NCBI RefSeq assembly: GCF_001045435.1
Contig: NZ_LFNG01000004.1
Coordinates: 62,001 to 126,000 of the forward strand
DNA: 64,000 nucleotides
Reading direction: 5' to 3'
Source: Chryseobacterium koreense CCUG 49689
GTDB taxonomy: Bacteria > Bacteroidota > Bacteroidia > Flavobacteriales > Weeksellaceae
Positions within the stretch are counted from its first letter, which is position 1; each line of letters begins with the position of its first letter. A program made the position numbers and the translations under genes. Below, one piece after another: positions 1 through 64,000 of this stretch. The notes beneath the pieces are model-generated. The model made no database searches. It saw only the letters and a list, made by a program, of their open reading frames with translations, and was not told where the DNA came from.

Positions 1-296
1 CAGAAACACCAAGACCAAACATGGTGGAACTGGTCAATAATCCTGAAACCACTTTGGTTGATGTGAGAATACCATCAGAATTTGAAGAGAAAACTGCCAA
101 AAATGCAGTGAATATTCCATTGGCAGAAATAGAAAACAACCTGGATTTTTTCAGGAAACAAAAACAGGTCGTATTGTTTTGCAATCGCGGAAAGCAGGCA
201 CAATCCGCTTTGGATATTTTAAAGAAAAATGGAATTGAAAACGTGGTTTCTGCGAAGACTTTGGATAATGTTTCCGCCATTCAAAATAGTAAATAA
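1..296 (+). CDS. Rhodanese-like sulfurtransferase (5' end possibly outside window)
   Basis: Single-domain rhodanese. The active-site loop CNRGKQ places the catalytic cysteine at residue 54 counted from the ATG at base 21. The N-terminal LVDVR and later NIPL stretches are typical of the fold. Rhodaneses carry a persulfide on this cysteine and pass sulfur to thiols or cyanide. The frame stays open from the ATG back to base 1, so the protein may start outside the window. The stop overlaps the start of the next gene by one base (TAATG), indicating translational coupling in an operon that ends with a thioredoxin. The substrate cannot be read from sequence. Confidence 0.85.
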   Translation, partial: ETPRPNMVELVNNPETTLVDVRIPSEFEEKTAKNAVNIPLAEIENNLDFFRKQKQVVLFCNRGKQAQSALDILKKNGIENVVSAKTLDNVSAIQNSK

Positions 297-592
297 TGAA
301 TATTCTAGAAAACATCACCTTCAGTACTGAAAAACCAAATGTGCTCTACCTAAGAAAAAACGAAAAGGTGAAATATTTCGCCATTGCATTGGGAAAAAAT
401 GCAGTGTTGAAAAAACATACCGCACCGGTTGTTTCCACCTTAGTCGTTTTGAAGGGCGAAATCAACTTTATCCTTGACGGAAAAGTTCATCACCTGAAAC
501 CATTTGATGTTTTTGAAATTCCTTTGGACATTGAGCATGAAGTACACGGACTTTTTGACGAGAATCTTTTTACGGTAAATCAAGAATTTTAA
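296..592 (+). CDS. Small cupin-domain protein
   Basis: A 98-residue single-domain cupin. It has the beta-strand rhythm of the fold with HTAPVV, a GEINFILDGK turn and an HEVHG segment near the C-terminus. The usual first motif, G(X)5HXH, is only partly kept, so metal binding is uncertain. It starts within the stop codon of the upstream rhodanese and is followed after 2 bp by the next gene. Its place between sulfurtransferase genes suggests a role in sensing or handling small sulfur or redox compounds, but that is inference from context only. Confidence 0.75.
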   Translation: MNILENITFSTEKPNVLYLRKNEKVKYFAIALGKNAVLKKHTAPVVSTLVVLKGEINFILDGKVHHLKPFDVFEIPLDIEHEVHGLFDENLFTVNQEF

Positions 593-594
593 TA

Positions 595-807
595 ATGAAA
601 AATTTGATCTTAAAATATAAACTTGGAATCATTGGTATTTTTGTCGGTGGAGTTTTGGGGTACGCATATTACCATTTTATCGGTTGCAACTCCGGAAGCT
701 GCGCGATCACTTCAAAACCGGTTAACTCCTCTGTTTATGGAATGTTGATGGGATTTCTAATGTTTTCTATGTTTGACAAATCCTCAAAATCAAAGAAAGA
801 TGTTTGA
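595..807 (+). CDS. DUF6132-type small membrane protein with CxSGxC motif
   Basis: A 70-residue protein with two predicted membrane segments (about residues 9-29 and 45-60). Between them lies a CNSGSC motif (Cys31 and Cys36). The size and layout match the DUF6132 family of Bacteroidota as I remember it; the function of that family is not established. It starts 2 bp after the cupin and overlaps the next rhodanese by 8 bp. The cysteine pair resembles CASGNC in the membrane protein at 1108-1317, suggesting that both handle sulfur or redox equivalents at the inner membrane. That role is inference. Confidence 0.7.
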   Translation: MKNLILKYKLGIIGIFVGGVLGYAYYHFIGCNSGSCAITSKPVNSSVYGMLMGFLMFSMFDKSSKSKKDV

Positions 808-1111
808 TTTCATCAAAAAACTATTTACCGGAAACACCGTTGATTATAAAGAGTTGGTGAAAAACGGAGCGCAAATCATCGATGTGCGTACCGAGGTGGA
901 ATTTGCAAACGGACATATTAAAAATGCAAAGAATATCCCGCTGCAAAAATTAGCTGCAGAAATGAAAAAATTAGATCTGAAGAAACCGATCATCACCTGC
1001 TGTGCAAGTGGAATGAGAAGTGCTTCAGCAAAAGGAATTCTGAAACAAAACGGTTTCGAGGCATATAACGGAGGTGGCTGGAATACCCTTCAAAATAAAT
1101 TGAACAGATGA
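800..1111 (+). CDS. Rhodanese-like sulfurtransferase
   Basis: About 103 residues. The loop CCASGMRS carries the catalytic cysteine (Cys68) with the CxxGxR spacing of rhodaneses, and IIDVRTEVEF and GHIKNAKNIP are the conserved N-terminal elements. I chose the ATG at 800 rather than the in-frame ATG at 773 because it overlaps the upstream stop by 8 bp, as coupled genes do, and because homologous domains begin here. A short amphipathic N-terminus (FDFIKKLF) precedes the domain. The stop overlaps the next start (ATGA). It is the second rhodanese of the operon, probably in a persulfide relay with the neighbouring membrane proteins. Confidence 0.85.
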   Translation: MFDFIKKLFTGNTVDYKELVKNGAQIIDVRTEVEFANGHIKNAKNIPLQKLAAEMKKLDLKKPIITCCASGMRSASAKGILKQNGFEAYNGGGWNTLQNKLNR

Positions 1112-1317
1112 AAAATGTATTGACAAATTGGGATTTGAGAAGGATCCTCTATTTGGTGGGCGGAATTTTCTTCACGATCGTTGCAATCAAAGACCAAACG
1201 TGGTGGATGATTCCTTTTGGGCTGTATTTTGTGGCAATGGCGATCTTTCGGTTTGGTTGTGCGTCGGGAAACTGTGAAATTCCTGCTTCCAAAAAAGAAT
1301 CAGAAGGTCAAAACTAA
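1108..1317 (+). CDS. DUF2892/YgaP-like small membrane protein with CASGNC
   Basis: A 69-residue protein with two hydrophobic segments (residues 13-27 and 33-49), followed by CASGNC (Cys51, Cys56) and a polar tail. It resembles the membrane part of YgaP-type proteins (DUF2892), in which a cytoplasmic rhodanese is fused to two transmembrane helices. Here the rhodanese is the separate gene directly upstream, overlapping by 4 bp, so the two products may act together. The cysteine pair is a candidate persulfide acceptor. The reading is by resemblance and context. Confidence 0.7.
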   Translation: MKNVLTNWDLRRILYLVGGIFFTIVAIKDQTWWMIPFGLYFVAMAIFRFGCASGNCEIPASKKESEGQN

Positions 1318-1366
1318 AACTTTAGTTTAAAACCTGAACATTAATCTATAAAAACATATCTAAAAG

Positions 1367-1669
1367 ATGAACGATAAATTCAATGAACTGATCCATTCAG
1401 AAAGACCTGTCCTCATCGATTTTTTTGCGACTTGGTGCGGTCCGTGCAAAGTGCAGTCTTCCGTTTTAAACACGGTGAAGGACAATGTAGGCGAATTGGC
1501 GAGAATCGTAAAAGTGGATGTGGACCAATTCCCGTCGATTGCCGCTCAATACGGAGTTCGGGGAGTCCCGACTTTGGCAGTTTTCAAAAACGGCGATATG
1601 CTTTGGAAAGAAAGCGGCGTGCATGATGTGAATACTTTGACGGAACTTTTGAAAAGATTTGCAAACTAG
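1367..1669 (+). CDS. Thioredoxin
   Basis: A 100-residue thioredoxin with the active site WCGPC at residues 23-27 and the conserved cis-proline in GVPT. VDVDQFPSIAAQYGVRGVPTL is the usual alpha2-beta4 region, and FKNGDMLWKESG the last strands. No signal peptide is present, so it is cytoplasmic. It reduces disulfides and persulfides, fitting its place 49 bp behind two rhodaneses and two CxSGxC membrane proteins. The 3' end overlaps the convergent amidase gene by 4 bp. Confidence 0.93.
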   Translation: MNDKFNELIHSERPVLIDFFATWCGPCKVQSSVLNTVKDNVGELARIVKVDVDQFPSIAAQYGVRGVPTLAVFKNGDMLWKESGVHDVNTLTELLKRFAN

Positions 1670-2427
1670 TATTTGATTTCAAATTCATCCCGGTCATCCA
1701 AAAACCGGAACCGTTTCCTGAATTCAGATAATTTTTCGCGGTCAAATTCCGCGGAAACGATATTGCCGTCAACTTCGGAAACCATGCTTCCATCGGCAAA
1801 AAAGCAATACGAGCTTTCCGGATAGTGAAGATTGTTTCCGTCTGTCCCGATTCTGTTGACCCCGAAAACATAGCACTGGTTTTCAATCGCCCTGGCTTTC
1901 AATAAAGTCTTCCATGCATCGATTCTTGTTTCCGGCCAATTCGCAACATAAAAAATAGCGTCGTAATCCCCATTGTTTCGAACAAAAACCGGAAATCTTA
2001 AATCGTAACAAACCTGCAGCAGAATCTTCCAACCTTTGAAATCTACGATGATTCTTTCATTTCCCGGCGAATAAACTTTATCTTCTCCCGAATAGGAGAA
2101 CAGGTGTCTTTTATCGTAATGAGCGGTTTCCCCATCTGGAGTTACGAAATAAAGGCGGTTGTGGTATTTCTCGTTTTCCGCAATCGAGGCACTTCCGCAG
2201 ATTGCAGTATTTCTGGCTTTGGCATATTTTTTCAGCCAACTTAGGCTTTCTTCATTCCGGTCGGCTATTTCTTCCGGCTCCATGGAAAATCCTGTGGAGA
2301 ACATTTCGGGCAAAAGAAAAATTTCTGCTGAAATATTTTCTAATTTTTTTTCTAAAAGATTAAAATTAGCCACCTTGTCTTTCCAAATGATGTCTAAATT
2401 TAATGCCGTTATTTTTAAACGCTTCAT
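1666..2427 (-). CDS. Omega-amidase / carbon-nitrogen hydrolase (YafV/Nit2-like)
   Basis: A 253-residue member of the nitrilase superfamily. The catalytic triad is visible as Glu41 (LLPEMF), Lys106 (YDKRHLF) and Cys140 (QVCYDLRFP). FSTGFSM and SYSGED are typical of the YafV/Nit2 omega-amidases, which hydrolyse 2-oxoglutaramate or 2-oxosuccinamate to the 2-oxoacid and ammonia as repair of transamination by-products. It is cytoplasmic. The substrate is assigned from family resemblance, and a related deaminated-glutathione amidase cannot be excluded. It is transcribed toward the thioredoxin gene and overlaps its last bases. Confidence 0.85.
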   Translation of the reverse strand: MKRLKITALNLDIIWKDKVANFNLLEKKLENISAEIFLLPEMFSTGFSMEPEEIADRNEESLSWLKKYAKARNTAICGSASIAENEKYHNRLYFVTPDGETAHYDKRHLFSYSGEDKVYSPGNERIIVDFKGWKILLQVCYDLRFPVFVRNNGDYDAIFYVANWPETRIDAWKTLLKARAIENQCYVFGVNRIGTDGNNLHYPESSYCFFADGSMVSEVDGNIVSAEFDREKLSEFRKRFRFLDDRDEFEIKY

Positions 2428-2490
2428 ATTTTGATTCTAAAAAATATCCTTAAATATACGAAATTCCCTAAAACTTTCTTAAACACATAC

Positions 2491-2498
2491 TAATTTTG
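2491..2498 (+). promoter_or_regulatory. Candidate -7 box for the barrel protein gene
   Basis: TAATTTTG fits the Bacteroidota -7 consensus TAnnTTTG and lies about 50 bp upstream of the ATG at 2545. No clear TTG box is seen at the expected distance. Confidence 0.4.
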
Positions 2499-2544
2499 GC
2501 TTTGTTTTTGATAGCAGCAAGGTATAACATTAAATTATAAAATT

Positions 2545-2988
2545 ATGAAAAAGTTGGTATTTGCTTGCGCAATGCTTTTTTTAGGACAGTCTGCGTTTGC
2601 ACAAGCTTGGAACGGAAAAGGGGACCAGAAAATTCAGGTCGGATTCAATGGATGGGGATATGGAACCGGCATTACTGCAACTTATGATTATGGTTTGGGA
2701 AATATAGTTTCTTTGGGTGCAGGTGCTAATTTCTTCTTTAACCATAACAATGATAAGTATGCGAATGATGATTTCGGAGTTTTCGGACGTGTAAATTTCC
2801 ACTTGCAGGAACCACTCGGAATGCCTGAAAAATGGGATATTTATCCTGGAATCGACTTGGGATTGCTTGGTAAAAGCGGAACCTATTTCGGGGCACACGT
2901 AGGAGTTAGGTATTTCTTCAACAAAAATGTGGGTATCTATGGAGAATTCGGAAACAATGGTTCTTTAGGGGTGTCATTTAACTTGTAA
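2545..2988 (+). CDS. Small outer-membrane barrel protein (DUF6646-like)
   Basis: 147 residues with a Sec signal peptide ending near residue 20 (SAFAQA). The rest alternates polar and aromatic residues in short strands rich in glycine (GFNGWGYGTGI, GAHVGVRYFF) and ends GSLGVSFNL, a hydrophobic C-terminal strand typical of BAM-assembled barrels. A small eight-strand-like barrel in the outer membrane is likely. The family label is from memory. It stands alone, with its own promoter box and a strong terminator behind it. Confidence 0.75.
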   Translation: MKKLVFACAMLFLGQSAFAQAWNGKGDQKIQVGFNGWGYGTGITATYDYGLGNIVSLGAGANFFFNHNNDKYANDDFGVFGRVNFHLQEPLGMPEKWDIYPGIDLGLLGKSGTYFGAHVGVRYFFNKNVGIYGEFGNNGSLGVSFNL

Positions 2989-3006
2989 GAAGATTCTATA
3001 TCAGAC

Positions 3007-3035
3007 AAAAGGTTCTCGAAATGAGGACCTTTTTT
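3007..3035 (+). terminator. Rho-independent terminator
   Basis: The stem AAAAGGTTCTC/GAGGACCTTTT (one G-U pair) has a 5-nt loop and runs into T6. It lies 19 bp behind the small barrel gene. Confidence 0.85.
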
Positions 3036-3092
3036 ATTTGGCACGGTTTTGATAATTCGTATCTTCGCAAATCGAAATTTTAATACATTTTA

Positions 3093-4574
3093 ATGGAAAT
3101 CACCTTAAAAATACTGCAATTTATTCTCAGCATATCTATCCTTGTATTTCTCCACGAACTGGGACATTTCATACCCGCCAAATGGTTTAAAACCAGAGCT
3201 GAAAAGTTTTTTCTTTTCTTCGATCCTTGGTTTTCACTTTTCGCAATGAAAAAAATCAATGGGAAATGGCAATACAAATTCCTTTCTAGAAATTTGCCGG
3301 ACACCCAAATCGTGGAAGCAAATGGAGAGCAAAAAGAGGTTCCAATTGATTTGGACCAGCTTCCGGATGATGATTGGAGAAAACACCCCGAAGCAACCAA
3401 ATGGGGAATCGGCTGGTTACCCATGGGAGGTTATGTGAAAATCGCGGGAATGGTGGACGAAAGTATGGACACCGAGCAACTGAAGAAACCTGCTCAAGCA
3501 TGGGAATTCAGAAGCAAACCGGCGTGGCAGAGATTGATCATCATGTTGGGCGGAGTTACCGTGAATTTCTTTTTGGCTTGGTTTATTTACTCTTGGCTCT
3601 CCTATGCTAAAGGGGAAACCGTTTTCGATACAGGGAAATCTGACATCGCCATGAATTATGGGGCGCCTGCAAAAAAGATGGGTTTTGAAGACGGGGACAA
3701 AATCTTGAAAGTGGACGGGAAAACTCAAACCAATCTCGATAAATTAACGCTGGACGTACTATTAAGCGACCATATCACGGTTTTGAGAAACGGGAAGGAA
3801 GTTACCTTCCATACGAGTGATGACGGAAAGGCGATGGTTTTTCAGGACAATGCAATGAAGAGTTTCCTTTCGCCAAGAATTTCACCTGTAGTAGATACTT
3901 TGACATCGAAAACAGCTGTTGACGCCGGGTTAAAAATTGGGGACCGCATCCTAAGTGTGGAAGACCAGCAGGTGAAATATTACGACGAAGTTCCAGTGTT
4001 GCTAAATCCACTGGCAGGAAAAGTTGCCAAAATCACAGTGGACCGAAACGGGAACACCGTTCCCTTGGCAATTCCCGTTGATGCGGAAGGTAAAATTGGT
4101 TTCGGATCTTTCAAACAAGTTCAAAAATTCATCTCACAAAAGAATTTTACGTTTGCACAGGCGGTTGGACGGGGTTTTACCAGATCGATTGAAGTGCTGA
4201 CTTACCAAATCAAACAGTTTAAACTTGTTTTCAATAAGAAAGTGCAGGGATATAAAAAAGTTTCGGGACCCATTGGAATTATCAACCAAATGCCGATTGC
4301 GAAGGACCAAGCTGGAAATGTGTCAATCGACTGGACTTTTTTCTGGGGGTTCACCGCGATGTTTTCGGTTTGGCTGGCTTTTCTGAACCTGATCCCAATT
4401 CCGGGGTTAGACGGAGGTCACGTGGTATTCACGCTTTGGGAAATGGTTACCGGAAAACCGGTTCCTCAAAAAGTTTTGGAAAATGCGCAGATGATTGGGG
4501 TGGTTTTTCTGCTCGGATTAATGGTTCTGATCTTTGGAAACGACATCTTCAAGTGGATTACGGGAAGTTTTTGA
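3093..4574 (+). CDS. rseP: Site-2 protease RseP (RIP metalloprotease)
   Basis: 493 residues. The zinc motif HELGH (residues 21-25) sits in the first membrane helix, the second motif NLIPIPGLDGGH in a C-terminal helix (about residue 430), and two PDZ-like regions lie between (about 180-330). This is the M50 intramembrane protease layout. RseP cleaves membrane-anchored anti-sigma factors and clears signal peptide remnants at the inner membrane. It is longer than the E. coli enzyme (about 450 residues), with extra sequence near residues 30-90 as in other Bacteroidota. It stands alone between the barrel gene and the tRNA locus. Confidence 0.95.
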   Translation: MEITLKILQFILSISILVFLHELGHFIPAKWFKTRAEKFFLFFDPWFSLFAMKKINGKWQYKFLSRNLPDTQIVEANGEQKEVPIDLDQLPDDDWRKHPEATKWGIGWLPMGGYVKIAGMVDESMDTEQLKKPAQAWEFRSKPAWQRLIIMLGGVTVNFFLAWFIYSWLSYAKGETVFDTGKSDIAMNYGAPAKKMGFEDGDKILKVDGKTQTNLDKLTLDVLLSDHITVLRNGKEVTFHTSDDGKAMVFQDNAMKSFLSPRISPVVDTLTSKTAVDAGLKIGDRILSVEDQQVKYYDEVPVLLNPLAGKVAKITVDRNGNTVPLAIPVDAEGKIGFGSFKQVQKFISQKNFTFAQAVGRGFTRSIEVLTYQIKQFKLVFNKKVQGYKKVSGPIGIINQMPIAKDQAGNVSIDWTFFWGFTAMFSVWLAFLNLIPIPGLDGGHVVFTLWEMVTGKPVPQKVLENAQMIGVVFLLGLMVLIFGNDIFKWITGSF

Positions 4575-4593
4575 TAATTTTCGAGAAAATATT

Positions 4594-4623
4594 TTGGCAG
4601 AAATAAAAAAGTTTTTATATTTG
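4594..4623 (+). promoter_or_regulatory. Promoter of the tRNA-Asn locus
   Basis: TTG (4594-4596), a 19-bp spacer and TATATTTG (4616-4623) match the Bacteroidota -33/-7 consensus. Transcription would begin just before the pseudo-tRNA and continue through the intact tRNA-Asn. Confidence 0.7.
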
Positions 4624-4648
4624 CACACGCTAAAAGCGAAGGCAAAAT

Positions 4649-4702
4649 TCCTCCTTAGCTCAGTCGGTTAGAGTCCCGAAACTTCGGGATTAATCAGAGG
4701 GT
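4649..4702 (+). pseudogene. 5'-half pseudo-tRNA-Asn carrying a palindrome
   Basis: Bases 4649-4673 are identical to the first 25 nt of the intact tRNA-Asn at 4732. The next tRNA bases (the 5' anticodon stem and part of the loop) are replaced by the palindrome TCCCGAAACTTCGGGA (4674-4689). The tRNA sequence resumes for 13 nt (4690-4702) and then diverges before the T arm. It cannot fold as a tRNA and has no acceptor 3' strand. The palindrome is the exact reverse complement of the one in the T-arm position of the downstream remnants. Confidence 0.85.
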
Positions 4703-4731
4703 AAAGTGAGAGGTTGAAATAAAAAGAATAT

Positions 4732-4805
4732 TCCTCCTTAGCTCAGTCGGTTAGAGCATCTGACTGTTAATCAGAGGGTCCTTGGTTCGAGCCCAAGAGG
4801 AGGAG
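4732..4805 (+). tRNA. tRNA-Asn(GTT)
   Basis: A complete cloverleaf: acceptor TCCTCCT (4732-4738) pairs with AGGAGGA (4798-4804), D stem GCTC/GAGC, anticodon stem TCTGA/TCAGA with loop CTGTTAA (anticodon GTT, 4766-4768), T stem CTTGG/CCAAG with loop TTCGAGC, and G as discriminator. CCA is not encoded. A strong terminator follows after 3 bp. Confidence 0.97.
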
Positions 4806-4808
4806 CAA

Positions 4809-4837
4809 AACCATCAGAGAAATCTGGTGGTTTTTTT
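4809..4837 (+). terminator. tRNA-Asn terminator
   Basis: The stem AACCATCAGA/TCTGGTGGTT (one G-U pair) has loop GAAA and T7. The same structure recurs at 5194-5222 and 5579-5612 as part of the tandem repeat. Confidence 0.9.
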
Positions 4838-4840
4838 GTT

Positions 4841-5149
4841 ATGAAATACTTCATTTACATATTGTTTTCGGAGTCTTCAATGATTTATTATGTCGGTTAT
4901 ACCACCGATGTTTCAAATCGCTTTGTGCAGCACAACGAAATTTCCTTGAATTCATTTACGTCGAAACACCGGCCGTGGAAATTGGTGGCAGCTTTTGAAG
5001 TGTTGGGAGACGAATCCGAAGCGATGAGGATTGAGAGATTCATAAAGAAGCAGAAATCATCGAAATTTATCGAGAAGATCATTGATTCGAATACTGAATT
5101 AACCGGAGTTTTGTCGAAGTTGGTTAGAGTCCCGAGTATTCGGGATTAA
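4841..5149 (+). CDS. GIY-YIG nuclease family protein, copy 1
   Basis: 102 residues with the GIY-YIG core: YIL at residues 6-8, YVGYTT at 17-22, Arg27 in NRFVQH and a Glu in the helix EAMRIERFIKK. Family members are small single-strand or branched-DNA endonucleases, and the short YhbQ-like forms have no settled role. The ATG lies only 3 bp after the T tract of the tRNA terminator and has no recognisable ribosome site, so expression is unclear. The last codons (KLVRVPSIRD) are read from the pseudo-tRNA and its palindrome. The copy at 5226 differs by one residue. Confidence 0.8.
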   Translation: MKYFIYILFSESSMIYYVGYTTDVSNRFVQHNEISLNSFTSKHRPWKLVAAFEVLGDESEAMRIERFIKKQKSSKFIEKIIDSNTELTGVLSKLVRVPSIRD

Positions 5150-5190
5150 TCAGAGGGTCTCCCGAAGTTTCGGGACTCCAAGAGGAGGAG
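5119..5190 (+). pseudogene. Pseudo-tRNA-Asn remnant with two palindromes, copy 1
   Basis: Bases 5119-5129 match the tRNA D arm. TCCCGAGTATTCGGGA (5130-5145) stands where the 5' anticodon arm should be. The tRNA-identical block TTAATCAGAGGGTC follows (5146-5159), then TCCCGAAGTTTCGGGA (5160-5175) in place of the T stem and loop, then the tRNA 3' end CCAAG-AGGAGGA-G (5178-5190). The 5' acceptor strand is missing, so it cannot be a functional tRNA. It overlaps the 3' end of the GIY-YIG gene. Confidence 0.85.
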
Positions 5191-5225
5191 CAAAACCATC
5201 AGAGAAATCTGGTGGTTTTTTTGTT

Positions 5226-5534
5226 ATGAAATACTTCATTTACATTTTGTTTTCGGAGTCTTCAATGATTTATTATGTCGGTTATACCACCGATGTTTCA
5301 AATCGCTTTGTGCAACACAACGAAATTTCCGTGAATTCATTTACGTCGAAACACCGGCCGTGGAAATTGGTGGCAGCTTTTGAAGTGTTGGGAGACGAAT
5401 CCGAAGCGATGAGGATTGAGAGATTCATAAAGAAGCAGAAATCATCGAAATTTATCGAGAAGATTATTGATTCGAATACTGAATTAACCGGAGTTTTGTC
5501 GAAGTTGGTTAGAGTCCCGAGTATTCGGGATTAA
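5226..5534 (+). CDS. GIY-YIG nuclease family protein, copy 2
   Basis: Tandem duplicate of the gene at 4841, with all the same core residues and Val instead of Leu at residue 36. Three further base changes are silent, a pattern compatible with selection on the protein but too few to prove it. Upstream it has the second copy of the tRNA terminator, and at its 3' end it again reads into a pseudo-tRNA. There is no recognisable ribosome binding site. Confidence 0.8.
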   Translation: MKYFIYILFSESSMIYYVGYTTDVSNRFVQHNEISVNSFTSKHRPWKLVAAFEVLGDESEAMRIERFIKKQKSSKFIEKIIDSNTELTGVLSKLVRVPSIRD

Positions 5535-5575
5535 TCAGAGGGTCTCCCGAAGTTTCGGGACTCCAAGAGGAGGAG
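5504..5575 (+). pseudogene. Pseudo-tRNA-Asn remnant with two palindromes, copy 2
   Basis: Identical to the remnant at 5119-5190, 385 bp further on. The palindromes are at 5515-5530 and 5545-5560, and the tRNA 3' end at 5563-5575. The third copy of the hairpin terminator follows (5579-5612). Confidence 0.85.
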
Positions 5576-5721
5576 CAAAACCATCAGAGAAATCTGGTGG
5601 TTTTTTTTTTTTGTTTTTATTCCTAATATGAAGAAATGTGCTGATTTGCAGAAAAGATTTATTGTTCCACGAAATCTTTTTATATTTATGACTTCGATTT
5701 CAAACCATTTAAATCTAAAAG

Positions 5722-6444
5722 ATGAGGTCAAAAATCTATCTGTTTGTTGCAGCCTTAATTTCAATTTCTTTTTACGCTCAGGAGATCTACGAAAGTTATC
5801 CGGAAAAGCAAAATTTCTATACGGGAGGAAGGGTGCAGTTTTATAAAGATTTCCAGAAAATATTGGTCGAAAAAAACATGAAACCCTGTGAAAACAGATA
5901 TGAGAATTACTCCATGGGAATCGTGGTGTATCCGGACCGCTCCATAAAATATGTGAAATCCGCTGATGAAAAAGAAATGCAGGAGTTCAAATGTACATTT
6001 GATTTGACCAGAGAGGTTTTGAAATATTTAGATGGGTGGGTTCCCGCAGAAGTAGATGGTAAGAAGGTTGCGGCAATCACTAATGTACTCATTATTCCGC
6101 ATGATCTTTTTGGTGATTTGAAGCCCAATTATGATCCACTTGAAGAGGAAGCAGTCGCGGTCTATGATGGTGGGATCAATAAATTTCGGAACAAGGTTTT
6201 TCAAAACATCGATCTAAACAGGTTTACTTTTAAGGGAACTTTCAGGTTGCAGGTGACTTTCATTGTGGAGCGGGACGGCACGATGAGCAATGTGAAACTC
6301 GCAGAATCCAGTGGATTAAAGGAATTTGATGACATGGTGCTTCGTGGAGTTTCAACCATCAAAGGCAAATGGCAGCCAGCCAGAATCAGTAATATTCCTG
6401 TGCGTTCCCATTACAGATTGCCTCTGGCTTTTACCATGGAATAA
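5722..6444 (+). CDS. Secreted protein with TonB_C-like domain, paralog 1
   Basis: 240 residues with a signal peptide ending near residue 20 (SFYAQ). The C-terminal third reads like a TonB C-terminal domain: FIVERDGTMSNVKLAESSG, then KWQPARISNIPV and a final basic/hydrophobic strand. The middle (residues 60-115) looks like a diverged second copy of the same fold. Cys56 and Cys91 are 35 residues apart, as in both paralogs downstream, suggesting a disulfide outside the cytoplasm. There is no membrane anchor or proline-rich linker, so it is not a classical energy transducer. It is first of three tandem genes. Confidence 0.75.
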   Translation: MRSKIYLFVAALISISFYAQEIYESYPEKQNFYTGGRVQFYKDFQKILVEKNMKPCENRYENYSMGIVVYPDRSIKYVKSADEKEMQEFKCTFDLTREVLKYLDGWVPAEVDGKKVAAITNVLIIPHDLFGDLKPNYDPLEEEAVAVYDGGINKFRNKVFQNIDLNRFTFKGTFRLQVTFIVERDGTMSNVKLAESSGLKEFDDMVLRGVSTIKGKWQPARISNIPVRSHYRLPLAFTME

Positions 6445-6456
6445 AGTTTAATTTTT

Positions 6457-7173
6457 ATGAAAAGAATCTGCCTTTTACTATTCGTTTTTTCAAGTTTGCT
6501 GCGTGCGCAAAATGATGTCTTGGATGGCTATCCTTCCGGACAATATTTCTATGAAAAAGGAGAATTGAATTTTCTAAAAGATATGCAAAATGCAGCTTTA
6601 GAAAACAATAGCAAACCCTGTGAAAATAGGAATGAGGAGTATTTGATGAGGTGGATCGTATTTCCAGATAGCACGATTAGTTTCATCAAGGACATGGATT
6701 CTGTGAATATTGCCAAGAATAAATGTGCTTTTGACTTCTCCAGAGAAATCTTCAAATATTTGGAGGGTTGGAAACCCGTGGTTCATCAGGGGAAATCCTA
6801 TTCCGCAATTGCCGAATATATGATCAGACCCAATGAGATTTTCATGTACAAAATAGATTCTTCACTGAAGACAGAATTCCAAAGACCAGAATATAGAGGA
6901 GGTGAAACCGCATTTAAGATTCAGCTAGACAAAGTTTTGATTCCAATTTTTGATAATTATCGACTAGAAATGGGAAACACCTCAGTTTCCGTTTCCTTTA
7001 TCATTGCGAAAGATGGCAATATGAAAGATATTCAAATTAATCATCCGGTCTTTTTTAGGATAAAGGATGATGTCCTTAATGCGTTCAGATCCTTTAAGAA
7101 ATGGAAACCCGCGATGCGAAACGGTGTCCCATACGATTTTAGGTATACCGTGCATTTAAATTTCGTGTTATAA
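6457..7173 (+). CDS. Secreted protein with TonB_C-like domain, paralog 2
   Basis: 238 residues with a signal peptide to about residue 18 (LLRAQ). It shares with its neighbours the pattern YPxxQxxYxxG at the start, Cys55 and Cys90 (35 apart), a DxxISFIKDM strand and a C-terminal TonB_C-like region ending KKWKPAMRNGVPYDF. The characteristic SSG of the domain is replaced by HPVF, so this copy is more diverged. It lies 12 bp behind paralog 1, probably in one transcript. Function unknown; a periplasmic binding role is only a guess. Confidence 0.72.
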   Translation: MKRICLLLFVFSSLLRAQNDVLDGYPSGQYFYEKGELNFLKDMQNAALENNSKPCENRNEEYLMRWIVFPDSTISFIKDMDSVNIAKNKCAFDFSREIFKYLEGWKPVVHQGKSYSAIAEYMIRPNEIFMYKIDSSLKTEFQRPEYRGGETAFKIQLDKVLIPIFDNYRLEMGNTSVSVSFIIAKDGNMKDIQINHPVFFRIKDDVLNAFRSFKKWKPAMRNGVPYDFRYTVHLNFVL

Positions 7174-7208
7174 TTTTATCAATTAAGGTTAATCTCATTC
7201 TTGAAACC

Positions 7209-7937
7209 ATGAAGTTTATTCCATTATTTTTATTTTTTGCCTTCTCATTTAACGCCCAAGTTTTAGAAAATTACCCGGATTTTCAGACACCTTATATCGG
7301 CGGCTATCAGGCATACTACAAGGATTTCCATGATATCGTCAAAGAGAAAAATCTGCAGCCGTGTTCCAATCCAAACGAAATTTACCTGTTCACGGTTCTG
7401 GTTACGGAGGATGGCTCGCTACAGTTCATCAAAGACCTGAACGAAAAAAATGTGAATAACAACAAATGCGCGTACCAACTCGCAAGAGAGGTGGCAAAAT
7501 ACCAGAACAACTGGAATCCCGCAGTGGTTGACAGAATAAAGAAATCGGCAGTGGCGAGGTTTATCATTTATCCTGCAGATCTTTTCGAGAATTACACGGA
7601 AGGTTACGTTCCAAATTATACACCTCCGATTTATTATGACAAGAAAACTGGGGAAAGAAGAAATTTTTCAAAAGATTTTGTGATGAAATTCGACAAGAAG
7701 CGTTTCAACTGGTATGACCTTTTTTTAATTATGGCGGAATTTACCGTGACTACCGAAGGAAAGGTGAAAGACATCGTGATTACCAAATCATCCGGAGTGG
7801 AGCAGTTTGATAAGGAAATCAAGAACACGATCAACATCCTCTCAAAAACCTGGAAACCAGCCACCATTAATGGAAATCCAATTGAAGACCGTTACAGCTT
7901 TGCCATAAAGGGGATCACAGAAGTGGAGTATAATTAA
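7209..7937 (+). CDS. Secreted protein with TonB_C-like domain, paralog 3
   Basis: 242 residues with a signal peptide to about residue 17 (SFNAQ). It has Cys52 and Cys87 with the family spacing, a first TonB_C-like block (VTEDGSLQFIKDL through NNWNPAVV) and a clear second one (VTTEGKVKDIVITKSSGVEQFD, then KTWKPATINGNPI). It lies 35 bp behind paralog 2. The reading frame after its stop continues into a recognisable 3' remnant of a fourth copy. Confidence 0.75.
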   Translation: MKFIPLFLFFAFSFNAQVLENYPDFQTPYIGGYQAYYKDFHDIVKEKNLQPCSNPNEIYLFTVLVTEDGSLQFIKDLNEKNVNNNKCAYQLAREVAKYQNNWNPAVVDRIKKSAVARFIIYPADLFENYTEGYVPNYTPPIYYDKKTGERRNFSKDFVMKFDKKRFNWYDLFLIMAEFTVTTEGKVKDIVITKSSGVEQFDKEIKNTINILSKTWKPATINGNPIEDRYSFAIKGITEVEYN

Positions 7938-7970
7938 TGCCTTTTTTTAAAAATAATTCTATGTCAATCG

Positions 7971-8102
7971 ACTTTATCCGAAATAGGAAAGTTAATCTTT
8001 TCCTCTGCTAAAATAAAGGATAAATGGATCTTGCCAAAAGATTATGATTCTCGCACGGAGCTGTTTCGATATCATTTACCGCTTAATTTTGAATCCCATT
8101 AA
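7971..8102 (+). pseudogene. 3' remnant of a fourth TonB_C paralog
   Basis: In the same frame as the gene at 7209, the sequence after its stop translates to a C-terminal piece containing IKDKWILPKDYDSRTE and FRYHLPLNF before a TAA at 8100-8102. This aligns with the ends of the three intact paralogs (IKGKWQPARISN and HYRLPLAF in paralog 1). There is no start codon or signal peptide, so it is a decayed or truncated copy left by unequal recombination. Confidence 0.7.
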
Positions 8103-8127
8103 TCTGCCATTCTGTCACAAAAAACCT

Positions 8128-8135
8128 TATCTTTG
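8128..8135 (+). promoter_or_regulatory. Candidate -7 box for miaB
   Basis: TATCTTTG fits TAnnTTTG and lies about 90 bp upstream of the GTG start of miaB. Confidence 0.5.
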
Positions 8136-8226
8136 CACCCTAACTTTAGGTTTGAACCTATTTAAGGTAGTTTGAAATCGTTAACCGGTTTCAAATCCCA
8201 TCAAACCTTCTCAAAATATAGTCAAA

Positions 8227-9660
8227 GTGCAAGAAAAATACATAGACGAAACCAAACAGGGTGAAGCACTCGCAATCGCTGAGAAACCCCAAAATACCAA
8301 AAAACTTTTTCTGGAAAGTTATGGTTGCCAAATGAACTTCTCTGACTCAGAGATTGTTGCATCCATTTTGAGCGATATTGGTTACAACACCACCACCAAT
8401 CAGGAAGAGGCAGATTTGATTTTACTCAATACCTGCTCCGTGCGTGAAAAGGCGGAACAAACCGTCAGAATGAGGCTTTCCCAATTTAAGAATCAGAAAA
8501 AAACCAACCCGAATCTTACAGTCGGTGTTCTAGGTTGTATGGCGGAACGGCTGAAAACCAAATTCCTGGAAGAGGAACATCTGGTGGATTTGGTGGTCGG
8601 TCCCGACGCGTACCGGGATTTGCCGAACCTTTTGAAGCAAACAGATGACGGAAGAGATGCGATCAATGTAATCCTCTCGAAGGAAGAAACTTATGCAGAC
8701 ATCAATCCGGTCCGTCTTGGTGGAAGCGGGGTCACCGCATTCGTCACGATTACGCGCGGTTGCGACAATATGTGTACTTTCTGCGTGGTTCCGTTCACAC
8801 GCGGTCGGGAGCGAAGCCGCGATCCACATTCGATTATTGAGGAATGTAAAGAGCTGTGGAACAATGGCTACAAGGAAATCACCCTCCTCGGTCAAAACGT
8901 GGATTCTTACCTTTGGTATGGAGGCGGTCCGAAAAAAGATTTCGCGAAGGCGTCAGAAATGCAGCAACTTACTGCGGTGAGATTTGCCAAACTTTTGGAG
9001 ATGGTCGCAGAAGCCGTTCCGGAAATGAGAATCCGTTTCTCTACCTCAAATCCGCACGATATGACGACCGACGTTTTCGAGGTAATGGCGAAATACGACA
9101 ACATCTGCAAATACATCCACCTTCCCGTGCAAAGCGGAAGCAACAGAATATTGGAATTGATGAATCGCCAACATACCCGCGAAGACTATTTGGCTTTAAT
9201 TAAAAAGGCAAAAGAAATCGTTCCGGAAATCTCATTCTCGCAAGATATGATTGTGGGATTCTGTACCGAGACCGAAGAAGACCACCAAATGACTTTAAGC
9301 TTGATGCGCGAAGTGGAATACGATTACGGATATATGTTCGCATACTCGGAAAGACCCGGAACTCCGGCCCATAAGCGATTGGAGGACGATATTCCGGCCG
9401 ACGTGAAACAAAGAAGGTTAACGGAAGTAATCGCGCTTCAAGGTGAACTTTCCCGAAAAAGGATGCAAAGCTATGTCGGAAGAACGCACGAAATCCTCAT
9501 CGAAGGAACTTCCAAAAAAAACGAAAACCAGTGGAAAGGACGGAATTCCCAGAACGCAGTTTGTGTTTTCGATAAAATCGAAGGCCAAAAATTAGGAGAT
9601 ACAGTCACCGTTTTTGTTTATGATAATACTCAGGGAACGCTTTTGGGGAGAGTGATTTAG
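8227..9660 (+). CDS. miaB: tRNA-2-methylthio-N6-dimethylallyladenosine synthase MiaB
   Basis: 477 residues. The N-terminal UPF0004 domain carries the auxiliary-cluster cysteines Cys34 (GCQMN), Cys70 (NTCSVRE) and Cys104 (GCMAE). The radical-SAM motif is Cys179-x3-Cys183-x2-Cys186 (GCDNMCTFC), and a TRAM domain closes the protein. MiaB adds the methylthio group to i6A37 of tRNAs reading UNN codons, using SAM and two 4Fe-4S clusters. The start is GTG at 8227, since no ATG lies before the first conserved cysteine. The enzyme depends on Fe-S assembly, supplied by the suf genes in this window. Confidence 0.97.
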
Positions 9661-10011
9661 ATGCTATTCCAGAGAGGTTAATGGTTAATTTGCCATCAAT
9701 AAAATCGCCACACTTTTCCGGACCTCTTCAAAACTTGGAGCTTATTTCGGAGAAAGTAGATGGCAGAAGAGCAGCAGAAATTTCCACTTAAAATTTTGGC
9801 TTTCAGAATTCCGTTCGGTCGGTTTTTGCAAAGTGGGAATATTATCAAAATAACCATCTGAAATCTGACGACAGCATCAGAAAATTAAGATTTGAATATG
9901 ACATTTTGGACTTTCGAAAATCTTTGGATTTCCTTTTGATGTTGCCAAAGCCATGATCTTAAAAACCGTTTGAACTGAAATATGCAAGTTTGAACCTTTG
10001 AACTAAAAAAA
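9661..10011. other. Intergenic stretch, no intact gene
   Basis: 351 bp between miaB and the sigma-54 activator. One forward frame near 9790-9950 reads protein-like for about 50 codons (for example RKLRFEYDILDFRKSLDFLL), but it has no start and I do not recognise it; it may be a decayed gene. The edges carry GGTTAATGGTTAATTTGC (9677-9694) and, inverted, GTTTGAAC-type repeats (about 9970-10005) that align loosely with each other, reminiscent of the inverted arms around the four-helix-bundle genes. Confidence 0.35.
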
Positions 10012-11292
10012 ATGACAGAACTACAATCCATAAAAACCCGTTTCGGAATTATCGGGAATTTTCCCGCACTGAACCGAGCTTTGGAAAAATCCATACAAGT
10101 TGCTCCGACCGACATTACCGTTTTGGTCATCGGCGAATCCGGAACCGGGAAAGAATTTATCCCGAAAATCATCCATGCGGAATCCCGAAGAAAACATCAA
10201 CCTTACATCGTGGTGAACTGTGGCGCAATTCCCGAAGGAACGATAGATTCCGAGCTTTTTGGCCACGAAAAAGGTGCGTTTACCGGTGCTACTTCTACCA
10301 GAAAAGGGTATTTTGAAGTAGCAGACGGAGGAACTATTTTTTTGGATGAAGTGGGCGAACTGCCTTTGCAGACGCAGGTTCGGTTGCTCCGGGTTTTAGA
10401 AAGCGGCGAATTCATGAAAGTCGGCTCCTCGCAAATCCAGAAAACCAATGTGCGGATTGTGGCGGCCACCAACGTCAATATGTTGAACGCCATCAATGAC
10501 GGAAGATTTCGGGAGGATTTGTACTACCGACTCAATACCGTGCAAATCGATATGCCGCCATTAAGGGAAAGAAAAGGAGACATCCATCTTCTCTTCAGAA
10601 AATTTGCAATCGATTTTGCCGAAAAATACAGGATGCCGGAGTTGGAACTGACCGATGACGCGGTGAATTATCTGGAGCAATATCCATTTCCCGGAAACGT
10701 TCGCCAGTTGAGAAATTTGGTGGAACAAATGACCGTGGTGGAACAAAACCGAAGCATCAATTCGGTGAAATTGGCAGAATATATCCCGATGCAGGCGAAT
10801 CTTCCGGCAGTGGTGAACAAAGCTGCGGGAGTTTCGACAAGCGAATTCCACAATGAAAGAGAAATCATGTACAAGATTCTTTTCGATATGAGAAACGACT
10901 TAAATGATTTAAAATCCTTAACTTCGGAATTGATAAAAAATAGAGGAAACAGTGATTTTAGCAATCAGGAAAAGAATCTGATCAACAGGGTTTTCACGTC
11001 TGAAAATCCGGTTCAGAATCCAAACTCGCTGTTGTATTTTGAAAACAACCCATCCCATCAGATCCATCATCCGACTTTTGTCCATGAGAAGGATCCAGAC
11101 TATGAAGATGTGGAAGACATCGAAATTGAAGATGCAAAATCAGATTCACTTTCGCTTCAAAATAATGAGCGCGAGTTGATTGTAAAAGCGTTGGAAAAAC
11201 ACCGTGGAAGAAGAAACAAAGCCGCCGATGAGTTGGGAATTTCCCAAAGAACACTTTACAGGAAAATTAAACAATATAACCTCGAAGATTAG
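10012..11292 (+). CDS. Sigma-54-dependent AAA+ transcriptional activator
   Basis: 426 residues. The AAA+ domain starts almost at the N-terminus: Walker A GESGTGKE at 41-48, the sigma-54 contact loop GAFTGA at 88-93, Walker [10 protein letters not shown] near 110, and an arginine-finger region [10 protein letters not shown]. The C-terminus ends in a Fis-type helix-turn-helix ([20 protein letters not shown]). There is no receiver or sensory domain, so it is either constitutive or controlled by a partner. It would remodel RNA polymerase with RpoN. The next gene, lptE, begins 1 bp after its stop. Confidence 0.93.
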
Positions 11293-11293
11293 G

Positions 11294-11848
11294 ATGTCCC
11301 AAAATTCAAAATTTAAAATCCAAAATATCAGATTTCTAAAAATTTGGTTCATTGCCACTGGGCTTTTTTTGCTTGGTTCCTGTTATTCCTTTACCGGATC
11401 CTCTCTGAGTCCTGAAACCAAAACGATTCAGATCAATGACTTTCTCAATAATGCCGCATTGGTGAATCCAAGTTTGGCACAGCAATTTTCGATCGACATC
11501 CAAAACCGGTTTTTGCAGCGAACGACCTTAAAAGGAACAAAAAATAATCCCGATATCCTGATCGAAGGAGAAATCGTGGATTATAATCCTTCTTCGCCAA
11601 CCACGATTTCCAGCGGGGTAAACGCTCCCGGAGGAATTATTCAGGCGGCACAAAACAAAATGACCATTACCGTGAAAGTGCACTATGAAAACAAAATTGA
11701 ACCCAATAAAAGTTTTGACAGAACCTATTCTGATGAAGCAGTTTTCAGCAGCGATTTGGACATCAACACCATCGAAGCGACCCAAGTCAAGATTGTGAAC
11801 GAAAGGATCATCAACAAGATTTTTAATGATATTGTAGCCAACTGGTAA
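11294..11848 (+). CDS. lptE: LPS-assembly lipoprotein LptE-like
   Basis: About 184 residues. A hydrophobic signal ends in the lipobox LLGSC with Cys30 as the lipidation site. CYSFTGSSLSPETKTIQI and the later IEGEIVDYNPS are typical of Bacteroidota LptE proteins, the outer-membrane partner of LptD in LPS transport. I chose the ATG at 11294, 1 bp after the activator's stop, over upstream in-frame starts because it gives a proper signal sequence. Gene symbol by family resemblance. Confidence 0.85.
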   Translation: MSQNSKFKIQNIRFLKIWFIATGLFLLGSCYSFTGSSLSPETKTIQINDFLNNAALVNPSLAQQFSIDIQNRFLQRTTLKGTKNNPDILIEGEIVDYNPSSPTTISSGVNAPGGIIQAAQNKMTITVKVHYENKIEPNKSFDRTYSDEAVFSSDLDINTIEATQVKIVNERIINKIFNDIVANW

Positions 11849-11849
11849 A

Positions 11850-13475
11850 ATGAACGCAAGAGTTTTAGAGTTAATAAAAAACCCCGAATTGTTTCAGCCA
11901 AAAGACTTGGAACTGCTGACTCATGAAATTGAAAAACAGCCCTATATCCAAAGTTTACGGGCGTTGCAACTTTATGGAACCCATCTTTTTGACGCTGGAA
12001 GCTACAATGAAAAACTTTCCAGAACAGCCGCTTACACTACCGATAAAAAGATTCTCTATCGGCTGATCAACAAAAAAAATGAACCGAAATCGGAATCCAG
12101 TCCAAATGTGGAAACGGTTTCATCTGAAACATCTGAAAAACAGAAACTAAAGTCCAGTGAAATAAAAGCTGATTTCTCGGAATCTGCAGATGCGGAAAAC
12201 TTCAGCAAAGTAGAAATTATCGATGAAGATCGCATTTCAGCGGAAGCACCATTGATTGAGGAACCTTCTATGGTGAGTTTCCAGGAAACTCCGGAGTTTT
12301 TGCCGGAAATTGAAGCTTCGGAAAACTCGGAGGTGCAAAATTTTGAAGGGCATCAATTCAAAGAAACAGAAGATGCCGAAACATTCGCCACAGAAACAGA
12401 AATTGACGAAAAAAAGCTCCCGCAGGAAATTGAAATCATTGAAAACCCTGCACAATTGAGTTTTTCGGGGACGGATGAATTTTTGTCTTCGGTAAAAATT
12501 CCGCCCGGAAATCCGGTAGTGGAACATTTTGAAAAGCCAAAATCTCCCCCGAATAAACACGAAATTGAAATGCAGCGCCTGATTGCAGAGGTAGAGGCAA
12601 AAATGAAATCCGCTCAAAAAGATCGAAAACCTAGCGCTCAAAAAGAGGAAGTGGAAGATCAAAATTTCGACGTGAACTTTGCACGAACGGAATCTTTCTT
12701 CGTTGAAAATGTGGACGAAAAAGAAAATGCTGAAGCACTCCCGCAAGAAGTAGAGGTTCTTGAAACTCAAAACTCCAATGAAGCTGAAAAAGTTGAAAAT
12801 TCAACAAAAATTGAAGAATTTGAACAAAAATTGGTTGAAATCGAAGAGGAAACGCTAGAAAGCAGTGAAATTCCATTTCAATCGGCATCCAAAGAATGGA
12901 AACCTATGTCGTTTTCGGGAAACATTCCAGATTCCTTAATCTTGGAAAAAGAGCATGTTGAACCACAAAAACCGGAGCTCGTGGAATCAAAACCTGCGGA
13001 TTCGGCTGAAGAATCTTTAACCGAGAAGGTTGATTTACCGGTAATAAATGCTTCTTTTTTTGGCGAAAATGTAGCACCCATTGAAACTGATGTAAAGGAA
13101 GTTTCGGAGCAGAGTAATATCCCTGTTTTCATCAATACTTGGCAAAATTGGCTGAAAATTGACAGAAATCAATCAAAACCTGAAGAAAAGCCATCGATTT
13201 CGATAACGGAGATCAAAAATAAAGTCATCGATAATTTCATTGAAAAAGAGCCCAAAATTTCTAGACTCAAAGAAGATTCAAATTTTGTGGTAAAAGAGAA
13301 AAGCGATGACATTTCCCATTTGATGACCGAAACATTGGCGCAACTTTATACTGAACAGAAACTGTATTCCAAAGCGGTAAAAGCTTACGAAATCCTCTCC
13401 AACAAATTCCCGGAAAAGAAATCTTATTTCGAAGATAAAATAAAGGAAATCAAGGAATTGAGACAAAATAAATAA
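11850..13475 (+). CDS. Glu/Lys-rich protein with C-terminal TPR-like region
   Basis: 541 residues, cytoplasmic. The N-terminal 75 residues form a compact helical piece (KDLELLTHEIEKQPYIQSL). Residues about 85-430 are very acidic, repetitive and probably disordered. The C-terminus (ETLAQLYTEQKLYSKAVKAY and following) is a TPR-like helix pair ending in a charged helix. It begins 1 bp after lptE and is followed after 1 bp by the TauE gene, so all are cotranscribed. I do not know its function; a scaffold is possible from its composition only. Confidence 0.8.
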   Translation: MNARVLELIKNPELFQPKDLELLTHEIEKQPYIQSLRALQLYGTHLFDAGSYNEKLSRTAAYTTDKKILYRLINKKNEPKSESSPNVETVSSETSEKQKLKSSEIKADFSESADAENFSKVEIIDEDRISAEAPLIEEPSMVSFQETPEFLPEIEASENSEVQNFEGHQFKETEDAETFATETEIDEKKLPQEIEIIENPAQLSFSGTDEFLSSVKIPPGNPVVEHFEKPKSPPNKHEIEMQRLIAEVEAKMKSAQKDRKPSAQKEEVEDQNFDVNFARTESFFVENVDEKENAEALPQEVEVLETQNSNEAEKVENSTKIEEFEQKLVEIEEETLESSEIPFQSASKEWKPMSFSGNIPDSLILEKEHVEPQKPELVESKPADSAEESLTEKVDLPVINASFFGENVAPIETDVKEVSEQSNIPVFINTWQNWLKIDRNQSKPEEKPSISITEIKNKVIDNFIEKEPKISRLKEDSNFVVKEKSDDISHLMTETLAQLYTEQKLYSKAVKAYEILSNKFPEKKSYFEDKIKEIKELRQNK

Positions 13476-13476
13476 A

Positions 13477-13851
13477 ATGAAAATGGATGTGACCATCATT
13501 TTGGGAATTATTCTCCTTGGTTTATTGGCCGGTTATCTAAGTGGACTGGTCGGAATCGGTGGCGGAATTGTGATGGTTCCGGTTTTGGTTTTGCTCTTCG
13601 GTTTCACCCAACACAAAGCGCAGGGAACTACGCTCGCTTTACTGATGATTCCTGTGGGGATTTTCGGGGTGATGAATTATTATAAAACAGGAAATGTTGA
13701 TGTCAAAACCGCGCTCCTTCTTTGCTGCGGCTTCGTTCTCGGAAGTTATCTCGGCAGCAAAACGGCGATTACTTTGTCTCAGGAAACATTGAGGAAGGTA
13801 TTTGCAATCTTAATGTTTGTAGTGGCCGTGAAGATGTTTTTTCAGAAGTAG
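13477..13851 (+). CDS. Half-size TauE/SafE-type membrane transporter
   Basis: 124 residues with four predicted membrane helices. GYLSGLVGIGGGIVMVPVL is the glycine-rich signature of TauE/SafE proteins, which export sulfite, sulfoacetate or related anions. Classical members have about 250 residues with two such repeats; this one holds a single repeat, so it probably works as a dimer. The substrate cannot be told. An alternative start lies two codons downstream (13483). Confidence 0.82.
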   Translation: MKMDVTIILGIILLGLLAGYLSGLVGIGGGIVMVPVLVLLFGFTQHKAQGTTLALLMIPVGIFGVMNYYKTGNVDVKTALLLCCGFVLGSYLGSKTAITLSQETLRKVFAILMFVVAVKMFFQK

Positions 13852-13870
13852 ATCTTGCTATTGTTCAAAC

Positions 13871-13904
13871 AATCTCTTTTAAAGTCAGTTAGAAGGGATT
13901 TTTT
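13871..13904 (+). terminator. Weak terminator behind the TauE gene
   Basis: The stem AATCTCTT/AAGGGATT (one G-U pair) has a 14-nt loop and runs into T6. It lies between two convergent genes. Confidence 0.5.
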
Positions 13905-13913
13905 GAGTTGATT

Positions 13914-14561
13914 TTATTCCAGATGTTTCCGCTCCACTGCTTCCACATCAATCGTCTTCTCTGGTTTGTCCGAATTGAAATTTCGGAATTTCCTCCAGAT
14001 TTTTCTGCCTAAAATTAATACCACAATAATCAGGATTACTGCACAGATAAAAGCAATGATCGGAGCAGCCATCGCCAAAAAAGTCATGATTCCGGCTCCT
14101 GCAGTTTCGGTAGTTGCAACCACGGAATTTCCTAAACCACCCGTGGTGGCAGTAGACGCGGCGCGTGTTCCGGCAAAACCCGAACTGATCGCGGCTGCAG
14201 TTCCTCCACCGGCAATTAAAGCTAAAGCCCACTGCGGAAATGTGCCGATGTCTGCAAACTGGCTTGCAAACAAAACAGAACCTGCAATAGTGGCGAGCGG
14301 AACTGACATGGTGTCCAGAAGATGGTCCACAAACGGAATGTAATAAGCCAGTATTTCAACAATGGTTGCAATTCCGGTCGTGATCAAAGTTGGCAAACCG
14401 GCTAACCACTGGAAGTTCTCGTTCATCGGAATCCAACCCATGTAAGAAGCCAAACTCACGGCAAACATCGGAAGGAAAACCCGGAAGCCAGTTGCTGCAG
14501 CTAATCCAACTCCAATAAAGGCGCTTAAAATATAAGGTAAGTAGGGAATGTGGTCCGGCAT
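13914..14561 (-). CDS. DUF4126 family membrane protein
   Basis: 215 residues with about five hydrophobic segments, including GVGLAAATGFRVFLPMFAVSL near the start and a long C-terminal helix followed by a basic tail. Many small residues (GGGTAAAISSGFAGTRAAS) suggest tightly packed helices. It resembles DUF4126 proteins, whose role is unknown. It is convergent with the TauE gene and preceded by a long hairpin (14591-14660). Confidence 0.78.
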   Translation of the reverse strand: MPDHIPYLPYILSAFIGVGLAAATGFRVFLPMFAVSLASYMGWIPMNENFQWLAGLPTLITTGIATIVEILAYYIPFVDHLLDTMSVPLATIAGSVLFASQFADIGTFPQWALALIAGGGTAAAISSGFAGTRAASTATTGGLGNSVVATTETAGAGIMTFLAMAAPIIAFICAVILIIVVLILGRKIWRKFRNFNSDKPEKTIDVEAVERKHLE

Positions 14562-14590
14562 TTTTCAATGATTAAGGTTGGAGGATGATT

Positions 14591-14660
14591 GGTTGAAAAT
14601 TCATTCAAAATCAATCCTTTCAGCGATGTGAAAATGAGTTTGAATGAATTTTATTCAACC
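14591..14660. repeat. Long imperfect hairpin between rnpA and the DUF4126 gene
   Basis: The left arm 14591-14609 (GGTTGAAAATTCATTCAAA) pairs with the right arm 14639-14660 apart from a 3-nt bulge, around a 29-nt loop. It lies behind rnpA and 30 bp before the DUF4126 start, and lacks a T tract on either strand. Confidence 0.7.
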
Positions 14661-14692
14661 AAATTTACAAAAAGTGCGCAATATTTTGGATT

Positions 14693-15070
14693 TTATTTTT
14701 TTGATTCACAAAGTTTTACGAATTCCTGTTCTACTTCAGAATAGTGGCGAGGAATTTCTTTGGAAACCCAGAAGAGCATCGATATAGATTGTGTTCCAAA
14801 TTTTGGGATGAAAATACTTTTGTTCAAACGGTAAGATTCGCGTAAGAGTCTTTTGATTCTGTTCCTGTCAACCGCTTTCTTGAAATATTTTTTTGATACC
14901 GAAACGCCCACTTTCTGATTTTTCAGTTCAAAATTCTCTTGTGGTTTTTGTTCCAAATTCATAGAAATAATCCGCAGATTCCCACAAGAATGCCACTTGC
15001 CCTTCGCGAAAAGCAAATCGATTTCGCTCTTTTTCTTGAGCTTTTCTTTTTTTGGATATTTCTGGTTCAG
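14693..15070 (-). CDS. rnpA: Ribonuclease P protein component (non-ATG start)
   Basis: The protein subunit of RNase P, which matures tRNA 5' ends. KKAVDRNRIKRLLRESYRL is the conserved RNR-type signature helix. No ATG gives a full-length protein: a TTG start (15016) would remove the conserved beginning YPKKEKLKKKSEIDLLF, which is readable in frame upstream. I place the start at CTG 15070, with ATT 15073 as an alternative, giving about 125 residues, normal for the family. The start follows the tcdA stop (15079) closely, so the two are probably coupled. Confidence 0.85.
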   Translation of the reverse strand: MNQKYPKKEKLKKKSEIDLLFAKGKWHSCGNLRIISMNLEQKPQENFELKNQKVGVSVSKKYFKKAVDRNRIKRLLRESYRLNKSIFIPKFGTQSISMLFWVSKEIPRHYSEVEQEFVKLCESKK

Positions 15071-15078
15071 AATAACGG

Positions 15079-15813
15079 TTATTTTTCTTGTAATTTACTG
15101 ATTAAATAGTTTACCACTTCTGCAGCCGCGTATAATCCGAAGACAGCCGGAATATAGCTGATTGTGCCATAAAAAGACTTCTTGAAATTACTTCCGTCCG
15201 TCATTTTCAAGCTTTCTTCATTTTGGATTTCATTGGAAAAAACACAGCGGAAACCCTTATTGATCCCTTCTTTCTTCAGCCGCTTTCTCACCTGTTTTGC
15301 CAAAAAGCAATTATGCGTTTTACTGATGTCTCGAACCATCACTTTAGACGGATCGATTTTTCCGCCGGCTCCCATGCAGCTTACGATTTTGATTTTTTTT
15401 CTCCTGGCGGCTTTGATTAAAGCTATTTTTGGCGAAACACTGTCAATGCAGTCTAGAACATAATCGAATTTTTGCGAATTCAGAATTTCCTCCATGTTTT
15501 CCGGGTTCAGGAATTCGTCCAGTTTTTGAAGTTCCAAATCCGGATTGATGTCCAGCAGTCGATCGGACATGATTTCGGTTTTCAGTTTTCCCACTGTGGA
15601 ATGAAGTGCCGGAAGCTGTCGATTGATATTGGACAAATCTACCGCATCACCATCAACAATAGTCATTTTTCCAATTCCGGCTCTAGCCAAAAATTCTGCC
15701 GCAAAAGATCCAACTCCGCCTAAACCAACGACCAAAACATTGGAGTTTCGGAGTTTTTCAAGATTGTTTTCTTTAATCAGCAGTTCGGTTCTTTCAAGCC
15801 AGTTTTTCTTCAT
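15079..15813 (-). CDS. tcdA: tRNA threonylcarbamoyladenosine dehydratase TcdA
   Basis: 244 residues of the E1-like/ThiF fold. The nucleotide site is VVGLGGVGSFAAEFLARAG, followed by DGDAVDLSNINRQ, and the C-terminal part KTHNCFLAKQVRKRL is typical of TcdA/CsdL. It makes the cyclic form of t6A37 in tRNA using ATP. The ATG at 15813 is preferred over the TTG three codons upstream. It overlaps the end of tatD by 20 bp and precedes rnpA, forming a small RNA-processing operon. Confidence 0.92.
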   Translation of the reverse strand: MKKNWLERTELLIKENNLEKLRNSNVLVVGLGGVGSFAAEFLARAGIGKMTIVDGDAVDLSNINRQLPALHSTVGKLKTEIMSDRLLDINPDLELQKLDEFLNPENMEEILNSQKFDYVLDCIDSVSPKIALIKAARRKKIKIVSCMGAGGKIDPSKVMVRDISKTHNCFLAKQVRKRLKKEGINKGFRCVFSNEIQNEESLKMTDGSNFKKSFYGTISYIPAVFGLYAAAEVVNYLISKLQEK

Positions 15814-16444
15814 TTTCGGCAATAATATTTAAAAAGCGAAGGTTTTCGGTGATTTTCAGTCTAAATTCTTGCAAATTCAAGTTTTTCAATTCGGCCACTT
15901 TTTCATACAAATCTTTCAGTTCAAAATCAGCAGAATCAGTTTCTAGGAAAATTTTTTCAATCGGGAAATCCTTCAGAAAATCCTGCAAATTTACGTTATG
16001 CAAAACAGATTTTCCAAAACTCAGGAAAAAATCGTGCTGAAGCAGATCATCGCCTATTGTTTTTCGCTTGTTGAAACCGTGCACAATCATTGGGACTTTT
16101 GATTTTTTCTTGAAATGGATCAGCTGCGAAAATCTTTTCACACAATGAATAATGATCGGTTTTCCGATTGCGTTGGCAATTGCGATTTGTCTTTCAAAAA
16201 CAGATTCCTGTAATTTTTCTTCCACATCAATTAGCCCGTCCAACCCACATTCTCCGATGGCGACGCAGTTTTTCTGTTTAGAGATTTCATTAAGCCAAGA
16301 AAACTGTTCTTCTATATTCTCTGAAATTGAATCGGGATGAATACCCGCGGAAAAGAAATGATCTGGAACGGCTTCGCCAAACCTCAGATTGTAGATTCCA
16401 AATTTATTTTCTGGTTGATGATGATGAAAATCGAAAAAATTCAT
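15794..16444 (-). CDS. tatD: TatD family metal-dependent hydrolase
   Basis: About 216 residues of the TatD TIM barrel. Metal ligands are visible as FHHH near the start, GECGLDG, HCVK and the terminal LETDS. Family members are Mg-dependent nucleases or related hydrolases; the true substrate of this shorter form is uncertain. The ATG at 16444 is preferred over the TTG two codons upstream. It is first in the tatD-tcdA-rnpA run. Confidence 0.88.
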   Translation of the reverse strand: MNFFDFHHHQPENKFGIYNLRFGEAVPDHFFSAGIHPDSISENIEEQFSWLNEISKQKNCVAIGECGLDGLIDVEEKLQESVFERQIAIANAIGKPIIIHCVKRFSQLIHFKKKSKVPMIVHGFNKRKTIGDDLLQHDFFLSFGKSVLHNVNLQDFLKDFPIEKIFLETDSADFELKDLYEKVAELKNLNLQEFRLKITENLRFLNIIAENEEKLA

Positions 16445-16539
16445 CTTCAAAAATAATTAATTCGAAATTGAAAATAATTAAACATTCGTTTTAAAATCTG
16501 TTAATTATTTCTTAACTTTATCAAAAAATAAGAGCAGCG

Positions 16540-17166
16540 ATGAAAAGGAAATTTACAGAAAAACAGATGCATATCTTGGATGTAGCGGAAAAGCTCATTG
16601 CAAAGAAAGGTTTTGATGGGACTTCCGTGCGAGATATTTCCAACCAGGCGAAAATCAATGTAGCCATGATTTCTTATTATTTTGGCTCTAAAGAAAAGAT
16701 GATGGCGTATCTCTACCGCTACCGAATCCAAAAAACGAGGGAAAGTTTTGCCGAGTTTGCAGAAGTTATTCGGGATGGCAAGCCGGAGATGCAGATGAAG
16801 GAACTGGTGAAATATGTCGTGAGCCAATTGTTTAAGTTCAATTACTTTCATGGTTTCGTCACACAGGAGATGCGCCATGACGACAGTTTGAAGCAGGACA
16901 TGATGGAGTTTTATACCACCTTTGCTACTAAAATGGAAGAGGTGATTAAAAAGGGAATTGCAAGCGGAGTTTTCTCCAACGCGCCAAAGCCGGAAGATCT
17001 TTTGTCCACCATTATCGGGACTTCTCTGTTTGTCATTAGAAATAAGAATTTTTTCAGCCACTACGTTGCCGGAAAAGACGAAAATTATCTGGAGGAAGCA
17101 GAGAAGAAAGTACTTGCAAATCTTTTGGTAACGGTTTTTTCTGTGCTTGGATTTCAGCCTCATTAA
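16540..17166 (+). CDS. TetR-family transcriptional regulator
   Basis: 208 residues. The N-terminal helix-turn-helix is seen in AEKLIAKKGFDGTSVRDIS and ISYYFGSKEKMMAYL. The remainder is a helical ligand-binding domain of no recognisable specificity. It is divergent from tatD, with about 95 bp between them, and monocistronic. Its targets cannot be inferred; it may repress itself or the tatD operon. Confidence 0.9.
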   Translation: MKRKFTEKQMHILDVAEKLIAKKGFDGTSVRDISNQAKINVAMISYYFGSKEKMMAYLYRYRIQKTRESFAEFAEVIRDGKPEMQMKELVKYVVSQLFKFNYFHGFVTQEMRHDDSLKQDMMEFYTTFATKMEEVIKKGIASGVFSNAPKPEDLLSTIIGTSLFVIRNKNFFSHYVAGKDENYLEEAEKKVLANLLVTVFSVLGFQPH

Positions 17167-17213
17167 TATTTAGTTAAATAATCATAAATAAAGGCGGATT
17201 GGCAAAAAAATTA

Positions 17214-17221
17214 TATTTTTG
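17214..17221 (+). promoter_or_regulatory. Candidate -7 box for bamD
   Basis: TATTTTTG fits TAnnTTTG and lies 40 bp upstream of the chosen bamD ATG. Confidence 0.5.
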
Positions 17222-17260
17222 CAAACTGAACCGCAGAGATTGCTCTGCTTTTACCGATTT

Positions 17261-18193
17261 ATGAAAAAGATACTGTTTGTTCTACTGTCTATATTCCTGT
17301 TTTCCGGTTGTCAATCGCTTCAAGACAAAGCGATGAAAAGTGCTGATAAAGACTTCATCCTGAAGGTGGCCAATGAAAAATTCGAAAAGAAGAAGTGGCG
17401 GGATGCGATTACGCTTTATGAAAGGCTTTCAAACCTAGTAGCCGGAACAGATGATGCTCCAAACGTGGTTTACAATTCTGCGTATGCCAATTACTATGAC
17501 AAAAACTACAAATTGGCAGGACATCAGTTCAAAAATTTTTCGGTGACTTTCCCACAAGACAGCCGAGTGGAAGAAGCAGCCTACATGTCTGCACTGTGCT
17601 ATTACCAAGGATCCATGGATTATAACCTGGATCAAACCAGCACGAACTCCGCAATCAATGAGCTGCAAAACTTTATCAATACCTATCCGAATTCTGAAAG
17701 GAGCAAAAACATCAATGAACTGATTGACGAGCTGAGCTACAAACTCGAATTTAAAGCTTATGAAAATGCACGTCAGTACTACAAAATGGCTGATTACAGA
17801 GCGGCAAGCGTAGCGCTGGAAAATGTTTTGGAAGATTTTCCGAGCACGAAATTGAGACCCAAAATTTATGATTTCATTTTGAAGTCAAAATACGAGCTTG
17901 CAGTGAATTCCGTGTATGACCTGAAAAAAGACCGTATAGAGAGCGCATTGGCTTTTACGAAGCAGGTTGAAAGAGAAGTTCCAAATTCTGAAAACGCAAA
18001 AACGGCTGCCGATTTGCAAGCAAAGCTTCTAAAGGAAAAAGAAAACTTCTTGGTCTTGGAGAAAAAAGTGGAGGCCAGAAAACAGGAACTCCTGGAAAAA
18101 CAGAAAGAGGCCGAATTGAAACAGCATTATGAGAAGGAAAAGGAAATTGCGGAGAAATTAAAAGCAGACAGCCTGAAACTGACTCGCCCGTAA
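17261..18193 (+). CDS. bamD: Outer-membrane assembly lipoprotein BamD
   Basis: 310 residues. The lipoprotein signal ends LFSGC with Cys17 lipidated. TPR-type repeats follow (KKWRDAITLYERL, NYKLAGHQFKNF, EAAYMSALCYYQ, ADYRAASVALENVL), the BamD/YfiO layout, and then a long charged C-terminal coiled coil (about residues 260-310). BamD feeds outer-membrane proteins to BamA. The ATG at 17261 gives a proper signal peptide, whereas a start at 17219 would put it in the promoter region. It is followed by rpoZ. Confidence 0.93.
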   Translation: MKKILFVLLSIFLFSGCQSLQDKAMKSADKDFILKVANEKFEKKKWRDAITLYERLSNLVAGTDDAPNVVYNSAYANYYDKNYKLAGHQFKNFSVTFPQDSRVEEAAYMSALCYYQGSMDYNLDQTSTNSAINELQNFINTYPNSERSKNINELIDELSYKLEFKAYENARQYYKMADYRAASVALENVLEDFPSTKLRPKIYDFILKSKYELAVNSVYDLKKDRIESALAFTKQVEREVPNSENAKTAADLQAKLLKEKENFLVLEKKVEARKQELLEKQKEAELKQHYEKEKEIAEKLKADSLKLTRP

Positions 18194-18217
18194 CTTTCTT
18201 ACCAAAAAAATAAAGTG

Positions 18218-18225
18218 TATATTTG
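18218..18225 (+). promoter_or_regulatory. Candidate -7 box for rpoZ
   Basis: TATATTTG fits TAnnTTTG and lies 30 bp upstream of the rpoZ ATG. Confidence 0.5.
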
Positions 18226-18254
18226 CACACTCAAAACTTAACAAAGAACTGAAA

Positions 18255-18584
18255 ATGAGCGTAAAAGATTCTAAAGCCGAATTAACCACCATCACTTATG
18301 ACCGAGACAAAATCGAAGAAAAAGTGGATTCAATCTATGAAGCCATTGTGATTATGGGTAAAAGAGCGGAGCAGATCAATGCAGAGATCCGTGCTGAGCT
18401 TCATAATAAACTGGACGAATTTGCAGTTCACAATTCTACGTTGGAAGAGGTTTTTGAAAACAGAGAGCAAATCGAGATTTCAAAACATTACGAAAAACTT
18501 CCAAAACCTACATCGATCGCTATTCAGGAATGGCTTGATGACGAAATCTATTTCAGAAACACAAATGCTGAATCAGAAAATTAA
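18255..18584 (+). CDS. rpoZ: RNA polymerase omega subunit (Rpb6-like, Bacteroidota type)
   Basis: 109 residues. YEAIVIMGKRAEQINAEI corresponds to the conserved omega/Rpb6 helix that clamps the beta' subunit. The C-terminal extension (PTSIAIQEWLDDEIYF) is typical of the Bacteroidota form. It supports assembly and stability of RNA polymerase. It follows bamD and precedes coaBC, an order often seen in this class as I recall. Confidence 0.88.
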   Translation: MSVKDSKAELTTITYDRDKIEEKVDSIYEAIVIMGKRAEQINAEIRAELHNKLDEFAVHNSTLEEVFENREQIEISKHYEKLPKPTSIAIQEWLDDEIYFRNTNAESEN

Positions 18585-18605
18585 TTATTTATTTTCTTAA
18601 TTATT

Positions 18606-18639
18606 AAAAAAGTCTCAGGAATACTTTCTGGGACTTTTT
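18606..18639 (+). terminator. Terminator behind rpoZ
   Basis: AAAAAAGTCTCAG pairs with CTGGGACTTTTT around a short loop, with a T tract. Confidence 0.8.
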
Positions 18640-18705
18640 CGTTGCTGCGGAATTCGGGCATTTCTAAAAATTTAAGTAAATTCGTTTCGCCTAAAAAATC
18701 ATCCA

Positions 18706-19911
18706 ATGACACTTCAGGGAAAAAGAATCATCATCTGCATTTCCGGTGGAATCGCTGCATACAAAATCAATTTCCTGATCAGGGATCTGATTAAAAAAGG
18801 AGCAGAAGTTCAAGTCCTCATGACGCCTTCTGCAACAGATTTCATCTCTAAATTGACGCTTTCCACACTTTCGAAGAAACCGGTTTTTTCAGATTTTTAT
18901 TCCGAAAACGGAACCTGGAATAATCATGTGGAATTGGCACTTTGGGCAGACTTGATCCTAATGGCGCCTTGCACTGCAAATACTTTGGCAAAAATGGTTC
19001 ACGGACTGTGCGACAATTTGGTTTTGGCGACCTATATGTCTGCAAAATGTCCAGTGTTGATCGCACCTGCGATGGATTTGGATATGTATCAACATCCATC
19101 CACGAAACAGAATTTGGAGCTAGCCGAAGATTTCGGCCATTTCATCATTCCTGCAGAAACGGGCGAACTCGCAAGTGGACTCGTCGGACAGGGAAGAATG
19201 GCAGAACCGGAAACCATTTTAAATCATATTGAGACATTTTTTAGTTCAAATAAGCATCGCAAAACACTTGAAGGAAAAACAGTTCTGATCACAGCTGGAC
19301 CCACCTACGAAGCGATCGACCCGGTGCGGTTTATCGGGAACCATTCATCTGGGAAAATGGGTTTTGCTTTGGCTGCAGAAGCCTCAAAAAGAGGGGCCAA
19401 AGTGATTCTGATTTCTGGCCCGACTTCTCAAAAAATCGAAGACTCCAACATTGAAATCCATAAAGTGACTTCAGCAAAAGAGATGTTTGATGAGGTTTTT
19501 AAGTATTATGAAAAGGTGGACATCGCGATTGCAAGTGCCGCAGTCGCAGATTATGCGCCAAAGGAAGCGGCCAAAGAAAAAATCAAAAAAGTTGAAAATT
19601 CGCTGACCATTGAACTGATCAAAAATCCGGATATCCTAAAAACGATGGGTGAAAGGAAGGCGAAACAGTTTTTGGTCGGATTCGCCTTGGAAACCGAAAA
19701 TGAGGACGAAAACGCAAAATCAAAACTGGTCAAGAAAAACTTGGACATGATCGTGCTGAATTCACTTCGTGATGAAGGCGCAGGTTTTAGGAATGACACC
19801 AATAAGATCAAGATCCTCACCAAGAATAAAAATTCAGAATTTCCTTTAAAGTCCAAAAATGAGGTGGCCAAAGACATTTTAAATTTCATGGAAAGCCAGA
19901 TTCTGAAATAA
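18706..19911 (+). CDS. coaBC: Bifunctional CoaBC (PPC decarboxylase / PPC synthetase)
   Basis: 401 residues. The N-terminal flavoprotein part (to about 185) shows CISGGIAAYK, HVELALWAD, MAPCTANTLAKM and IAPAMDLDMY. The C-terminal ligase part begins at KTVLITAGPTYEAIDPVRFI and contains NHSSGKMG and IASAAVADYAP. Together they turn phosphopantothenate and cysteine into phosphopantetheine, two steps of CoA synthesis. It is followed by the DUF4835 gene, a common pairing in Bacteroidota. Confidence 0.95.
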   Translation: MTLQGKRIIICISGGIAAYKINFLIRDLIKKGAEVQVLMTPSATDFISKLTLSTLSKKPVFSDFYSENGTWNNHVELALWADLILMAPCTANTLAKMVHGLCDNLVLATYMSAKCPVLIAPAMDLDMYQHPSTKQNLELAEDFGHFIIPAETGELASGLVGQGRMAEPETILNHIETFFSSNKHRKTLEGKTVLITAGPTYEAIDPVRFIGNHSSGKMGFALAAEASKRGAKVILISGPTSQKIEDSNIEIHKVTSAKEMFDEVFKYYEKVDIAIASAAVADYAPKEAAKEKIKKVENSLTIELIKNPDILKTMGERKAKQFLVGFALETENEDENAKSKLVKKNLDMIVLNSLRDEGAGFRNDTNKIKILTKNKNSEFPLKSKNEVAKDILNFMESQILK

Positions 19912-19948
19912 TATTGCTAAATTTCCGTTCTCAAATTTTAAGTTAAAA

Positions 19949-20854
19949 ATGAAGAAAATCCTCACCATATTCATCCTTGTTTTCACCTTTAACGCCAGTT
20001 TTTCTCAGGAACTTTTGGCAACTGTGCAAATCAACTCGCAACAAATTGCCGGAAGTAATACTCAAGTTTTCAGAACGCTCGAAAAAAGTCTCCGGGATTT
20101 CATCAACAATACCAGTTGGTCAGGAAAAAAGATGCAGAACTTCGAGAAGATCAAATGCAATTTTGCAATCGTTATCAGCGAAAGAAGCGGGAGCAATGGT
20201 TTCAAGGGAAGCATTGTGGTGCAGGCGGTTCGTCCCGTGTTTGGAACGACCTATGAAAGTCCGCTAATCAATATCAATGATACCAATTTTTCCTTTGAAT
20301 ACACCGAAAATGAAAATCTGGTTTTCAACGAAAGGCAATTTTCCGGGAAGAATTTGATTGATGTCATCAGTTTTTATGTGTACACGATTTTGGGTTATGA
20401 TGGCGATAGCTTTAAGGTTCGTGGCGGACAAGAATATTTCGAAAAAGCACTTAAAATCTCCAACAATTCCCAAAATCAAAATTTCGCGGGTTGGTCTGTG
20501 ATGGAAGGCACTAAAACTCGCGGAGCGTTGATCGACAATTTGATGAAACCTGAGCAGGCAACATTGCGAAACCTTTATTATACTTATCACAGAGCGGGAT
20601 TAGACAATCTCGGGAAGCAGGACCAGTCATCAGCAAAACGAATTATTTTCGATGCTTTGATGCAGCTGAAAACCTACGAAAACAGCTTCCAGATGAATTA
20701 CCCAATCAATCTTTTCATCGACACCAAAAAACAGGAAATCTTCGATATTTTCAACAACGGAAATAATGCCGGTGTAAATATGTCTGACCTGAAGGCATTG
20801 TTCGTCACGTTTGCTCCGAAAGATATCGATAGCAAATGGAATAAATGGAAATAG
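19949..20854 (+). CDS. DUF4835 family secreted protein
   Basis: 301 residues with a signal peptide ending near residue 20 (ASFSQE). ELLATVQINSQQIAGSNTQ and the FRTLEKSLRDFINNTSW region are typical of DUF4835, a Bacteroidota family of unknown function usually beside coaBC. No membrane anchor is seen; it is likely periplasmic or outer-membrane associated. The inverted repeat of the four-helix-bundle element begins 3 bp after its stop. Confidence 0.85.
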   Translation: MKKILTIFILVFTFNASFSQELLATVQINSQQIAGSNTQVFRTLEKSLRDFINNTSWSGKKMQNFEKIKCNFAIVISERSGSNGFKGSIVVQAVRPVFGTTYESPLININDTNFSFEYTENENLVFNERQFSGKNLIDVISFYVYTILGYDGDSFKVRGGQEYFEKALKISNNSQNQNFAGWSVMEGTKTRGALIDNLMKPEQATLRNLYYTYHRAGLDNLGKQDQSSAKRIIFDALMQLKTYENSFQMNYPINLFIDTKKQEIFDIFNNGNNAGVNMSDLKALFVTFAPKDIDSKWNKWK

Positions 20855-20857
20855 TCA

Positions 20858-21440
20858 GAAGTACGAAGTACGAAATTTGAATTACGAAGTATTAGTTTTT
20901 AATCAAAAAGACAATATTTATGGAGAAGCCATTTGATTTGAAGCTTAGAACCAAAGAATTCAGCCTTGATGCCCTCAGTTTAATTGAAAAATTACCTAGT
21001 GACAGGACTTTCAACATTATTCATAATCAATTAGGAAGAGCTGCGCTTTCGGTCGGTGCTAATTTTCGTGTTGTTTCCAGGACAAAATCCACCAGTGATT
21101 ACATTAACAAACTAAAAATTGTTGAGGAAGAATGTGATGAATGTCTGTTTTTCTTAGAAATACTCCAAATAAAATTACCCAATGAAGCTGAAAAAATCAA
21201 AGCACTTTGGAATGAAGGAAATGAAATTCTTTCCATAGTAGTTTCAATGATATTAAAAAAAAGAAATTTGAAGTAATTCCACAGTTCCAGTTTCAAAACT
21301 ATTTTCATAATTTGCACGTAGCGGTAGGCGGACAGGTTCGGTTTTTCTAATTTTGTATTTCCGATTTTTGCTACATTATTATCGTATTTCTAATTTCGTA
21401 TTTCGTATTTTTACAGCATTAATCTCGTAATTCGTACTTC
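20858..21440. mobile_element. Four-helix-bundle element with inverted arms, between the DUF4835 gene and recN
   Basis: The outer arms 20858-20877 and 21421-21440 are 20-nt inverted repeats with two mismatches. Inside them, further TACGAA/TTCGTA sub-repeats occur on both sides (left to about 20890, right from about 21380). The only gene between is the four-helix-bundle gene at 20920. The right arm ends 5 bp before the recN ATG. The design recalls intervening sequences of 23S rRNA, in which a long stem holds a four-helix-bundle ORF. Mobility is inference. Confidence 0.65.
20920..21276 (+). CDS. Four-helix-bundle protein (S23/IVP family)
   Basis: 118 residues, all helical. LRTKEFSLDALSLIEKLP, IIHNQLGRAALSVGANF and NKLKIVEEECDECLFFLEIL match the pattern of the S23/intervening-sequence protein family, small four-helix bundles that form pentamers and are often encoded inside structured insertions. 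Molecular function is not settled. It lies alone inside inverted repeats between two unrelated genes. Confidence 0.85.
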   Translation: MEKPFDLKLRTKEFSLDALSLIEKLPSDRTFNIIHNQLGRAALSVGANFRVVSRTKSTSDYINKLKIVEEECDECLFFLEILQIKLPNEAEKIKALWNEGNEILSIVVSMILKKRNLK

Positions 21441-21445
21441 AAAAA

Positions 21446-23095
21446 ATGCTTTCCAGGATTTTCATTCAAAATTTTGCGCTAATCGATTCCCTTGAAATTA
21501 CTTTAAACAAAGGTTTACAGGTAATTACCGGAGAAACGGGTGCGGGAAAATCCATTATTCTTGGCGCTTTGCGATTGATTTTGGGCGAAAGAGCCGACTC
21601 GAAATTCATCCAGAATTCTGAAACTAAAAGTATCGTTGAAGCCGAATTCCATCTGAATGATGGTTTTAAAAATTTCTTTGAAGAAAATGATTTGGATTTT
21701 GAAAAACACACGGTCATTCGAAGAGAAATTCTTCCGACCGGGAAATCCAGAGCATTTGTGAATGACGTTCCTACAACGCTGGATACGCTCAAAAACCTCT
21801 CGTCACAGCTTATCGATATTCATTCGCAGTTTGAATCTTCTCACTTATTTGAGGAAGAATACCAGTTCAAAATTATCGACGGACTTTCGGCCAATAAGAA
21901 GTTAATTCTTGATTATCAAAAGGAATTTGCCGAATACAAGAAGCTTCAGAAAGATTTGAGAGATTTAAAAAAACAACTTTCGGAGGGGAACAAAGAAAGC
22001 GATTACAAATCTTTTTTGCTGAATGAACTTCTGGAAGCCAATCTGGATGAAGTTGATCTGGAGGATTTGCAGAATTCCATCAACAAAAATGAAAATGCCG
22101 AAGCGATTACCGAAAACCTTTCGCAGATTTTTGCCAAACTCGATCGGGAAGAAATTGGAATGCTCGATTCTTTTAACGAAATAAAAAGCAAACTGTCGAA
22201 AGTTGCTTCACTTTCACATGAGTTTTCTTTGCTGAATCAAAGATTAGAAGAAAATTTCCTGGAGTTTAAGGACATTATTTTCGAACTTCAAAACGAATCC
22301 GAAAAAATTGAAACCAACCCGGAAGTCCTGTTTGAGTTGAACGCGAAATTGAATAGAATCAATTCATTATTTTTGAAGCATCAAGCAAAATCAATCAGTG
22401 AATTGAAAGAAATTCGCGACCAACTTTCCGGTGAGCAAAGTGGTTTTGCAGAGTTGGAGCATTACATTTCAGAGATTGAAAAAAAGATTTCAGATTCGGA
22501 AAAACTTTTAGAAAGAGATGCTGCCGAGCTTTCAAAAAACAGAAAGAAATCGATTCCAATTTTCATCAAAAAAACCGAGACCTTATTAAAGCAACTCGGC
22601 CTCGAAAAAGCAAAAATTGAAGTGGAACTTTCCGATACGGCGGTGTTCAACGATTTTGGAAAAGAGCAGATCCAACTTTTATTTCAAGCGAATTCTGGAT
22701 TTCCGTTAAAGCCTATTCAAACTGCGATTTCTGGTGGAGAAAGGTCAAGAGTAATGCTTTCCATCAAAAAGTTGATGGCCGAAAATGCGGAACTTCCAAC
22801 TTTAATCCTGGACGAAATCGACACCGGCGTTTCAGGAAAAGTGGCCCAGGAAATGGGAAATGTGATGCAGGAAATGGCTAAAGACATGCAGCTCATCGTC
22901 ATCACCCATCTCGCTCAAGTTGCTGCAAAAGGCGACAATAACTACAAAGTTCTGAAAGAAGATGTTTCCGGAAGAACACAATCTACCATTATTCCTTTAA
23001 ATCATAAAGAAAAGCTCGAAGAGATCGCGCAGCTTCTTTCAGGCTCCAAAATCACCGATGCCGCGCTGAAGCAGGCAGAAGAGTTGATGAAGTGA
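21446..23095 (+). CDS. recN: DNA repair protein RecN
   Basis: 549 residues, an SMC-like ATPase. Walker A GETGAGKS lies near residue 27-34, with coiled-coil arms through the middle (about 150-370), the signature SGGERSRV near 430 and Walker B LILDEIDTGVSG. It acts in double-strand break repair, holding broken ends. Its 5' leader is occupied by the right arm of the four-helix-bundle element, so transcription or translation may be affected by that hairpin. Confidence 0.95.
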   Translation: MLSRIFIQNFALIDSLEITLNKGLQVITGETGAGKSIILGALRLILGERADSKFIQNSETKSIVEAEFHLNDGFKNFFEENDLDFEKHTVIRREILPTGKSRAFVNDVPTTLDTLKNLSSQLIDIHSQFESSHLFEEEYQFKIIDGLSANKKLILDYQKEFAEYKKLQKDLRDLKKQLSEGNKESDYKSFLLNELLEANLDEVDLEDLQNSINKNENAEAITENLSQIFAKLDREEIGMLDSFNEIKSKLSKVASLSHEFSLLNQRLEENFLEFKDIIFELQNESEKIETNPEVLFELNAKLNRINSLFLKHQAKSISELKEIRDQLSGEQSGFAELEHYISEIEKKISDSEKLLERDAAELSKNRKKSIPIFIKKTETLLKQLGLEKAKIEVELSDTAVFNDFGKEQIQLLFQANSGFPLKPIQTAISGGERSRVMLSIKKLMAENAELPTLILDEIDTGVSGKVAQEMGNVMQEMAKDMQLIVITHLAQVAAKGDNNYKVLKEDVSGRTQSTIIPLNHKEKLEEIAQLLSGSKITDAALKQAEELMK

Positions 23096-23217
23096 TTTGG
23101 TCGGGGTGATTGAAACTAATACCGCCATTGCCATAATTTGATGGTATTCATCGTTCATCCCAATTCTCCAATTGCTCTTACTCACCTACTACAAAAACAA
23201 ACCCGCTTTAAAATAGA

Positions 23218-24600
23218 TTAAACCATATCCTCCGGTTTCACCCATTCGTCAAACTGTTCGGCAGTGAGCAAACCGAGTTTAACCGCTTCCTCCTTCAAGG
23301 TTGTTCCGTTTTTATGGGCGGTTTTTGCAATTTTCGCTGCGTTTTCATAACCGATGTGCGTGTTTAAAGCGGTGACCAGCATCAGAGATTGATCCACCAA
23401 TTCTTTGATTCTAGGTTCATTGGCTTCAATTCCGATGGCGCAGTGGTCATTAAACGAAATACAGGCATCCCCCAAAAGTTGGGCGGACTGCAAAAAATTG
23501 TAAGCCATTACGGGTTTAAAGACATTCAGCTCATAATTTCCCTGAGTTCCGGCAAAAGAAATGGTGGTGTCGTTTCCTAAAACCTGCGCACAAACCATCG
23601 TCAGTGCTTCATTTTGGGTAGGGTTTACTTTTCCGGGCATGATCGAAGAGCCGGGTTCATTTTCAGGAATAAAGATTTCGCCGATTCCACTTCTGGGTCC
23701 GGAAGCGAGGAGACGGATATCCTGCGCGATTTTGTAGAGTGAAACCGCCAGTTGTTTCAGTGCGCCGTGCGTTTCCACAATCGCATCATGTGCTGCGAGT
23801 GCTTCGAATTTGTTTTGGGCTGTAACGAAAGGAAGTCCGGTGAATTTTGCGATGTATTCCGCAACTTTCATGTCGTAACCTTTTGGGGTGTTTAATCCTG
23901 TTCCGACTGCGGTTCCACCCAAAGCAAGTTCTGAAAGATGAGGTAAAGTATTCTTTATCGCCTTCACCGAAAAATTTAGTTGAGCAACATAGCCTGAAAA
24001 CTCCTGACCTAAAGTCAGAGGTGTCGCATCCATTAAATGTGTTCTCCCGATTTTGACGATATTCTGAAATTTTCGTGATTTTTCATGGAGGGTGTCTCTT
24101 AATTTTTCCACTGCGGGAATCGTGTGTTCCACTACTTTTTTGTAGGCTGCGATGTGCATCGCGGTCGGGAAAGTGTCATTGGAACTTTGGGATTTGTTCA
24201 CGTCGTCATTGGGGTGGATTTCTGATTTTTCGCCCAGTTTTCCGCCGTTGTTCACATGTGCTTTGTTGGAAATCACCTCGTTCATGTTCATATTGCTTTG
24301 GGTTCCGCTTCCGGTTTGCCAAATCACGAGCGGAAACTGGCCGTTGAGTTTACCTTGAAGGATTTCTTCGCAAACTTTGGCGATCATATCTCTTTTCACG
24401 GAAGGCAAAACGCCCAAATCGGCATTGGCAAATACGGCTGCTTTTTTCAGAATTGCAAATGCTTCAATGATTTCATGCGGCATGCTTGCTTCGGGACCGA
24501 TTTTGAAATTGTTTCTTGATCGCTCGGTTTGTGCGCCCCAAAACTGATCTGCAGGAACCTGCACTTCTCCCATAGTGTCGTGTTCTGTTCGGTAGTTCAT
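23218..24600 (-). CDS. fumC: Class II fumarate hydratase
   Basis: 460 residues of the fumarase/aspartase fold. The signature [15 protein letters not shown] is intact, and [17 protein letters not shown] and [16 protein letters not shown] supply the other active-site regions. It hydrates fumarate to malate in the TCA cycle without metal or Fe-S. It is about 1.7 kb from an unrelated class I fumarase at 26297. The direction is away from the ATPase gene upstream, with 182 bp between. Confidence 0.96.
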
Positions 24601-24678
24601 TGCTTTGTGATTTTTTATAAAGTTAATGAATTCTGATTTAATCTGATGTTAATTCTGATTTTTCTACTGAAGAATTTC

Positions 24679-24734
24679 CAATTTACATAAAAAATTTCTT
24701 CAATCTACATAGAATTTTTTTTCAATCCACATTG
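24679..24734. repeat. Left array of 22-nt repeats next to the DUF4143 ATPase
   Basis: Three units begin at 24679, 24701 and 24723, spaced exactly 22 nt. Cores are CAATTTACATAA, CAATCTACATAG and CAATCCACATTG. The units are head-to-tail with no spacers and run in the same direction as the array on the other side of the gene (25977-26056). Confidence 0.85.
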
Positions 24735-24782
24735 GTGAATCTCTCGCGTAATGTCTTTGTTTATAGGATTTTGCAATCTTGC

Positions 24783-25937
24783 TCAAGAGAAATCTTTCCA
24801 TCCCTGAATTTCAATTTCTTTTACTTTATAAGATTCTTCGCCTCCATAAATCAACAGTTTCCGGTCGATTTTTTCGGGATAGATCTTGGCGAAATAGTGA
24901 AGTCCTTTCAGCAGCTTTTCACTGATGGTTTTGGTCGATTTTATTTCGGCGATATCAAAACTGCCGTTTCCTTCCATAATCAGATCGATTTCGTTGCCGT
25001 TGCTGTCGCGCCAATACCAGAAGTTCTTCATTTCGTAGCGGTGGGCATTAAGTTTGTGCAATTCTGCAACAGCATAGTTTTCATAGATATTTCCGAACAG
25101 GCGGTTTTGGGTAAGTTTTTCTGCACTGTTGATGTTCAGCAGATAGCAGAGCAGACCGGTATCGCAAAAGTACAGTTTCGGACTTTTGATTATTCGCTTG
25201 TTAAAATTCTCGAAATAGGGTTCCAGCCGGAAAACAATGAAACTCGCCTCCAGAATCGACAGCCAAGATTTGGCGGTTGGCGCGGAAATTCCGCAGTCTT
25301 TTGCCAAATCCGAAATATTCAGAATCTGTCCCGTTCTCGCCGCGCAAAGCCTAAGAAACCTTCGGAAATTTGTAAGATCATGAATGTTCAGCAATTGACT
25401 TAAGTCCCTTTGAATATAAGTTTCAATATAATTTTTGTAGTAGGATGACGACGGAATTTTACGGTCGAAAATCGCAGGATAAAAACCATGTGGAATCAGC
25501 GCTTCAAAATTTTCAGGAAGTAAATCTGCCGCAGAAAGTTCCTCAAGATCAAACGGAAACAATTGAAACATCGCCACTCTTCCCGCCAAACTCTGGGTAA
25601 TATTCTCTAATAAGTGGAAGTTCTGCGAACCGGACAAAATATATTGCCCCATTATTTGGTCTTCATCCACCTTTGTTTGTAGAAAAGAAAAGAGTTTCGG
25701 AACCCTTTGCACTTCATCAAAAATCACATTGCCGGAATATTTCTCCAGAAAAGAATTGGGGTCGCTTTCTGCAACGGTTCTGATGTCGGGATTTTCAAGA
25801 TTCACATATTCAAACTCGGAAAAGCTGTTTTTCAGCATCGTTGTTTTCCCCGATTGTCTTGGTCCGTTAATGGCAATAATCGGATAGAGTTTTAGATATT
25901 GATTTATGATTTTTACAAGTTGTCTCAAAATCGACAT
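24783..25937 (-). CDS. AAA ATPase with DUF4143 domain
   Basis: 384 residues from the ATG at 25937. Walker A is GPRQSGKTT (25-33), Walker B NVIFDEVQR, and the sensor region ILSGSQNFHLLE. The C-terminal DUF4143 part contains EIDLIM...IAEIKS, which fits a PD-(D/E)xK nuclease core. Such ATPases are common, patchily distributed and of unknown function in Bacteroidota and archaea. The gene is enclosed on both sides by 22-nt-period direct repeats, suggesting an acquired unit with its own binding sites. An in-frame upstream ATG (25979) would lie inside the repeat region. Confidence 0.85.
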   Translation of the reverse strand: MSILRQLVKIINQYLKLYPIIAINGPRQSGKTTMLKNSFSEFEYVNLENPDIRTVAESDPNSFLEKYSGNVIFDEVQRVPKLFSFLQTKVDEDQIMGQYILSGSQNFHLLENITQSLAGRVAMFQLFPFDLEELSAADLLPENFEALIPHGFYPAIFDRKIPSSSYYKNYIETYIQRDLSQLLNIHDLTNFRRFLRLCAARTGQILNISDLAKDCGISAPTAKSWLSILEASFIVFRLEPYFENFNKRIIKSPKLYFCDTGLLCYLLNINSAEKLTQNRLFGNIYENYAVAELHKLNAHRYEMKNFWYWRDSNGNEIDLIMEGNGSFDIAEIKSTKTISEKLLKGLHYFAKIYPEKIDRKLLIYGGEESYKVKEIEIQGWKDFS

Positions 25938-25976
25938 AATATATTGTATTTCAATACAAATATAAAATAAAATTTT

Positions 25977-26056
25977 CAATTTACATAAAAAATATTTTCA
26001 ATTTGCATAAAATATTTCTTCAATTTACATAGAATTTATTTTCAATCTGCATACCG
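25977..26056. repeat. Right array of 22-nt repeats next to the DUF4143 ATPase
   Basis: Four units begin at 25977, 25999, 26021 and 26043, spaced exactly 22 nt. Cores are CAATTTACATAA, CAATTTGCATAA, CAATTTACATAG and CAATCTGCATAC. Unit order resembles the left array, including an ...ACATAG unit before the last. The array begins 40 bp upstream of the ATPase start. The rest of the gap to 26296 shows no gene. Confidence 0.85.
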
Positions 26057-26296
26057 CAATCCTTCCAGGATTAGTAAAAGAATCCTGCAATTCTAATTCT
26101 TTAGTTCTTGCAATCCATTTTTTATTTTGATGAAAAAACTTTTTATTCTTAAATCAGCAAAAGTCAGAAATCTCAGGTGACTTGGGTGTTAAAGAAAATA
26201 TCTCTTGTTGCTTTGGCTAAATAAAATATTTCGTGTATTTGTGGCAGGAAATAGGCGTATTTTCCGTAATTTTACCCTTCAAAATTTCTAATAAAA

Positions 26297-27904
26297 ATGG
26301 CATTCAATTACGCGGAACCTTTCCAGATCCAGAAAGACGATACCCAGTACAAAAAACTCACTTCAGATTACATAAAAATTGAACAACTCGGCGACCGGGA
26401 AATCCTCACCGTAGATCCTAAAGGTTTGGAACTATTGGCCGAAAAAGCGATGGAAGACGTTTCCTTCATGCTTCGTTCGGCACATTTGCAGAGTTTAAGA
26501 AATATCATTGAAGATCCTGAAGCAACCGATAACGACCGTTTTGTGGCGTACAACCTTTTGCAGAATGCCGCAGTTGCGGTAGAAGGCGCGCTTCCTTCCT
26601 GCCAGGATACGGGAACAGCAATCTGCGTTGCCAAAAAAGGAGAAAATGTTTACACCGGAGTTGATGACGCCGAACATTTAAGCCAGGGAATTTACAATAC
26701 ATTTCATAATAAGAATTTAAGATATTCCCAAGTCGTTCCTTTAACAATGTTTGATGAAAAAAATTCGGGTTCCAACCTTCCGGCGCAGATTGATATTTAT
26801 GCTAAGAAAGGAGATTCCTACGAGTTTTTATTCTTAACGAAAGGCGGCGGTTCCGCCAATAAAACCTTCCTTTACCAAAAGACAAAATCGTTACTCAATG
26901 AAAAATCTTTAACGGAATGGATCAAAACTTCCATCCTTGATTTGGGAACTGCGGCTTGTCCACCGTATCACTTGGCTTTGGTCATCGGCGGAACTTCTGC
27001 AGAAGCTACAATGGCTGCCGTGAAAAAAGCATCCGCAAAATATTACGACAACCTGCCCACAACGGGCGATGAAACCGGACGCGCTTTCCGGGATTTGGAA
27101 TGGGAGAAAAAGATCCAGAAAATTTGCCAGGAATCCGCTATCGGAGCACAGTTCGGCGGAAAATATCTAACACACGATGTTCGGGTGATCCGTTTGCCAA
27201 GACATGCAGCGAGTTGTCCCGTTGGAATGGGCGTTTCGTGTTCCGCGGATCGAAATATTAAGGCGAAAATCACCAAAGATGGAATTTTCTTGGAGCAACT
27301 GGAAACCAATCCAGCAAGATTTTTACCCGAAACTCCACCTCACCTGGAAAAAGCCGTAGAAATCGATTTGAATAAACCGATGCCGGAAATCCTTGCCGAA
27401 CTTTCAAAATATCCAATCAAGACCCGCCTGAAACTGAACGGAACGCTGATTGTAGCGAGAGATATCGCCCACGCCAAAATCAAAGAGCTTTTAGATGCCG
27501 GAAAACCGATGCCGGAATATTTTAAAAACCACCCGATTTATTACGCCGGACCTGCAAAAACCCCGGAAGGAATGCCTTCAGGAAGTTTCGGGCCAACTAC
27601 TGCCGGAAGAATGGATGTGTATGTGGACGAATTTCAAAGCCATGGCGGAAGTATGGTGATGCTTGCCAAAGGAAACCGCAGCAAAGACGTGACCGATGCC
27701 TGCAAAAAACACGGCGGTTTCTACCTTGGTTCCATTGGCGGACCTGCTGCAATTTTGGCCAAAGAAAACATCAAATCGGTAGAAGTGGTTGATTTTGAAG
27801 AACTGGGAATGGAAGCGGTGAGAAAAATTGAAGTGAAAGATTTCCCTGCATTCATCATCACCGATGATAAAGGGAATGACTTTTTTGCGAGTATCTCCCA
27901 CTAA
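26297..27904 (+). CDS. Class I fumarate hydratase (Fe-S dependent)
   Basis: 535 residues, N-terminal plus C-terminal domains fused as in FumA/FumB. Candidate cluster cysteines lie in SCQDTGTA, in GTAACPPYH and near [13 protein letters not shown], and the C-terminal half has [22 protein letters not shown]. It catalyses fumarate to malate with an oxygen-sensitive 4Fe-4S cluster. Having it beside fumC gives an iron-dependent and an iron-independent version, a usual backup under oxidative or iron stress. It is transcribed from the intergenic side of the ATPase repeats. Confidence 0.94.
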
Positions 27905-27971
27905 ACATTCTAGGTTTGAAAAACAGGAAAGTTTAAAATCATTTTAAATTAGAAAAATCCACTTCAAAACT

Positions 27972-28002
27972 TTTGCTTGAAAGGAAAATTGTCATACTTT
28001 TG
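27972..28002 (+). promoter_or_regulatory. Promoter of the 93-residue membrane protein gene
   Basis: TTTG (27972-27975), a 19-bp spacer and TACTTTTG (27995-28002) fit the Bacteroidota consensus, 17 bp upstream of the ATG at 28019. Confidence 0.65.
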
Positions 28003-28018
28003 CCTAAAATCTGAATAA

Positions 28019-28300
28019 ATGCTAACGATTCTATCATCATTCTGGCCGTTTTACCAATTTCTTTGGACCGTTTATTTCGTCATCATGTTCCTTATCGGAT
28101 TCTGGTGTATCTTCATGTTTTTTGGATTCATCATCCCACTTTGGCTGACATCCGGATTAATGGAATACTTCGGGAAAACAAAACCATTTGATCCAGAAGA
28201 TGTGAGAAGAAAAACTTTGCCAGAACAGGGAGCAGAAATTATTTTCAGCAACCCGAAAGGAAATGGTCCTTTCCTGCATACCGATCACGGTCATCACTAG
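28019..28300 (+). CDS. Small membrane protein, unknown function
   Basis: 93 residues. Two hydrophobic stretches (about 5-42, very rich in Phe/Trp, and 38-50) are followed by a soluble tail ending in HTDHGHH, a histidine-rich end that could bind metal. I do not recognise the family. It has its own promoter and a terminator 65 bp downstream, so it is probably a real monocistronic gene. Confidence 0.65.
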   Translation: MLTILSSFWPFYQFLWTVYFVIMFLIGFWCIFMFFGFIIPLWLTSGLMEYFGKTKPFDPEDVRRKTLPEQGAEIIFSNPKGNGPFLHTDHGHH

Positions 28301-28364
28301 TTGATGTCACTGCATTCCCGCCTAATTTCCGGGAAATGTGGTCACAAAGCAAAACAATATATTT

Positions 28365-28402
28365 AAAATCAGTTTCTGAATTTCAGAAGCTGATTTTTTT
28401 TT
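28365..28402 (+). terminator. Terminator behind the 93-residue gene
   Basis: AATCAGTTTCTGAA pairs with TTCAGAAGCTGATT (one mismatch), followed by T9. Confidence 0.85.
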
Positions 28403-28500
28403 CACTTTAGCTTTAAAACAAATTACCGGAGTCTGAATTATAATTCCGATAAAGACGGGTTTCCACTTATCAGCAAACAAGTTATTTGTCTGTTTTTTCC

Positions 28501-28508
28501 TACCTTTG
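28501..28508 (+). promoter_or_regulatory. Candidate -7 box for prfA
   Basis: TACCTTTG fits TAnnTTTG, 21 bp upstream of the prfA ATG. Confidence 0.55.
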
Positions 28509-28528
28509 CACCCACAAATTCCAAGGAA

Positions 28529-29614
28529 ATGTCAAAGTCACTTATTCCAAAATTAGAAGCCATCAAGCAGCGTTACAACGAGGTTGCCGATTTGATTATT
28601 CAACCCGACGTCATCTCTGACCAGAAAAGGTATTCCTCATTAAATAAGGAATATAGCGATCTTGGGAAAATTGTGGCTGTTTTTGACCAATACAAACAGG
28701 CTTTGAACACCATAGAGGAATCAGATGAAATTATCGCAGACGGTTCCGACAAAGATTTTGTGGAGCTCGCCAAAATTGAAAAGAACGAGGCCATCGAGAA
28801 AATTCCCGGATTGGAAGAGGAGTTGAAAATCCTTTTAATCCCGAAAGATCCGGCAGACGATAAAAACGTGATCGTGGAACTTCGTGCAGGAACCGGCGGT
28901 GATGAAGCCGCAATTTTTGTGGAAGATGTGTACCGAGCTTATGCCATGTACTTTAAATCGAAAGGCTGGAAACACGAAATCACAGATTCCAATGAAGCTT
29001 CGAAAGGTTATAAAGAATTGATTTTAAAGGTGGAAGGAGACGGAGTTTATGGAATTATGAAATTCGAATCCGGTGTTCACCGCGTGCAGCGGGTTCCGGA
29101 AACCGAATCACAGGGAAGGGTCCACACTTCTGCAATTACCGTTGCGGTTTTGCCGGAAGCTGAAGAAGTAGATTTTGAGCTAAATCCCGCAGATATCGAA
29201 ATGCAGACTTCGCGTTCCGGAGGAGCTGGTGGACAAAACGTGAACAAGGTGGAAACAAAAGTCCAGCTCACTCACAAACCTTCTGGATTGGTGGTGGTTT
29301 GTCAGCAGGCGCGTTCTCAGTTGGCAAACCGTGAATTGGCCATGGAAATGCTTAGAACAAAATTATACGATATCGAACTTCAAAAAGTTCAGGGAGATGT
29401 CGCCGCTCAAAGAAAATCTATGGTTTCCACAGGGGACCGTTCGGCAAAAATCAAAACCTACAATTATCCGCAGGGAAGAGTGACCGATCACCGAATCAAC
29501 AAGTCGATCTATAACCTGGATGCCTACATGAATGGAGATATGCAGGAAATGTTCGATGCCGTAATCATGGCAGAAAATGCCGAGAAAATGAAAGGCGAGG
29601 AGGAAAACTATTAA
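28529..29614 (+). CDS. prfA: Peptide chain release factor 1
   Basis: 361 residues. The ribosome-catalytic GGQ is at 234-236 ([11 protein letters not shown]). The N-terminal coiled domain and codon-recognition region precede it, and [11 protein letters not shown] is the conserved family stretch before the GGQ domain. RF1 releases peptides at UAA and UAG. The length is standard. It has its own promoter box and a shared terminator with the convergent DUF5686 gene. Confidence 0.96.
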
Positions 29615-29640
29615 GATTAGGATTTTAGGAATATAAAATT

Positions 29641-29668
29641 GAACTGCTTTCTTGGCGGTTCTTTTTTT
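29641..29668. terminator. Terminator between prfA and the DUF5686 gene
   Basis: GAACTGC pairs with GCGGTTC (one G-U pair) around a short loop, with T7 on the plus strand. Confidence 0.75.
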
Positions 29669-32216
29669 ATAGCCTGATTTGTACCGAAAACTTCATCCTA
29701 AATTTCGGGGGCGGTTCATGATTTGTAACGGTTTCCAGATGGCTCAACCGATGAATAAAGTCAATTCGTACGAAGCGGAAAATATTTGAAATCCCATAAC
29801 CCACTTCCATAAATGGCTGATTGTTCAAGCTGCGTTGCACGAAATGGTCCGAACCCATTCCTTGCACAAAATCCGGATTAAGCTCGCCAATCAGATAGTT
29901 GAAAGTAACGTGGTTTCGCCAGTTCAGCTTTTTAATGAGTGGAATACTGTTGGTCAATAAACCTTCCAGGTTTTGGGTGTATTGCATTGACGCATATTTA
30001 TTGCTCACAAATTCGAAAAAATGCATCGTATTGAAAGCATATTTATTGTAGAACAAAAACGAGTTTCCCAAATGGTTTTCCAGCAAAGGATAAGGAACTT
30101 TGTCCGGAATAATTCCTCCGGTCAAGGAATATTCACCTCTACCCAAAATCCCCATTGGAATAATTTGCTGAATATTTAAACTGAATTTATTGTAATCAAA
30201 ATCGCTTCCGAAAATTCCCTTGATTCCTCTGGTATAGCGGAAAGTCACGGTTGGATTATACACATTGTCCTTTAAGTTCAACTGTTTGTTGTTGCGGGTC
30301 TGAAGAATTCTTCTCCCGGGACGCCAAATGGTTTCGGCAATGATTTCGGTAGTTTTGAAATTTTGGATTTCTGCATTCCCGTCTTCAGAAAATGAAAAAG
30401 GAAAAAGAGGGTCGAAATTAAAATGCTTGAAAGTGATTTTCTCGGTCAAAGTCTTCAAAACATCGGTCTGAAAATAGGCTTGGTAATTATCTTGCCAAAA
30501 AGGTCGTCGCAACCTCATTTTTCCATTTTTGGTGAAGGAATCGAAAATATTGTTCCTGCGCATCGAGTAATCTTCATACATAAAGGCAACCTGTCCCAAA
30601 TCGTGAAAATAGCTGATTCCTGCTTGAGTCCAAGGTTCCCGTGAAAAAATATAGTCCACGTTTGCGCCATATTTAAAATCTTGATCTTTGAAGCCGTAAC
30701 TCAGGTAGCCGCCCAAAATCCATTTCTTGCTAAAATCCTGGTTGGTCCTGAAACCTGCCCGCAGTCGAAGTCCTTCATAATCATTGTAGCCAATCGTGTA
30801 CAGATAGGGCCCGAAACTCACTTTTCCAGCTTTGTAGTAGCCATTTGTGATTAAATCGATGATGTCCAGATAAGTTCTCACCGACGGAAGGTTTTTCGCC
30901 TGCGCGATCATTCCGTACATTTTCTTTTCGGCGGTGGTCAGCGAATCGTGGCGGCTTTTGTTCCAGAATGCTTCGTCCTTTTCGGAGGCATCGTCCAGCA
31001 CCACCATTTCCTTGTTGAATTTGGAATCTTCGATTGGTTTATTAACTTCAATATCTTTTGCGGAAGAGTAATATTTCAGAAAAATTCCCACGCTTTCCTT
31101 GCCGGGTTTCGCGGTTTCCACAATGACCCTTGTCTTCGCAGGAAACCAGCTTTCAGCATCCGGCAGATAATTCATTTCCTGCTGAATCCTCAGATTATTG
31201 ATAAAGTTTAAATTCGCACTGGGCATCACCTTTGCGTCAGTTCTGTACAGCGCGTAATCCCCGTGCGCTATGAGCATTGTCCCCTCAAAAGCCAGATCAG
31301 ATTCTCTTTTTGGCTTAAAGTTGATTCGGTAGTATCCCAGATTGTCGATCTGCACGTTTCGGTCAACCAAATCGTAATCATAAAGCAGTTTGAAATTGTC
31401 ATTTACCGGTGAAAGAAAATCCTTCCCCAGAATCCGGATATAGTTTTGGTAAAAATTATATTTAATGAAAGTGGAAGTCAAAAGTTGTGAAAACATGCTT
31501 CCGTCCTCGATTCCGATTCCCTCCACCTTTGTTTTTTTGATGAATTCCGCAGTATTGTGCGGATTTTTTCTAAAGTAGTAATCCGATAAGTTTTCCGAGA
31601 TGAAAATGGGCATCACCGGTTTTCCGTCCTCACCGGAAACATCTTTTGTGGCATCCATAATTCCGCGAATGTCTTTGAAAACCTTTCTTTTTTCTAACTT
31701 TTTCCCGAAGTTACTCATCGAGATTTCCATTCGGCTGTAATTTTCGTAGGAATAAAATTCTAGCTTATCGGGATTATTTTTCGGTTTGTTGGCAACCACT
31801 TTTTCCAGGATTTCCCAAGCAGGATTTGCGTATTTTTTCTTTCTTTTGATAAGGATTCCTTCAATATTTTTCGTTTTGGGTTTACTTTTTTTGGGGTCAA
31901 TGGGCGTAATACTCAAATTCAATTCGTCTGCAAAACCCTCTTGAAGGAAAATACTTTTAGGCAAAAACTCGTCGAATTTCACCACTAAAGAATCGGGTTT
32001 GCTTTCATACAGAATTTCATAGAAACCATCGAAATCCGTAGTGGTGGATTTCTTGTCACCCTTTGAATCAACAGTGTAAACGGGCACAAAAGCCATCGCT
32101 TCGCCGTTTTGCGCATTGATGACTTTCCCCTTTAGTGTTTTTTGCTGCGCGAACAAACCTGCAGAAAATAGCAGAAAAATCGTCGGTAAAAATCGTTTAG
32201 TAGAGATGCTTATCAT
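29667..32216 (-). CDS. DUF5686 outer-membrane protein with carboxypeptidase-like domain
   Basis: 849 residues. A signal peptide (ending FAQQ near residue 25) is followed by a CarboxypepD_reg-like beta domain (KTLKGKVINAQNGEAMAFVPV), then a region with KPKNNPDKLEFYSYENYSR and a long C-terminal half with many amphipathic strands ending MKFSVQIRL. This fits the DUF5686 surface/outer-membrane family of Bacteroidota. Function unknown. It is monocistronic and convergent with prfA. Confidence 0.85.
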   Translation of the reverse strand: MISISTKRFLPTIFLLFSAGLFAQQKTLKGKVINAQNGEAMAFVPVYTVDSKGDKKSTTTDFDGFYEILYESKPDSLVVKFDEFLPKSIFLQEGFADELNLSITPIDPKKSKPKTKNIEGILIKRKKKYANPAWEILEKVVANKPKNNPDKLEFYSYENYSRMEISMSNFGKKLEKRKVFKDIRGIMDATKDVSGEDGKPVMPIFISENLSDYYFRKNPHNTAEFIKKTKVEGIGIEDGSMFSQLLTSTFIKYNFYQNYIRILGKDFLSPVNDNFKLLYDYDLVDRNVQIDNLGYYRINFKPKRESDLAFEGTMLIAHGDYALYRTDAKVMPSANLNFINNLRIQQEMNYLPDAESWFPAKTRVIVETAKPGKESVGIFLKYYSSAKDIEVNKPIEDSKFNKEMVVLDDASEKDEAFWNKSRHDSLTTAEKKMYGMIAQAKNLPSVRTYLDIIDLITNGYYKAGKVSFGPYLYTIGYNDYEGLRLRAGFRTNQDFSKKWILGGYLSYGFKDQDFKYGANVDYIFSREPWTQAGISYFHDLGQVAFMYEDYSMRRNNIFDSFTKNGKMRLRRPFWQDNYQAYFQTDVLKTLTEKITFKHFNFDPLFPFSFSEDGNAEIQNFKTTEIIAETIWRPGRRILQTRNNKQLNLKDNVYNPTVTFRYTRGIKGIFGSDFDYNKFSLNIQQIIPMGILGRGEYSLTGGIIPDKVPYPLLENHLGNSFLFYNKYAFNTMHFFEFVSNKYASMQYTQNLEGLLTNSIPLIKKLNWRNHVTFNYLIGELNPDFVQGMGSDHFVQRSLNNQPFMEVGYGISNIFRFVRIDFIHRLSHLETVTNHEPPPKFRMKFSVQIRL

Positions 32217-32310
32217 TTGGTTCGGCAGTAAGCAAACTTACAAAAATTGGTTTAAACAATTTATGCTTTTTTAAATTTTCGTAACTTTACTTGCTATAAA
32301 TATCCAATTG

Positions 32311-34428
32311 ATGCGCCAAAAAATCCAAAATCAAGCCCCAGATTTCAATATCGATATCGAAGGTCAGCTTCCCTATTTTTTTGAGAAGGACGGACTTGAA
32401 ATGAAGACTTCGTACTCAGCACTAGATTCACAAACCATTACAGATCAGGAATATTCCGCCGGAATCGCACCCTATTTGAGAGGTCCCTATTCCACCATGT
32501 ATGTCCAAAAACCCTGGACAATCCGTCAGTATGCAGGATTTTCAACTGCTGAAGAATCCAATGCCTTTTATCGACGAAATTTGGCGGCGGGCCAAAAAGG
32601 ACTTTCCGTGGCATTCGATTTGGCGACCCATCGCGGTTACGATTCCGATCATTCAAGAGTAGTAGGAGATGTAGGAAAAGCAGGTGTTGCCATTGATTCT
32701 GTGGAGGACATGAAGATTTTGTTCAACGAAATTCCTTTGGATGAAATTTCAGTTTCCATGACGATGAACGGCGCAGTTTTGCCGATTTTGTCATTCTACA
32801 TCGTGGCTGCGGAAGAACAGGGAGTTTCCCAGGAAAAACTTTCAGGAACCATTCAAAACGATATTTTGAAGGAGTTCATGGTTCGGAATACTTACATTTA
32901 TCCGCCTACACCTTCCATGAAAATCATTGCGGATATTTTTGAATATACCTCGAAAAATATCCCAAAATTCAACTCCATTTCAATTTCCGGTTACCACATG
33001 CAGGAAGCGGGCGCAACACCTGTTTTGGAAATGGCATATACTTTAGCCGATGGTTTGGAATACGTGAGAACCGGAATCAAAGCCGGACTGAACATTGACG
33101 ATTTTGCGCCGAGACTGTCGTTTTTCTGGGCGATCGGAATGAACCATTTCATGGAGATTGCAAAAATGAGGGCCGCTCGCTTTATCTGGGCGGATCTGTT
33201 GACGCAATTCAATCCTAAAAACCAGAAATCTTTGGCTTTAAGGACCCATTCGCAAACTTCCGGTTGGTCTTTGACGGAGCAGGAACCATTTAACAACATT
33301 ACCCGAACCGCGATTGAAGCGCTGTCTTCAGCTTTGGGTGGAACACAGTCTCTGCACACCAATGCATTAGATGAGGCGATTGCTTTACCAACCGATTATT
33401 CCGCAAAAATTGCAAGAAATACCCAAATCATCTTACAGCAGGAAAGTGGAATTTGCGATGTGGTAGATCCGATGGGAGGAAGTCATCTGGTGGAAACACT
33501 TACCCAGCAAATGATTGATGAAGCCATGGAATTCATCGATGAGGTGGAACAGGAAGGCGGAATGACCAAGGCGATCGAAGCGGGAATTCCAAAAATGCGG
33601 ATCGAGGAAGCCGCAGCAAAAAAACAAGCGAAAATCGATAGTGGCGAAGAATTCATTATCGGGGTAAATTCCTTTAAATCAAATCTTAAGCAAATGGAAT
33701 TGGAGATTTTGGATATCGACAATTCCGAAGTCCGAAGAAAACAGATCGAAAGGTTAAACCAAATCAAAGCCGCTAGAAATCCGGAAAAAGTTGCTGAAAT
33801 TCTAAATAGATTGAGGGCAGCAGCAAAAACCGGAACCGGGAATCTTTTGGAAATCTGCATCGAAGCTGCAAGAAGAAGAGTGACTTTGGGTGAAATGAGC
33901 GATGCGATGGAAGAAAGTTTCGGCAGATATAAAGCAAATATCAGAACAATCCAAGGAGTATATGCAATGAATGCAGATAAAAATAAGTATTTCCAAAAAG
34001 CGGTTTCTTTAACCCAAAAATTTGAGGACCATGAAGGAAGACGACCGAGGATCATGGTCGCAAAAATGGGGCAGGACGGACATGACCGCGGTGCAAAAGT
34101 GGTGGCAACAGCATTTGCCGATATGGGATTTGATGTGGACGTGGCGCCACTTTTCCAAACTCCGGAAGAAGTCGCCAAACAGGCGGTGGAAAACGACATC
34201 CATATTTTGGGGGTCTCCTCTTTGGCTGCAGGACACAAAACCCTGGTTCCACAAGTGGTGACGGAACTGAAAAAACTCGGTGCGGATGATATTACGATCG
34301 TGGTTGGTGGCGTAATTCCACAGCAGGATTACGATTTCCTTTTTGCAAATGGAGCAGATTTTATTTTTGGTCCGGGAACTAATCTGCCGCAGTCTGCTTG
34401 TGAGATTTTGGAGAGATTTTTAGGTTGA
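32311..34428 (+). CDS. scpA: Methylmalonyl-CoA mutase, large subunit
   Basis: 705 residues from the ATG at 32311 (an in-frame TTG lies one codon before). The N-terminal TIM barrel shows RPYSTMY-like substrate residues in [22 protein letters not shown], and the C-terminal cobalamin domain carries DGHDRG with the cobalt-ligand His591. It interconverts methylmalonyl-CoA and succinyl-CoA. The small subunit, usually encoded next door, is not in this window. A strong hairpin follows immediately. Confidence 0.94.
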
Positions 34429-34434
34429 TGGAGC

Positions 34435-34461
34435 GTTGTTAGCGCTAGAAGCGCTAACAAC
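34435..34461. terminator. Perfect 11-bp hairpin between convergent genes
   Basis: GTTGTTAGCGC (34435-34445), loop TAGAA and GCGCTAACAAC (34451-34461). It follows the mutase stop by 6 bp and overlaps the stop codon of the convergent metalloprotease gene. There is no long T tract on either strand, so the terminator role is likely but not certain. Confidence 0.6.
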
Positions 34462-34963
34462 ACTTAGCAAGTAAGTTTTCAACCTCCGTTTTTTGCGCCG
34501 CATATTTCTTTTGCAGCTCAGAATTTTCACCCATTCTTCGGTAATATTCCAATGCTTTCTCACCGAAAAATTTCTTGTGAAAATCCGAAACATCAGGAAT
34601 ATTGGGGAATACTTTGTGGAACAACATTTCGTAATAGGCCTGAAATTCCCTTTCGTTTTTGTCATCTACCAAGGTTTCGGGTGCTTTTTGGCGCACGTGC
34701 AGCATTTCATGGGCAACCATATTTGCCACCAGATTCAAATCGAAATCGAAAAGGTTCCTTGGAATCATCACCATCTGCTTTCCACCGAGTTCACCTTCGG
34801 TAGTCAGAAGCATCCTATTGGGTTCCAGCTCCGGACGAAAACCGAAACCTGTGAAATTCTCGGTCTCCAAACCGAGACTGCGGATGAGGAAATTCGCCGC
34901 GTCGAGGATTTGATCGTGGGATTTGTAAGCGTTGATATGGGCGGAGATATTTTCAAGATTCAT
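34454..34963 (-). CDS. Small HEMLH-motif metalloprotease-like protein
   Basis: 169 residues from the ATG at 34963. The zinc-binding motif HEMLH occurs in NMVAHEMLHVRQKAP, and NEREFQAYYE downstream could supply the third ligand (Glu), as in gluzincin-type peptidases. No signal peptide is seen, so it is cytoplasmic. I do not recognise a named family. The last residues (AKCC) are encoded by the hairpin shared with the mutase gene. Confidence 0.65.
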   Translation of the reverse strand: MNLENISAHINAYKSHDQILDAANFLIRSLGLETENFTGFGFRPELEPNRMLLTTEGELGGKQMVMIPRNLFDFDLNLVANMVAHEMLHVRQKAPETLVDDKNEREFQAYYEMLFHKVFPNIPDVSDFHKKFFGEKALEYYRRMGENSELQKKYAAQKTEVENLLAKCC

Positions 34964-35074
34964 GCTATAAAAATAACTGTTTTCCTTTATTCCCAAAAAA
35001 TGCCACGATTGCACAATTAAATATCCGTGCATTCGTGGCAAATGATTGTTATTTAGTTCGTAGAATTCCGTAAA

Positions 35075-36382
35075 TTAAAATAGCTCTTCAAAAGCCAAAT
35101 CCACTTCCAGTTTTTCCGCTAAAATTTTAGAAATTTTTACCTTGAGCGGCTCGATGTCAATATTTTCCATCGCGTCGTTTGCAAATGCATAAAGCAGCAT
35201 TGCCTGTGCTTCTTTTTTGGAAATTCCGCGGGCTCTGAGATAGAAAAGTGCGTCATCATTGAGCTGACCCACAGTGCAACCGTGCGAACATTTCACATCG
35301 TCTGCAAAAATCTCCAATTGTGGTTTAGTGTCAATCGAGGCTCCTTCATTGAGTAAAACGTTGTTGTTTTGTTGATAGGCATTGGTTTTCTGTGCGATTT
35401 TGTCCACAAAAACTTTCCCATTGAAAACGCCTTTTGACTGGTCTTTGTAGATTCCCTTGTAATTTTGATAGGATTCGCAATTTGGTTCTTTGTGATGAAC
35501 TGCGGTGTGGTGATCCACCAATTGTTCGTTTCCAATCATCGTGATTCCATTCATGAATGAATTGATATTCTGTCCATTATGGATGAAATCCAGATTGTTT
35601 CTGACCAGTTTCCCGCCAAAACTGAAAGTGTTCACCGTCGTTAAACTGTCTCTTTCTTGTTTTGCAAAAGTATGGTCGATCATGTAGGAGGAATCGCTGT
35701 CATTTTGCAGTTTATGCCAATCTGTTTTCGCGTTTTTACCGGAGTATATTTCGGTCACGGTATTCGTCAAAACAAAGGATTCATCGTAATTATGGTGACT
35801 TTCTATGATTTCGATGTGGGAACCTTCTTCCGCAACTAGCAAATTTCTAATTGCATAGAAACTATTTTCTTTCTGATCCTGTGAAAGATAGAAAATATGG
35901 ATCGGTTTCTCGATCACCGCATTTTTTGGGACTTTCACAAACAGACCGTTGTTCGCATAAGCGAGGTTGAGATTCGTAAAAGCAAGTCCGTTATCGGCAA
36001 TTTTGTTGAGGTATTCTAGAAATTCCGGATGATTTTCTGCTTCTTCAAAAGGTGCAATTTCCACCATTTCAGAAGTAATTTTTGAAAGTGATGGATGATA
36101 TTTTCCGTTGATAAAAGTGACCCAATCGAAATCTTCCTCCCCAAAATGAAGTTCGTCAATCATTTCCTGGGAGATTGAATTTCCTTCCGCGGGGAAAAAA
36201 TTATAATTCTTTTCGGTAACTTCCTTTAAGTTGGTGAACCTGTATTCTTCATCTTTCTTCGTCGGGAAGCCGAGTTGGAAGAATTTTTTCAAAGCCACAT
36301 TTCTTTCTTCGTTCAAAGAAGAATTCTTTTGACGGGAAAGAAATTCGGTGAAGTTTTGTTGTATGTTTTCTAATAAAGCCAT
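35075..36382 (-). CDS. sufD: Fe-S cluster assembly protein SufD
   Basis: 435 residues of the SufB/SufD beta-helix family. The C-terminal signature region KCSHGCTVGQLNDDALFYLRARGISKKEA is intact, including the functional His and Cys. SufD pairs with SufB in the SufBCD scaffold at which clusters are assembled. The usual operon order sufB-sufC-sufD is kept, but a DUF1016 nuclease gene separates it from sufC, ending 6 bp before the sufD start. Confidence 0.93.
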   Translation of the reverse strand: MALLENIQQNFTEFLSRQKNSSLNEERNVALKKFFQLGFPTKKDEEYRFTNLKEVTEKNYNFFPAEGNSISQEMIDELHFGEEDFDWVTFINGKYHPSLSKITSEMVEIAPFEEAENHPEFLEYLNKIADNGLAFTNLNLAYANNGLFVKVPKNAVIEKPIHIFYLSQDQKENSFYAIRNLLVAEEGSHIEIIESHHNYDESFVLTNTVTEIYSGKNAKTDWHKLQNDSDSSYMIDHTFAKQERDSLTTVNTFSFGGKLVRNNLDFIHNGQNINSFMNGITMIGNEQLVDHHTAVHHKEPNCESYQNYKGIYKDQSKGVFNGKVFVDKIAQKTNAYQQNNNVLLNEGASIDTKPQLEIFADDVKCSHGCTVGQLNDDALFYLRARGISKKEAQAMLLYAFANDAMENIDIEPLKVKISKILAEKLEVDLAFEELF

Positions 36383-36388
36383 TAGATT

Positions 36389-37387
36389 CTATTTTAGCAG
36401 TTTATCTTCCAAAAAGTTCTGAAAATCTTCTTTCTTCGGAAGGTAAAGTTGATATTTACTTAATAATATTTTGTTGGTGATGCTGTCGGTTGCATATTCT
36501 ACAAGGATTTCGTTTTTGTGATTTCCCAGAATGATTCCTACAGGTTCGTTGTCGCCTTCGGTCGCTTCTTCTTTTTTGAAGTAATTAAGATAGAGATTAA
36601 TTTGTCCGATATCTTCATGCGTGATTTCACCTTTTTTTAGGTCGATCAGAACAAAGCATTTCAGGATTCGATGATAAAAAAGCAAATCCAAACGGAAGTG
36701 CTTCCCACCGATACTCATTCGGTATTGCCGCCCGATAAATGCGAAACCTTTCCCCATTTCCATAATGAAGTTTTGAAGCTTTGAAATAATTTCTTCCTCC
36801 AAATCGTCTTCGTGCCACTGAAAATGTTCTGGAATATTCAAGAATTCCAAAACAAAGGGATCTTTAATTAAGTCCTCCGGTTTCCCAATTTGATGCCCTT
36901 TTTTCGAAAGTTCTAGAATGCCTTCTTTGTCTTTGCTTAAAGCAATTCTTTGGAAAAGAAGACTTTTCATTTGACGTTTCAATTCACGGACACTCCACCT
37001 TTCCAGTTCGCATTGTTTGGTATAAAAACCTATTTCCAAATCGGAATCGGCTTTTAGAATTTCAAAATAATGACTCCACGTCAATATGTGAGACAGTGTC
37101 TCACTTTTTTGGAAAGAAAGATATAACTTTCGCATATACAGAATGTTAGAACGGCTAAATCCTTTTCCGTATAAATGTGAAAGGTCTTTAGAAATTCTTT
37201 CAAATAACTTTGAGCCATATTCTGCTCTCTCACTTCCATTCTGTTCAAACTCAACAATATATCTTCCGATTTCCCAATAAGTTTTTACCAGAATCGTATT
37301 CACAGACTGCACAGCCTTTTGTCTTCCCTGAGAAAGCAAAACGCCAATTTGCTGTATAAGTTCCTGATAATTATTGGTTTGGAGCAT
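36389..37387 (-). CDS. DUF1016 (YhcG-type) PDDEXK nuclease inside the suf operon
   Basis: 332 residues. The N-terminal helical DUF1016 part (TYWEIGRYIVEFEQNG, LYGKGFSRSNILYMRKLYL, WSHYFEIL) is followed by a PD-(D/E)xK nuclease core: FRLDLLFYHRILKCFVLIDLKKG (about 228-250), with Asp and the DxK pair in place. Members are thought to be Holliday-junction or defence-related nucleases, often near restriction systems. Here it lies between sufC and sufD in the same direction and must be cotranscribed or internally promoted. A 17-nt palindrome lies 12 bp before its ATG. Confidence 0.88.
   Translation of the reverse strand: MLQTNNYQELIQQIGVLLSQGRQKAVQSVNTILVKTYWEIGRYIVEFEQNGSERAEYGSKLFERISKDLSHLYGKGFSRSNILYMRKLYLSFQKSETLSHILTWSHYFEILKADSDLEIGFYTKQCELERWSVRELKRQMKSLLFQRIALSKDKEGILELSKKGHQIGKPEDLIKDPFVLEFLNIPEHFQWHEDDLEEEIISKLQNFIMEMGKGFAFIGRQYRMSIGGKHFRLDLLFYHRILKCFVLIDLKKGEITHEDIGQINLYLNYFKKEEATEGDNEPVGIILGNHKNEILVEYATDSITNKILLSKYQLYLPKKEDFQNFLEDKLLK
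37088..37104. repeat. 17-nt palindrome inside the DUF1016 gene
   Basis: GTGAGACAGTGTCTCAC is a perfect palindrome around the central base, encoding part of SETLSHI. The same sequence with one change stands just upstream of the gene's start (37400-37416). Confidence 0.8.
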
Positions 37388-37399
37388 AACTATAAATAA

Positions 37400-37416
37400 G
37401 TGAGACAGTGTCCCAC
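37400..37416. promoter_or_regulatory. Palindromic candidate operator before the DUF1016 gene
   Basis: GTGAGACAGTGTCCCAC differs by one base from the perfect palindrome inside the gene. It lies 12 bp upstream of the ATG and behind the sufC stop, a good place for an autoregulatory site or a translation-blocking hairpin. Confidence 0.5.
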
Positions 37417-37440
37417 ATTTTCAAATGAGATTTACTAAAA

Positions 37441-38184
37441 TCAGTTTAGCAACCAATCGTACCCTTTCTCCTCCAGTTCCAAAGCAAGGGTTTTGTCACC
37501 GGTTTTGATGATTTTTCCATCTGCCAAAACATGAACGAAATCTGGTTGGATATAGTCTAAAAGTCTTTGATAGTGCGTGATGAGAAGAACGGCGTTCCCT
37601 TGGTTTTTAAAAGAGTTTACCCCATCTGCCACGATTCTGAGCGCGTCGATATCTAAACCGGAGTCGGTTTCATCGAGGATGGCCAGTTTCGGATTAAGCA
37701 TCAGCATTTGGAAGATTTCGTTTCTTTTTTTCTCGCCTCCGGAAAAACCTTCGTTTAGTGAGCGGGAAAGAAAATCTTTCTTGATGCCCAGTTTTTCTGA
37801 GTTTTCGCGGATCAGACCGAGCATTTCTTTGGCGCCCATATCTTCTTCGCCTTTTGCTTTTCTGGTCTCGTTGATTGCCGCCTTGATAAAATTGGTCACC
37901 GAAACTCCCGGAATCTCTACCGGATATTGGAAGGACATGAAAATTCCTTTGTGGGCGCGGTCTTCGGGAGCATCTTCCACAATGTTTTCGCCTTCGAAAT
38001 TCACTTCTCCATCTGTTACCTCATATTCTTCTTTACCGGCGATGACCGATGAAAGCGTCGATTTTCCTGCTCCGTTTGGTCCCATAATCGCATGGACTTC
38101 GCCGGGATTGATTTGTAAATTTATTCCTTTCAGGATTTCTGCGCCGTCTTGAATTTTGGCGTGTAGGTTTTTTATTGTTAACAT
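37441..38184 (-). CDS. sufC: Fe-S cluster assembly ATPase SufC
   Basis: 247-residue ABC-type ATPase. Walker A GPNGAGKST, signature SGGEKKRNE, Walker B LAILDETDSGLD and the switch His in ITHY are all present. SufC powers the SufB-SufD scaffold and is not a transporter. Length is standard. It is separated from sufB by 127 bp holding a long imperfect hairpin. Confidence 0.97.
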   Translation of the reverse strand: MLTIKNLHAKIQDGAEILKGINLQINPGEVHAIMGPNGAGKSTLSSVIAGKEEYEVTDGEVNFEGENIVEDAPEDRAHKGIFMSFQYPVEIPGVSVTNFIKAAINETRKAKGEEDMGAKEMLGLIRENSEKLGIKKDFLSRSLNEGFSGGEKKRNEIFQMLMLNPKLAILDETDSGLDIDALRIVADGVNSFKNQGNAVLLITHYQRLLDYIQPDFVHVLADGKIIKTGDKTLALELEEKGYDWLLN

Positions 38185-38192
38185 TTCTATAT

Positions 38193-38305
38193 GTTTCAGG
38201 TTTCAAGTTTCAGGTTTTAAGTCCGCAAAACTCTATTTATTTAATTCTAAAAAAATCAAGTCTCGAGATTCCTTAACTTGGAACTCGAAACTTGGAACTC
38301 GGAAC
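38193..38305. repeat. Long 30-bp imperfect hairpin between sufB and sufC
   Basis: The left arm 38193-38222 pairs with the right arm 38276-38305 at 28 of 30 positions when G-U pairs are allowed. Each arm is built of short direct repeats (GTTTCAGGTTTCAAGTTTCA on the left, ACTTGGAACTCGAAACTTGG on the right). The 53-bp loop contains no ORF. In build it resembles the arms around the two four-helix-bundle genes, without the gene. Confidence 0.75.
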
Positions 38306-38311
38306 ACTTTT

Positions 38312-39760
38312 TTATCCAACGCTTCCCTCTAAACTGATTTCCAATAATTTCTGTGCCTCTATTGCGAACTCCATCGGAAGTTTGTTCAAAACTTCTTTTC
38401 CGAATCCATTGACGATTAGTGCAATGGCCCGCTCTGTGCTGATTCCTCTCTGATTGCAATAGAATATTTGGTCTTCACCAATTTTGGAGGTCGTTGCTTC
38501 GTGCTCGATTTGTGCAGTGGGCTCTTTTACTTCGATATATGGGAAAGTGTGCGCTCCGCAATCATTTCCCATCAAAAGAGAGTCGCATTGGGAGAAGTTT
38601 CTTGCTCCTTTTGCGGTGGGCATCACTTTGACCAGACCACGGTAGGAATTGTTTGATTTTCCAGCGGAAATTCCTTTGGAAATAATCGTGGATTTTGTAT
38701 TTTTTCCGATATGGATCATCTTGGTTCCCGTATCAGCATATTGAAAATGGTTGGTCACCGCGATTGAGTAAAATTCACCAATGGAACCATCTCCTTTCAA
38801 AATGCAGCTCGGATATTTCCACGTCACTGCGGATCCTGTTTCTACCTGAGTCCAGGAAATTTTGGCGTTTTTCTCGCACAATCCTCTTTTTGTCACGAAA
38901 TTGAAAACACCGCCTTTTCCTTCAGCATCACCTGGATACCAGTTTTGCACGGTGGAATATTTGATTTCGGCACCTTCCATCGCTATTAATTCTACGACGG
39001 CTGCGTGCAGCTGGTTTTCATCCCGGGAAGGAGCGGTGCAGCCTTCAAGGTAAGAGACATAGCTGCCTTCATCTGCTATGAGCAGTGTTCTTTCAAATTG
39101 TCCGCTTCCGGATTGATTGATTCTGAAATAGGTGGAGAGCTCCATTGGACATTTCACCCCTTTTGGAATGTAGCAGAAGCTTCCGTCTGAAAATACGGCT
39201 GAGTTTAATGCCGCGTAGAAATTATCACCTCTCGGAACTACTTTTCCGATGTATTTTCTGACCAGTTCCGGGTGTTTTTGGATGGCCTCGGAAATCGGGC
39301 AGAAGATAATTCCCTTTTCTTTTAAGGTTTCCTGGAAAGTGGTTTTCACAGAAACCGAGTCCAACACGATATCTACCGCAACACCGGAAAGTCTTTTCTG
39401 TTCCTCGATGTTGATTCCCAGTTTTTGGAAAGTTTTCAGCAGTTCCGGATCCACTTCGTCCAAACTCGCCAATTCTGGTTTTTTCTTCGGAGCGGCGTAA
39501 TAGGCGATTGATTGGAAGTCGGGTTTCTCATATTTCACGTTTGCCCAGTTGGGTTCTTCCATTTTCAGCCAGATTTTGTAGGATTCCAAACGCCATTCCG
39601 TCATCCATTCGGGCTCGTTTTTCCTGACGGAAATCATTCTGATAATTTCCTCATTCAATCCGATCGGGAATTCCTCATATTCGATATCGGTATAGAAACC
39701 TGCTTCGTATTCTTTTGTTTTAAGATCTTCTCTTAAATCATCTTCGGTATATTTAGCCAT
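38312..39760 (-). CDS. sufB: Fe-S cluster assembly protein SufB
   Basis: 482 residues. The C-terminal region [33 protein letters not shown] contains the conserved cysteine (NDCGAHT) and the EHEATTSKI stretch of SufB. The N-terminal segment is helical and the rest a right-handed beta helix. SufB is the main scaffold subunit. It is expressed behind the A-type carrier gene from one promoter and followed by the hairpin and sufC. Confidence 0.97.
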
Positions 39761-39816
39761 TTTTTCTTTCTTAATTCGCCCAAAGGCGACATTTTAAATT
39801 TCTCTTCTAAACTTTC

Positions 39817-40146
39817 TTAAAGCGAGAAACTCTCACCACATCCGCAAGTTCGGTTTGCGTTTGGGTTGTTGAAAATGAATCCTTTTCCATTTAATCCACC
39901 GGAATATTCCAAAATAGTTCCGGCCAGATAAAGAATTGATTTTTTATCGACTATGATCTTCACACCATTGTCTTCAAAGATTTGGTCTGCATCGGTTTTT
40001 TCGTTATCGAATTTCAGAACATATTCTAAACCGGAGCAACCGCCGCTTTTCACGCCGACTCTTATAAAGTCGGTTTCAGGATTGAAACCGTCTTCCCGCA
40101 TTAAAATTGCTGCTTTTTCTTTTGCTTGATCGCTAACTTTTATCAC
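39817..40146 (-). CDS. A-type Fe-S carrier (HesB/IscA/SufA-like)
   Basis: 109 residues. The three cluster cysteines of A-type carriers are visible: one in GGCSGLEY and two in the terminal CGCGESF. Such proteins receive clusters from the SufBCD scaffold and hand them to target enzymes. It is the first gene of the suf operon, with a well-formed promoter upstream. SufA and ErpA cannot be told apart from sequence alone. Confidence 0.93.
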   Translation of the reverse strand: MIKVSDQAKEKAAILMREDGFNPETDFIRVGVKSGGCSGLEYVLKFDNEKTDADQIFEDNGVKIIVDKKSILYLAGTILEYSGGLNGKGFIFNNPNANRTCGCGESFSL

Positions 40147-40174
40147 TATTTTTATTTAGAATGATTTTAGATTG

Positions 40175-40204
40175 CAAAATTAACAATAATAAAATGAAAA
40201 CCAA
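40175..40204 (-). promoter_or_regulatory. Promoter of the suf operon
   Basis: On the minus strand TTG (40204-40202), a 19-bp spacer and TAATTTTG (40182-40175) match the Bacteroidota -33/-7 consensus, about 30 bp upstream of the A-type carrier gene. Confidence 0.7.
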
Positions 40205-40297
40205 AGTGGTTCACCCACATTTATTTTGGTCGTATGGGAAAACCTATTTTAACTATTGCTAGATTTGGGCATCAAAAATTTAAATATTAAAAAAAAT

Positions 40298-41134
40298 ATG
40301 AAAAACTTAGTATTGTTTTTACTTGGACTTTCTGCGCAGCTTTGCTTTGGGCAGGCCAACCGATTTATCTATCAGGTGACCATGAAGCCTGACTCTGCGA
40401 ATCCCAACGACGTGCGGACGGAAAATGCCTATTTGGATGTGAGCGGGCAAAAGTCAGTTTTCTATTCCGAAAAATCCATGAAACGAGATTCCATTTTCAG
40501 CAGAGCGCGGCAAACGGGAAGTTTTAATTTCGACAGAAACCAAATGCAGAGTTTGCGTTCCAGTATTGATTATACCATTGAAAAAGACCTTAAAACCGGT
40601 GTGAAAACCTTCAAATCTAGAATTGGCAGAGATCAGTATTCCTATGAAGAAGACCGCGCAATCGATTGGAAGATTACCCCGGAAACCTTAAAAATCGGAG
40701 ACTACAAAACACAGAAAGCGGAAGCAGAATTTGCGGGAAGAAAATGGTATGCGTGGTTTATTACCGATATGCCGATTCAGGACGGTCCTTATAAATTCTC
40801 AGGACTTCCGGGTTTAATCGCAAAGGTGGAAGATGCCGCCGGTGATTATTCTTTTGACTTAAAAGAAGCAAAAAAAATTACTGAAATTCAAAATCCAGAT
40901 TCCAGAGGAACAGTGATTAAAGTAAAAAGGAAAGATTACGAAAAGCAGAACGAAGCATTCCGGAAAGATCCGGCCTCGTTTTTTGCTGCGCAAATGAGTA
41001 CCGGCAGAGGCGGGTTTGGCGGAGAAACACGTGGCGGCGGAATGAGAACGCCAGATCCAAATAGGAGAAAACAGATGGAGGAACGATTAAAGGAAGAGAT
41101 CAGAAAGAGCAATAATCCGATAGAGCTGAAATGA
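40298..41134 (+). CDS. GLPGLI family secreted protein
   Basis: 278 residues from the ATG at 40298, which gives a signal peptide ending near residue 20 (CFGQAN). The family name motif GLPGLI occurs in FSGLPGLIAKVEDAAGDYSF. The C-terminus is glycine- and arginine-rich (TGRGGFGGETRGGGM) and charged. Family members are secreted Bacteroidota proteins of unknown function. It is divergent from the suf operon. Confidence 0.88.
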   Translation: MKNLVLFLLGLSAQLCFGQANRFIYQVTMKPDSANPNDVRTENAYLDVSGQKSVFYSEKSMKRDSIFSRARQTGSFNFDRNQMQSLRSSIDYTIEKDLKTGVKTFKSRIGRDQYSYEEDRAIDWKITPETLKIGDYKTQKAEAEFAGRKWYAWFITDMPIQDGPYKFSGLPGLIAKVEDAAGDYSFDLKEAKKITEIQNPDSRGTVIKVKRKDYEKQNEAFRKDPASFFAAQMSTGRGGFGGETRGGGMRTPDPNRRKQMEERLKEEIRKSNNPIELK

Positions 41135-41309
41135 TTTTTTTAGTGAATAAAAGTTCTAAGCCTAAAATTGTGCACTTTAATTTGAATGTAGGTTTAATGT
41201 TTTTTTAAGAAGCGATAAAGTTTGGTTAAAGTCTATCTACACCAATTTTGCAGCAAAAAATATGTGTAATTTTACAATGCAAAAATCAATTCACAAATAC
41301 AAAAAAGCT

Positions 41310-41582
41310 ATGAAAAAATTATTAGCAGCATTTTCACTGGTTCTAGGAATGGGATTGGCAAATGCACAGCAAGTGGCGCCAACAACCACAAAACAAGCTC
41401 CGGCAAAAGTTGAAAAAGCAACCAAATCTGAAGCGAAAAAAGAAACTATGGCGGCAAAAGCAGAAGCGACAAAACCAGCCGCAAAAATGAAAAAGGACGG
41501 CACTCCGGATAAAAGGTACAAAGCCAATATGCATCTGAAAAAAGACGGAACCCCAGACAAAAGGTATAAGGAAAACAAATAG
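41310..41582 (+). CDS. Small Lys/Ala-rich secreted protein with repeated KKDGTPDKRYK
   Basis: About 90 residues from the ATG at 41310. The signal peptide ends near residue 20 (LANAQQ). The mature part is rich in Ala, Lys and Thr, and the end holds two copies of KKDGTPDKRYK 17 residues apart. It is probably disordered. I recall similar short proteins in related genomes but know no function. A terminator follows directly. Confidence 0.7.
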   Translation: MKKLLAAFSLVLGMGLANAQQVAPTTTKQAPAKVEKATKSEAKKETMAAKAEATKPAAKMKKDGTPDKRYKANMHLKKDGTPDKRYKENK

Positions 41583-41607
41583 CGTTTCATTATTTTAATT
41601 TGGTTAG

Positions 41608-41635
41608 ACCTCTCAGCTTACTGGGAGGTTTTTTT
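41608..41635 (+). terminator. Terminator behind the Lys/Ala-rich protein gene
   Basis: ACCTCTCAG pairs with CTGGGAGGT around CTTA, followed by T7. Confidence 0.9.
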
Positions 41636-41678
41636 GGAAGATAAAACATGGCTTGATTTATGATGGATGAGGAGTGCG

Positions 41679-41686
41679 TATATTTG
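41679..41686 (+). promoter_or_regulatory. Candidate -7 box for the DUF6146-like lipoprotein gene
   Basis: TATATTTG fits TAnnTTTG, 25 bp before the ATG at 41712; a TTG lies 23 bp upstream of it. Confidence 0.55.
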
Positions 41687-41711
41687 ATCAACCAACAAAT
41701 CAACAAACTAA

Positions 41712-42128
41712 ATGAAAAAAGTATTTTTTTTACTTGGAATTTTTCTCCTCACGCTCAATTGCGCGCCAACGAAAACTGCACCGAAAAGCAGTGAAACCGT
41801 CGCGCTGAAGCCCGAGAAAAATGATGACGGTGAATGGGATTTGGAAGTCCTGGATCCGCAATGGAACTATTTCCTAAACGCGGTTGCGAAACCAGTTGGA
41901 ATGTATTCGGAATCTTATCTGAAAACAAAAAACACTTTTCTGGTCAGCGAGTGGAATTCTTATTATTACGCCAGAAAATTTCCAAATATCATAGAAAATC
42001 TTATCGATTATGATCCCCAGGAAAATTATGGTTTAAAGTTAGAATATAAACTGTACCAGGTTTTTGCGTTCGTGCAGTGGAGGTATGGACTTAAAATGAA
42101 TAATTTGAGCATGGGCGAAGTTCGGTAG
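41712..42128 (+). CDS. DUF6146-like lipoprotein
   Basis: 138 residues. A lipoprotein signal ends LLTLNC with Cys17 as the likely lipidation site, followed by a short disordered linker. The folded part contains LEVLDPQWNYFLNAVAKPVGMYSESYLKTKN and many aromatic residues. It resembles DUF6146 proteins of Flavobacteriia, of unknown function. It has its own promoter and a strong palindromic terminator shared with sodA. Confidence 0.72.
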   Translation: MKKVFFLLGIFLLTLNCAPTKTAPKSSETVALKPEKNDDGEWDLEVLDPQWNYFLNAVAKPVGMYSESYLKTKNTFLVSEWNSYYYARKFPNIIENLIDYDPQENYGLKLEYKLYQVFAFVQWRYGLKMNNLSMGEVR

Positions 42129-42133
42129 AGAAC

Positions 42134-42169
42134 AAAAAAGGTTCGGGAAAATTTTCCCGAACCTTTTTT
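42134..42169. terminator. Bidirectional terminator between the lipoprotein gene and sodA
   Basis: A perfect 36-nt palindrome with centre at 42151/42152: AAAAAAGGTTCGGGAAAA and its complement. It offers a hairpin with T6 on both strands for two convergent genes. Confidence 0.93.
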
Positions 42170-42186
42170 ATGGTCTAGTTGATTGT

Positions 42187-42783
42187 TTATTTGTTGAATT
42201 TTTCCTCCACTTTGTCCCAGTTGATCACATCAAAGAATGCGGTCACATAATCTGGTCTTCTGTTTTGATAATGAAGGTAATAAGCATGTTCCCAGACATC
42301 TAGTCCCAAAACCGGTGTTCCTTGGCAATCTGCGACCGGCATCAAAGGGTTGTCCTGATTTGGTGTGGAGCAAACTGCAACGGACCCGTCGGCTTTTTTG
42401 CACAACCAAGCCCATCCTGAACCGAATCTGGTTTTAGCGGCATTTGCGAAATCTTCTTTGAATTTTTCAAATCCGCCATAAGCTTCGATGGCGTTTTTCA
42501 CGTTTCCTACCGGTTCTTTGCTTCCACCGGGAGTCATGATGTCCCAGAAAAGGGTGTGGTTATAATGACCTCCACCATTATTTCTAACGGCAGCTTTGTC
42601 GGTTCCTGTTTTGCAGATTTCCTCAATGGATTTTCCTTCCAAATCGGTTCCTGCAATTGCAGCGTTTAAATTGGTCACATATGCTTGATGGTGTTTCGTG
42701 TAGTGAATCTCCATCGTTCTTGCGTCTATCGTAGGTTCTAGTGCGTCATAAGCGTAACCTAATTTCGGTAATTCGAATGCCAT
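42187..42783 (-). CDS. Superoxide dismutase (Fe/Mn type)
   Basis: 198 residues. Metal ligands are recognisable in [13 protein letters not shown] (first His), NHTLFW (second His) and [12 protein letters not shown] (Asp and His). It removes superoxide in the cytoplasm. Fe and Mn forms cannot be separated with certainty by eye. It is monocistronic with its own promoter box. Confidence 0.95.
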
Positions 42784-42810
42784 AATTTTGATGTTTAATT
42801 AATGAATACC

Positions 42811-42818
42811 CAAATTTA
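42811..42818 (-). promoter_or_regulatory. Candidate -7 box for sodA
   Basis: TAAATTTG on the minus strand fits TAnnTTTG, 28 bp upstream of the sodA ATG. A TTTG lies 20 bp further upstream. Confidence 0.55.
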
Positions 42819-43003
42819 GCCATTATTTAGACCAATTCCAAAATAGAGGAATCACTTTAATAAATCTTTAACATTGATGAAATCGGTGGAATGATCTCTT
42901 CACGATGCTTCACGTTCTTGATGCGAAATGAGATATCCAAAATTTATGTAATATTGAATTTACCCTATAATCGATCCATCTGGATTTGGAGTTTTATGCA
43001 AGC

Positions 43004-43033
43004 AAAAAAGAGATGCCAAAAAAGCATCTCTTT
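43004..43033 (-). terminator. Terminator behind rho
   Basis: On the minus strand AAAGAGATGC pairs with GCATCTCTTT around a 7-nt loop and is followed by more T residues. It lies about 105 bp behind the rho stop. Confidence 0.75.
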
Positions 43034-43139
43034 AAAAGATATTGCCAAAGCTGCAGTTAATTCATGGATAAAGCCGATTGCATTTTAATAGGAATAAGAA
43101 CCCACTGCAAAGCAAACTCATTTTTAACTTGGCATTTGT

Positions 43140-44918
43140 TTATTTGTTCATCGACATCAAGAACTCCTCGTTGTTTAGAGTTGCTTTGATGTTTTTGTGC
43201 ACGAATTCCATGGCTTCCACAGGATTCATGTCTGAAAGGTATTTTCTTAGGATCCACATTCTCTGCTGAGTAGTGTCATCCAGGAGCAAATCATCTCTTC
43301 TGGTACTTGAGGCCACCAAATCGATTGCCGGATAAATTCGTTTGTTGGCGATTTTTCGGTCAAGCTGAAGTTCCATATTTCCGGTTCCTTTGAATTCCTC
43401 GAAAATGACTTCATCCATTTTGGAACCGGTATCGATCAATGCGGTTGCGATAATGGTTAAAGAACCGCCACCTTCAATATTTCTTGCCGCTCCGAAAAAT
43501 CTTTTCGGTTTGTGCAGCGCGTTGGCATCCACACCGCCGGAAAGAATCTTCCCGGAAGCTGGAGTCACGGTGTTGTAAGCTCTAGCCAATCTTGTAATCG
43601 AGTCGAGGAGAATCACCACATCATGGCCACATTCCACCATTCTCTGCGCTTTAGAAAGAACAAGGTTTGCCACTTTCACATGCTTTTCTGCAGGTTCGTC
43701 GAAGGTTGAAGAGATTACTTCCGCATTTACGCTTCTTTCCATATCGGTTACTTCTTCCGGTCTTTCGTCGATCAAAAGAATCATCATATAGGCTTCCGGA
43801 TGGTTTGCAGAAATAGAATTCGCGATGTCTTTCAGCAACATGGTTTTACCGGTTTTCGGTTGTGCCACGATCATTGCTCTTTGTCCTTTTCCAATCGGCG
43901 TGAATAAATCCACGATTCTTGTGGAGAGGGTGGAGTTTTTCCCGGTCAGGTTGAATTTTTCCTCAGGGAATAGTGGTGTTAAAAACTCAAAAGCAACCCG
44001 GTCTTTGATGAATTCCAAATCTCTCCCGTTGACTTCTGTAGGTTTTAATAAGGAAAAATATTTCTCACCTTCTTTTGGCAAGCGAACAATTCCTTTTACC
44101 GTGTCACCTGTTTTCAGACCATAATTTCTGATTTGGTTGGTAGAAACATACACGTCATCCGGGGAGGAAATGTAAGAGAAATCTGAAGAGCGAAGGAATC
44201 CGTAGTTATCCGGAAGGATTTCCAAAACGCCTTCAATGGTCACCAATCCATCAAAATTGAAATCCTTTTTAGAGTTTTCATCCTGGTTTTCGGCATTCTG
44301 ATTTTTGTTTTTATTTTGATTCTTGTGTTGGTGCTGTTGTTTGTTCTGATTTCCGTTTTGATTCTGATTTCCGTTTCCGTTGGGGTTCCTGTTTGGATTT
44401 TCGTTTGTTGGCTGAGGTTTTGGTTGTTCCGGACTGGTTTCTTTTTCTGTGGAATTTCCTGCGGCAACTGGTTCAGGAGTCGCTTCCTCTTTCGGATTCG
44501 GGATTCTTTGTCTTTTTTTCTTCTGCTGATTTCTATTTGGTTCGGCAGGAGTCTGTGTTTTTGTCTCTTGCAGAGCGTTTTCCGTGATTTCGTCTGTGGG
44601 TTTCGCTTCAATGATTTCCGTTTTTTCGAAAGGAATTTCTGCGGAAATCTCTGCCGGTTGTTCGGTCTTCTTTTTTGCTGCCGGTTTTTTTGCTGCCGGC
44701 TTTTTCACTGCAGGAGTGGTTTTGTCTTCTGTATTCATAGGGGTTTCGGTGGCGTTGTAATAATCTTTTGCTACTTTGGTGTTAGACGCCTGAAAGTCTA
44801 ATATGGCAAAAATTTTATCATTATCGGTGCTGTTTTTAGCAACTTTAACGCCTAAATCTTTCGAGATTTTGTCCAAATCCAGAGCGGATTTCGACCTTAA
44901 CGTTTCGATGTTGAACAT
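43140..44918 (-). CDS. rho: Transcription termination factor Rho with N-terminal insertion
   Basis: 592 residues, against about 420 in E. coli. The N-terminal Rho_N helix bundle ([18 protein letters not shown]) is followed by a disordered insertion (about 70-225), first Ala/Lys/Glu/Pro-rich, then Asn/Gln/Lys-rich. The RNA-binding domain ([21 protein letters not shown]) and the ATPase (Walker A QPKTGKTM, Walker [17 protein letters not shown]) are complete. Such insertions occur in Rho of many Bacteroidota and may favour condensation. Transcription starts from a box at 45014. Confidence 0.96.
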
Positions 44919-45006
44919 AAATGTTACGTAAAAAAGGTGTTATATAAGTGTGTGTAAGTAAGAAGATTAAGTCGGGCGACTTTTCTTAATCAGATCAATA
45001 ATAGTG

Positions 45007-45014
45007 CAAATCTA
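45007..45014 (-). promoter_or_regulatory. Candidate -7 box for rho
   Basis: TAGATTTG on the minus strand (45014 to 45007), leaving a leader of about 80 nt before the rho ATG. It stands about 35 bp from the opposing box of the DUF4293 gene. Confidence 0.5.
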
Positions 45015-45047
45015 CGCTAAATATTTAATTATGCAAAAAAATATCGC

Positions 45048-45055
45048 TATTTTTG
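45048..45055 (+). promoter_or_regulatory. Candidate -7 box for the DUF4293 gene
   Basis: TATTTTTG fits TAnnTTTG, 19 bp before the ATG at 45075. Confidence 0.5.
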
Positions 45056-45074
45056 CAATTCACAATCAGATAAG

Positions 45075-45464
45075 ATGTTACAAAGAATACAGACCGTCTG
45101 GATATTTTTGGCGATTTTGGGCGCGGTTTTTCTGTTCATTACCGGGCAGGATTTTTCGCTATTCGGACCGACTCCTTTTATTTCCATCGCTTCTGTGGTT
45201 TTGGTCTTGTTTGGATTCATTAGTATTCTGAGTTATAAGGAAAGAAAAAGACAGATCCAGCTGAATAATATCAGCATGATGATAAACGCTTTGTTGCTCG
45301 GTTTATTGGCGTATTGGCTACTCACTTTATCCGGAGGAATTGATTTTCCTGAGAAGGGTATTGAGCCTATTTTTCCGTTATTGTCTATTATTTGTTTGTT
45401 CATCGCAAACATCTACATCCGGAAAGATGAAAGGCTCGTAAAATCTGTGGACAGGCTCCGCTAA
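45075..45464 (+). CDS. DUF4293 membrane protein
   Basis: 129 residues with four predicted membrane helices (about 7-23, 31-50, 66-85, 96-113). LQRIQTVWIFLAILGAV and SYKERKRQIQLNNISMMIN are typical of DUF4293, a Bacteroidota family of unknown role commonly beside rho. It is divergent from rho and followed by a terminator. Confidence 0.85.
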   Translation: MLQRIQTVWIFLAILGAVFLFITGQDFSLFGPTPFISIASVVLVLFGFISILSYKERKRQIQLNNISMMINALLLGLLAYWLLTLSGGIDFPEKGIEPIFPLLSIICLFIANIYIRKDERLVKSVDRLR

Positions 45465-45488
45465 ACTCACAACGATTTTTTTTGAGTG

Positions 45489-45517
45489 AAACAGTTCCTT
45501 CTTGGGACTGTTTTTTT
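45489..45517 (+). terminator. Terminator behind the DUF4293 gene
   Basis: AAACAGTTCC pairs with GGGACTGTTT (one G-U pair) around TTCTT, followed by T7. Confidence 0.9.
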
Positions 45518-45561
45518 CTTGTTCCCACTGCCAAGATGGTTTCCATCAAATTGAAATTATG

Positions 45562-45569
45562 TAATTTTG
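45562..45569 (+). promoter_or_regulatory. Candidate -7 box for the ABC exporter gene
   Basis: TAATTTTG fits TAnnTTTG, 17 bp before the ATG at 45587. Confidence 0.5.
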
Positions 45570-45586
45570 CGACTTAATTTCATTGA

Positions 45587-47425
45587 ATGAAGCCCATCAA
45601 CCGAATTCTTTCTTTCGCTAAACCCCACCGGAAATATTTTTTCGGGAGTATATTCTTTAATATTTTATACTCGCTGCTCAGCATTTTCTCGGTGATCACG
45701 ATGCTGCCAATTCTGAGGATCGTTTTCAAGCTGGATGACGGCGTGGATATCTCGAAAGCACCCATCTACAGCGGAAGATTAGGCGATTATTTCGGTTACC
45801 TTAAAGAAATGGCTTATTACAAAATTCAGCTCAATATCAATGAACTTGGAGCGGTAACCGTTTTAGCCTGGCTTTGTGGAATTACCGCGATTGCATTTTT
45901 GCTCCGAAATCTCTTCAGGTATTTGGGAGCCTATTTTTTGGTTAATTACCGGGTTGGAATTACCAAAGATCTCCGCACGGCGATGTATGACAAATTTTTG
46001 AAACTCCCCGTTTCGTTTTTTACCGAACAGCGAAAAGGCGACATGATCTCGAGGATTTCAAACGATATTGGTGCGGTGGAAGGCGGAATTATGGGTGCTT
46101 TGGTGGATTTGATCAATTCGCCTTTCATGATTATTTCCACGCTGATCACGCTTTTTCTTTTAGACGCAAAACTGACTTTATTTTCGCTCTTGGTTTTCCC
46201 GATCATGGGCTGGATCATTTCCTTCGTGGGGAAAAGCCTGAAAAGAAAGGCGACCCAAGCTCAGGAGGAATTGGGAAACCTGTTTTCGTTGGTGGATGAA
46301 ACTTTGAAATCCTCCAAAGTCATCAAAATTTTCAATGCCGATAAAATTCTGAAAAACCGATTCAATACCACAAATGACAACTGGCAGAAATATGCAATAG
46401 GAATGAGCAGGAGGAGAGAATTGGCTTCCCCGGCGAGTGAATTTCTAGGTTCTATCACCATTCTCCTGATTACGTGGTTTGCCGGACAAAGCATTATCGC
46501 CGGAACCAATAACGATCCGGTAACGTTTTTAGCGTTCATCGGTCTGTTTTTCCAGATTCTGGATCCCGCCAAAAAACTCTCCAACGCCGTTTCTTCGATT
46601 CAAGGCGGAATGGCCAGTCTGGACCGTGTCTCAGAAGTATTAGACTATGATTTAAAAGTGGATGAAGCCGAAAATCCAATTCCGATTTCTACCCTGAAAG
46701 ATCAAGTGGAATTTAAAGAAATCGGGTTTTATTACGATAAGGACAATGTCATCTTGAAGAACTTTAACCTCACAATTCCCAAAGGTAAAACCATCGCTTT
46801 AGTGGGACAGTCTGGTTCCGGGAAAACGACCATCGCCAATTTGCTTGCCCGTTTTTATGATGTTTCAGAAGGTGAAATCTTGGTGGATGGCATTGATTTA
46901 AAAGAATTGAAAGTTCAGGATTACCGAAACCTTTTGGGAATGGTCACTCAGGAATCCGTTTTGTTCAATGATTCTATTTTTAACAATATTTTGATGGGAA
47001 AACCGGATGCCACCGAAGCGGAGGTAATCGCTGCAGCGAAAATTGCAAACGCCCATCAATTCATAGAAAATCTTCCGGAAAAATATTACACCAATATCGG
47101 TGACGATGGCAACAAACTTTCTGGCGGACAAAAACAAAGGGTCTCCATTGCAAGAGCCGTGCTGAAAAATCCACCGATCATGATTTTGGACGAGGCCACT
47201 TCCGCATTAGATACAGAATCCGAAAGATTCGTTCAGGATGCCTTGGAAAAAATGATGGAAAACCGAACTTCACTGGTCATTGCGCACCGGCTTTCCACCA
47301 TCCAAAAAGCGGATTGGATCGTGGTGATGGAACGAGGAGAAATCATAGAACAGGGAACCCACCAGGAACTTTTCGCAAAAAATGGAATCTACCGAAAGTT
47401 GGTGGAATTGCAGAATTTTGATTGA
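45587..47425 (+). CDS. ABC exporter, fused permease-ATPase (MsbA-like)
   Basis: 612 residues. Six membrane helices lie in the first 330 residues, with the coupling region SNDIGAVEGGIMG. The ATPase follows: Walker A GQSGSGKTT, signature LSGGQKQR, Walker B ILDEATSALD and switch IAHRLSTI. It works as a homodimer. The closest well-known relative is the lipid A flippase MsbA, fitting an outer-membrane organism, but other lipid or drug exporters look the same. Confidence 0.92.
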   Translation: MKPINRILSFAKPHRKYFFGSIFFNILYSLLSIFSVITMLPILRIVFKLDDGVDISKAPIYSGRLGDYFGYLKEMAYYKIQLNINELGAVTVLAWLCGITAIAFLLRNLFRYLGAYFLVNYRVGITKDLRTAMYDKFLKLPVSFFTEQRKGDMISRISNDIGAVEGGIMGALVDLINSPFMIISTLITLFLLDAKLTLFSLLVFPIMGWIISFVGKSLKRKATQAQEELGNLFSLVDETLKSSKVIKIFNADKILKNRFNTTNDNWQKYAIGMSRRRELASPASEFLGSITILLITWFAGQSIIAGTNNDPVTFLAFIGLFFQILDPAKKLSNAVSSIQGGMASLDRVSEVLDYDLKVDEAENPIPISTLKDQVEFKEIGFYYDKDNVILKNFNLTIPKGKTIALVGQSGSGKTTIANLLARFYDVSEGEILVDGIDLKELKVQDYRNLLGMVTQESVLFNDSIFNNILMGKPDATEAEVIAAAKIANAHQFIENLPEKYYTNIGDDGNKLSGGQKQRVSIARAVLKNPPIMILDEATSALDTESERFVQDALEKMMENRTSLVIAHRLSTIQKADWIVVMERGEIIEQGTHQELFAKNGIYRKLVELQNFD

Positions 47426-47496
47426 GAATCTCCAGGAATCCATGAATAAGTTGGCAGATTCGTAAACTAGTGTAACGACATCGTCAAATTAGGACA

Positions 47497-50076
47497 TCAC
47501 CGCCCAATCATCTTCTTGATCGAATTCAGTTTCATTAAAGCTTCTATTGGCGTCAGCGTATTGATGTCGATTTTTGTGAGTTCTTCACGGATATTTTCTA
47601 GGACCGGATCATCGAGCTGAAAGAATGAAAGCTGAAGATTTTCCTCGGTAATCGCTTTGGTTTTTTCTTTACCACTTTTGTGGGAACGGCTTTTTTCTAA
47701 AGTTTTTAAAACTTCATTCGCCCGATTTATCACTGTGGATGGCATTCCGGCGAGTTTCGCAACATGAATCCCGAAACTGTGCTCGCTTCCACCCGGAACG
47801 AGTTTCCGCATGAAAATAATATTTCCTTTATTCTCCTGAATGGAAACGTGGTAATTCTTGATCCGCTCGAAATTCACTGTCATTTCATTGAGTTCGTGGT
47901 AATGGGTCGCAAACAAAGTTTTCGGCTGCGTCGGATGTTGATGGAGGTATTCGGCAATTGCCCATGCAATCGAAACTCCGTCATAAGTGGAAGTTCCACG
48001 ACCGATTTCGTCCAGTAGAATCAAGCTTCTTTCGGAAATATTGTTCAGGATATTGGCCGCTTCGTTCATTTCGACCATGAAAGTGGATTCGCCTGCAGAA
48101 ATATTGTCGGTTGCTCCTACTCTGGTAAAAATTTTGTCTAGAATCCCGATTTCCGCATGTTTTGCGGGAATGAAACTTCCGATCTGCGCCATCAGACAAA
48201 TGATTGCGGTTTGCCGGAGAATGGCAGATTTTCCCGCCATATTCGGTCCGGTTACCATAATGATCTGCTGCGAGTTGCGGTCGAGAAAAAGGTCGTTTGG
48301 AATGTATTTTTCGCCTAAAGGTAGCGCATTTTCAATGATGGGATGCCTTGCTTCGGTCAATGAAATTTCCAGCGTGTCATTCAGAATCGGTTTGGTGTAA
48401 CTTTCAGAAACAGCCAGTTCGGACAATCCGACTCCGCAATCCAATTCAGCGATGATTCTGGAATTTTCCTGAATCTGGTCGATGTAGATCATCACATTTT
48501 CGCAAACTTTTCGGTAAAGTTCGTGTTCTATTTTCGAGATTTTTTCTTCGGCACCGAGAATCTGCTCCTCGTATTCCTTCAGTTCCTCAGTGATGTATCT
48601 TTCGGCATTGACCAAAGTCTGTTTCCGGATCCAGTCGTCCGGAACTTTATCTTTGTGTGTATTTCTAACTTCGATAAAGTACCCGAAAACATTGTTGAAA
48701 CTGATTTTCAAACTCGAAATTCCGGTGCGTTCGGTTTCCCTTTCGCACATTTCGTCCAGGAAATTTTTTCCTTTGTTTTGAAGATTTCTCAACCGGTCGA
48801 GCTCTTCGGAAATCCCGTTTTTAATGACATTTCCCTTTGCAATGTATACAGGAAGTTCCTCATTCAGATAGTTTTGCAAATATTTAATGATATCTTCCAA
48901 ATCATTCAGCGGCTGAATCCACGCCAAAACCTGATCAGAAGAATGAAGCAAACTTTTGATTTGATGAATGTTGATCAAACTTTGACGGAGGTGGCCGAGT
49001 TCCTTCGGCGTAATTTTTTCCGAAGCCAGTTTTCCCATCAAACGGTCCAGATCGGAAATGGATTTCAGAAGCTGAAGAATCTCGTATTTCAAAGCATCTT
49101 CGGTATTGAAAAACTCGATCAGGTTTAATCTTCGGTTAATTTCATCCACGGATTTCAACGGGAGAATCAGCCGTCTTCTCAGCAGTCTTCCTCCCATCGG
49201 CGTCGAGGTTTTATCGATAATATCCAACAGTGATTTTCCTTGCGGATTGCTTGGATAAACGATTTCCAGATTCCTCAAGGTGAACTGGTCCATCATCAGA
49301 TAATTATCCTGCGGAATGAGTTGTATTTTCGTAATGTGCTGTAAAAGAGCGTGGTGTGTGTCTTCAACCAAATAGGCAAAAATTGCTCCGGCTGCGATAA
49401 TTCCCAATTTCATTTCATCCACACCGAATCCTTTCAGCGAATTGGTTTTGAAATGGTTGGTCAGTTTTTCATAAGCATAATTCAATTGAAATGCCCAATC
49501 TTCGAGTTTAAAGGAATTTTTATTTTTAAGTGGAGTCGGGAGTTCGGTGGTTCTTTGGTAGATGATTTCACTCGGATCGAAAGTGGAAACGAGATGCAGT
49601 AATTTCTCCAGATTACCTTCCGAAACCAAAAATTCTCCCGTGGAAATATCAACCAGCGCCATTCCGAATTTCTCTTTTTCCTTATGGATGGAAAGCAGGA
49701 AATTGTTTTTCTTAGAGCTCAAAACCTGCTCGTTGAAAGTCACACCTGGAGTTACCAATTCTGTGACGCCTCTTTTCACGATTCCTTTCACGGTTTTCGG
49801 ATCTTCGAGTTGGTCGCAGATGGCCACTCGAAGTCCTGCTCTCACGAGTTTCGGCAAATAAGAATCGATGGAATGGTGCGGAAATCCGGCCAGTTCCAGC
49901 TGGGAATCGCCGTTGTTTCTTTTGGTTAAAACGATGCCGAGAATTTGTGATGCCTTGATCGCGTCCGTCCCGAAAGTTTCATAGAAATCCCCGACACGAA
50001 ACAGCAGCAAAGCATCCGGATATTTCGCTTTGATGGTATTGTACTGCGTCATTAAAGGGGTTTCTTTCTTGGCCAT
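47497..50076 (-). CDS. mutS: DNA mismatch repair protein MutS
   Basis: 859 residues from the ATG at 50076 (an in-frame TTG lies 8 codons upstream). The mismatch-reading motif is seen in LLFRVGDFYETFG, and the ATPase shows TGPNMAGKSAILRQ, Walker B LILLDEIGRGTSTYDG and FATHYHEL. A C-terminal dimerisation tail is present. MutS detects mismatches and recruits MutL. Length and domain order are those of MutS1. Confidence 0.96.
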   Translation of the reverse strand: MAKKETPLMTQYNTIKAKYPDALLLFRVGDFYETFGTDAIKASQILGIVLTKRNNGDSQLELAGFPHHSIDSYLPKLVRAGLRVAICDQLEDPKTVKGIVKRGVTELVTPGVTFNEQVLSSKKNNFLLSIHKEKEKFGMALVDISTGEFLVSEGNLEKLLHLVSTFDPSEIIYQRTTELPTPLKNKNSFKLEDWAFQLNYAYEKLTNHFKTNSLKGFGVDEMKLGIIAAGAIFAYLVEDTHHALLQHITKIQLIPQDNYLMMDQFTLRNLEIVYPSNPQGKSLLDIIDKTSTPMGGRLLRRRLILPLKSVDEINRRLNLIEFFNTEDALKYEILQLLKSISDLDRLMGKLASEKITPKELGHLRQSLINIHQIKSLLHSSDQVLAWIQPLNDLEDIIKYLQNYLNEELPVYIAKGNVIKNGISEELDRLRNLQNKGKNFLDEMCERETERTGISSLKISFNNVFGYFIEVRNTHKDKVPDDWIRKQTLVNAERYITEELKEYEEQILGAEEKISKIEHELYRKVCENVMIYIDQIQENSRIIAELDCGVGLSELAVSESYTKPILNDTLEISLTEARHPIIENALPLGEKYIPNDLFLDRNSQQIIMVTGPNMAGKSAILRQTAIICLMAQIGSFIPAKHAEIGILDKIFTRVGATDNISAGESTFMVEMNEAANILNNISERSLILLDEIGRGTSTYDGVSIAWAIAEYLHQHPTQPKTLFATHYHELNEMTVNFERIKNYHVSIQENKGNIIFMRKLVPGGSEHSFGIHVAKLAGMPSTVINRANEVLKTLEKSRSHKSGKEKTKAITEENLQLSFFQLDDPVLENIREELTKIDINTLTPIEALMKLNSIKKMIGR

Positions 50077-50346
50077 TTTTGATGTGGAAAATTTCTGCAA
50101 GATAAAAAAAGGGATTTACAAAAAAAAAAGATACCATTGATTGTTTGGTTAAATATTTGGGTCGCTGTAAAAATTCATGCAAGACCTTTCGCTTTAGCAA
50201 TCAACTTGAATTTCCGGCCAAAGTTTAGCGAAATTTTCAAAAAAGGCATTTGGGATCAGTACGAAATCTGCCGAAATTCTTGCATTAAGATTTCTCCGGG
50301 CTTTAAGTTTCCTATTTTCTTCAGTACTTTTGTCAAAAATACGAAA

Positions 50347-50883
50347 ATGCCCTCCACCAAGAAACTGAAACTCGAAGAATTAGGTAGAATCGATGTTGAA
50401 ACTTTTAAGCAGACCGAGAAAATTTCGTTGGTCGTGGTTTTGGATAATATCCGAAGCATGCATAATGTGGGAGCAGTTTTCAGAACGGCGGATGCTTTTT
50501 TGGTCGAAAAAATCATCCTTTGCGGAATCACGCCACAACCGCCGCACCGCGAAATCCACAAAGCCGCATTGGGTGCCACAGAAAGTGTGACTTGGAGTTA
50601 TGAGAAGAATATTTCTGCTGCTTTGGAAGATTTGAAAAAAGAAAACTTCAAAATCATTGGGATTGAGCAGACTACCCATTCGGAACTTATTACCGAATTT
50701 AATATTGACAAAAAGGGGAAATACGCACTGGTTTTGGGCAACGAAGTTGATGGATTGAGTGATGAGGCACTTCCGCTTTACGATACTTTTCTGGAAATTC
50801 CGCAATTGGGAACCAAACATTCGCTCAACGTCTCGGTTTGTGCGGGAATCGTGATGTGGGAATTTTTTAAAGATTTAAAATAG
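50347..50883 (+). CDS. TrmH/SpoU family RNA methyltransferase
   Basis: 178 residues from the ATG at 50347. The knotted SPOUT fold shows its three motifs: NIRSMHNVGAVFRTADAF, LVLGNEVDGLS and IPQLGTKHSLNVSVCAGIVMWEF. It lacks the N-terminal RNA-binding domain of RlmB, so it probably modifies tRNA or another RNA with help of its dimer; the target base is not evident. A start further upstream (50137) would add 70 residues with no resemblance to the family. It is convergent with the CDF gene. Confidence 0.9.
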   Translation: MPSTKKLKLEELGRIDVETFKQTEKISLVVVLDNIRSMHNVGAVFRTADAFLVEKIILCGITPQPPHREIHKAALGATESVTWSYEKNISAALEDLKKENFKIIGIEQTTHSELITEFNIDKKGKYALVLGNEVDGLSDEALPLYDTFLEIPQLGTKHSLNVSVCAGIVMWEFFKDLK

Positions 50884-50895
50884 TATCCGGCTTTT

Positions 50896-51909
50896 CTAAC
50901 TGCTGGAATCCGTTTCGGCAGAATGTTTATTAACTTGTGAAATGTTCGATTGATTCCACGTAATCCTTTTTTTGAAAGGTCTCTCCCGAACTGGACATTC
51001 CCAATATTCGCAAATCTCGCAAGAGAAAGGTTTGCAGTCATCCAAATGAAAATTGAACTCAATATTTCGATCCGTATTTTTGGCGATTAATTTATAGACC
51101 TGCTCCATTTCCTCGTGGGCTTTTCTCAACTCGAAATACCACGGCAATGTCAAATGGGCATCTATATGCAGCCCACTTCCATGTTGCTGGATCCTCATGT
51201 TGTGAACATCGATCCATTCTGGTTCACGGTTTTCGTCCAGGATTTTTGCGAGGCGCGAAATCATTCCCAGGTCCGCTTCATCCATGATTCCGCTCAATGA
51301 TTTTCGGATGATTTTGTAACCCACAAAGATGATATAGCTGCCAAAAATTAAGGCAACTGCCGCATCAATCCAGAAAATCTGGGTGAAATAAACCAAAACC
51401 AAACTGAGGACCACTCCTAAAGTGGTGAAGGTATCGCTCTGCAAATGTTTGCCGGAGCTTTGCAAAACGAGAGAATTCTCTTTGATTCCTTTTTTTATGG
51501 AAATATATCCCATCAAATAATTGATGACTGCGGTGGCCGCGATAATCAGGATTCCCCAGTCGAGCTTTTTGGGTTCATTGCCTTGGAGCAGTGAATCCAC
51601 CGCTTCCACAATGATGATGATGCCTGCAAAAATGATGAGCGCACCTTCGATTCCGGAAGTTACAAACTCTACTTTTCCATGTCCATAAGGATGATCCAGG
51701 TCCTTTGGTTTTGCTGCAAGATAGAGTGAGTATAAACCCATGAATGCAGCGATGATATTCACAATGCTTTCCATGGCGTCAGAAAATACCGCGTCGGAAT
51801 TGGTCAGATGCCAAGCAATCAGTTTTCCGATGAAGAGTATGATTCCTACAATCGCAACATTTCTTTGGAAAGCGAAATTGGATTTGGATGAATTTTGAAT
51901 GATGGGCAT
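50896..51909 (-). CDS. Cation diffusion facilitator transporter
   Basis: 337 residues. Six membrane segments, with metal-site residues in SDAMESIVNI and the loop DHPYGHGKVEFV. The cytoplasmic C-terminal domain (about 215-300) is followed by a Cys-rich patch, FSCEICEYWECPVRERPF, that may bind metal and is not part of the standard CDF core. It exports divalent cations such as Zn or Fe by proton exchange. Metal choice is not readable. Confidence 0.92.
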   Translation of the reverse strand: MPIIQNSSKSNFAFQRNVAIVGIILFIGKLIAWHLTNSDAVFSDAMESIVNIIAAFMGLYSLYLAAKPKDLDHPYGHGKVEFVTSGIEGALIIFAGIIIIVEAVDSLLQGNEPKKLDWGILIIAATAVINYLMGYISIKKGIKENSLVLQSSGKHLQSDTFTTLGVVLSLVLVYFTQIFWIDAAVALIFGSYIIFVGYKIIRKSLSGIMDEADLGMISRLAKILDENREPEWIDVHNMRIQQHGSGLHIDAHLTLPWYFELRKAHEEMEQVYKLIAKNTDRNIEFNFHLDDCKPFSCEICEYWECPVRERPFKKRITWNQSNISQVNKHSAETDSSS

Positions 51910-51955
51910 CTAAGTTTGAATATTTTTATTAATATTGTTTGAGGCGTCTAAGAAT

Positions 51956-51980
51956 AAAAAATCCCGCATTGAGCGGGCTT
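51956..51980 (-). terminator. Terminator behind vapC
   Basis: On the minus strand GCCCGC pairs with GCGGG, followed by a T-rich run. It separates the toxin-antitoxin pair from the CDF gene downstream. Confidence 0.75.
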
Positions 51981-51982
51981 TA

Positions 51983-52381
51983 TTATCTTTGAATCCAGTT
52001 TTCGATTTTTAAATGCTCAAAGTTTTGGAAATCTTTGAGGTTCTCAGTTACTAAAGTCAGATCATAATGCAATGCTGTACTAGCAATGAGCATATCAAAC
52101 TCATCATTAACAGGTTTTCCTAATTTGTGCAATCTCAATTTTTCTTTCGCATATCTTTTCGCTGAGCCAATAATTGGAATTACCTCTAAACCTTCTACGA
52201 AGCCATCTACATTTCTAAACGATTTTTTCGGATCTTCGCTTTTTTCTGCACCAAAATAGAGTTCAAAAACTGTAATTTCAGAAATTAAACAATTCCTAAA
52301 TCCAATATTTTTGATTTTTTCCGCAATTTTAAATTTATCACGAAGAAAATGGATGCAGATATTGGTGTCTAAAAGATACAT
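51983..52381 (-). CDS. vapC: VapC-type PIN-domain toxin
   Basis: 132 residues of the PIN fold. Acidic site residues are Asp5 (YLLDTN), Glu40 (VFELYFG), Asp96 (DEFDMLIAS), with Asp117 in TENLKDF. VapC toxins cut tRNA or rRNA to stop growth. The start overlaps the stop of the upstream antitoxin (TAATG), the classic coupled arrangement. A terminator follows. Confidence 0.92.
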   Translation of the reverse strand: MYLLDTNICIHFLRDKFKIAEKIKNIGFRNCLISEITVFELYFGAEKSEDPKKSFRNVDGFVEGLEVIPIIGSAKRYAKEKLRLHKLGKPVNDEFDMLIASTALHYDLTLVTENLKDFQNFEHLKIENWIQR

Positions 52382-52629
52382 TATAAATCGACTTCTCTTT
52401 TTCTAAAGTGTCTGCTTTCCTTTATTTCCTTGATGATTTCATCAGAAGGTTTGCTAGAACCAAATCCGCCCGCAGAAGCAAAAAATTTTCTTTCACGCTC
52501 CTTTTCTTCGTCTTTTTCTTTTTTGAGTGATTTCAATAATCTTTCAATAATCTCAATTTTCGCATAGGAACTTAACTTCTCAATTTGAAGCAGATAAGTT
52601 TCTAAGATATTTTTTTCGATGGTCGTCAT
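52381..52629 (-). CDS. Antitoxin partner of VapC
   Basis: 82 residues from the ATG at 52629. The N-terminal half is helical (ILETYLLQIEKLSSYAKIEIIERLL), the middle strongly charged (KKEKDEEKERERKF) and the C-terminus basic and probably unfolded until it wraps the toxin. I do not recognise a named antitoxin family; the pairing rests on the coupled position before vapC. It begins 35 bp after asd on the same strand. Confidence 0.8.
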   Translation of the reverse strand: MTTIEKNILETYLLQIEKLSSYAKIEIIERLLKSLKKEKDEEKERERKFFASAGGFGSSKPSDEIIKEIKESRHFRKREVDL

Positions 52630-52663
52630 CACAGTAATTTTAACCAAAAATACGAAACAATTT

Positions 52664-53656
52664 CTAAACCAATTGATTGCCAACCAAATACTCTGCAATC
52701 TGCACCGCATTGGTTGCGGCCCCTTTTCGCAAGTTGTCTGCCACAATCCACAGGTTCATGGTTTTCGGTTGGGATAAATCTCTTCTGATCCTTCCCACGA
52801 AAACTTCATCTTTTCCTTCGGAATAAAGTGGCATCGGATAAATTTTGTTTTTCACATCGTCCATCACCACGACGCCAGGAGTTTCTGAAAGTATTTTTCG
52901 GACTTCATCCAAATTGAAATCGTTTTCAAATTCAATGTTTACACTTTCTGAATGGCCACCCTGAACCGGCACACGTACTGCAGTTGCCGTTAAGTTAAAG
53001 GTGTCGTCTGCCATGATTTTTTTCGGCTCTTTCATCAGTTTGAGCTCTTCTTTCGTGTAATCGTCTTCTGCGAAAACATCGCATTGAGGAAGTGCGTTTT
53101 TGAAGATTTCATAAGGATAGACTTTTGCCACGTCGTCATTCCCGATGATTTCAGCGTTTAATTGGTCCACCGCATTTTTCCCCGTTCCGGTTACGGATTG
53201 GTAGGTGGAAACAATCACCCTTTTCAGGTCATATTTTTGGTTCAAAGGATGCAGCACCATGACGAGCTGAATTGTGGAGCAGTTTGGATTTGCTATGATT
53301 TTGTCTTCTTTTGAAATTTCGTTCGCGTTGATTTCTGGGACCACCAGTTTTTTGTCTGGATCCATTCGCCATGCGGAAGAATTGTCGATCACGGTAGTTC
53401 CGGCTTCGGCAAACTTTGGCGCAAATTCTTTGGAAGTTTCCCCTCCCGCTGAAAATAAGGCGATTTCCGGTTTTAGATCAATGGCTTTCTGCATCGAGAC
53501 AATTTCGAATTCCTTGCCTTTAAAAGTGATCTTCTTGCCCACTGATTTTTCAGAAGCTACAGGAATGAGTTCGGTTACTGGGAAGTTTCTTTCTTCCAAA
53601 ACTTTCAACATAATCTGGCCCACCATTCCGGTTGCGCCAACAACTGCTATTTTCAT
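52664..53656 (-). CDS. asd: Aspartate-semialdehyde dehydrogenase
   Basis: 330 residues. The NADP-binding start is VVGATGMVGQIML, the active-site cysteine lies in NPNCSTIQLV, and QGGHSESVNIEF supplies the substrate-binding His. It reduces aspartyl phosphate to the semialdehyde for Lys, Met, Thr and diaminopimelate synthesis. Its 5' leader is directly next to the inverted arm of the second four-helix-bundle element. Confidence 0.96.
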   Translation of the reverse strand: MKIAVVGATGMVGQIMLKVLEERNFPVTELIPVASEKSVGKKITFKGKEFEIVSMQKAIDLKPEIALFSAGGETSKEFAPKFAEAGTTVIDNSSAWRMDPDKKLVVPEINANEISKEDKIIANPNCSTIQLVMVLHPLNQKYDLKRVIVSTYQSVTGTGKNAVDQLNAEIIGNDDVAKVYPYEIFKNALPQCDVFAEDDYTKEELKLMKEPKKIMADDTFNLTATAVRVPVQGGHSESVNIEFENDFNLDEVRKILSETPGVVVMDDVKNKIYPMPLYSEGKDEVFVGRIRRDLSQPKTMNLWIVADNLRKGAATNAVQIAEYLVGNQLV

Positions 53657-53663
53657 TATATTA

Positions 53664-54147
53664 GTTCAATATTGTTTAATTGGTTCAAACTTGTTCAAAT
53701 TGTTTAAGGTCTGTTTCTGTATTTCGGTCCTTTCAATTCACTTTTGGACAGATAATCCATCAGATTATTAATTTTTACGCTAAGAATTTCCGTTTGAGAT
53801 TTTAGCTTTTCAAATTTGATTTCGTCTATGAATTTTCTGTCGAGAACACGATAAAGCTGAGATCTGGTTTCTCCACAAGATGTCTTTGCAACAGACAGGA
53901 ATTGTGAGAATTCTTTGTTGCCGTTTCGCTCAAATCCTTCTGCGAATTTGTCCATCACAGAACCTGAAGAACCATCAATCTGATTACTGAGTTTATAGTT
54001 GATTTTCAAATTAGTGCTTTCAATTACATCATATATGTCATTGCACAAAACCCTTGAAAGCTGCCAAATTTCTAAATCCTCAAAATGTTTTATAGCTGCC
54101 ATAACACTATTAAACTATGTTGAACAATTTTAAACCTTTTGAACAAG
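53664..54147. mobile_element. Four-helix-bundle element with inverted arms, upstream of asd
   Basis: The left arm (53664-53708) is a run of GTTCAA and GTTTAA sub-repeats. The right arm (54110-54147) holds the same sub-repeats inverted (TTGAAC, TTAAAC). Stretches such as CTTGTTCAAA pair across the two arms. Between them lies only the four-helix-bundle gene, whose stop codon is inside the left arm. The architecture equals that of the element at 20858 although arm sequences differ. Confidence 0.6.
53704..54102 (-). CDS. Four-helix-bundle protein (S23/IVP family)
   Basis: 132 residues, all helical. FEDLEIWQLSRVLCNDIYDVI at the start and SNQIDGSSGSVMDKFAEGFERN are characteristic of the S23 family; NKEFSQFLSVAKTSCGETRSQLYR follows. 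It belongs to the same family as the protein at 20920 but is distinct in sequence. The gene lies inside inverted repeats upstream of asd. Function not established; an RNA or DNA stem-associated role is inferred from the recurring context. Confidence 0.88.
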   Translation of the reverse strand: MAAIKHFEDLEIWQLSRVLCNDIYDVIESTNLKINYKLSNQIDGSSGSVMDKFAEGFERNGNKEFSQFLSVAKTSCGETRSQLYRVLDRKFIDEIKFEKLKSQTEILSVKINNLMDYLSKSELKGPKYRNRP

Positions 54148-54150
54148 TCT

Positions 54151-54588
54151 TTACGCTCCAAAAAGTCTTTTCCATTGGAATGCCCAAAGCATTAAAGCGA
54201 TTGCGATGAACGCCATCACCGCCCAAGACATTTTCATTTTGTCATTGGTTTTGAATTTTTTGTTTACGATGGTCAACAAGATTGCTGCGATAATCATGGA
54301 AGTGGGGTGTTCCACATAGGTATTTCTTGCCACTGCATCTTTCATTAAAGTTCCGGTTGCTGTAGCTTCTTTAAATCCAGGCGAGAAAAAGAACAGCATG
54401 ATCAAACCGATCAAAGCTTGAGTGTGAAAGAAAATCATCGTGAAAAGGCTTGATTTTTTAAGCAATTTTGTGATTTTTCCGGAGTAACCGAACATCGTCA
54501 GCAGAAGTGCAATCACATAAATCGCAGTTAAGAGTAAAATCAAATAAGCGAATCCACGGTGCGCATTGAGCATTAGATTGAAATCCAT
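54151..54588 (-). CDS. Small four-helix membrane protein
   Basis: 145 residues with four predicted membrane segments (about 12-33, 47-67, 93-108, 121-138). His10 (NAHRGFAY), His55 (FFHTQALIG) and His94 (EHPTSMI) lie in or near membrane parts, recalling small haem- or quinone-binding proteins, but no firm family assignment is possible. A TATCTTTG promoter box lies at 54614-54621 on its strand. Confidence 0.7.
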   Translation of the reverse strand: MDFNLMLNAHRGFAYLILLLTAIYVIALLLTMFGYSGKITKLLKKSSLFTMIFFHTQALIGLIMLFFFSPGFKEATATGTLMKDAVARNTYVEHPTSMIIAAILLTIVNKKFKTNDKMKMSWAVMAFIAIALMLWAFQWKRLFGA

Positions 54589-54613
54589 TTTTAATATTTT
54601 TAATGATTAGTTG

Positions 54614-54621
54614 CAAAGATA
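54614..54621 (-). promoter_or_regulatory. Candidate -7 box for the four-helix membrane protein gene
   Basis: TATCTTTG on the minus strand fits TAnnTTTG, 25 bp before the ATG at 54588. Confidence 0.5.
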
Positions 54622-54622
54622 G

Positions 54623-54650
54623 AAAAATCCCGACGATTGCCGGGATTTTA
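54623..54650 (-). terminator. Terminator behind the TonB-dependent receptor gene
   Basis: AAATCCCG (54625-54632) pairs with CGGGATTT (54641-54648) around an 8-nt loop, with T residues after the stem on the minus strand. Confidence 0.8.
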
Positions 54651-54671
54651 AAATAGTGTTAAATAGAACCC

Positions 54672-57600
54672 TTAGAAAGAGTATTTGAATCCAAGCATTG
54701 CAGACCAAGTAGTCACTGAAGTGTTTGCCGGTCTTGTTGGAGATTGAATTAATCCAGCGCCGTCTCTCAACATGGTGAATGATGGATCTGGTGAAAGATT
54801 TCCAGCTCTTGACAAGATTGCTGCACCATAAGAACTCACGGTGTAGTCTCTGACACCCCAATTGGAGTTCAACAGGTTTCCAAAATTCAAGATGTCTAAT
54901 GAAATCTGAACTTTGTCACCTTTGCTTACCATGTCTTTGAATAGGTTCTGAGCCAATCTCACATCAAAACGGTTCAGCCAAGGAAGCAAGAATTCATTTC
55001 TTGGAAGGATTTGTCCTCGGTATTTTTCAAGTCCATTATCGGCGATAAATTTGTCAAAAGCATCACGCTGTTGCTGCGCTGTAAACAATACCGTCACGTT
55101 GCTTCCTGAACCAGTAGTGATATCTGAAAACTTCATGTTGTTTGAGTTCAAAGGAATGTACATCAAGTCATTTGCAATTCCGTCGCCATTCACGTCATTA
55201 GAATAATAGTAGGAATATCTACCTTGATTAGCTCCGTTATAGTAAACCCCGAAAGTGGTTCCTGTTTTCTTAAGTTCATAGGTGAAATTCGCTACAATTC
55301 TGTGAGGTACTGAATAATCAGAAATACTCAAGAATTGTTGGTTTGGTGAATCGATGGTTGGTGATCCGCCCCATGCTGAAGTTGCACTGGAACCTGCATT
55401 TGCAGATACTTCCTTAGACTCGGAGAAGGTGTAAAATACTGATCCTGAAAGTCCGTTCCAAGGTCTTACCGACGCACCGAAAGTTGCAGAGAACGCATGA
55501 CCTTTGGTATCGGTATTGGTGAGTACAGTTGCGCTGTTGCCTCCGATTGCAGGATTATAAGTATATGATGCAGCATCTGGATAATAAACACGGTCTGCAT
55601 AAACCATTTGTGCTGTTGAAACTTTTCTGTTTGCACCGAACTGGAATACCCCGTTTACATCTTTGGTATAAAGAATATCAGCGGTCAAGGTGATTGGGCT
55701 TTGCGGAATTTTGTAATCGATCCCGAAGCTTGATCTCCAAACCGAAGGCATCTTGAAGGAATCATCAACCAAAGCAAAAGATGATGGAACACCACCAGAT
55801 GGCGAAGTGATGAAAGGTGTAACCTGTTGTCCGCCAGAAGTATAGTAAACTGGATTATTTACATAGTAATAGATATCTTCCGGATGGAATCTGATCTGTC
55901 CGATCCATGGAGCTACAGCTGCATAACTTCCAGGTTCGATGGTGTTTTGAAGAACACCTGCGTTAGTAGGCATGTTGGTTAACCAAACAAACGGAACTCT
56001 ACCCGTGAAGATTCCTGTTCCACCTCTCAAAGTTAACGATCTGTCACCCAATACGTCATAATTGAATCCGAATCTTGGCGATAGCATTACTCTCGATTTT
56101 GGCCATTTGCCAGAAGAATAGTTTTTAGGATTACCATTTACATCCAGTAATGTCAAATTATCGATAGATGGATTTGCTGTAAGATCATTGAGGTACATCG
56201 GCAATTCAGCACGAAGTCCTACTGTGAAGTTTAACTTGTCATTCAATGCAATTCTGTCCTGTACATAAGCCGAACCAAGTCCAAAGTTAATTCTTGAATA
56301 AGTGTCCTGCCCTGCGTAAGGATAAGTTAGACCAAACATGATTGGTGCAACTTCAGCGGCGGTACCTGTTTTCAGGAAATCCGCTACAGAGGCATATCGG
56401 TAATATCCTGTTCCCATTCTGGTGTAGGAGTTGCCAAATTTTTGTACTTCATAAGCAATACCACCGGTTATGGTGTGTCTTCCCGCATTGTAAGTCAAGT
56501 TGTTTGTAAAAGAGAAATTATCATTCACCACATCATTCAAATAAGAGAATAACTCTGTACCGAAACTCATGTAGTTTGATCCGTTGGCAGATCCGTCCCA
56601 AATATCAACAAATGGGAAAAGTCTGTCTGAAGGAGTAGTTCTCTTGTCTTGAATTTTCGAATAAGTGAACAAGAATTTATTCGAAAGATTGGAAGTAAAT
56701 GAGGAGTTCAATTCGGCAGTAATTGAAGAAACGGTATTATTGAAACCATAATTACCATTTTCAAAGGTCATGGACTTGTCACTGACCCGGTTTGCGGAAG
56801 ATCTAGGAGATGGTCCTGAGTTTCCGTTTGCCAATGCATCCGATTTGGCATCAAGCATATTGTAACGTACCGCCAATTTGTGTTTGTCGCTGATGTTCCA
56901 GTCGATTCTTGCCAAGATTTTGTCTCCGGTTTGGATTGCCTCGTTGGCATATCCCTGATATCGTCCCGGATCGTATCCCCAAACTGTTCTCAAGTGGTTT
57001 TGAACTGCGATTAAGTCTGATTCTTTAACTCTGGTGATATTATTTGCAATATCAGAAACTCCATTTTGAGATGCTTTCCAAAGGTTTGCTCCCGATGCGT
57101 TTGCTCCAGTTGCGATTTCACGTTCTCCACTTACGAAAAAGAACAATTTATTTTTAATAATTGGACCACCCACCGTCAAACCGTTGGTCATTTTTGCTCC
57201 TACACGCTGGCTTTTATCTTTCACGATTTCTTCTCCATTTACTTTCCAGCCATTCAGGTCTTTGCCATTATAATAACCGTAAAGTGATCCATGGAAGGTG
57301 TTGGTTCCGGATTTCGTCACCGCATTGATTCCCGCACCGGTGAAACCAGACTGTGTCACATCAAATGGAGCGATGTTTACAGAAATTTCTTGGATTGCAT
57401 CCAGTGCGATAGGTTGTGCGTTCCCGCCCGGAAGTGGGTTGCTGCTCAATCCAAATCCATTGTTGAAGTTTGCTCCGTCAATCTGTAGGTTGTTATATCT
57501 TGCGTCTCTACCTGCAAATGAATTGCCGTTTGCCTGCGGAGTCAATCGTGTAAATTCTGTAATACTTCTGTTAGCTTGAGGTAAGTCCTGAATCTGTTTG

Positions 57601-58028
57601 AGCCCAATATTTGTTGCAGCTCCGGTTTTGTTGATATTTCTATTTGCAGCACCGGTAATCACCACTTCCTGGATTTGGGTGGTATTTTCATTAACGATTG
57701 GATTTAGGACGAAAGGTTGTCCCAGTTCCAAATAAACATCCTCATAAACAACAGGTTTTTCTCCCGGTTGAGTCACTTCAACTTTGTAAGGTCCACCAAC
57801 TCGCATGTTTGCCAAGTTGTAATTTCCAGAAGCGTTTGCTTTTGCCGAGTAAACAGTTCCGGAAGGCAAGTGGGTCGCAGTAATTGTAGCGCCAGAAGTT
57901 GCTTTACCATCAGACTGTGTCACAATTCCCGTCATGTTACTCGTAGTAACCTGCGCATGTACTGCGCCAAAACCAGTGAAGGCCAAAGCGGCAATCAGTA
58001 CCCGTTTCTTGATTGGATTTAAATTCAT
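54672..58028 (-). CDS. Oar-like TonB-dependent receptor
   Basis: 1118 residues. A signal peptide (to about 26, VHAQ), then a carboxypeptidase-regulatory-like domain (TGIVTQSDGKATSGATITATH, to about 110), a plug region from QEVVITGA (about 120-250) with NLQIDGANFNNGFG, and a long barrel ending in a C-terminal aromatic strand (MLGFKYSF). It imports large substrates through the outer membrane using TonB energy. The ligand is unknown; Oar-type receptors may handle peptides or proteins. It is monocistronic. Confidence 0.93.
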   Translation of the reverse strand: MNLNPIKKRVLIAALAFTGFGAVHAQVTTSNMTGIVTQSDGKATSGATITATHLPSGTVYSAKANASGNYNLANMRVGGPYKVEVTQPGEKPVVYEDVYLELGQPFVLNPIVNENTTQIQEVVITGAANRNINKTGAATNIGLKQIQDLPQANRSITEFTRLTPQANGNSFAGRDARYNNLQIDGANFNNGFGLSSNPLPGGNAQPIALDAIQEISVNIAPFDVTQSGFTGAGINAVTKSGTNTFHGSLYGYYNGKDLNGWKVNGEEIVKDKSQRVGAKMTNGLTVGGPIIKNKLFFFVSGEREIATGANASGANLWKASQNGVSDIANNITRVKESDLIAVQNHLRTVWGYDPGRYQGYANEAIQTGDKILARIDWNISDKHKLAVRYNMLDAKSDALANGNSGPSPRSSANRVSDKSMTFENGNYGFNNTVSSITAELNSSFTSNLSNKFLFTYSKIQDKRTTPSDRLFPFVDIWDGSANGSNYMSFGTELFSYLNDVVNDNFSFTNNLTYNAGRHTITGGIAYEVQKFGNSYTRMGTGYYRYASVADFLKTGTAAEVAPIMFGLTYPYAGQDTYSRINFGLGSAYVQDRIALNDKLNFTVGLRAELPMYLNDLTANPSIDNLTLLDVNGNPKNYSSGKWPKSRVMLSPRFGFNYDVLGDRSLTLRGGTGIFTGRVPFVWLTNMPTNAGVLQNTIEPGSYAAVAPWIGQIRFHPEDIYYYVNNPVYYTSGGQQVTPFITSPSGGVPSSFALVDDSFKMPSVWRSSFGIDYKIPQSPITLTADILYTKDVNGVFQFGANRKVSTAQMVYADRVYYPDAASYTYNPAIGGNSATVLTNTDTKGHAFSATFGASVRPWNGLSGSVFYTFSESKEVSANAGSSATSAWGGSPTIDSPNQQFLSISDYSVPHRIVANFTYELKKTGTTFGVYYNGANQGRYSYYYSNDVNGDGIANDLMYIPLNSNNMKFSDITTGSGSNVTVLFTAQQQRDAFDKFIADNGLEKYRGQILPRNEFLLPWLNRFDVRLAQNLFKDMVSKGDKVQISLDILNFGNLLNSNWGVRDYTVSSYGAAILSRAGNLSPDPSFTMLRDGAGLIQSPTRPANTSVTTWSAMLGFKYSF

Positions 58029-58063
58029 TTTACTTAAAATTTATGATTAATTTAACTCTGGTG

Positions 58064-58071
58064 CAAAAGTA
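58064..58071 (-). promoter_or_regulatory. Candidate -7 box for the TonB-dependent receptor gene
   Basis: TACTTTTG on the minus strand fits TAnnTTTG, 35 bp before the receptor ATG. Confidence 0.55.
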
Positions 58072-58242
58072 ATCTTATTAAGCCAAAGAAATATTAATAA
58101 TTTGTTAATATTTAAAATTTTGTTAAAATTACACCTAAATAGCTGAACATCAAAATTTAAAATAAAAAATATTTCTGCGCTCTTAAAAATTATCTTTGTG
58201 TAATTCTCAGAAAGCATCTTTACAAATTATTCAATCCATAAT

Positions 58243-59103
58243 TTATTTCACTGCCTTTAGACTGAGGTCAATGTTTTCTGCGGAATGGGTCAGTGCGCCC
58301 GCCGAAATAAAATCTACGCCGGTACTTGCCACCTCTTTCAGCATTTCCCGGATGATTCCACCGGAAGCTTCTGATTCTGCTTTCCCTTTGATGAGGGATA
58401 CTGCTTTTTTCATCATCGGAATATCCATATTATCCAGCATAATACGGTCTGCTCCGGATTTGATGGCTTCTTCCACTTCAGCGAGATTTCTGGTTTCGAC
58501 TTCTATTTTTATCGGCTTTTTGAGTTTTTTCACATAATCTTTTGCCATTTTCACGGCATTGGTAATGCTTCCGTTATAATCGATATGGTTGTCTTTCAGC
58601 ATGATCATGTCATAGAGCCCGTATCTGTGGTTGGTTCCGCCGCCAATTGCAACTGCCCATTTTTCACAAATCCTGAAGTTCGGCGTGGTCTTTCTGGTAT
58701 CCAACAATTTTGTTTTGGTCCCTAAAAGCCTGGAATCCCAGTCGAAAGTCATCGTGGCAATCCCGCTCATTCGCTGCATGCAGTTCAGCACCAGTCTCTC
58801 AGTTGAGAGAATAGAACGAGCGCTTCCTTCCACATAAAATGCGATATCTCCCGCCTTCGCCTTTTCTCCGTCTTTGATGAAAACTTCAACCTTCAAATTT
58901 TTATCAAACTGTTTGAAAATGATCTCCGCCAGTTCCACTCCGGCCAGAATACAGTCTTCCTTAACCAGCAGTTTTGCTTTCTGCTGAAGATCTTTCGGAA
59001 TGGTGGAAAGTGTGGAATGATCACCGTCTTGAATATCTTCATCCAATGCGGATTTGATGAATTCCTTTAATGCTTTGTCGGTTACGTAAGGTGGTCGGTT
59101 CAT
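58243..59103 (-). CDS. nadC: Nicotinate-nucleotide pyrophosphorylase (carboxylating)
   Basis: 286 residues. Phosphoribosyl and quinolinate site residues lie in LNCMQRMSGIATMT, LDTRKTTPNFR, KDNHI and EVETRNLAEVEEA. It converts quinolinate and PRPP to nicotinate mononucleotide in NAD synthesis. nadB, which makes the precursor, lies upstream on the same strand with a YD-repeat-like gene between them. Confidence 0.96.
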   Translation of the reverse strand: MNRPPYVTDKALKEFIKSALDEDIQDGDHSTLSTIPKDLQQKAKLLVKEDCILAGVELAEIIFKQFDKNLKVEVFIKDGEKAKAGDIAFYVEGSARSILSTERLVLNCMQRMSGIATMTFDWDSRLLGTKTKLLDTRKTTPNFRICEKWAVAIGGGTNHRYGLYDMIMLKDNHIDYNGSITNAVKMAKDYVKKLKKPIKIEVETRNLAEVEEAIKSGADRIMLDNMDIPMMKKAVSLIKGKAESEASGGIIREMLKEVASTGVDFISAGALTHSAENIDLSLKAVK

Positions 59104-59200
59104 ATTTATGATTGATTAGCGATTAATGATGAATGAGTTTTGGAATTTTCTTCTTTGTAATATTTCTTTATATCGTGAACTTTTTTAGAATAGGTTTTCG

Positions 59201-60355
59201 TTAGTAGTACTTGATTTCTCTCTTCCAGAGATAAAGATCTTGTCCATTTACATTTTTTATACATTCAATCCAGTTATTATGCTGATCATATTTGTATTTA
59301 AATAGAACATTATTTGGCACTAACTCCTCATTTTTCTTTCCCCAACTATCTATATAATAGAGTTTTTGAATTTGGTTTTTATCCAAAACAAACTGCGCTT
59401 GATTTGTAATGCTTCCCTGGTAAATACGAGTTTTTTTAATAATGTTGCCATTTTTGTCAAACTCGTATTCAACCGAGGAAACACTTGGATATTCACCGTC
59501 TTTCAGTTCTTCCCGATATTTTCCGTTTTCTTCTAAAATGAAATAGTGGTATTTGTCATCCCGAATTTGAGTTTCTTTTGTCGTTCTGCCCAACGAGTCA
59601 TATTCAAATTTAGTAAAACCGCTTTGAAAAAGTTTTTTATTATTGTAATCAGTTTTATGGTCAAAATACTTTGATTCTTTGATCTGAAAATTCTCGTCAT
59701 ATAAGTTGACTCGAGTAAGTTTTTTTCTAAATATCGAGTCTTTTGCATCTTGGTAAGAATTTTCGCCAACCTTCTTCCTGATAAAATCGGTAACGGTAAA
59801 TATGCTGTCGGTTTTTGATACTGAGTCATATTTTGTAATCGTAAAGGGGGTATAAGTTTCGCGATTGCCAAAATATGTTTTAGTGGGTTCGTCTTTCCAT
59901 TTTAAGCTATATTTTACAAATTTTAATTTATTGCTTGCCCCCTCGTAAAAGTACTGAATATTACGAGCGGCATGTTTATTACCAGAATTTTCATTTATTT
60001 TCCTTCCCACACTATCGTAAGTATAGTTATAATCATCTACGATCTCACCAGATTCGTAATACCAGATTTCTTTTGTAATATTTCTATTTTTATCATAGTA
60101 GGTTTCATTATTGGTGTATCTGCAAAAGTCCGTTTCAAACCAACTGCTACGCATACTTTCACGCAAATTTTTAGGTGTCATTATGATGGCGTGTCCATAT
60201 TCACTATCACTTTTCAAAAAAGTATAAGGTCCTGAATTATTAAGAAATAGAACGTATTCTTTCACATATCGTGGTTTTCCCAAAATCGAATCCTTGATGA
60301 TCTGTGAATAAACCATATTGGAAAGAAATACACAAAAGAGAATTATACTTTTCAT
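59201..60355 (-). CDS. Secreted protein with YD/RHS-like repeats, between nadB and nadC
   Basis: 384 residues with a signal peptide (to about 17, MVYSQ). The body repeats a YD-like pattern: YTYDSVGRKINE, FEYDSLGRTTKE, VEYEFDKNGNIIKK and FKYKYDQHNNWIE. Such units form beta strands as in RHS shells, but this protein is too short to close a shell and has no toxin domain. Base composition looks more AT-rich than nadB and nadC, which could mean later arrival. It begins 15 bp after nadB, so probably cotranscribed. Confidence 0.75.
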   Translation of the reverse strand: MKSIILFCVFLSNMVYSQIIKDSILGKPRYVKEYVLFLNNSGPYTFLKSDSEYGHAIIMTPKNLRESMRSSWFETDFCRYTNNETYYDKNRNITKEIWYYESGEIVDDYNYTYDSVGRKINENSGNKHAARNIQYFYEGASNKLKFVKYSLKWKDEPTKTYFGNRETYTPFTITKYDSVSKTDSIFTVTDFIRKKVGENSYQDAKDSIFRKKLTRVNLYDENFQIKESKYFDHKTDYNNKKLFQSGFTKFEYDSLGRTTKETQIRDDKYHYFILEENGKYREELKDGEYPSVSSVEYEFDKNGNIIKKTRIYQGSITNQAQFVLDKNQIQKLYYIDSWGKKNEELVPNNVLFKYKYDQHNNWIECIKNVNGQDLYLWKREIKYY

Positions 60356-60370
60356 AAACAGACTTTTGAT

Positions 60371-61969
60371 CTAAGTTTCTGAAATCGTCAACGGTTTCGT
60401 TGCCAAATCTTTATTATAAAAACTGCCTTTGTTTTCCTTCATCTGCAGTGAGTGTTTGATGATGAGGTACGACACGTTCACCAAATTCCTGAGCTCGGAA
60501 AGTTGTGGCGAAAGAATAGAGTAGTTGTACAATTCCGTCACGGCTTCATAAATCTCGCGCTGCTTTTTTTTGGCCAGTTCCAATCGGGAATTGCTGCGAA
60601 CAATTGCCACCAAATCGCTCATCATTTCCTGGAGTTGTCTTCTCAGATAGGAAACCATCACCATTTCGTCCATCATTTTCATTCCTTCCTCGTTCCATTC
60701 GGGAACCGCCTTTAAATCATCAAAATTAAAGTCGTTGATTTTGAGCAGCTCCACCGTTTTCATCGCGGCATTGTGACCGAAAACCAAACCTTCCAACAAA
60801 GAATTGGAAGCCAGTCGGTTTGCGCCATGAAGTCCGGAATTGGTACATTCGCCCACTGCAAAGAGGTTTTTGATGGAACTTTGCCCATCCATATCCACTT
60901 CAATTCCTCCCATTAAATAATGACAAGCGGGAACCACCGGAATCATCTGTGTAAAAGGATCAATTCCTTCGTCCAGGCATTTTTGGTAAATATTCGGAAA
61001 ATGCTCCACAAATTTTTCATGATCCATTTCCCGGCAATCCAATCCAACATATTCGTCACCGCTGATTTTCAGTTCGTTATCGATAGCTCTTGCCACAATG
61101 TCTCGGGAAGCTAATTCTTCGCGCTCATCATATTTATGCATGAATTTTTCGCCATTTTTTAGACGAAGTTTTGCGCCGTCGCCACGAACCGCCTCCGAAA
61201 TCAGGAAGAGCATACCGTCTCTTTTTGAATAAAGGGCAGTTGGGTGAAACTGGTAATATTGCATGTTCGAAACTTTCCCTCGCGCTCTGTGTACAAAAGC
61301 GATTCCATCTCCAGTAGCAATAATCGGATTGGTGGTGTTTTTATAGACGTGACCGGCTCCTCCGGTGGCAACTAAAGTGATTTTCGCAGTGATTTTTTTG
61401 ATTTTCTTGTTCTTTTCATCCAGGATATAAGCACCGTAGCAATCAATTTTCTCCAAATCGAAAACCTTGTCCGGAACATGGTGTTGCGTGATCAAATCGA
61501 TGACGTAATGATGCGCCATCATCTCGATATTCGGTGATTTTTTTATCGTGGCCAAAAGTGCTCTTTCGATTTCTGCCCCGGTAACATCTTTGTGGTGAAC
61601 AATTCTGTTTTCGGTGTGTCCACCTTCTCTTCCGAGCATCAAATGGCCATCCTTTTCGTCGAATCTGGTTCCCCATTCCACGAGTTCTTGAAATCTCGCG
61701 GGTCCTTCCTTGATTACCATTTCCACTACTTCCAGTTTGTTTTCACCATCGCCGGCTCTCATCGTGTCGTCGATATGTTTCTGGAAGTTATCTTTGTCAA
61801 AATCGGTTACCACAGCGAGTCCGCCTTGAGCATATTTGGTGTTGCTTTCATCTTCATCGGCTTTAGTGACAATGATGATTTTGGCATCCGGCATTTTTTG
61901 TGAAATCTTTATTGCATAAGAAAGTCCGGAAATTCCGGAGCCAATTACCAGTACGTCTGCTTTTATCAT
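60371..61969 (-). CDS. nadB: L-aspartate oxidase
   Basis: 532 residues. The FAD site VIGSGISGLSYAI opens the protein, with KYAQGGLAVV and REGGHTENRIVHHKD in the catalytic part and GLHGANRLASNSLLEGLVFG near the FAD C-terminal region. It oxidises aspartate to iminoaspartate for quinolinate synthesis. The ordinary partner nadA is not in the window. Confidence 0.96.
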   Translation of the reverse strand: MIKADVLVIGSGISGLSYAIKISQKMPDAKIIIVTKADEDESNTKYAQGGLAVVTDFDKDNFQKHIDDTMRAGDGENKLEVVEMVIKEGPARFQELVEWGTRFDEKDGHLMLGREGGHTENRIVHHKDVTGAEIERALLATIKKSPNIEMMAHHYVIDLITQHHVPDKVFDLEKIDCYGAYILDEKNKKIKKITAKITLVATGGAGHVYKNTTNPIIATGDGIAFVHRARGKVSNMQYYQFHPTALYSKRDGMLFLISEAVRGDGAKLRLKNGEKFMHKYDEREELASRDIVARAIDNELKISGDEYVGLDCREMDHEKFVEHFPNIYQKCLDEGIDPFTQMIPVVPACHYLMGGIEVDMDGQSSIKNLFAVGECTNSGLHGANRLASNSLLEGLVFGHNAAMKTVELLKINDFNFDDLKAVPEWNEEGMKMMDEMVMVSYLRRQLQEMMSDLVAIVRSNSRLELAKKKQREIYEAVTELYNYSILSPQLSELRNLVNVSYLIIKHSLQMKENKGSFYNKDLATKPLTISET

Positions 61970-62004
61970 GGATTTGCGGGTTTCGAGTTACGGGTTGCTG
62001 GATG

Positions 62005-62151
62005 CTAGTTTTTAAGGTTTAATTCGGGATCAATATTTTTCGCGGATTTCTTGCCAAGAATTAATTTTTTTGGATCAGAACTTTTTAGCCTTTTAAGAAT
62101 CCGTTTTTTCAGTTTTTCAGGAATTTCAAAGCTTTGTCGTTTTGCTTTCAA
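62005..62151 (-). CDS. Possible 48-residue basic protein
   Basis: A short frame from TTG (62151) to TAG (62005) reads as a strongly basic, protein-like sequence containing RQSFEIPEKLKKRILKRLK and KLILGKKSAKNIDPELNLK. There is no ATG and no good ribosome site; the frame stays open a few codons into the end of the nitroreductase gene. It could be a real small gene, or the tail of a decayed one. I do not recognise it. Confidence 0.3.
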   Translation of the reverse strand: MKAKRQSFEIPEKLKKRILKRLKSSDPKKLILGKKSAKNIDPELNLKN

Positions 62152-62162
62152 TTTGAAGCACT

Positions 62163-62792
62163 TTAAATATACTTGAAAAGTTTATCGCCAGGTTTACGCA
62201 CTTTTTTCATTTTCTGGAATGGATCGTCTTCCGCGCGATAACCTAGTGCCAAAGTAACGGTCACTTTTTCTTTTACTTGGTCTAAGCCTAAAGTTTCGGC
62301 AATTACTTCCTGCCGGAAACCTTCCATCGGAGATGAATCCACATTTTCCAAAGCCGCCGCAAACATTAGGTTGCCCAAAACAATATAGGCCTGCTTTTCG
62401 TTCCAGTGGAGCAAATTTTCTTTTTCAATATTATCCCGGAAACTCATGACACTGTTCCTGAACCCTTCCAAAGTCTGCATCGTCACATTTCTCACATCGC
62501 TGATATGCCGGAAATATCCGTCAATATATTGTTCTTCAATATCCCTTTTTGCGGCAATCACAATCAAATGCGAACAAGTGGTAATCTGTGAGGGATTATA
62601 AAATGCGTCCTGCAACCTTTTGAGGATTTCCGGATTCTCAATTACGTAAATTTTGTAGGGCTGCAAACCGAGCGAACTTGCAGAAAGCCGTCCCGCTTCC
62701 AGAATATTTTCTAAAACTTCAGGCGCTACTTTCTTTTCGATATCGAATTTTTTCACGGAATAGCGCTTTTCTAAGGCTTCAATATAATTCAT
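62163..62792 (-). CDS. Nitroreductase-family NAD(P)H oxidoreductase
   Basis: 209 residues of the FMN nitroreductase fold. RYSVKKFD near the N-terminus, AGRLSASSLGLQPYKIYVI, and the C-terminal GYRAEDDPFQKMKKVRK are family-typical. It reduces nitro compounds, quinones or flavins; the physiological substrate is unknown. A TATCTTTG box lies at 62797-62804 on its strand, only a few bases from the ATG, implying a very short leader. Confidence 0.9.
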   Translation of the reverse strand: MNYIEALEKRYSVKKFDIEKKVAPEVLENILEAGRLSASSLGLQPYKIYVIENPEILKRLQDAFYNPSQITTCSHLIVIAAKRDIEEQYIDGYFRHISDVRNVTMQTLEGFRNSVMSFRDNIEKENLLHWNEKQAYIVLGNLMFAAALENVDSSPMEGFRQEVIAETLGLDQVKEKVTVTLALGYRAEDDPFQKMKKVRKPGDKLFKYI

Positions 62793-62934
62793 CTAACAAA
62801 GATAAAGAATTTTGCCTCGTGAGTGAATCGCTTGGCGTGAATTTCCTTTGGTGCGAATTTTAAATGCTATTAAAATATAGATGAGTTATAAAAATTCCCC
62901 CACGAATCGAAGTTCACAACACCGCAGATTCATC

Positions 62935-63417
62935 TCAAAACAATCCGCCATCTCTCTGCTGCTCGAAAAATCCATCGATTTCCGGATTTGGGGATTGCGC
63001 TGCTTTCACGGCCAATTGGTCGCAGATTTCATTTTCGGGATGTCCGGCGTGCCCTTTTACCCAATGGAAAGTCGGGTTGTGCAATCGAATCAAGGGAATA
63101 ATTCTTTGCCACAAATCGGGATTTTTCACATTTTTGAAACCTTTTCGGATCCAGCCATAAATCCATTTTTTGTTGATGGCGTCGGAAACGTATTTACTGT
63201 CGGTATAGATGTGGATTTCATTGTCAGCAGATTTGAGTTTTTCAAGTGCCACGATTACCGCCAGAAGTTCCATTCGGTTATTGGTCGTCAAACGGAATCC
63301 TTTTGAATATTGCTTCTCGTAATTTTTCTCGGGAACTTTCATCACGATTCCGTAACCGCCTTTTCCGGGGTTTCCACTGCATGCTCCGTCTGTGAAGATT
63401 TCGATTTTTAAACTCAA
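62935..63417 (-). CDS. rnhA: Ribonuclease HI
   Basis: 160 residues. Catalytic acids Asp10 (FTDGACSGNPG), Glu50 (NRMELLA), Asp73 (IYTDSKYV) and an Asp in NEICDQLA, with His in VKGHAGHPENE. It cuts RNA in RNA-DNA hybrids. The start is TTG at 63417, since no ATG precedes the first strand. It lies behind dnaB on the same strand. Confidence 0.95.
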   Translation of the reverse strand: MSLKIEIFTDGACSGNPGKGGYGIVMKVPEKNYEKQYSKGFRLTTNNRMELLAVIVALEKLKSADNEIHIYTDSKYVSDAINKKWIYGWIRKGFKNVKNPDLWQRIIPLIRLHNPTFHWVKGHAGHPENEICDQLAVKAAQSPNPEIDGFFEQQRDGGLF

Positions 63418-63486
63418 TGTAAGAAGGTGTAAATGAAATATTGCAGTAATCTGATTGTCAAATTGCTACAAAGTCATAGTGATAGA

Positions 63487-64000
63487 TTAATAAGCAAAAT
63501 CGTCATCATCATCCAAATCATTCATCGATGAGCCGGAGAGATTCTGGTTATCAGACATCCCAAATGCTGCGCCTGGATCGATGGTCGTCCTTATCCGGTC
63601 GAAACCGCTCGGTTCTTCCTGCTGTCCGAAGTTTGACGGTTGGTAACCGTAACCGCTTCCAAACAAGTCGAGGTCGGCAAATTTTGCAATATTTTTATAG
63701 AAAGACATTCTCACATCAGCTGTCGCACCGTTTCTGTGTTTCGCGATAATGAGTTCAGCCTGGTTTTCGGTGGAAGTTTCGGCACCGTCTTCATCATTGT
63801 CCCAGGTTGCAATTTTGTAATATTCGGGACGGAAGATGAATGACACGATATCCGCGTCCTGTTCAATCGCACCGGATTCACGGAGGTCTGAAAGTTGGGG
63901 TCTTTTACCCGGTCTGGTTTCCACACTTCTGGATAACTGGGAAAGCGCAATCACCGGAACGTTCAGTTCTTTGGCAATGGCTTTTAGTGATCGGGAAATC
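63487..64000 (-). CDS. dnaB: Replicative DNA helicase DnaB, C-terminal part (runs off window)
   Basis: The last 170 or so residues of Dna[36 protein letters not shown] is the conserved motif H3/H4 region, and [19 protein letters not shown] ends the core. A Gly/Asn/Asp-rich tail with DDDDDFAY follows. The frame continues to base 64000 ([17 protein letters not shown]), so the start lies outside. It unwinds DNA ahead of the fork. Confidence 0.95.

Follow-up and report, generated by a model that had tools for sequence, protein, structure and literature searches.

Organization of the tRNA-Asn Locus

The window, by which we mean the whole 64-kb stretch of DNA analyzed here, contains one tRNA gene recognized by ARAGORN, tRNA-Asn(GTT), which stands between broken copies of itself and is followed by two genes for GIY-YIG nucleases (table 1). 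Its probable promoter includes the element TATATTTGC, which we take to be of the Bacteroidota promoter type, and leaders similar to that of the window lie directly 5' of the intact tRNA in genome G005 and in loci that are empty, namely without the nuclease cassette.

Table 1. Features of the tRNA-Asn Locus, with Positions in the Window
Feature	Position	Strand	Basis or remark
Probable promoter and leader of the tRNA-Asn transcription unit	4610..4648	+	TATATTTGC at 4616-4624; sequence
Left unit (pseudo-tRNA 5' half and 29-nt spacer)	4649..4731	+	Sequence comparison
Left pseudo-tRNA 5' half	4649-4673; 4690-4702	+	tRNA nt 1-25; tRNA nt 36-48
Left-unit palindrome TCCCGAAACTTCGGGA	4674-4689	+	Between tRNA nt 25 and nt 36
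Intact tRNA-Asn(GTT)	4732..4806	+	ARAGORN
Intrinsic terminator, copy 1	4807..4838	+	Hairpin plus T run
GIY-YIG nuclease gene, copy 1 (102 aa)	4841..5149	+	PF01541, E 2.7e-15
Right pseudo-tRNA, copy 1	5118..5191	+	Overlaps 3' end of ORF 1; inner order: D-arm, palindrome 5130-5145, TTAATCAGAGGGT, palindrome 5160-5175, tRNA 3' end 5178-5191
Terminator, copy 2	5192..5223	+	Sequence comparison
GIY-YIG nuclease gene, copy 2 (102 aa)	5226..5534	+	PF01541, E 9.4e-16
Right pseudo-tRNA, copy 2	5503..5576	+	Palindromes 5515-5530, 5545-5560; overlaps end of ORF 2
Terminator, copy 3	5577..5612	+	Closes array

The first-pass annotation of this DNA had described a tRNA 5' half with a palindrome ahead of the intact tRNA-Asn, which we find at 4649-4702, and units composed of a terminator, a GIY-YIG gene and a palindrome-bearing tRNA remnant, with a third terminator closing the array, all of which the coordinates confirm. 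It had called the two 385-bp units exact; there are indeed two (4793-5177 and 5178-5562), followed by a third copy of the tRNA 3' end and terminator (5563-5612), but they are identical at 381 of 385 positions, the four differences being at 4861/5246, 4930/5315, 4946/5331, and 5080/5465. The palindromes, too, are present as described, but rather than being simply contained in the remnants, they stand in place of nt 26-35 of the tRNA, that is, its anticodon arm. In the first right-hand remnant this applies to the palindrome at 5130-5145, the one at 5160-5175 lying in the T-arm, part of which is lost in both right-hand remnants.

Among ORFs of at least 50 aa, each 385-bp unit holds the GIY-YIG gene and, inside the same stretch, a 61-aa ORF on the opposite strand; none of these ORFs encodes an integrase or recombinase. 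The C-terminal residues of the nuclease, LVRVPSIRD, are read from the tRNA remnant. Since the genome is a draft of 64 contigs, the copy number of two could be off; arrays of such genes also occur in three single-contig assemblies (G012, G264, and G387), and therefore arrays as such are not assembly artefacts.

With one mismatch at most, the palindrome pattern TCCCGANNNNTCGGGA has five sites in the window, all in this locus, with 0.13 expected from shuffled sequences. Its exact form occurs nine times in the genome, five times in this locus and four times elsewhere, and the same pattern read backward has no site in the whole genome. A general scatter of palindromes over the genome was considered and rejected, given that only four of the nine sites lie outside the locus and that palindromes track the tRNA kind across genera. 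Within the genus, the TCCCGANNNNTCGGGA pattern is present in 27 of 36 genomes, mostly one to seven times and up to 15 times in G030.

The Nuclease and Its Conservation

The two proteins of the window score 56.8 and 58.3 bits against the PF01541 profile (curated cutoff 22.6) and hence belong to the GIY-YIG superfamily; with the NCBIfam model TIGR01453 for group I intron endonucleases the score is 15.8 bits, below the cutoff of 56.05. Catalysis by GIY-YIG enzymes involves Tyr, Arg, and Glu residues of the motif. Across 33 aligned proteins, which in this family mostly measure about 79-102 aa, Y6, Y17, R27, H31, and E65 are invariant. The AlphaFold2 model of the window protein has a mean pLDDT of 90.3, and its closest solved folds by Foldseek (E below 1e-3) are HIGLE, SLX1, and UPF0213, the latter two being also the closest solved relatives by sequence. 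The dN/dS ratio between the window gene and that of G005 is 0.17 over 80 codons and lies between 0.06 and 0.35 in 9 of 11 pairs, the other two being saturated; the codon comparisons thus show the nuclease genes to be under purifying selection.

Linkage to tRNA Genes across Bacteroidota

Relatives of the nuclease lie directly 3' of many kinds of tRNA genes, at a distance of 33-61 nt in 32 of 39 linked places, and behind most of them comes a damaged duplicate of that tRNA whose anticodon arm holds a palindrome. The first-pass annotation had considered that homologous genes might occur equally often away from tRNA remnants, which is not what we find in the Asn group: among 79 named relatives retrieved with an Asn-type query, 57 have tRNA-Asn(GTT) within 300 nt upstream, one has tRNA-His, 10 lack a tRNA there, and the remaining 11 begin too close to the end of a contig. 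Both anchors were obtained for 56 of these loci, a 16-mer being present in 54 of the 56. The association between tRNA and nuclease that it had proposed holds for this family but not for distant GIY-YIG subfamilies: in a census of 135 places, which left out one listed match (G004:C3:422104), 39 are linked to a tRNA, 37 follow another copy of the gene and 59 do neither. We thus reject the view that every short GIY-YIG protein is linked to a tRNA and regard linkage as a property of this family. The unlinked subfamilies of the same genomes mostly form a separate clade, of 39 rows.

In 55 of the 56 loci holding such neither-group places, Rfam models find tRNAs only in L019, L029, L035, L047, L055, L118, and L147, besides a tmRNA in L141 and an Acido-Lenti-1 RNA in L039. 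Seven of the 96 census loci (L098, L099, L104, L105, L132, L136, and L150) gave no tblastn match at E 0.01; each has a GIY-YIG ORF by profile search and was counted as unlinked because no tRNA lies within 250 nt upstream. The family profile matches 238 of 395 sampled Bacteroidota genomes (E 1e-12), a figure that includes matches unchecked for tRNA and may include unlinked subfamilies. A further 24 loci, a few of which share a genus with the first set, lean toward linked types because they were chosen as the best-scoring outside the genomes already studied.

Carriage by phages or plasmids was rejected, as the search produced six phage and three plasmid records, named Listeria and Legionella, all below 60% identity; the six phage records, found with the window protein, are all of Listeria phages. 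Some loci depart from the common plan. In L056 every nuclease gene is followed by an intact tRNA-Val(gac), and a copy similar to tRNA-Val(tac) lies in between; L058, L093, L096, and L120 retain little or no recognizable remnant by alignment score.

Protein Lineages Follow the Kind of tRNA

On a protein tree of 35 leaders, one row per locus and tRNA kind and linked rows only, the kind of tRNA changes 12 times, the minimum for 13 kinds; 500 shuffles of tRNA kind on the same tree gave a mean of 25.3 changes and never fewer than 22. Host genus on this tree changes 16 times versus 16.7 in shuffles, no better than chance. The tree, from which, as from the other, rows under 70 aa were dropped, has weaknesses: 14 of its 32 inner forks are open, two rows are long and decayed and half of the rows come from one genus. 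Two of its labels were set by hand, Met being split into initiator-like and elongator-like kinds from the remnant sequences and a tRNA-Gln call in G039 being taken as a Met pseudo-tRNA. With Met unsplit, a larger but poorly resolved tree (41 of 112 inner branches open) also shows 12 changes, one above the minimum for 12 labels. Protein lineages hence follow the kind of tRNA, and each would appear to be dedicated to one kind of tRNA gene.

Pseudo-tRNAs and Their Palindromes

A palindrome could be placed, under the requirement that its right flank fall between nt 30 and 56, in 68 of 97 linked loci, at a site typical for the kind of tRNA. In Asn loci it follows nt 25 in 39 of 44 cases and precedes nt 36 in 39 of 44, two palindromes lying further 3', at 43/52; in all seven Asp cases it follows nt 38 and precedes nt 51. 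Direct repeats are formed by the last 15 nt of the tRNA, of which at least 14 agree in 63 of the 79 pseudo-tRNAs that could be placed. Left units were found in 29 of 93 linked loci, in up to six copies; in the others it must be assumed that the left unit was lost, has decayed or lies beyond the search.

Palindromes vary in sequence yet stay complementary. Their covariation score is 0.247 versus 0.076 in shuffles and their cells are paired in 94.6% of cases versus 85.3%, with none of 500 shuffles as high for either; weaker among the five measures used were changes on both sides of a pair (3 vs. 1.5, a value reached in 24 of 500 shuffles) and further pair types (7 vs. 6.1, reached in 144 of 500). 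Across genera, palindromes are more alike within a kind of tRNA (0.851) than between kinds (0.643; 0 of 1,000 shuffles), as judged from 40 arms typed by hand, loci without a clear palindrome being left out. The controls for hairpins were mononucleotide shuffles, and the GC filter misses some palindromes.

Filled and Empty Loci

The first-pass annotation had the cassette use the tRNA gene as its target. This seems right but goes beyond the intact neighbor, as indicated by a tRNA-Arg locus that is empty in G035 and others, filled in G011, G019, and G032, and filled in G027 for the part reached. The 60 nt 5' of the empty G035 tRNA are identical (60/60) to those 5' of the pseudo-5' half in G011, with agreement in 148 of 152 columns over 150 nt, and the 40 nt 3' of the G035 tRNA match the sequence 3' of the G011 3' pseudo-tRNA at 34 of 40 positions versus 28 of 45 columns for that behind the intact tRNA of G011. 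The host terminator thus now lies 3' of the 3' pseudo-tRNA, and the intact tRNA sits inside with a different terminator. Though it concerns one locus in one genus, with a host-side tail match of 34/40, this decisive pair indicates that the host tRNA was broken up and that the intact one belongs to the cassette; by extension, the intact tRNA-Asn(GTT) of the window would be a replacement carried by its cassette. G019 follows the same plan, the host-side tail is absent in G032 and the locus of G027 stops short of the intact tRNA.

The tail of the intact tRNA in G011 (TTTAAAAAGACTGAG..) agrees with the native tails of G016, G026, and G033 in 31-32 of 37 columns, with that of G030 in 28 of 37 and with those of six others in 20-24 of 39-42; horizontal transfer of the cassette is only suggested by this exchanged terminator. 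The intact tRNA of G011 is identical to the tRNA of the empty G035 site, and the broken host tRNA lacks its anticodon arm. Loci with and without the cassette, a comparison that the first-pass annotation had proposed for tRNA-Asn, are both seen at the rseP-tRNA-Asn site, where occupancy is patchy: 3 of 30 loci fetched (from a set of 36 genomes) are filled by a 400-nt test, and an additional filled locus in G030 has its cassette behind an insert.

Proposed Mechanism and Alternatives

Because the arrangement recurs across Bacteroidota, with every kind of tRNA having its own version, the locus looks like one member of a family of tiny selfish cassettes. How could such a cassette settle in a tRNA gene and leave its host alive? 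The explanation that we favor, with a probability of about 0.55, is that of a homing-like element that breaks the tRNA gene in the anticodon arm and brings a replacement with it. The short GIY-YIG protein would cut the cognate tRNA gene within or close to its anticodon arm, and repair from a filled copy, through recombination in the tRNA halves, would leave fragments of the host tRNA to the left and right of the cassette, a palindrome taking the place of the former anticodon arm, while installing an intact tRNA with its own terminator 5' of the nuclease gene. Insertion would not be lethal because the tRNA is replaced; since the replacement keeps the target sequence, the locus could be broken again and repaired out of register, which may have produced both the tandem right units (terminator, nuclease, and pseudo-tRNA) and the left units (5' half, palindrome, and spacer). 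Simple nested re-insertion, which predicts equal numbers on both sides, was rejected because left and right copy numbers are unequal among linked loci. Cleavage, the putative cut site, and spread and growth by repair are inferred. Two considerations weigh against sequence-specific homing in its plain form. The nearest solved relatives are UPF0213 and the structure-specific SLX1, not homing enzymes; and a filled locus is not obviously protected, unlike classical homing sites, because the replacement in G011 equals the tRNA of the empty site, which would leave a gap in the model.

These relatives, together with HIGLE among the closest folds, speak for a rather unlikely alternative, in which palindromes mark the termini of an element resembling a transposon and an Slx1/UPF0213-like nuclease cuts hairpins or cruciforms, passing from the palindrome to the anticodon-arm hairpin of a tRNA that is both target and cargo. 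Some loci do have palindromes flanking the cassette left and right (the left one in 29 of 93); all five tRNA-Arg(TCT) loci with a left unit have the left palindrome TTCCGAT..ATCGGAA, and four of them the right palindrome TCCCGATT..AATCGGGA. Their symmetry also extends to a seventh pair, formed in 25 of 29 cases, and an RNA loop would then measure 2 nt. However, both palindromes lie inside tRNA-derived sequence, and because tRNA sequence flanks them on either side they are not clean ends; moreover, the lineages hardly hop between kinds of tRNA, as a free transposon would, and the palindrome is rare elsewhere in the genome of the window (four other sites). The pseudo-tRNAs could also be decoys, palindrome-armed copies kept by host or cassette that occupy the nuclease and protect the working tRNA. 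Left arrays of up to six near-identical pseudo-5' halves, the longest partly N, would suit such a role, as would palindromes common to a kind of tRNA, in the manner of a binding site; but binding is putative and every nuclease unit physically includes its right-hand pseudo-tRNA, so that we consider decoys decidedly improbable.

Covariation of the palindrome pairs and the overlap of the pseudo-tRNA with the end of the ORF are compatible also with a structured RNA, regulatory or guide-like, made together with the nuclease, in which the hairpin and not the DNA palindrome is selected. Two pieces of the window fold better than shuffles (z -3.07 and -2.60), as does one of G011 (-1.74), the intact tRNA having z -0.96. 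Yet some palindromes have no loop (TCCGCCG/CGGCGGA, TCCCGATAG/CTATCGGGA), G-U cells are rare (2 of 203), departures from pairing being too few to separate RNA from DNA, and in the fold of the right-hand window copy the palindromes pair with one another, without the cloverleaf for which we had looked; selection on an RNA is thus a very slim prospect. Least probable of all is that nothing has moved and that the locus is an old tandem duplication of a tRNA and a resident nuclease gene: unequal crossing-over leaves tandem units with decayed tRNA copies, and long vertical descent at each tRNA would also match lineage to tRNA kind, but decay would neither set a palindrome at a fixed place of the anticodon arm in many kinds of tRNA nor keep it complementary, and it does not explain a host terminator behind the broken copy with another behind the intact tRNA, or the patchy occupancy within a genus.

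Comparison with Known Systems and Implications

Homing-like cassettes of the kind proposed here share the GIY-YIG catalytic domain family with I-TevI-type endonucleases of group I introns. Introns of tRNAs are typically inserted in the anticodon region; unlike in introns, none of which was recognized here, the pseudo-tRNA pieces keep palindromes and overlap, and an intact copy adjoins them. Integrative elements use a tRNA gene as attachment site and restore its 3' end, and here also the 3' end is duplicated and the host keeps a working tRNA; in contrast to them, the unit has 385 bp with the GIY-YIG ORF as its only sizeable annotated-looking gene, both halves of the broken tRNA remain, with palindromes, and the tRNA is supplied intact, not only at its 3' end. 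SLX1 acts in branched-DNA processing, according to the titles of structure entries, and is with UPF0213 the nearest solved relative of the cassette family. A nuclease gene is associated with short palindromes in REP/RAYT systems and bacterial palindromic elements, but their enzyme family differs, and five of the nine palindrome sites in the genome of the window are in this one locus. Synthetic cleave-and-rescue gene drives disrupt an essential gene for which they bring a functional copy; the cassette would be their natural counterpart, except that its rescue copy is not recoded, as the identical tRNAs of G011 and G035 illustrate.

As far as the available part of its account goes, the closest system in behavior is SegB, a GIY-YIG homing endonuclease that phage T6 and its relatives encode as a free-standing gene; it cuts within tRNA genes, drives tandem amplification of the tRNA-segB segment by homologous recombination and co-localizes in phages with many kinds of tRNA without apparent isotype preference (PMC13096335). 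The likeness lies in a GIY-YIG nuclease beside tRNA genes of many kinds; that part of the account mentions neither palindrome-armed pseudo-tRNAs nor a replacement tRNA 5' of the gene, nor does it assign a separate lineage to every kind of tRNA (PMC13096335). SegB is described there as phage-encoded, whereas the cassette proteins are found here in bacterial genomes. In the collection of papers that we searched, we found no description of the cassette family.

Tentatively, and with somewhat less than even odds, the cassettes may form a natural break-and-replace class spanning the phylum, with each lineage destroying one essential kind of tRNA gene at the anticodon arm, a working copy carried along and a palindrome recognized by the nuclease as end, signal, or decoy; if true, selfish spread would here take a form unlike that of introns, integrases, transposases, or known homing genes. 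If the favored reading is right, self-spreading elements that are among the smallest known reside in ordinary tRNA genes of Bacteroidota, every one adapted to a single kind of tRNA, and the built-in replacement makes insertion into an essential gene survivable. The cassettes would also offer a system for studying the origin of tRNA gene arrays and pseudo-tRNAs, and the pair of palindrome and protein can be tested in vitro. Annotators should be warned that ARAGORN takes some pseudo-tRNAs for odd tRNAs, for example, tRNA-SeC(tca) beside tRNA-Val in L031 and L059 and tRNA-Gln in L048.

Structure of the tRNA-Asn Locus

The only tRNA that ARAGORN finds in the window, tRNA-Asn(GTT), is followed by two units of 385 bp, each composed of the tRNA 3' end with its terminator, a 102-aa GIY-YIG ORF (PF01541, E 2.7e-15 and 9.4e-16) and a pseudo-tRNA-Asn. 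The array ends with a third terminator, and a pseudo-tRNA 5' half followed by a 29-nt spacer precedes the intact gene. The first-pass annotation had recognized this plan, namely the terminator, nuclease gene and palindrome-bearing tRNA remnant of both units, the closing terminator and the additional palindrome-bearing 5' half; it had also taken the two units to be exact copies, whereas they are identical at 381 of 385 positions. A 16-nt palindrome replaces tRNA nt 26-35 in all three pseudo copies, and the T-arm is also partly replaced in the two on the right. Five such palindromes occur in the 64 kb (0.13 expected), and the whole genome has nine sites, five of them at the tRNA-Asn locus. The same pattern also lies inside what, judging from the flanks, looks like a 23S rRNA gene, where it is perhaps natural loop variation.

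Features of the window locus and of related loci
Feature	Location	Remark
Pseudo-tRNA 5' half	window 4649-4702	upstream of tRNA-Asn
Intact tRNA-Asn(GTT)	window 4732-4806	
C-terminal residues LVRVPSIRD of GIY-YIG protein	window 5118-5149	encoded by pseudo-tRNA; LVRVP invariant in 6 aligned Asn-type proteins
Palindrome pattern in apparent 23S rRNA gene	C6:198600 (L010:1501-1516)	window's genome
Transposase-like insert	L043:900-2380 (G030)	apparently reverse strand; between tRNA-Asn and first GIY-YIG gene
Palindrome in loop of tRNA terminator	L043:3357-3372 (G030)	behind pseudo-tRNA
Tandem pseudo-tRNA-Asn 5' halves	L203:700-1290 (Bacteroidales MAG)	~77 bp spacing; before intact tRNA-Asn

Filled and Empty Loci

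The first-pass annotation had proposed comparing tRNA-Asn loci of relatives with and without the cassette; filled and empty loci were available at tRNA-Arg and tRNA-Asn. In genome G035, the tRNA-Arg(TCT) of a Ser-Pro-Arg tRNA cluster is plain and empty. Genome G011 is identical over the 60 nt upstream (60/60) and then enters a pseudo-5' half with palindrome. Behind this half and a spacer stands an intact tRNA-Arg with exactly the G035 sequence, whose terminator differs from that of G035; the GIY-YIG gene, a palindrome-bearing pseudo-tRNA and a terminator of G035 type come next. The G035 terminator matches the end terminator of G011 at 34/40 and the tail of its intact tRNA at 28/45 columns; the latter tail more closely resembles those native to G016, G026 and G033 (31-32/37 columns). 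We infer that in G011 the host tRNA-Arg would have been left in pieces and the working tRNA-Arg brought by the cassette. The window locus has the same plan, in which the terminator exchange is unreadable because both terminators are alike. Among 30 fetched rseP-tRNA-Asn loci of the genus, three are filled by a 400-nt test, together with that of G030, where the cassette lies behind an insert.

Left units were found at 29 of 93 linked loci (GIY-YIG gene downstream of a tRNA), with six at one locus, and their number does not equal that of right units. The Bacteroidales array includes six halves, each with the palindrome TCCCGAAACTTCGGGA, in a stretch that is partly N. ARAGORN labels the pseudo-tRNAs of loci L031, L059 and L048 as tRNA-SeC(tca) and tRNA-Gln(ttg), and calls of this kind are a source of false tRNA annotation.

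Distribution among Genomes

The sole other match of the window protein in its own genome (E 1e-3) lies behind tRNA-Arg(TCG) and is followed by a copy of this tRNA that carries a palindromic insertion of 20 nt after nt 31. At the same threshold, 47 of 100 related genomes have a match, and all but one of the matched places were fetched for a census of 135: 39 are linked (same-strand tRNA within 250 nt upstream), 37 in array (another gene copy within 600 nt before) and 59 neither; seven loci outside this count, which gave no tblastn hit, are all unlinked. The gap from tRNA to gene is 33-61 nt in 32 of the 39 linked places. The linked tRNAs are of Met, Asp, Arg (two kinds), Asn, Val (two kinds), Phe, Ser, Ala, Pro and His, one Gln call being a pseudo-tRNA.

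A GC-rich perfect hairpin stands behind the gene in 34/39 linked, 31/37 array and 14/59 unlinked places (mononucleotide shuffles, 7-12%). By our reading, 11 of these 14 bear a palindrome of linked type: the tRNA is more distant in L035, L043 and L055, is removed by the contig end in L030, L057, L106 and L116, and is not recognized in L029, L036, L046 and L053. The misfits are L040, L047 and L139. Among linked places, L056 departs from the plan, its nuclease genes being followed by intact copies of tRNA-Val(gac); the alignment scores of L058, L093, L096 and L120 show scant remnant.

A further sample consisted of 24 best-scoring loci of the phylum, of which 16 have a tRNA within 260 nt upstream. 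In all 16, one or more copies of the gene are followed by a GC-rich hairpin, and one or two of these hairpins may be plain terminators. A profile search (E 1e-12) matched 238 of 395 Bacteroidota genomes. Of 79 named loci gathered with an Asn-type query from Chryseobacterium, Pedobacter, Chitinophagaceae, Cyclobacteriaceae, Bacteroidales and others, 57 have tRNA-Asn(GTT) within 300 nt upstream, one tRNA-His and ten none, and the remaining 11 begin too close to the end of their contig; a perfect hairpin with an arm of at least 6 is present in 70.

Dedication to tRNA Kinds

In a tree built from 35 linked leaders, tRNA kind changes 12 times, the minimum for 13 kinds (at least 22 in 500 label shuffles). 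Of the 32 inner forks of this tree 14 are open, a single genus contributes 18 of its rows, two further rows represent long decayed copies, and the labels were decided by hand in two cases. Host genus changes 16 times versus 16.7 in shuffles, 139 of 500 being as low; therefore, the protein follows the tRNA and not the host. In a larger tree, a single clade comprises 39 of the unlinked rows, and others lie elsewhere.

The palindrome could be placed in 68 of 97 linked loci, within the anticodon arm at a site typical of the tRNA kind: after nt 25 and before nt 36 for Asn (39/44 each), after nt 38 and before nt 51 for Asp (7/7), and after nt 28 and before nt 46 for Val (3/4 each), with further-3' placements in two Asn and one Arg. 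Across genera, similarity is 0.851 within kinds (86 pairs) versus 0.643 between kinds (597 pairs; 0/1000 shuffles). In 29 distinct Asn 16-mers, 94.6% of 203 cells are paired versus 85.3% in shuffles, with 20 double-changed cells versus 7.0 and a covariation of 0.247 versus 0.076, against shuffles that do not keep relatedness. The sixth pair is AT in 11, CG in 11, TA in five and other in two. Weaker measures are double-change pairs (3 versus 1.5; 24/500 shuffles) and further types (7 versus 6.1; 144/500). The encoded residues, read in frame, vary with the palindrome, and therefore we take the nucleic acid to be the kept entity.

Evolutionary Interpretation

The best account, to which we give a probability of about 55%, is a cassette dedicated to one kind of tRNA gene, which it would break while supplying a working replacement, spreading via recombination. 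Its main gap is that the replacement tRNA would have no visible protection from the nuclease; this may explain why the arrays grow, or may point to a cut site elsewhere. A transposon ended by the palindromes is an unlikely alternative, though the one we rank next. It is less probable still that the pseudo-tRNAs serve as decoys.

A role of the elements as RNA seems improbable; symmetry near the centre and loop-less palindromes argue for, without settling, a role at the DNA level. Passive duplication we consider very improbable.

For the nuclease gene, dN/dS is 0.06-0.35 in nine of 11 pairs, two being saturated. AlphaFold2 models the window protein with a mean pLDDT of 90.3; the pseudo-tRNA-encoded tail is predicted as a short helix and a strand, with block means of 91 and 84 and a drop to 42 for the last two residues. 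Its nearest solved relatives are UPF0213 and SLX1 by sequence, and HIGLE, SLX1 and UPF0213 by fold, the I-TevI catalytic domain appearing only at E 0.55 and above.

Returning to the break-and-replace cassette, a full-text literature search, with most subscription papers and bioRxiv outside its scope, gave no description of a tRNA-dedicated GIY-YIG cassette. The closest known system is SegB of phage T6, an enzyme that cleaves within tRNA genes at the motif RAWTSGAAC and causes tRNA-segB to be amplified in tandem (PMC13096335). As read here, this motif would be the complement of the T-arm consensus.
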